Shown piece after piece: positions 1 to 20,206 of a DNA stretch of 20,206 bases. Origin of the DNA: a bacterium (GTDB lineage Bacteria > SM23-31 > JAUVVT01); NCBI GenBank assembly GCA_030616165.1, contig JAUWXV010000042.1:1-20206 (forward strand). Direction: 5' to 3'. Both the position numbers and the translations under genes were made by a program. Position 1 is the stretch's first letter; each line of letters begins with the position of its first letter. Under the pieces are notes generated by a model. The model did no database searches. It was not told the origin of the DNA and saw only the letters and a program-made list of their open reading frames with translations.

Positions 1-325
1 TATAACATAATTATGAAAAACAAAACCTTTTCCGCAAAAAAACTAAAAATTATCTCACTCATTAATAAAAAAAGTGAGACAAATGATGTAATTTCCTGAT
101 AATTATAAACATAATTATCTCATAAGTCTAAAAATCACCCCAAAATTGAGACAAATTGAGACAAATTGAGACAAAATGATACAAAATTGAGACAAAATGA
201 AACACTTTCTCAAAAAGATGGTTTAAAACCCATTATATAATTTACTCATAAATCAAACCCATACATTAAAATATTTTTATTCGATAAGGAATCAAACGAA
301 ACAAACATAATTGAAGTTTCATTAA
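1..325. other. gene-free AT-rich region downstream of lon
   Basis: No convincing gene is seen here. It is very AT-rich and lies beyond the lon stop codon. It holds a 10-11 bp tandem repeat (141-203), two inverted repeats (53-59 with 73-79, arms TCTCACT/AGTGAGA; 98-106 with 111-119, arms GATAATTAT/ATAATTATC, 4-nt loop) and a degenerate member of the GGGTTTGATTTAT repeat family read on the minus strand (about 243-269). No stem followed by a T-run is placed to terminate lon, so the lon terminator is not identified. Confidence 0.6.
141..203. repeat. 10-11 bp tandem repeat (CAAAATTGAGA type)
   Basis: About six head-to-tail units of the form CAAA(A)TTGAGA are seen, the later ones drifting to CAAAATGATA and CAAAATGAAA. 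A lone related unit (GTGAGACAAATGA) lies near 74-86. Each unit carries an A-tract and the period is close to one helical turn, so the segment is expected to be intrinsically bent. That property is inferred from A-tract phasing in general. The units are too short and ungapped for a CRISPR array. Whether it binds a protein is unknown. Confidence 0.75.
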
Positions 326-2665
326 TCAATTCACCAGAGCTATAGAGAGTACGTCATCCATCTCCTTTATAAAATGAAACTTTAGATTTTTTCTTACCTC
401 CTTCGGAATATCTTTTATGTCTTTTTTATTTTTTTCTGGTAGAATTATATCATAAATACCGGCCTGTTTGGCTGCCAATACCTTTGCTTTTATTCCTCCA
501 ACAGGAAGCACAATTCCTCTCAGTGTTATTTCGCCTGTCATTGCTACATCATTTCTGACTCTTTTTCCGGTGAACAGCGAATATAATGAGGTAAAAATTG
601 GTATTCCGGCAGATGGACCATCCTTGGGTATTGCACCTGATGGAACGTGAATGTGGATATCTTGCTTTGAGAAGAAGTCCTCATCGATATTATAATTTTT
701 GCTTTTTGACCTGATAAAACTCAAAGCAGCCTGTGCAGACTCTTTCATCACATCTCCAAGATGACCTGTTAATGAGAGGTTTCCCTTACCCTTCATAATA
801 GTTGATTCGATGAACAGAATATCCCCTCCGAATGGTGTCCATGCTAATCCTGTTGCTACTCCTGTTTTTGATGTCCTTTCAGCAATGTCCATATAAAACT
901 TGATTGGTCCTAAATATTTTTCTACATCTTTTGTTTTCACAACAGGTTTTAGATAGTTATTCTGGACCTTTTCTTTTGCAATTCCTCTTAATATAGAGGC
1001 AATTTCTCTCTCAAGGTTTCTCACCCCTGCTTCTTTTGTATATGAATTAATAATCATTCTTAACGCAGAATCGGTAAACCTGATTTCCACCTTTTTTAAT
1101 CCGTGGGCTTCTAATTGTTTTGGGACAAGAAATTTCTTGGCAATTTTCAATTTTTCTTCTACTGTATAACCGGGTAGTTCTATAATCTCCATTCTATCTT
1201 TTAAAGCAGGAATAATTGGGTCGGTGAGGTTAGCTGTAGTTATAAACATCACCTGTGATAAATCAAATGAAACGTCGAGATAATGGTCAGAAAAAGAGTA
1301 ATTTTGTTCCGGGTCAAGAACCTCTAACAGGGCGGATGATGGGTCTCCTCTGAAATCCGTTCCGACTTTATCAATTTCATCAAGCATAAATACTGGATTC
1401 ATACTCCCTGCTCTTTTTATTCCCTGGACAATTCTCCCCGGTAGGGCACCGATATAAGTTCTCCTGTGCCCTCTGATTTCGGCTTCGTCACGGATCCCGC
1501 CCAGAGACATCCTAATAAATTTTCTTCCAAGTGCCCTTGCTATGGATTTCCCGAGAGATGTTTTCCCCACACCCGGAGGTCCTACAAAGCACATTATTGG
1601 ACCCTTCATATCATTTTTTATTTTCCTCACTGCAAGATACTCTAATATCCTCTTTTTAACCATCTCTAATCCATAGTGGTCTTCATCAAGAATCTTCTGT
1701 CCTTCGGAAATATTAAGGTTATCCTTTGTTTTTGTTCCCCAGGGCACATCGATAAGCCAGTCCAGATAGGTTCTTGCAACTGTGTATTCTCCGGCAGAAG
1801 GTGGCATTTTAGATAATCTGTTTAATTCTTTTTTTGCAATTTTTCTGACCTCTTTTGGCATTTTCGATTTTTCGATTTTGCTTTTAAGTTCCTTTATCTC
1901 AGAAGTATGCTCATCGTCCACTCCGAGTTCTTTTTGGATTGCTTTCAACTGTTCTCGAAGATAAAAGTCTTTCTGTGTTTTATCGATTTCTCCCTGAATC
2001 TGCGATTGTATCTTTTTTCCAAGTTCCAGAACTTGCATTTCTTTATTCAATAAATATGTCACCTTCTCCAGTCTTTCTTTAACATTTATTGTTTCGAGAA
2101 TTCTCTCTTTTTCTTCGAGCGAAATATTTAAAAAAGAGGCTACCAGGTCGGAAAGCCTCTGAGGGCTGTCGGTGTTAAGTATGAAAATCCCGAGTTCCGA
2201 TGATAAGTACGGAGATAAATCTGTTGCTTTTTGAACAAGATTTTTTAAGTTTAACGTTAATGCTTCAATGGTAACATCTTTGTCAACATGTTCTTTTATC
2301 TTGCTGACCTGTGCGCTAAAATAAGGTTCGGATTTTGTAAAATTAACTATTTTTATTCTCGTAATGCCTTGAACCACAACATGTTTACTTCCATCAGGGA
2401 TTTTAAACATTTTCAATATATTTGCTGCAGTTCCATATCCGAACAGGTCTGTATGTTTTGGGTCTTCAATGTCTCCTTTCCTTTGAGCGACAAGTCCTAT
2501 TAACTTATTTTTTTCTATAGCTTCTTCAACTAATTTTATAGATTTCTCCCTACCTATTAGCAGGGGGATAATCTGATAAGGAAAAATCACCGTATTTCTC
2601 AAAGGCATTATCGGAAGTTCATCAGGGATAACTACTTGTTTTGTTATTCCATTAAAAAAATCCAT
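326..2665 (-). CDS. lon: ATP-dependent Lon protease (endopeptidase La)
   Basis: Cytoplasmic AAA+ serine protease that unfolds and degrades damaged and regulatory proteins. Numbering from the ATG at 2665 gives 779 residues, normal for LonA. The order is the N-terminal LAN substrate-binding domain (from about residue 14, with ELPIMPLRNTVIFP), a coiled linker (about 200-280), the AAA+ module with Walker A GPPGVGKT (362-369) and Walker B VFMLDEID (425-432), then the protease domain with catalytic Ser685 in PKDGPSAG and Lys728 in GGIKAKVLAA. A longer reading starts at a GTG (2683), but an AGGA motif sits about 9-10 nt before the ATG and nothing comparable precedes the GTG, so I chose the ATG. The gene diverges from mgtE and ends in TGA. 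It looks intact and the identification is secure. Confidence 0.97.
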   Translation of the reverse strand: MDFFNGITKQVVIPDELPIMPLRNTVIFPYQIIPLLIGREKSIKLVEEAIEKNKLIGLVAQRKGDIEDPKHTDLFGYGTAANILKMFKIPDGSKHVVVQGITRIKIVNFTKSEPYFSAQVSKIKEHVDKDVTIEALTLNLKNLVQKATDLSPYLSSELGIFILNTDSPQRLSDLVASFLNISLEEKERILETINVKERLEKVTYLLNKEMQVLELGKKIQSQIQGEIDKTQKDFYLREQLKAIQKELGVDDEHTSEIKELKSKIEKSKMPKEVRKIAKKELNRLSKMPPSAGEYTVARTYLDWLIDVPWGTKTKDNLNISEGQKILDEDHYGLEMVKKRILEYLAVRKIKNDMKGPIMCFVGPPGVGKTSLGKSIARALGRKFIRMSLGGIRDEAEIRGHRRTYIGALPGRIVQGIKRAGSMNPVFMLDEIDKVGTDFRGDPSSALLEVLDPEQNYSFSDHYLDVSFDLSQVMFITTANLTDPIIPALKDRMEIIELPGYTVEEKLKIAKKFLVPKQLEAHGLKKVEIRFTDSALRMIINSYTKEAGVRNLEREIASILRGIAKEKVQNNYLKPVVKTKDVEKYLGPIKFYMDIAERTSKTGVATGLAWTPFGGDILFIESTIMKGKGNLSLTGHLGDVMKESAQAALSFIRSKSKNYNIDEDFFSKQDIHIHVPSGAIPKDGPSAGIPIFTSLYSLFTGKRVRNDVAMTGEITLRGIVLPVGGIKAKVLAAKQAGIYDIILPEKNKKDIKDIPKEVRKNLKFHFIKEMDDVLSIALVN

Positions 2666-2667
2666 AT

Positions 2668-3106
2668 CATCACTTCCTTTCACAATCAGTTGTTTATTAA
2701 GTATGCGATAATTTTTTAAAGCGTAAATTATTTTATGAACATTATAAATTATTACAAATTTCGTGCCAGTTTATTGAATGATAAAGGACTATAAAAAACA
2801 TTAATATTTTATATATTATAACTTATTTATTTACAATAAATAGTGTTAATATTGCGAAACCTTAGGTTTTTAAGTTTTATAATTTTTTTAAAATCTTGAA
2901 TAACGCCATATTGACAGCATGTATGACATAATATGTTAATAGATTTCTTATATTACACTTGTTGATTTAAAGTGGTTGCTTTAAATAAATTTAAGTATTA
3001 AATTAATTGTAAAATTATTAAATTTTATAACGATAAATTTTTTATATTCTAAGTTTTGAAAAAAGATGCTCTGAAAAAAGATAAATCCAAATAAAGAGAG
3101 GTGGAA
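2668..3106. other. lon-mgtE divergent intergenic region with palindrome
   Basis: About 440 bp without a gene, very AT-rich. It carries the candidate lon promoter and, nearer mgtE, a perfect inverted repeat with 8-bp arms ATTTAAAG / CTTTAAAT around a 6-nt spacer (2965-2972 and 2979-2986). This palindrome lies about 120-140 bp before the mgtE start and has the form of a dimeric repressor site or a small hairpin. I could not recognise an M-box magnesium riboswitch (no GC-rich multi-stem structure with a terminator before mgtE). Confidence 0.4.
2741..2769 (-). promoter_or_regulatory. candidate sigma70-type promoter of lon
   Basis: On the minus strand CTGGCA (-35, 2764-2769; 4 of 6 consensus positions) is followed after exactly 17 bp by TATAAT (-10, 2741-2746; perfect). 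Transcription would start near 2734 and give a leader of about 70 nt before the lon ATG. No heat-shock-type (CIRCE) palindrome was noticed. In such AT-rich DNA a chance TATAAT is common, so the call rests mainly on position and spacing. Confidence 0.35.
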
Positions 3107-4459
3107 ATGATTCAAATAACAAGGGAATCATTGACTGTTGATTTGGTGAGAAAGCTTTTAAGGAAAGGTGCATTGACTAATTTAAAGAATATTCTGCAAA
3201 AGTTCCATCCCGCTGATATTGCTGTGTTTTTTAATTACTTAAGTGAGAAAGAAAAGGAAACTATATTTCGATTATGTGTTGAGATAGAAAAATTTCCTGA
3301 GATTATCAGTTTATTAGAGCCTTCAGAGAGTGCTAATTTTTTATCTACTCTAAAAAAAGAAGAGATTTATAAAATATTTAAGAATATCCATTCCGATGAT
3401 GTTGTGGATATAATAAATGCTCTTCCGGAAGAACTTGCCCAGGATATACTTTCTTTTATGAAAAAGGAGGATGTTGCTGAAATTGAATCTCTTTTAGAAT
3501 ACGAAGAGGATACAGCAGGCGGTATAATGAATCCGGACTTTTTTGCTCTCGAAGAGAATACAACCGTGAAGGATGCTGTAGATTCTCTTCGTGAGGCAAA
3601 GGATGTGGAGATGGTTTTTTACCTGTATGTTGTGGATAACAGAAATCACCTGGTTGGGGTTGTTTCCCTTCGATATTTGGTTACCTCAAAGAGTGATGCA
3701 AAATTGAAAGATATTATGAATACAGATGTAATAAGTGTTAGGACTAATATGGACCAGGAAGAAGTCGCAAAGATTGTTACAAGATATGATGTACTTGCTG
3801 TTCCGGTAGTTGACGAAGAAAATAAACTTGTTGGTGTCATTACGGTTGATGACATAATCGATGTCATTCGTGAAGAAAATACAGAAGATATGTTGAAAAT
3901 GGCAGGAACAACTGAAGAAGAAATTGTTACAAAGTCAACATATTCAAGTTTTAAAATACGTCTTCCCTGGCTTTTTGCTACATTCATCGGTGGTGTTTTT
4001 GCCTCGCAAATAATGGGAGTTTTTCAGGAAAACCTGAAAGATTTTATTGCTTTAGCATTTTTTATACCGATAATAATGGGTATGGGAGGAAATATCGGAG
4101 CCCAGACATCTACAATAGTTGTGAGAGGAATTGCTCTTGGAAAAGTTGATGTAAAACAGTTCTGGCATTTCATTTTCAAACAATTTAAAATAGGAATATT
4201 ACTTGGTATAACGTATGGTATATTGCTGGGTGTTATTGCGAAATTTCTTCATGGAGAAATTTCGTATATTGGTATTACAGTATGTCTTGCAATTATATGT
4301 GAGATGACAATCGGTTCGATATTAGGAACTATGATTCCTATGATTCTGAAAAGGGTGAATATTGACCCTGCTGTGGCAACAGGTGCTTTTGTTACAACTG
4401 CCCTCGATATTTTAGGTATCGTTATATATTTCTTCTTAGCATCTGTTTTTATTTTTTGA
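3107..4459 (+). CDS. mgtE: magnesium transporter MgtE
   Basis: Homodimeric Mg2+ channel of the inner membrane. With the ATG at 3107 it has 450 residues, the usual MgtE length. It shows the helical MgtE_N domain (about 15-130), two CBS domains (starting near MNPDFFALEENTTVKDAVDSL at about 141 and MNTDVISVRTNMD at about 204) and five membrane segments from LPWLFATFIGG onward. The family signature MGGNIGAQTST (about 325-335) and the pore-lining Asp region TTALDILGI (about 430-438) are present. In this family the N and CBS domains bind Mg2+ and close the pore when Mg2+ is plentiful. A GTG six bases upstream (3101) is in frame, but GAGAGGTGG sits just before the ATG as a ribosome site, so the ATG is preferred. 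It diverges from lon, and no riboswitch is apparent. Confidence 0.96.
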   Translation: MIQITRESLTVDLVRKLLRKGALTNLKNILQKFHPADIAVFFNYLSEKEKETIFRLCVEIEKFPEIISLLEPSESANFLSTLKKEEIYKIFKNIHSDDVVDIINALPEELAQDILSFMKKEDVAEIESLLEYEEDTAGGIMNPDFFALEENTTVKDAVDSLREAKDVEMVFYLYVVDNRNHLVGVVSLRYLVTSKSDAKLKDIMNTDVISVRTNMDQEEVAKIVTRYDVLAVPVVDEENKLVGVITVDDIIDVIREENTEDMLKMAGTTEEEIVTKSTYSSFKIRLPWLFATFIGGVFASQIMGVFQENLKDFIALAFFIPIIMGMGGNIGAQTSTIVVRGIALGKVDVKQFWHFIFKQFKIGILLGITYGILLGVIAKFLHGEISYIGITVCLAIICEMTIGSILGTMIPMILKRVNIDPAVATGAFVTTALDILGIVIYFFLASVFIF

Positions 4460-4463
4460 AAGG

Positions 4464-4498
4464 AATTTAAATTTTAAATTTAATTTTTGATTTTTTTT
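4464..4498 (+). terminator. possible weak terminator after mgtE
   Basis: Just after the mgtE stop, AATTTAAA (4464-4471) and TTTAAATT (4473-4480) form a perfect but purely A/T inverted repeat around one base, followed by T-runs at 4483-4487 and 4490-4498. The layout is that of an intrinsic terminator, but a stem with no G-C pair is weak and the true loop must be larger than one base. Confidence 0.3.
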
Positions 4499-4670
4499 GT
4501 TTTATAGGGTTTCACGAAAATACTTTTTTTCAATAATCAAAAACATCATTAACACAAGAAGTTATTCCACCGAGTATTCGGGTGAATCCACTCATTAATA
4601 GTCGAGAATTTACACTTTTTTTCATCTATGCACAATCCAGTTATATTTTTTATGAAACACAACAATAATT

Positions 4671-4700
4671 GTATGGGCTTGATTTATTAATCCCTTTTTA
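4671..4700 (+). repeat. hairpin repeat, GGGCTTGA-TTTA family, copy with T-run
   Basis: GGGCTTGA (4675-4682), loop TTTA and TTAATCCC (4687-4694) pair with one mismatch and one G-U, followed by five T. The flank ATTGTATGG is shared with the copy at 9504-9538. Related copies lie at 6481-6507 and, degenerate and reversed, at about 243-269. The shape is that of an intrinsic terminator and it could end mgtE transcripts, about 215 nt past that gene. Other copies do not sit after genes, so a dispersed repeat element is the better description. Confidence 0.6.
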
Positions 4701-4779
4701 ATTTTTTCACAAAATTATGGGTAAAAGCTGCGAAAATACAATAAATAAGATTCATTAAGGAGTGATAGAATAATTTCAA

Positions 4780-4808
4780 TTGACTTTTCATAGAAAAATT
4801 CATATAAT
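4780..4808 (+). promoter_or_regulatory. sigma70-type promoter of the MFS gene
   Basis: TTGACT (4780-4785, 5 of 6) and TATAAT (4803-4808, perfect) are separated by the ideal 17 bp. Transcription would start near 4815, leaving a leader of about 50 nt to the ATG at 4868. It is the best canonical promoter in the window and suggests a standard housekeeping sigma factor in this organism. Confidence 0.65.
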
Positions 4809-4867
4809 ATTCCTTCAATTTTGATGTTATTAAATATTATTCACTTTAAAGGAAAGAATTGTTATAA

Positions 4868-6028
4868 ATGGTTGATGATGGATACAGCAGAGGTAAGGTT
4901 TTACTTTTATCTACTGGTCACCTTATAACTGATATATATCCGGGCTTTTTAGCACCCATTGTTCCTCTTCTTATGGCGAAACTTGATTTTTCAATTTCAG
5001 AGGCAGCCACTTTAATGTCTACATTGATTATAGCAACCTCTCTATTTCAGCCCATTTTTGGATATCTTTCAGACAGAATAAAAAGAATTGTCTTTATAGT
5101 AATTGGACCTATAATAGCTGCCTTTTTTATGAGCATTATTAACCTTCCAAACAGTTATCATCTGTTATTGCTGTTTGTTTTTCTTAGTGGGCTTGGCGTA
5201 GCATCTTTTCATCCTCAGGCAGCAGCACTAACTAATTTGAGAAGCGGCACAAGGAAGGGTTCGGGTATGGGTATTTTCGTATTTGGTGGAAGCATCGGCA
5301 TTGGAATTGGGTCGCTGTTAATTTCGGTAATAGTATCAATTGGGGGTCTTGGAGCTGTACAATACGCAATTATTCCAGGATTTGTTATCTCCGCTCTTCT
5401 ATATAAATCCTTTTGTAAAGAAAGAGTGGTTAAGATACCGGAAAAAAACAACAATTATTCCATTCAGACTGCTTCCCTTATCCTTATAGTATTATTTCTT
5501 TTAGTAGCTATCCGGGCAATTGTAATACTTGGTTTGAGTGCATTCATTCCGATTTATCTTGCCCAGAGGGGCGAAGCAGTTGTGTATGGTGGCATTACTT
5601 TATTTCTTATGCATTCGTTTGGGGCAATTGGGGGACTTGTTGGCGGGCATCTTTCCGAAAAAATCGGCGAAAAGATGGTAATTATACTATCTTTTATTGT
5701 TCCACTTCCTGTTTTTTCTCTTTATTTAATGAGTAGTGGTTTAATCTCTTTTATTTTGGTTTCGTTGGGTGGTTTCTTTTTATATTCTTCAATACCGGTG
5801 GTGATTTTTCTTGGACAGAGTACTTTCCCGAATAGGATAAGTACAATTTCAAGTATGATAATGGGCTTGGGCTGGGGGATAGCCGGATTAACTATAATTG
5901 GTTTTGGGGCACTTGCTGAAATTATTGGTGTGAAAACTACATTATTTTATTTGGTTTATACATCCGGGTTAGGATTTATATTAACATTGATTTTACTTAG
6001 GGTTAAATTAAATAGCAGATGTGTTTGA
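4868..6028 (+). CDS. MFS transporter, fosmidomycin-resistance (Fsr)-like
   Basis: Inner-membrane major facilitator, most likely a drug/proton antiporter, 386 residues, fitting 12 membrane helices. The N-terminus GHLITDIYPGFLAPIVPLL is the characteristic opening of the Fsr-like group, and the loop after helix 2 carries the MFS-A-like GYLSDRIKR (about residue 61). The second half repeats the pattern with GGHLSEKIGEK. The central loop is short (about 187-200, KERVVKIPEKNNN). The nearest ribosome-site-like sequence, AAGGAAAG, is about 13 nt before the ATG, further than ideal. It has its own promoter and converges with the next gene with only 2 bp between stops. Family assignment is firm; the substrate (fosmidomycin in the E. 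coli namesake) cannot be read from sequence. Confidence 0.88.
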   Translation: MVDDGYSRGKVLLLSTGHLITDIYPGFLAPIVPLLMAKLDFSISEAATLMSTLIIATSLFQPIFGYLSDRIKRIVFIVIGPIIAAFFMSIINLPNSYHLLLLFVFLSGLGVASFHPQAAALTNLRSGTRKGSGMGIFVFGGSIGIGIGSLLISVIVSIGGLGAVQYAIIPGFVISALLYKSFCKERVVKIPEKNNNYSIQTASLILIVLFLLVAIRAIVILGLSAFIPIYLAQRGEAVVYGGITLFLMHSFGAIGGLVGGHLSEKIGEKMVIILSFIVPLPVFSLYLMSSGLISFILVSLGGFFLYSSIPVVIFLGQSTFPNRISTISSMIMGLGWGIAGLTIIGFGALAEIIGVKTTLFYLVYTSGLGFILTLILLRVKLNSRCV

Positions 6029-6030
6029 TA

Positions 6031-6435
6031 TTATTTCTTTAAGTTAATTATTTTCATCTTTTTCAGTTCATCATCTATCTCTTCGGTTTTTAAGATTCCC
6101 TTTTCATTTAAGATATTGAATAACGCTTCCATTTTTCGGTTATATAGAAATTTTTCTATATCATCGTCTCCAATCGAGATTTTTTTATATTCTTCGGTCT
6201 CGTTATCAAGAAGGTCGATTAACTTATTTTCTATTATTCTTTCAACAGAATCGCTGGTTATATTGAATTTCTCGATTTTGGCAGTAGATAGGTATATGTC
6301 ATATTCAAAGTGCTTCTTTTTATCCTCGATTTGAATATGGTAATGCACAGCCTTTTTCTTTTTGAATTGATATGGAGGCAGACTGTAAATGATTTTATAA
6401 TGCTTGGATTTTGTTTTGTAGTTTTTTGGTATCAT
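6031..6435 (-). CDS. hypothetical protein, 134 aa, lysine-rich
   Basis: I do not recognise this family. It is a soluble, strongly charged protein (Lys, Glu, Asp and Ile rich) without signal peptide, membrane segment or cysteine motif. The first half (about 10-60) alternates basic and hydrophobic residues as expected for beta strands (HYKIIYSLPPYQFKKKK). The second half is predicted helical (SVERIIENKLIDLLDNE, then MEALFNILNEKGILKTEEI), the last part resembling a small helix-turn-helix-like unit. It is convergent with the MFS gene, with 2 bp between stops, so the two may read into each other. No ribosome-binding site is evident before the ATG. The coding character (length, codon use, no better frame) makes a real gene likely. 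Confidence 0.7.
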   Translation of the reverse strand: MIPKNYKTKSKHYKIIYSLPPYQFKKKKAVHYHIQIEDKKKHFEYDIYLSTAKIEKFNITSDSVERIIENKLIDLLDNETEEYKKISIGDDDIEKFLYNRKMEALFNILNEKGILKTEEIDDELKKMKIINLKK

Positions 6436-6480
6436 TATTATTTATTTCATATAGTAATGATATGTTAATATAATATTTGT

Positions 6481-6507
6481 GGGGGCTTGATTTATCAAGC
6501 ACTTTTT
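6481..6507 (+). repeat. hairpin repeat, GGGCTTGA-TTTA family
   Basis: A perfect 6-bp stem GCTTGA (6485-6490) / TCAAGC (6495-6500) with the family loop TTTA, preceded by GGGG and followed by a T-run at 6503-6507. It reads as a terminator only on the plus strand. Both flanking genes are on the minus strand, and the nearest plus-strand gene ends about 450 bp earlier, so termination of a neighbour is unlikely to be its reason for being here. Confidence 0.6.
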
Positions 6508-6543
6508 AGAAATTTTATTAATTTACTTTAAATTCCACAAACA

Positions 6544-6577
6544 TGTAGGGACAACCCTTGGATTGTCCCTGCTAAAT
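6544..6577. repeat. hairpin repeat, GGGACAA/TTGTCCC family
   Basis: AGGGACAA (6547-6554) and TTGTCCCT (6563-6570) form a perfect 8-bp-arm inverted repeat with an 8-nt loop. It resembles the hairpins at 12063-12082 and 16361-16382, which also centre on GGACA/TGTCC. It is followed 11 nt later by ATTTTTTGCCGTAT (6582-6595), a 14-mer found again at 12004-12017 beside another hairpin. Confidence 0.6.
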
Positions 6578-6615
6578 TTTCATTTTTTGCCGTATCATCT
6601 TTCAAAAGAAGTAAG

Positions 6616-8247
6616 TTAAGCTTCTAATAAAAGCCTGTTTTCAGGTGACCTTGTTTCACCGACATTTGTAACATAAATAGCAGGCTTGTCTTTAACGGGG
6701 CACATATATTCACAAATTCCACATCCCCAGCAGAGTTCCGGGTCGACGTATGGCTGTCTGAGTTCGACCTTTTCTCCGTTTCGGTCTATAACGGTTACAT
6801 CTTTAAGGTGAATTGCCTTTGGTGATGTTGGACAGTGTTCCTCACACACAATACATGGAATATCCATAGCATGTGGGAGGCATCTCCCTTGGTCAATAAA
6901 GGCTGTACCGATTTTGACGCGATTCCCATTTTCTCCACCCGATTTGGTCTCTTCATCGATTTCCCAGATTGAACCGGTCGGGCAAATTTGGCTGCACAAT
7001 ACACATGTATCTTCGCAGTATCCCATCCTCATAATCAAAAACGGAGTCCATATCCCCTCGGGTCCTGCTTCCAAAAGCGTTGGATGAATTGCATTTGTCG
7101 GGCACACCTTCATACATTCCCCGCATCTTATACACCGGGCAAGAAAATCTTTTTCTTCCAATGAGCCGGGAGGTCGGATTAGTTTCGGATTATAATTTTT
7201 TTCAAGACCACTTGCGGCACGAAGTATCGGGAAAAGGGTAAATCCTGCCCCGAGACTTATAATAAGCCTTCTTCTTGTTAAATCTGGAGCAAGTGCACCG
7301 ATAGATTCCTGCTTTGGGAAAAATTTAAAATGTATTACATCTTCAGGGCAGGAAGCCTGGCAGTTAAAACACAATACACACTCATGAGACTTCCATTTTA
7401 CACCGGCGATTGGCTCATCTGCTCCCTGACAATCAATAAGGCATTTATCACAATAGGTGCATTTTTCGTGGTCTTTTTCCATACCGAAAATCGACAATTT
7501 CGAAAATATTCCCAGCAAAGCGCCAAGCGGACATATACCTCTGCACCAGAATCTTATTATTATGCGGTTAAAAATTAACACTGTCAGAAATATAATCCCG
7601 ATTATAAAACTATTATGAAAATAGAGCTGTTTGAAAGTAAATAGGTTATTTTCGAAGATTTTATACCCGAGATTTGAAACAAATTGTAAGAATGAATTCT
7701 CCGTGGCATACATTGAGTCAAGTATTAACCTCATAATATAATTAAGACCGGGAATGATGGATGTAGCCAGCGACCTGATTGTAAAGGATATTGGGTCAAG
7801 AAGTCCGGTTTGAAGCGAAGAAAATACAGCAGCAGCAAGCATCCCGAAAAGTATATAGAATTTTACACTCTGCCAGTTTTTATATCTATTGGAGTTTATT
7901 ATTTTTTCCCTCTTTTTATCGGATTTAAACGAACTGAAAATATGGTTTAATGTTCCGAGCGGGCATATCCATCCGCAGAATAACCTCCCGATAAGTATAC
8001 TCCCTATTATTACGATAAGGGACCAGATAATTGGTTTATACAATGAATGTGTAGATATTGCAGTAGAAACCGCTGCTAACGGGTCTATGTCGAGGAAGAT
8101 TCGCACTGGATAAGAAAGCCTGATGTTTTCTTGCGAATTTTCGCTGAACGTTCCTCTGAATTCTGTTTTAAATAAAAGAAAAAGAAATAGTATTAAGAAT
8201 AATCCCTGGGAAATTCGCCTTAAGTTTCTGGCTGCTTTTATATTCAT
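6616..8247 (-). CDS. NapH/NapG-like fusion membrane polyferredoxin (4Fe-4S)
   Basis: Membrane electron-transfer protein, 543 residues. The N-terminal half is NapH-like: four likely membrane segments (about 12-27, 72-90, 128-145, 212-232) with the paired motifs CGWICPLG (91-98) and CRGICPLG (235-242), then two 4Fe-4S motifs (C263/266/269/273 and C290/293/296/300). At 325-345 a second Tat-like start, RRRLIISLGAGF with a hydrophobic stretch, is followed by a NapG-like tail with four more cluster sites (C372/375/378/382, C411/415/418/422, C456/465/468/472, C506/509/512/516). In E. coli NapH and NapG are separate quinol-to-periplasm electron carriers; here they look joined. It follows the DUF362 gene by 121 bp on the same strand. 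No reductase lies nearby, so the electron acceptor is unknown. No clear ribosome site precedes the ATG at 8247. Confidence 0.88.
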   Translation of the reverse strand: MNIKAARNLRRISQGLFLILFLFLLFKTEFRGTFSENSQENIRLSYPVRIFLDIDPLAAVSTAISTHSLYKPIIWSLIVIIGSILIGRLFCGWICPLGTLNHIFSSFKSDKKREKIINSNRYKNWQSVKFYILFGMLAAAVFSSLQTGLLDPISFTIRSLATSIIPGLNYIMRLILDSMYATENSFLQFVSNLGYKIFENNLFTFKQLYFHNSFIIGIIFLTVLIFNRIIIRFWCRGICPLGALLGIFSKLSIFGMEKDHEKCTYCDKCLIDCQGADEPIAGVKWKSHECVLCFNCQASCPEDVIHFKFFPKQESIGALAPDLTRRRLIISLGAGFTLFPILRAASGLEKNYNPKLIRPPGSLEEKDFLARCIRCGECMKVCPTNAIHPTLLEAGPEGIWTPFLIMRMGYCEDTCVLCSQICPTGSIWEIDEETKSGGENGNRVKIGTAFIDQGRCLPHAMDIPCIVCEEHCPTSPKAIHLKDVTVIDRNGEKVELRQPYVDPELCWGCGICEYMCPVKDKPAIYVTNVGETRSPENRLLLEA

Positions 8248-8283
8248 TATAAAGAATTTATTATATTAAAAATTTATTAACAA

Positions 8284-8322
8284 CTTACTTTCTTTGTAAA
8301 GAAAGTAAGCAAAGAAACTTTA
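8284..8322. repeat. hairpin repeat, CTTTCTTTG/CAAAGAAAG family
   Basis: A perfect 12-bp-arm inverted repeat (CTTACTTTCTTT at 8284-8295, AAAGAAAGTAAG at 8298-8309, 2-nt loop) is followed by the family tail CAAAGAAACTTTAG. The same tail follows the copy at 14670-14710. It lies in the gap between the DUF362 and polyferredoxin genes, where a strong hairpin in the shared transcript could affect expression or stability of the second gene. Confidence 0.75.
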
Positions 8323-8338
8323 GGTTAGAAGTTTTTTG

Positions 8339-8362
8339 CCTACTTTTTTTCAAAAAAGTAGG
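8339..8362. repeat. second hairpin of the CTACTTT family
   Basis: CCTACTTTTTT (8339-8349) and AAAAAAGTAGG (8352-8362) are a perfect 11-bp inverted repeat with a 2-nt loop, beginning just past the DUF362 stop. On the minus strand the stem is followed by A-rich, not T-rich, sequence, so it does not have the form of an intrinsic terminator for DUF362. Confidence 0.7.
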
Positions 8363-8368
8363 TTTCTT

Positions 8369-9328
8369 TTAAGTTATCATATTTTTTATATTAATTTCGC
8401 TAATATCCATTTTCCCGAGACCGCGCTGGTGTGCGATTGTGATAAACGGTATTTCATCAGGATTAATGCCGAATAAATGTGCGCCGTATGCGTCAACTGC
8501 AACCTGGTCAGTTCCAGCCGCGATAATATTCATATTTTTTACGTCTCTTGGACTTCCACCTTGAGGTCCGTTTGTCAATAGAACGCGGAATGCATCTAAG
8601 ATAACGAGTGTTGGTTTCATAAACTGTGCAAGGTCTGCAATGCTGTTGTGTATGTCCTGATGGAGTTGACTTCTTATTCCCCCGATCATTCCATACCAGT
8701 TTTTCATACCGATTGTTAATCTTGTAAGGTTATGATGTTTTAATATTGGTATATTTATCACTTTATCTGCTTCCAGATAATGGGAGTAGATTGGCCAGTT
8801 TTTCAGGATGACTCCGTCCATATTCACATTTTTTAACTTTCTTTTTTCTGGGAGTTTGACTTCGGCACCTGCTTTTTCGGCTGCATTTGCAATTCCACTT
8901 CTTGCAAAGCACCTTCTGGGATCATTACAGGAAGCGTCGGTTACTATCACCTTTTTTGCGCCCGCGTTATAACACAACTCGACTGTCTTTTTTACTACTT
9001 CGGGATTAGTATTGGCGGCCTGCTGTGGGATTCTGTCCCAGCCAATATTTGGTTTAATTACGACAATATCGCCTTGTGATATAAATCGGTTAATACCTCC
9101 AAGAGCATTTATCACCATTTCTGTTAACTCTGATGGAGAATCGCCTTTAGCAGATGCTAATTCGGGGAGGTCTGGACTCGGCGGTATTGTGTAATCCAGC
9201 CGTGTTCCAATTTCTGTGCGAACTGTTGGTTTTTTAGACCTTGAGGCAAGCCAAAAACCCATACCTCCGGATGCAATCACTCCTGCACCGGCTCTTGCTG
9301 TTAATTTTATAAACTTACGTCTCTCCAT
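8369..9328 (-). CDS. DUF362 domain protein with Tat signal
   Basis: A DUF362-family protein, of unknown reaction, often found next to ferredoxin modules. Taking the ATG at 9328 it has 319 residues. It opens with a twin-arginine signal (ERRKFIKL then a small-residue hydrophobic stretch AGAGVIASGGMGFWLA), so export in folded form, perhaps anchored, is likely. Family features include VVIKPNIGWDR, the Cys pair in DASCNDPRRCFARSGI, and KHHNLTRLTIGMKNWYGMIGG near the middle. A start four codons upstream (9340) is possible, but GGAG lies 6 nt before the second ATG and nothing before the first. It is followed on the same strand by the polyferredoxin, implying a shared redox role outside the cytoplasm. 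The two cysteines could hold a cofactor, but that is a guess. Confidence 0.85.
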   Translation of the reverse strand: MERRKFIKLTARAGAGVIASGGMGFWLASRSKKPTVRTEIGTRLDYTIPPSPDLPELASAKGDSPSELTEMVINALGGINRFISQGDIVVIKPNIGWDRIPQQAANTNPEVVKKTVELCYNAGAKKVIVTDASCNDPRRCFARSGIANAAEKAGAEVKLPEKRKLKNVNMDGVILKNWPIYSHYLEADKVINIPILKHHNLTRLTIGMKNWYGMIGGIRSQLHQDIHNSIADLAQFMKPTLVILDAFRVLLTNGPQGGSPRDVKNMNIIAAGTDQVAVDAYGAHLFGINPDEIPFITIAHQRGLGKMDISEINIKNMIT

Positions 9329-9503
9329 TTGCTTCTCCATCTTTAAACTATTAATATATTAAAATCTAAAAATAAATGCAATTATTTTAAATAATGAGTA
9401 TGATAAATCATTTTTTATTTTTTTTGTCTTCTCTTTTTAAATTAATTGGAATAATATCTTTTTATTTTTATATTAGACTATAAATAATAACATATTATAT
9501 TAA

Positions 9504-9538
9504 TTGTATGGTTTCGATTTATCGAACCAGATTTTTTT
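9504..9538 (+). repeat. hairpin repeat, GGGCTTGA-TTTA family, between divergent genes
   Basis: TTCGA (9513-9517), loop TTTA, TCGAA (9522-9526), extended outward by GG/CC around a bulge, then a T-run at 9532-9538. It shares the flank ATTGTATGG and loop TTTA with the copy at 4671-4700, while the stem bases have changed together (CTTGA/TCAAG to TTCGA/TCGAA). It sits in the 270-bp gap between the divergent DUF362 and SDR genes, where no transcript from a neighbouring gene needs ending. I see no clear promoter in the rest of this gap. Confidence 0.6.
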
Positions 9539-9610
9539 ACTTTTTTAAAGATTCGGTTGAAATAAAAATTTAATAAAGTTCTGTAAGATAATTTAAAATT
9601 ATTTTTAATT

Positions 9611-10378
9611 ATGTCATCGAGAAAGGATAATGTAAATTTATCAGGAAAGAATGCCGTGATTACTGGTGGTTCAAGAGGTATTGGAAGAGCAATTGCATTA
9701 AGGTTTGGTGAAGCTGGGTGTAATGTTATGATTAATTATATTACAAACGAAGAGGCTGCCTCGGAGGTTCTCGAGAGTTTAAGATATTTTAACGTAGAAG
9801 GCATATCTTTTAAGGGGGATGTCTCTAATCCAGAGATTGCAAAGGAGATGATTGACAAGGCTGTTGAAAAATTTGAAAGTATTGATATACTTGTTAATAA
9901 TGCAGGTATATGGGAACGGGGTTTCATTGGAGAGATGGATTATAATCACTGGCGGCGTATTCTAAGAACAAATCTCGATAGTGCATTTAACTGCTGTAAC
10001 TTTGCGGTTCCTTATATGAAAAGGCAGAAAAGCGGGAAAATAATTAATATCTCGTCAAGGTCAGCAAGAAAAGGTGAGGAAGGTTCTTCGGCATACGTTG
10101 CTTCTAAATCTGGTTTAATCGGTTTTACAAGGTCAATTGCTATGGAGGTGGGCAAATATAATATTAATGTAAACTGCGTTGCACCTGCCTGGGTTGAATC
10201 GGATATGACTAAAGATTATCTGCATAAAGAAAATAGAGAAAAGGAGATTCTAAAGACAATTCCTCTCGGGAGAATTGCAGAGCCGGAAGATGTTGCGGAT
10301 ATTGCTCTTTTTCTTGCTTCTGACCTTTCAAACTATTTAACAGGAGAGACAATATTTTTAAGCGGCGGTGCTATTTAA
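9611..10378 (+). CDS. FabG-like short-chain dehydrogenase/reductase
   Basis: Cytoplasmic NAD(P)H-dependent oxidoreductase of the classical SDR family, 255 residues. It has the Rossmann glycine motif TGGSRGIG (18-25), NNAG (96-99), catalytic Asn121, Ser149, and Tyr162-x3-Lys166 in AYVASK, and the late motif PEDVADIALFLASDLSNYLTGETIFLSGG. Length and motifs match 3-oxoacyl-ACP reductase (FabG) and its many relatives acting on sugars or alcohols. There are no fatty-acid genes nearby, so fabG is not assigned. No ribosome site is visible before the ATG. It lies 268 bp before nagA on the same strand; a link to amino-sugar metabolism is only suggested by position. Confidence 0.9.
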   Translation: MSSRKDNVNLSGKNAVITGGSRGIGRAIALRFGEAGCNVMINYITNEEAASEVLESLRYFNVEGISFKGDVSNPEIAKEMIDKAVEKFESIDILVNNAGIWERGFIGEMDYNHWRRILRTNLDSAFNCCNFAVPYMKRQKSGKIINISSRSARKGEEGSSAYVASKSGLIGFTRSIAMEVGKYNINVNCVAPAWVESDMTKDYLHKENREKEILKTIPLGRIAEPEDVADIALFLASDLSNYLTGETIFLSGGAI

Positions 10379-10473
10379 TACTAACCCGTGGTTTCTCATT
10401 GATAAAAATTGAATCCCATAACTGATGTGTCAGGAATTCTTGCATGACTATAAGAGATAACAGAGGCTGAAAT

Positions 10474-10645
10474 ATGAAGATTATTACTATCTTACATTGT
10501 ATTTTATTTCTATTAGTTAGTCACAAGATGAGAAATTGAATATTCCGGATAGTTTAGGGAGAACCTTCCGCAATTTTATGTAACTGCTAATGTATATATC
10601 CTAAAGAAAGAAAGTAACAAAAATACTTTTAATTTTTGGAGGATA
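10474..10645 (+). pseudogene. possible frameshifted remnant of a small secreted-protein gene
   Basis: GAGG sits 7 nt before an ATG at 10474, which opens a signal-peptide-like stretch (MKIITILHCILFLLVS) before stopping at 10539. Reading moves naturally to another frame (10521 onward: SQDEKLNIPDSLGRTFRN, stop at 10581) and then to a third (10574 onward: FYVTANVYILKKESNKN) running into the nagA start. Joined, these read as a short exported protein with two frameshifts. Each piece is short enough to arise by chance in AT-rich DNA, so this is tentative. The alternative is an intact 21-residue leader-like peptide in front of nagA. Confidence 0.25.
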
Positions 10646-10646
10646 A

Positions 10647-11837
10647 ATGGAAGATAAGGTTATGATAATAAATGGAAAGGTGATTTTGCCCGATGGGATT
10701 AAAGAAAATGCAGTGATTTTCATAAATAGAGGTAGAATAGAAGATATTAAAGAGAGTTCGGAAATTGTAAATCAAGTTGAATATGAAAAATACGATGCGA
10801 AAGGTAAATATGTCTCACCGGGATTTGTTGATATTCATGTTCACGGCGGACGCGGCAGTGATTTTATGGATGTTACGGTCGAAGATTTTGATAATATAAC
10901 AAAATATCACACATCTGGTGGTACTACCGCACTGCTCGCAACAACAGCGAGCACATCCAAAGAAAAGATTCTTGCTGTGCTTGAGACTATGAAATTGGTA
11001 AAATTGCGTGGAAGTAATGGTGCATACATAATCGGGGCGCATATGGAAGGTCCGTATATTGATTATGACTGGAAGGGTTGTCATCTTCCTAGCGAGGTCA
11101 GGAACCCTGACCCTGATGAATATAGCGAAATTCTGGATAAATGTGGTCACCTGATCCGAAGGTGGACTGTATCTCTGGAACTTCCGGGAGTAGAAAATTT
11201 TATAAGGGAGATAGCCCGGAGGGGAATTGTAGTTAGTGCCGGGCATACTGGTGTAAATTATGATGTAGTAAAAGAAGCCTTAGGTTGGGGAGTTACCCAT
11301 ACTACACATATGTATTGTTCTATGTCAAATATTGTGTGGGATAAGGCAAAGAGGCGCGGGGGAATGGTTGAATCAATTTTTCTTTTAGATGAACTTACTA
11401 CTGAAGTGATTGCAGATGGAAAACATCTGCCCGGTGAAATGCTTAAGTTGACAATTAAGAATAAGACCACCGATAGAATTGCTTTGGTGAGCGATGCGAT
11501 GAGGGGCTCGGGGATGCCAGACGGAGAATATACGTTCGGTCCTAAAGATGGTCAGAAAACAATTGTCGAAGATGGTGTAGCGTGGGTTCCCGATAAACAC
11601 TGTTATGCCTCGAGTATTGCAAAGATGATTGATTGTGTGAGGATTATGGTAAGGACAGCCGACTGTTCATTAAAAGATGCAGTGAAAATGGCTTCAATTG
11701 TTCCTGCAAAAATTATCGGAGTCGAAAAAGAGTTTGGCTCTATTGAAAATGGCAAGCGTGCCGATATTGTTATTTTTGATGAAAATTTTAATGTTGACTC
11801 AACATGGGTTGAAGGAAAGATTATTTATAAAGCATAA
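10647..11837 (+). CDS. nagA: N-acetylglucosamine-6-phosphate deacetylase
   Basis: Cytoplasmic metal-dependent amidohydrolase that removes acetate from GlcNAc-6-P, the first committed step of amino-sugar and murein-sugar use. It has 396 residues, close to the family norm of about 380-390. Visible motifs: HVHG (His64, His66), the metal Glu134 in AHMEGPYID, His200 in VSAGHTG, His221 in THTTHMYCSMS, and catalytic Asp283 in LVSDAMRGSG. The C-terminus ENGKRADIVIFDENFNV is typical of the superfamily. The usual THLFNAM motif reads THMYCSM, so it belongs to a divergent subgroup and related substrates are possible. A strong ribosome site, GGAGG, lies 4 nt before the ATG. No nagB or nagE is adjacent. 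Confidence 0.88.
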   Translation: MEDKVMIINGKVILPDGIKENAVIFINRGRIEDIKESSEIVNQVEYEKYDAKGKYVSPGFVDIHVHGGRGSDFMDVTVEDFDNITKYHTSGGTTALLATTASTSKEKILAVLETMKLVKLRGSNGAYIIGAHMEGPYIDYDWKGCHLPSEVRNPDPDEYSEILDKCGHLIRRWTVSLELPGVENFIREIARRGIVVSAGHTGVNYDVVKEALGWGVTHTTHMYCSMSNIVWDKAKRRGGMVESIFLLDELTTEVIADGKHLPGEMLKLTIKNKTTDRIALVSDAMRGSGMPDGEYTFGPKDGQKTIVEDGVAWVPDKHCYASSIAKMIDCVRIMVRTADCSLKDAVKMASIVPAKIIGVEKEFGSIENGKRADIVIFDENFNVDSTWVEGKIIYKA

Positions 11838-11973
11838 AAAAATTTTTCAATATTTGATTTATTTTCTCAATATATAAAATTTTAGTGAATATTATTTAGA
11901 AATTGATTAAAAACTTGTTATATATTATATTGAAATAATAGGGGGAATTAATAATTGTCTGTTCATATTTTTT

Positions 11974-12000
11974 TGTCATTCCTGCGAAAGCAGGAATCCA
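11974..12000. repeat. GTCATTCCTGC-GAAA-GCAGGAAT hairpin repeat
   Basis: ATTCCTGC (11978-11985) and GCAGGAAT (11990-11997) pair perfectly over 8 bp around GAAA, a GNRA tetraloop. The wider GTCATTCC...GGAATCCA form is a mini-repeat I recognise from many unrelated bacterial genomes; only one copy is in this window. Confidence 0.7.
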
Positions 12001-12062
12001 TTTATTTTTTGCCGTATTGATTTTGGAATTTTACCAGGTTTTTGTAATCAATTAAATGTTTC

Positions 12063-12082
12063 GACGGACAAGAATGTCCGTC
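12063..12082. repeat. hairpin repeat, GGACA/TGTCC family
   Basis: GACGGACA (12063-12070), loop AGAA, TGTCCGTC (12075-12082): a perfect 8-bp-arm inverted repeat of the same type as those at 6547-6570 and 16361-16382. It lies about 30 bp upstream of the -10 box proposed for the next gene. Confidence 0.65.
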
Positions 12083-12110
12083 CTGCTGGTTTCCATGGCT
12101 TATTCTGTTG

Positions 12111-12116
12111 TATAAT
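12111..12116 (+). promoter_or_regulatory. candidate -10 box for the HDAC-like operon
   Basis: A perfect TATAAT 29 bp before the ATG at 12146 would give a leader of about 20 nt. No good -35 element is found at 16-18 bp, so an activator-dependent or weak promoter, or chance, are all possible. Confidence 0.35.
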
Positions 12117-12145
12117 TAAATCACAATTAGTAAACCAGAATTTGA

Positions 12146-13105
12146 ATGGATAATAAAATTTTATTAATATATAGCGATGAATATCTCAAGCATGATACGG
12201 GGGGAGGACATCCAGAAAATCACGAGAGACTCAAAAGCATAATATCGCATTTGAGTGGAAGTGAATTAATGAAATATCTGATAATTTCAGAACCAGAACC
12301 CACCCCATTGAAATGGATAATGGAAGTTCATTCCGAAGAATATATAAGTTCCATAAAAAAGCATTCTGAAGAGGGGATACATTTTATTGATTCGCTTGAT
12401 AACGTGATAAGCAGGGAAACTTATAGAATTTCTTTATTAGCGGTTGGCGGAGTTTTAAATGCTGTTGATAGTGTGATGGAGGATAAATTCCGCAAAGCAT
12501 TCTGTCTGATAAGACCGCCCGGTCATCACGCATTGAGAGATGAGGCTATGGGATTCTGTTTTTTCAATAACGTTGCCGTTGCTGCAAAATATTTGATAAA
12601 GAAATATAATTTAAGTAGAATCTTGATAGTAGATTGGGATGTCCATCATGGAAATGGAACCCAGGATGCCTTTTATGATGACCCAAAAGTATTTTATTTC
12701 AGCATCCATCAGCATCCATTATATCCGGGTTCTGGGATGGAATCTGAAATAGGGAGGGGGAAAGGAAAAGGATTTACTATGAATGTTCCTGTACCACCCG
12801 GAACAAAAGATGATACATATATCAGGGTATTTTCAGAGGAATTATTTCTGAGGGCGGATGATTACAATCCGCAGTTTATATTAATTTCCGCTGGATTTGA
12901 TGCTCATAAAGAAGATCCCATCGCCCAGATTCTTCTTTCTGAAAATGTGTATGGAAGTATTACTGATGTTGTATGCAGAATTGCCGATAAGTGCTGTGAG
13001 GGGAAAATAGTTTCTGTCTTGGAAGGTGGATATAATCTTAAATTCCTTCCTGTTTGTGTTGCTGAACATTTAAAAAGTCTTATATTATTTAAGGAAAATC
13101 GATGA
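12146..13105 (+). CDS. histone deacetylase-like amidohydrolase
   Basis: Zinc hydrolase of the arginase/deacetylase fold (HDAC / acetoin utilization AcuC / acetylpolyamine amidohydrolase family), 319 residues. Recognisable are PENHERL (23-29), RPPGHHA with the catalytic His pair 127-128, the metal motif DWDVHHGNGT (Asp165, His167), SAGFDAH with the third metal ligand Asp252, and EGGYN with the transition-state Tyr296. All catalytic residues are present, so it should remove acetyl or acyl groups from lysine or polyamine-like amines. Bacterial members vary in substrate, which cannot be fixed here. No ribosome site is evident at the start. Its TGA overlaps the ATG of the next gene (ATGA), indicating translational coupling. 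Confidence 0.93.
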   Translation: MDNKILLIYSDEYLKHDTGGGHPENHERLKSIISHLSGSELMKYLIISEPEPTPLKWIMEVHSEEYISSIKKHSEEGIHFIDSLDNVISRETYRISLLAVGGVLNAVDSVMEDKFRKAFCLIRPPGHHALRDEAMGFCFFNNVAVAAKYLIKKYNLSRILIVDWDVHHGNGTQDAFYDDPKVFYFSIHQHPLYPGSGMESEIGRGKGKGFTMNVPVPPGTKDDTYIRVFSEELFLRADDYNPQFILISAGFDAHKEDPIAQILLSENVYGSITDVVCRIADKCCEGKIVSVLEGGYNLKFLPVCVAEHLKSLILFKENR

Positions 13106-13884
13106 AATTAGAAAGATTATTTATTTTTTTTATTATATTATTATTTGTGGGTGCAATATTAATCATTAACAGGTTTACTTCAATAACAGAGAGGAAAACC
13201 AAAGTTTATATTCAGGGAGCATTTTATATTGATAGAAACGATATTTATAAGATAGTAAATGATGATATAATTGAAAAGATGCTTAGAGATATTGACCCCG
13301 ATATTCTGATAGTCCAGGAACCGGTTACCTTTTCCGACAATCTCTTTGAAGAATTTGAAAGTGAAATATCTCCTTCAGAAAAAGATTCGATTATTAATAT
13401 CTATTTTAAAAAAATAGAAGATATCAATAGCAAACTTGGATTTGATATAATCCTGCTGAATGTATGGGATTTAGAGAGCATTCAGGCAAGAAAAAATTTT
13501 TATAGAAAAAATAGGGATGATCCAAATTTCAAACAGAAAGTTGATTTGTATAATAAATTAAATCAAATAATCACAACAAAAATTGAGGAACTTAATCTAA
13601 AAAAGGATATATTCACCGTTAATTCTTCCCTTTTTGATAATTTGAAAGAGGTTGAGGGAAATTATTTTTCTTCTGTTTTTGGGGAAGAACTTGGTCTTGG
13701 TGATTATAAATATATGAATAAAAAGTATACAGATAAAATATTAGAAATTATAAATGAGGATAAAAAAAGAAAGACACTTATAATTTACGATTCCAATCAG
13801 AAATATGAACTTATAAAAAGGCTCACGAGTATTCCTGACATAAATGTAATAAGGGTTATGAGTGGCGAAAAGAATAAAGATTAA
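13102..13884 (+). CDS. membrane-anchored hypothetical protein, 260 aa
   Basis: One N-terminal hydrophobic segment (about 5-23, LFIFFIILLFVGAILII) followed by a charged, soluble domain, probably outside the cytoplasm. No family is recognised with confidence. The arrangement PDILIVQEPVTF (about 69-80), a helical middle, and a late KTLIIYDSNQKYELIKRLTSIPDINVI loosely recalls TIKI/ChaN-like (EreA/TraB-type) folds, where an early acidic motif and a late His-rich strand form the site. The matching histidines are not evident, so this is only a lead. Its ATG overlaps the stop of the HDAC-like gene by 4 bp, and the barrel gene starts 14 bp after its end, so the three are almost certainly one operon. 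Confidence 0.8.
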   Translation: MKLERLFIFFIILLFVGAILIINRFTSITERKTKVYIQGAFYIDRNDIYKIVNDDIIEKMLRDIDPDILIVQEPVTFSDNLFEEFESEISPSEKDSIINIYFKKIEDINSKLGFDIILLNVWDLESIQARKNFYRKNRDDPNFKQKVDLYNKLNQIITTKIEELNLKKDIFTVNSSLFDNLKEVEGNYFSSVFGEELGLGDYKYMNKKYTDKILEIINEDKKRKTLIIYDSNQKYELIKRLTSIPDINVIRVMSGEKNKD

Positions 13885-13898
13885 AAAATCTGTAGATT

Positions 13899-14669
13899 AT
13901 GAAAATTAAGATTTTATTTATATTTTACTTATCATATAATATTTTATATTTTCACCCGGTTTATCCCCAGAATAATGAATATCCAATATTAAAAGAATTA
14001 ATAGATACACCTACAGCAGGTTCATTAAGAAAGGGGACTTTTGATGTTGGATTAAGGATGTATCCGGAGGGTGGGGTTTTGAGTGAAATGTCCATTGGAC
14101 TTATGAATAGAGTGATGGCGAGTGTTTATTATGGGGGCGAAAATTTTATAGGTGAGGGGGAGGTTAACTGGAATCCGCAGATTGGTTTTGAGATGCGAAT
14201 CAGGATTATTGAAGAGTCATTTGCATTTCCTGCTGTTTCTATTGGATTTAATTCCCAGGGATACGGAGGATATAGAAAAAGTCTTAAAAGGTATATGTAT
14301 AAATCAAAAGGATTTTATGCTGTTGTGAGCAGGAATTATTATCTTTTAGGTAATCTTGGATTACATGTAGGTGCTAACAAAAGCCTTGAAAAAGAGGATA
14401 AAGATAAAGACATCAATATCTTTATTGGATTTGATAAAGGTTTTCCCGGGGGTTTAGAACTGCTTGCTGAATATGATTTCGCTTTTAATGATAATGAAAA
14501 TGAAGATTTGTCGTTTGGAAAGGGAAATGGTTATTTGAATTCCGCTTTAAAATGGAGTGTTACTGGAGGTTTTAGCGTTACTTTTATTTTTAGAAATATT
14601 GCCAAGAATAAAAAATTCACATCAGGAGTAGGTAGAGAAATTAAAATTAGTTATGTAAGAAATTTTTAA
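13899..14669 (+). CDS. outer-membrane beta-barrel protein, YjbH-like
   Basis: A 256-residue exported protein. A signal peptide (MKIKILFIFYLSYNILYFHP, cleavage probably near VYPQ, residue 24) precedes a mature part made of short amphipathic strands rich in Gly and aromatic residues. Marks of the group are LIDTPTAGSLRKGTFDVGLR, MSIGLMNRVMASVYYGG, WNPQIGFEMR and FPAVSIGFNSQGYG, and the protein ends in ISYVRNF with a C-terminal Phe, as outer-membrane barrels do. I recognise this as resembling the small YjbH-like barrels of Gram-negative candidate phyla; YjbH proteins are linked to exopolysaccharide in other bacteria, but these short relatives have no proven role. It is the third gene of the HDAC operon. 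A four-hairpin array begins right at its stop codon. Confidence 0.82.
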   Translation: MKIKILFIFYLSYNILYFHPVYPQNNEYPILKELIDTPTAGSLRKGTFDVGLRMYPEGGVLSEMSIGLMNRVMASVYYGGENFIGEGEVNWNPQIGFEMRIRIIEESFAFPAVSIGFNSQGYGGYRKSLKRYMYKSKGFYAVVSRNYYLLGNLGLHVGANKSLEKEDKDKDINIFIGFDKGFPGGLELLAEYDFAFNDNENEDLSFGKGNGYLNSALKWSVTGGFSVTFIFRNIAKNKKFTSGVGREIKISYVRNF

Positions 14670-14818
14670 CCTACTTTCTTTGCAAAGAAAGTAGGCAAAG
14701 AAACTTTAGATCTATTCCTCATTCCTTGCTGTGCAAGGAATGAGGAATAAAAGTAAGTTTTCCCCCCGCTTAAAGCGGGGATCCTTCGGATTGCTTCTTC
14801 TTTTTCCAAAAGAAGAAG
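14670..14818. repeat. array of four consecutive hairpin repeats
   Basis: H1: a fully palindromic 26-mer, arms CCTACTTTCTTTG / CAAAGAAAGTAGG (14670-14695), with tail CAAAGAAACTTTAG. H2: 16-bp arms ATTCCTCATTCCTTGC (14714-14729) and its complement (14733-14748), 3-nt loop. H3: CCCCGCTT (14764-14771) / AAGCGGGG (14773-14780). H4: CTTCTTCTTTT (14794-14804) / AAAAGAAGAAG (14808-14818). Nearly all of the 149 bp is stem. It starts on the base after the barrel gene's stop and ends about 50 bp before the likely radical SAM start. It may act as a processing or partial-termination block between the two genes. Confidence 0.85.
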
Positions 14819-14856
14819 AGTTACTTTATAATAATATAAAAAATTATCAGTGGAAA

Positions 14857-14871
14857 GAGGAATTTGAACTG
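14857..14871 (+). promoter_or_regulatory. ribosome site fixing a CTG start
   Basis: GAGG at 14857-14860 with 8 nt to CTG (14869-14871) is the only good ribosome site near the start of the radical SAM gene. The next in-frame ATG, at 14926, would remove conserved residues and has no such site. Confidence 0.5.
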
Positions 14872-16317
14872 AGAGCACTTTTAATAAATCCGTGGATTTA
14901 TGACTTTTCTGCTTATGATTTATGGATGAAGCCGTTGGGGCTTCTGTATATAGGTGCAGTTTTAGAAGAGAATGGATTTGAGGTTTATCTAATTGATTGT
15001 CTTGACAGATACCATCCCGAAATTTTAAGAAAGATTGGAAGGGAACTTCTGAGGGGGGATAAAAAATATGGTTGTGGAAATTTTTATAAGGAGGAAATCG
15101 ATAAGCCTGAAAATTTGAAAAATGTTAAAAGAAGGTATTCAAGATATGGTCTTCCACCGGATATTTTTATTAAAGAGATAAAAAATGTGCCTGAACCTGA
15201 CGTTATTCTTGTGACATCTATGATGACATACTGGTATCCTGCACTTTATGATATAATAAAGATAATTCGTGAAGTTTATAAAAATATACCGATTATACTT
15301 GGTGGAGTTTATGTAACGCTCGCTTTTGAACATGCTGAAAAGTATCTAAACGTTAATAAAATAGTCAAAGGAGAAGGTGAAAATCAGATTGCGCCTGTTA
15401 TTTCAGAAATTTTAGGGAAAGCCAGAGATAATTATAAACATTATAATTCAATAGATGATTATCCCTTCCCATCGTTTCATCTTTTGAGAAATATAAGATA
15501 TCTTCCTGTATTGACTTCCCGGGGCTGTCCTTTCCGATGCACCTTCTGTGCTTCGAGGATTGTCAGCGGCAAATTCAGAACAAGAACTCCGGAATCCGTT
15601 ATAGATGAAATAAGGTTTCATCGAAAGAAATTTAATGTCTTGGACTTTGCTTTTTATGACGACGCACTTCTGGTTAATAAAGAGAAACATATTATCCCCA
15701 TACTTGAGGAATTGTTGAAAAATAAAATAAAGATTCGTTTTCATACTCCAAACGGTCTCTTCCCTTCAATGATAGATGATGAGTTTGCGAATTTGATGTA
15801 TAGGAGCGGTTTTAAAACTGTAAGATTAAGCCTTGAAACCGTTCATCCGGAGAGGTTAAAAGATATTAATTTTAAGGTTACTGTCGATGATTTTGAACGC
15901 TGTATAGAATCACTGGTAAAAGCAGGATATAAAAGAAAAGAATTAGAATCCTACATCCTTTATGGATTAACTGGTCAATCGGTAAGAGAAGTACTTGAAA
16001 CTATGGTATTTGCGGCAAAGAATGGCATAAAGGTGCGTCTTGCGGCATTTTCTCCAATTCCCGGAACAATTGAATGGGAAAGGGCGATTACTTCTGGAGA
16101 ATTATCCTCTGATGCAGACCTTCTTATTACCAATAAAACACTGCTCCCTTTAAGGTCGAAAGATTTTTCATTCTATGTCGTGAATGAATTAAAAAAGTTT
16201 GCCAATATTATAAACTATGCATCAGACCTTGAAATTAATATGTTCAGAGGAAGTAATATCTCAGAAATTCTTAAAAAGATATTCTCGACAAAAGAGGTGA
16301 AATTTATACATTTCTAA
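14869..16317 (+). CDS. B12-binding-type radical SAM protein
   Basis: Radical SAM enzyme with an N-terminal cobalamin-binding-like domain, 482 residues from the start chosen. RALLINPWIYDFSAYDLW and PLGLLYIGAVLEENGFEVYLIDC open the first domain, and GGVYVTLAFEHAEKYL and IVKGEGE close it. The cluster-binding CPFRCTFC (Cys220, 224, 227) starts the radical SAM barrel, followed by DFAFYDDALLVNK and RLSLETVHPERL. The open frame extends to a GTG at 14731, but those 46 codons fall mostly in the hairpin array and encode repeat sequence. GAGG (14857-14860) lies 8 nt before a CTG at 14869, exactly where homologous proteins begin (M-x-ALLINPW), so a CTG start is proposed. The reaction is unknown; relatives methylate or rearrange unactivated carbons. 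It follows the barrel gene on the same strand. Confidence 0.85.
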   Translation: MRALLINPWIYDFSAYDLWMKPLGLLYIGAVLEENGFEVYLIDCLDRYHPEILRKIGRELLRGDKKYGCGNFYKEEIDKPENLKNVKRRYSRYGLPPDIFIKEIKNVPEPDVILVTSMMTYWYPALYDIIKIIREVYKNIPIILGGVYVTLAFEHAEKYLNVNKIVKGEGENQIAPVISEILGKARDNYKHYNSIDDYPFPSFHLLRNIRYLPVLTSRGCPFRCTFCASRIVSGKFRTRTPESVIDEIRFHRKKFNVLDFAFYDDALLVNKEKHIIPILEELLKNKIKIRFHTPNGLFPSMIDDEFANLMYRSGFKTVRLSLETVHPERLKDINFKVTVDDFERCIESLVKAGYKRKELESYILYGLTGQSVREVLETMVFAAKNGIKVRLAAFSPIPGTIEWERAITSGELSSDADLLITNKTLLPLRSKDFSFYVVNELKKFANIINYASDLEINMFRGSNISEILKKIFSTKEVKFIHF

Positions 16318-16360
16318 TTCATTCCTAGTGCTCTGGATGAGTTAGAAACAAAAGACGGTA

Positions 16361-16419
16361 GGACAGACATTCTTGTCTGTCCACAATTCTTTGCTACTTT
16401 CTTTTTCAAAAGAAAGTAG
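16361..16419. repeat. pair of hairpin repeats between radical SAM and receptor genes
   Basis: First: GGACAGACA (16361-16369), loop TTCT, TGTCTGTCC (16374-16382), of the GGACA/TGTCC family. Second: CTACTTTCTTTT (16394-16405), 2-nt loop, AAAAGAAAGTAG (16408-16419), of the CTTTCTTT family. The two families found apart elsewhere sit side by side here, in a 161-bp gap between two plus-strand genes. Confidence 0.75.
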
Positions 16420-16478
16420 AATCTTTTATGAAAGATTAAATTTGTTAAATATATGTTTTTTATAGATAAAATTTAATT

Positions 16479-18293
16479 ATGAATTTCAGAATAATTTTTA
16501 TAATTTTTCTTTTTTTATCTCTTGTAAGGTTTGATTTTAATTTATTTTCGGCAGAAAAAGGAGTCACCGCAGATTCTTTAATTGCTGAATTTGAAGATAA
16601 TGCTGATATAGAGAATTTAAAAAGGGAAAATTATGAGAGCATCGATGATTTAATCTCGATTTATTCTAAAATAGATATAAATAATCTTGGCTATCCGGGA
16701 CAGTTTTTAAGTCTCAATTACAGAGGTTTAAATCACAAAGGAATCTCCTTTAGTATTGATGGGATTCCAGTTGAATCTTATATTTTTGGTGTATCCGACC
16801 TGAATCGGATTCCGCATGAAATAATAAATACTGTTCATTTTTACAGTTATTCGGTTTTTAATCCTGGATATCTCGGGGTCGATTTTCATACAAAATCAAT
16901 CTTTGATGAACAACCATTTACGAGGGTTGTTTACAGGATTGGAGACTTTGACAGGAGTTTTGTGGATGTATTTTTCAGAAGAAAACTGACAAACTTATCC
17001 GATGTCGGTATTTCTGGAAGTTTTGAAAAGTATCCCGGACAGTCTGGTGAAGATAACTATTTCGGAAGAAAATTCTGGGTCTCTTATAAAAGGGAGATAT
17101 CAAAAGACCTTTTTTTGAAATTTTCGGGTATTTACGTTAAGAGAGGTGTTGACCTTCCTTCTGAAATTGCATTCACCAGAAAACTTGTATCTCATAACTC
17201 GCGAACAGATAATAACAGCGGTATATATAATTTATCTTTAAACAGAAATAATGAAGATTCAGGCTTTAATCTTTATTTGTATTTTAATGGATACAAAAGA
17301 AGATTCAGAAATATTTTAAGTGAAGAAAATAAAATTGAAGATAGAGAAAACATTTATGGTTCTGGATTTTTTTATAAAAGAAGATTAAATCAAGGGGATA
17401 TATCTTTAAAATTTAATTTATCTGCATATTCCGTAAGCGGAGACCAATTAACTGAAATAAAAAACAAAAAAAAGGTTTCAACATTTCTGAATTACAGGTA
17501 TATTTTAAGAAAAAGATTAATATTTAATCCATATCTTGCAATATTCAATGATTCAATTAGAGGTAATATTACCCAGGGTGGCATTAGTGTTCATTCACTT
17601 CTGTCTAAAAATTTTGGGACATTTTTTTCGTATAGACTGAGTGGGAGATATCCCGATATTCATGAATTGTATCATAAAGGTATTGGGATTGATTTGAAGA
17701 ATGAAAAATTTCATCTCCTTGAAGCTGGGATAAGATATAAATACAATGATAATATTATATTCTTGAATATATATCGGAATACAATTGATAATATGATAAG
17801 ATTCACTATTCCGCCCGATGGTTGGTATCCTTATAATGATTCAAGAAACTCTTACTGGGGAACAGAGATGAATTTAAGTTCATCTTTTTTGAAATTTTTT
17901 CAGATAATAATGAAATATTCCTATGCTGGAAATCGTGATAAAGACTCATTTTTATTTAATCCAGATATTAAGGGATACTTTTCATTTGTGATTAATAATA
18001 TTGGAGACATTTTTATTAAAGGGTCAATGAGTTCAATGGTTAAACTTACCTGCAGATATTTCGGAAAGGAATATATAAAATATTATAATCCAGCGGTAAG
18101 AGATTTTGCTTTATCTAAAAGTCTAACCGAACCTTCATTTATTTTTGATTTTAAAGCGCTTGTTACAATCAGGTCATTGACTTTTGTATATGAAGTAGAT
18201 AATGTTTTTGGTGAAGATTTTGTAGAAGTGTATGGTTATCCAGTTCCGAGAGGAATAATGAGAATTGGAATTCAGTGGGATTTTTTTGACTAA
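16479..18293 (+). CDS. TonB-dependent receptor-like outer-membrane protein
   Basis: Exported outer-membrane protein of 604 residues. Signal peptide MNFRIIFIIFLFLSLVRFDF, cleavage probably after NLFSA (residue 25). A plug-like domain follows (about 50-135: SIDDLISIYSKID, LNYRGLNHKGISFSIDGIPVE, LNRIPHEIINTVHFY), then a long run of amphipathic strands and the typical end VYEVDNVFGEDF...GYPVPRGIMRIGIQWDFFD with a near-terminal aromatic. At 604 residues it is short for a TonB receptor, and I see no clear TonB box or carboxypeptidase-like domain, so TonB dependence is uncertain. No B12 riboswitch is seen upstream, so cobalamin is not supported as substrate. It follows the B12-type radical SAM gene by 161 bp. 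No ribosome site is visible at the ATG. Confidence 0.8.
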   Translation: MNFRIIFIIFLFLSLVRFDFNLFSAEKGVTADSLIAEFEDNADIENLKRENYESIDDLISIYSKIDINNLGYPGQFLSLNYRGLNHKGISFSIDGIPVESYIFGVSDLNRIPHEIINTVHFYSYSVFNPGYLGVDFHTKSIFDEQPFTRVVYRIGDFDRSFVDVFFRRKLTNLSDVGISGSFEKYPGQSGEDNYFGRKFWVSYKREISKDLFLKFSGIYVKRGVDLPSEIAFTRKLVSHNSRTDNNSGIYNLSLNRNNEDSGFNLYLYFNGYKRRFRNILSEENKIEDRENIYGSGFFYKRRLNQGDISLKFNLSAYSVSGDQLTEIKNKKKVSTFLNYRYILRKRLIFNPYLAIFNDSIRGNITQGGISVHSLLSKNFGTFFSYRLSGRYPDIHELYHKGIGIDLKNEKFHLLEAGIRYKYNDNIIFLNIYRNTIDNMIRFTIPPDGWYPYNDSRNSYWGTEMNLSSSFLKFFQIIMKYSYAGNRDKDSFLFNPDIKGYFSFVINNIGDIFIKGSMSSMVKLTCRYFGKEYIKYYNPAVRDFALSKSLTEPSFIFDFKALVTIRSLTFVYEVDNVFGEDFVEVYGYPVPRGIMRIGIQWDFFD

Positions 18294-18337
18294 GGTTTTA
18301 ATTATAGAAGACTTATGATATATCGGCTAAAAATTAC

Positions 18338-18376
18338 TTGACATTACTTTATAAAAATTATAAATTAATGTATAAT
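18338..18376 (+). promoter_or_regulatory. overlapping promoter elements without an intact gene
   Basis: A perfect TTGACA (18338-18343) is followed after 15 bp by TATAAA (18359-18364) and after 27 bp by a perfect TATAAT (18371-18376). The latter has a fair -35, TTTATA, 17 bp upstream. Promoter elements this good normally drive a stable RNA or a gene, yet only a tRNA-like fragment follows. Confidence 0.5.
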
Positions 18377-18379
18377 AGA

Positions 18380-18420
18380 GGCGGCATATCTCAGTGGAAT
18401 CATAATCCACAAACGACCAC
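18380..18420 (+). pseudogene. probable tRNA-Met(CAU) remnant with D-arm deletion
   Basis: GGCGGCA (acceptor-like), TA, then TCTCAGTGG recall the 5' third of a tRNA. GTGGA (18394-18398) and TCCAC (18406-18410) make a 5-bp stem with a 7-nt loop, ATCATAA, which places CAT in the anticodon position after the invariant T33 and before A37, as in tRNA-Met. Most of the D-arm is missing, as if CAGTGG in the D-loop had recombined with CAGTGG at the anticodon stem. No T-arm (GTTCGA) or 3' acceptor (TGCCGCC) follows. Seen: the stem, loop and elements. Inferred: the tRNA ancestry. The alternative is a small RNA or coincidence. Confidence 0.35.
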
Positions 18421-18938
18421 TTTTTCAACTAATTTCCAAATCTAATAAAATAACTTAACTACACATGGCTGCTATATTTACATCGATTTCTTCATATCGT
18501 CATATAAGTCATATAAGTCACCATTTTACACCAAAAGTGGCAAGAATTGGCAAGGTCAGTGTTATGTAAACTAAAAATAATTTCTGTATTAATAATGTAC
18601 TTTTTTACTTTTCCGAGATTAAAATAATGAAATGTTTGAAAATATTGGAATCAAAGTGAGTCTTTTATATAATCATTAATCTGATAGCATTGCAATAATT
18701 CAGTGCAGGTTTATAAGACTTATTAGTAGTTATATTGCCACAAATTAATACAATTCATACCATTTAACATTATTGCTTACACAAGTAGACATATTCATTT
18801 TTTGTTTATAATGAATAAAAGAGCAAATTTATATTAAAAAGGCAAGAAATTTTTAAATAATAAGCAATATCTATTCATAATCGAGATTTGTATTAATAAA
18901 GAATTGAATGTCTAAAATATTTTTTTATAGATAATCGT

Positions 18939-18978
18939 TGTAAGATATCCGTGTTTCAATTTTGCACGAAATCTTACA
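18939..18978. repeat. long-stem hairpin after the TIGR03545-like gene
   Basis: TGTAAGAT (18939-18946) pairs with ATCTTACA (18971-18978), and inside it CGTG pairs with CACG around a T-rich loop. It lies about 20 bp beyond the stop of the minus-strand gene, in the right place for a terminator or 3' protective stem, but no T-run follows it on either strand. Confidence 0.4.
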
Positions 18979-18997
18979 GAAGTATGTCAGATAATAT

Positions 18998-20206
18998 TTA
19001 CTTTTTTATAACGCCTTTAAGTTTATCTAATATTTTTTCTTTCAGTTTATCTATTCCCTTTTTCTTTTCGCTCTCAATTCTACCTTCAAATTCTCTTATT
19101 TGGTTTTCTATTAACAGGAGATTATTATTAATCAGTTCTTCTAAATCTTTCAACTTTGATTCCAGTTCCTGACGTTTTTCATTATAAAATGAAATCAATT
19201 TTTGCCTTTCCGGTTCCAACCTTCTTCTCACCTGTTTTTCAATCTCATCTCGTCCTTTTTTAACTTCCTCTCCGAAAACACTTTTTAGTTTAACAGAAAA
19301 AACCTCATCAAGATTTGAAGACATTCTTAATTTTAACCTTTCATTGTCGAACCTAAACTGACAATCAATATCTATCTTTCTCAAATCTTTAAAAATATTT
19401 TGAACTATTTCATTAATTTGATTTTCAGGCATAATTGCAAATTGAAATGCAAGTTGTTCAGTTTGTATATTAAGATTTCCGCTGATAATTCTGTTTTTTC
19501 TGGATAAAACAGTTTTAACGTTCATTATTCCTTTATCAATCGTACTTGGGAGCAGTCTATTTTCTTTAAGACTTTGGTTATTAAGGCTTATTCCAGATAC
19601 ACTGAACTGAAAAATTTCCTCAGGAAAGTTACCCAGATAATTTAAAACAATCTCTAAATTATAATTTTGCTTTTTTAATGTACCGCCGCTCAATTTAATT
19701 TCGGTAGGTTTATTAATTATTTTTTGGTTTGATGTTATATCATTGATAGCCCCTGATGATACTATCCCCTTGTCAATGTCTGATATTCCTGTCTCACCAG
19801 AGATCGAAATTTTTTTAATCCAGAATTTTGGTAGGTTTATTCTATCCGGGAAAGAAATATCTTGCCCCTTGGGCTCTTGAGCAAATAATCTATCAGAGTA
19901 ATCTTGGGTAATATTGTAATAATTCACTGCTTTTTTGATTCTATCGGCAAACTCCTGTCCAAATAAAATCTTAGCAATATTTTCAGTGCTCAGCTCGGGA
20001 AGTTTTGCTTTTGATAAAGTAGTTGAAATATCATCTTTTATCCAATTATTAACTGATTTTATTTCCGTTTCTAAAACATTAAAATCACTTAAGAAATAAT
20101 TCTACTGTTGAATTATTTCTGTTTTCAAAGTGTCTACTTCATTATGTATTGTTTTAATTGTATTGAGGGCGCTTATAAAGCCATCAATGTTTTTCAGTTT
20201 TTCAGG
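18998..20206 (-). CDS. TIGR03545-family protein, 5' cut by window edge, interrupted by in-frame TAG
   Basis: Minus-strand gene resembling the TIGR03545 family of unknown function, usually about 500-600 residues. From the window edge, 34 codons read openly (EKLKNIDGFISALNT...TEIIQQ), then comes a TAG at 20102-20104, then an uninterrupted frame to the TAA at 18998. The 58 codons between the TAG and the first GTG (19927) still look like the same protein (ETEIKSVNNWIKDD, KLPELSTENIAKILFG), so the GTG is not a convincing start. After that come DRINLPKFWIKKISISGETG, a beta-rich middle, and a C-terminal coiled coil (about the last 90 residues, highly charged, ending KLKGVIKK). Either the gene is inactivated by the TAG, or the stop is read through. 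No ribosome site supports restart just after it. Confidence 0.7.
20092..20120. repeat. perfect 11-bp inverted repeat spanning the in-frame TAG
   Basis: AGAAATAATTC (20092-20102), loop TACTGTT, GAATTATTTCT (20110-20120). It lies inside the TIGR03545-like reading frame, and the stop codon (20104-20102 on the minus strand) spans the loop-stem junction. Perfect palindromes inside coding sequence are unusual in this window. Confidence 0.8.

Follow-up and report, generated by a model that had tools for sequence, protein, structure and literature searches.

The window, by which we mean the whole stretch of 20,206 nucleotides analysed here, contains an array of four perfect palindromes at positions 14670-14818, between an outer-membrane-barrel-like gene (13899-14669, plus strand) and a radical SAM gene (14869-16317, plus strand). 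The palindromes, designated A to D, have arms of 13, 17, 8 and 11 bp with loops of 0, 3, 1 and 3 nt and span 105 of the 149 bases; when the whole window was shuffled 100 times with dinucleotides preserved, a stretch of 150 bp never contained over two such palindromes, and palindromes covered at most 39 bases of any such stretch. The four packed hairpins reported in an earlier note on this DNA are thus borne out, as are the arms and loops given there (13, 16, 8 and 11, loops of 0-3), except that the arm of hairpin B is 17 rather than 16. All parts of the array are read on the plus strand. Hairpin A (14670-14695, arm 13, loop 0; CCTACTTTCTTTG/CAAAGAAAGTAGG) is the palindrome of the left terminal unit, and together with the left tail (14696-14712, CAAAGAAACTTTAGATC) it makes up a terminal repeat of about 46 bp. 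The central and variable hairpin B (14713-14749, arms of 17 bp, loop of 3) is followed by the inner part of the right tail (14750-14762, AAAGTAAGTTTTC), which is homologous, in inverted orientation, to the left tail and is able to pair with the GAAACTT of that tail, placing B on a shared stem. An optional module C (14763-14789) consists of a palindrome at 14764-14780 (CCCCGCTT/AAGCGGGG, arm 8, loop 1) and a TCC-TTC-GGA mini-hairpin, after which come the outer part of the right tail (14790-14793, ATTG, with TTGC sharing the first base of D) and hairpin D (14794-14818, arm 11, loop 3), the palindrome of the right terminal unit and an inverted homologue of A. The predicted RNA fold of 14665-14825 has an energy of -70.8 kcal/mol (z = -9.3 versus shuffles), and in this fold the tails pair and carry B on their stem, with A to one side and C and D to the other.

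The barrel-like gene retains its C-terminal Phe and ends with a TAA stopcodon at 14667-14669, directly before the element. Its ortholog (72%) in G002, a genome of the same family, likewise has F as its last residue and a TAA stop, with CCTACTTTCTTTG immediately after it. For the radical SAM gene the probable start is CTG 14869, preceded by GAGG, since the window and the G002 ortholog have ...CTGAGAGC in common after a purine-rich ribosome binding site; no in-frame ATG, GTG or TTG was seen between the array and this CTG, and the longer GTG open reading frame from 14731 arises mechanically, by extending the frame back through the array. Elsewhere in the window, a tandem near-10-bp repeat (ACAAATTGAG) is present at 141-204, near the 3' end of a lon-like gene.

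In the best copies, the reverse complement of the right tail and D is 79-81% identical to A and the left tail, and the alignment scores 26-28 versus at most 9 in shuffles. From this alignment the array is an inverted repeat with palindromic ends around a third palindrome, A and D being the two inverted ends of a single element. The earlier note had described the first hairpin as one of a family with three further occurrences in the window and the other hairpins as distinct; the terminal-unit model indeed matched at 8284-8329 (plus), 8320-8362 (minus) and 16387-16419 (minus), whereas the distinctness holds only in part, as D and its tail are the inverted homologue of A and its tail. The match at 8320-8362 is the D-like partner of that at 8284-8329, and together they form a second copy (8284-8362, plus strand) in which A and its tail are followed directly by the inverted tail and D, with no B. 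A third and decayed copy (16305-16419, minus strand) lies after the radical SAM gene and comprises a B-like remnant, a GGACAGACATTCTTGTCTGTCC palindrome and an A-like hairpin at 16394-16419. The order A-B-C-D recurs at several loci of the own genome (L002, L003, L006, L012 and L029), while many other copies are A-B or A-B-D, some carry two B hairpins, and many consist of A alone or of A plus B. Module C, which a subset of copies has, sits at one fixed place in the right tail. In some copies another hairpin takes the place of D at the right end, of the GACACCTTTTTTTCAAAAAAGGTGTC type in L004, L017 and L139 and of the TGCAACTTTTTTT...AAAAAGTTGCA type in L021 and L015, and given these alternatives the end units may be exchangeable.

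The earlier note had named a strictly single-copy array as what would count against its reading; that case is itself refuted, as a search of the own genome (G000) with the array returned at least 40 similar places. The A-tail pattern occurs at 63 sites on both strands of this genome (versus one for a reversed control), and a covariance model of the terminal unit gave 128 matches in G000, 82 in G002 and none in four other genomes of the class, although these counts exceed the number of elements, as the model matches the palindromic arms on both strands; in G000 the repeat occurs roughly a hundred times. Exact matches to a degenerate 34-base terminal-unit pattern were found in Oscillospiraceae, other Clostridia, Gemmiger and a Nitrospirae MAG, where the copy retains the layout of left unit, palindrome and right unit; copy numbers outside the family are low, at 1 to 11 per genome. 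Viral contigs, searched for a phage vector, gave no match, and the few matches in a plasmid search were mainly from Subdoligranulum. Nothing in Rfam scored above its gathering score (the best was nqrA-II, at 27.3 bits versus a cut-off of 55), and a literature search for several spellings of the sequence of the unit found no paper. As the 34-base pattern is common to this uncultured lineage, Oscillospiraceae and a Nitrospirae MAG, an undescribed short repeat has spread across phyla or been kept in them.

Nearly all of the sampled A-tail copies are intergenic, and the 70 copies for which both neighbouring genes were called lie between co-directional (60), convergent (8) or divergent (2) genes. 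Relative to transcription there are 34 sense and 26 antisense copies (p = 0.37). The upstream stopcodon of the sense-side copies is located exactly at the edge of hairpin A in 14/39, inside A in 9/39, across the junction in 2/39 and within 5 bases in 7/39, and a stop trinucleotide adjoins A in 18/34 sense versus 1/26 antisense copies (p = 5e-5). Beyond the family, seven copies from Oscillospiraceae, Clostridia and Gemmiger likewise begin exactly after a stopcodon. The sharp peak at zero favours some degree of targeting, but the placement may also reflect the survival of harmless insertions. That the TAA belongs to the element itself was considered and rejected, as copies read in other frames are mostly without TAA; it may be a mere sequence target. 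Some proteins are extended by reading into the element and have tails such as LLSLKRK. At locus L063, a Y1 transposase gene (1354-1881) has a MoxR-like ATPase gene on one side and on the other a DUF58-like gene, after which comes an A-B-C-D copy.

We compared orthologous gene junctions of G000 and G002, with protein identities of roughly 60-90%. The element is present in G000 and absent from G002 at the hisC-hisB junction, another his-operon junction and nuoJ-nuoK, and is conversely present in G002 and absent from G000, or there a mere remnant, at gpsA-asnS, 3' of asnS and at others. At the window locus both genomes have an element right after the conserved TAA of the barrel-like gene, with an entirely different B and a C-like module on the A side in G002; the window copy may have been inherited or gained twice. 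At one junction sampled in two genera (L012 and L259) the element orientations are opposite, which suggests repeated insertion at a single spot. From the presence or absence of copies, their different contents and their opposite orientation at orthologous junctions, the repeat is mobile or turned over, and the turnover is real. Empty junctions were found in the comparison of G000 with G002, their exact edges blurred by divergence (about 20-30% at the protein level), which is too high for reading a target-site duplication. The gpsA-asnS junction (L177 and L202) is also crowded with other repeat families (TGTCATTGCGAGGAG... and GTAGGGACAACCC...), next to a D-C remnant of the present element.

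Hairpin B differs in nearly every copy yet stays a near-perfect palindrome. In an alignment of 16 gap-free B hairpins 98.8% of the cells are paired, and the B pairs changed on both sides number 12/16 (45 cells, transversions included), with no G-U cells among them; hairpin A likewise has two G-U cells among 252. Compensation selected at the RNA level usually goes via G-U pairs, which arm-to-arm copying of DNA does not. The change of both arms without G-U intermediates points to maintenance of B at the DNA level, as judged from the copies rather than from a resolved tree. The B loops occur as TTC/GAA and TCT/AGA, and the A loops as both GA and its reverse complement TC, although the latter are few (6/89) and do not prove inversion. 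Inverted loops, perfect stems and several compensated changes at once have been described as marks of template switching (PMC8794818).

The features described above could also be read as a selected RNA element at operon junctions, i.e. an mRNA stabiliser, a processing site or a stopcodon-proximal translation attenuator comparable to the E. coli REPs near stopcodons, and the earlier note had likewise proposed a selected mRNA-processing block. Such a role would agree with the direct contact with stopcodons, the location of 60/70 copies between co-directional genes, the strong fold, and the lean of B mismatches on the transcribed strand towards G-U over A-C (17 to 8). This lean is weak, however, and a single decaying copy supplies four of the cells; with the unbiased orientation, orthologous operons which either have or lack the array, and covarying positions essentially without G-U pairs, we consider an RNA element improbable and the processing block unsupported. 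The hairpins must nevertheless occur in operon mRNA, probably as a side effect rather than as the reason for their existence, and an incidental effect on the mRNA is predicted as likely. A cluster of transcription terminators is barely credible: a scan did flag two weak terminator-like sites on the plus strand, but no stem is followed by a true T-run (the tails are only AGTTACTTTA and GATTGCTTCT), both orientations occur, and most copies lie between co-directional genes, often within one operon such as his or nuo.

Four unrelated repeats inserted successively at this spot would fit with C being an optional module and with the other repeat families crowding the same junctions; with the order and spacing recurring at other loci, and with D homologous to A, this is nonetheless highly improbable. 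The related suggestion in the earlier note, that repeats preferentially insert into one another, is right as to the repeats and to the insertion of modules (C, and the copies with double B), and not as to four independent insertions here, given the A-B-C-D order elsewhere. More can be said for a REPIN proper, in which a host RAYT (a Y1/HUH transposase) moves an inverted REP doublet, as the inverted conserved ends, variable hairpin spacer and common compensatory changes are those of the published architecture (PMC3116915), and G000 has seven Y1_Tnp matches. None of these seven is flanked by the repeat, however, and the sole full copy near a Y1 gene lies beyond the neighbouring gene. Y1_Tnp matches are also missing from G007, from G006, which has 11 A-tail copies, and from G002, which is 70% complete and has 82 model matches; this absence is weakened by genome incompleteness. 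The tag region is unconserved, with the foot of the stem covarying (CCTAC/GTAGG, CCCAC/GTGGG, GTTAC/GTAAC and so on). We regard mobilisation by a RAYT as unlikely.

In our view the array is probably a copy of a mobile DNA repeat which is REPIN-like and non-autonomous. The copies, with inverted terminal units around B and in a subset also C, are dispersed, differ in presence between relatives, and when in sense orientation usually lie directly 3' of a gene. We identified no cognate transposase for the repeat. A trans-acting enzyme would act on single-stranded DNA, where it would recognise the paired terminal hairpins; the same putative enzyme would copy the unit to a site just 3' of a stopcodon, in either orientation. 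Hairpin B would be rewritten as a whole, with one arm templating the other through template switching during replication or through conversion between copies, and such arm-templated rewriting would let B diverge while its near-perfect self-complementarity is kept. As numerous copies consist of A alone or of A with B, the unit that moves could be less than the full array. More tentatively, and in our estimate rather doubtful, the copies may belong to a cross-phylum family of miniature elements which inserts at stopcodons by means of a non-RAYT enzyme and has its central hairpin rewritten by templated DNA copying. If so, this family would be a natural record of palindrome-correcting replication errors. 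The tie of the repeat to stopcodons would explain how such repeats spread harmlessly in gene-dense genomes. The copies, in which double changes are many and G-U steps absent, also provide a data set for weighing DNA template switching against RNA selection as the keeper of palindromes.

MITE-like intergenic repeats such as RUP, BOX, ERIC and NEMIS are about 100-200 bp, non-coding and intergenic, with terminal inverted repeats, all of which the present repeat shares; in contrast to these, each of its terminal repeats is itself palindromic and no parent IS was found. In E. coli, REPs place a hairpin a few nucleotides downstream of stopcodons (PMC12306157), whereas the hairpin here often begins at the stopcodon or contains it, and the sequences are unrelated. 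The GTAG- and CGTC-tagged REPs are short palindromes which also occur as oppositely oriented dimers, and in some of these the spacer is structured (Di Nocera et al. 2013, PMC3733652); in these respects they resemble the present repeat, although no GTAG or CGTC tag is conserved at the end of the element, where the outer stem pair is CG, UA, GC or AU, and the stem foot varies with compensation. Template-switch upkeep of hairpins (Monttinen and Loytynoja 2022, PMC8794818) likewise produces several compensated changes simultaneously, with perfect stems and inverted loops, but was inferred for RNA genes along phylogenies, while here it would act across dispersed repeat copies viewed outside a resolved tree. 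In a REPIN (Bertels and Rainey 2011, PMC3116915), two REPs in inverted arrangement enclose a spacer which forms a hairpin and shows compensatory changes. The present repeat differs in having no RAYT adjoining its copies and no conserved GTAG-type tag, and also in its AT-rich ends, TTTCTTT/AAAGAAA core and optional module C, its tie to stopcodons and the presence of copies in several phyla. By analogy, and with no claim of membership, REPINs are nevertheless the closest kind and the one which this repeat would most resemble in how it works, as it shares with them two inverted, homologous and conserved ends, a hairpin spacer with compensatory changes, many dispersed extragenic copies, apparent mobility, and a unit longer than one REP.
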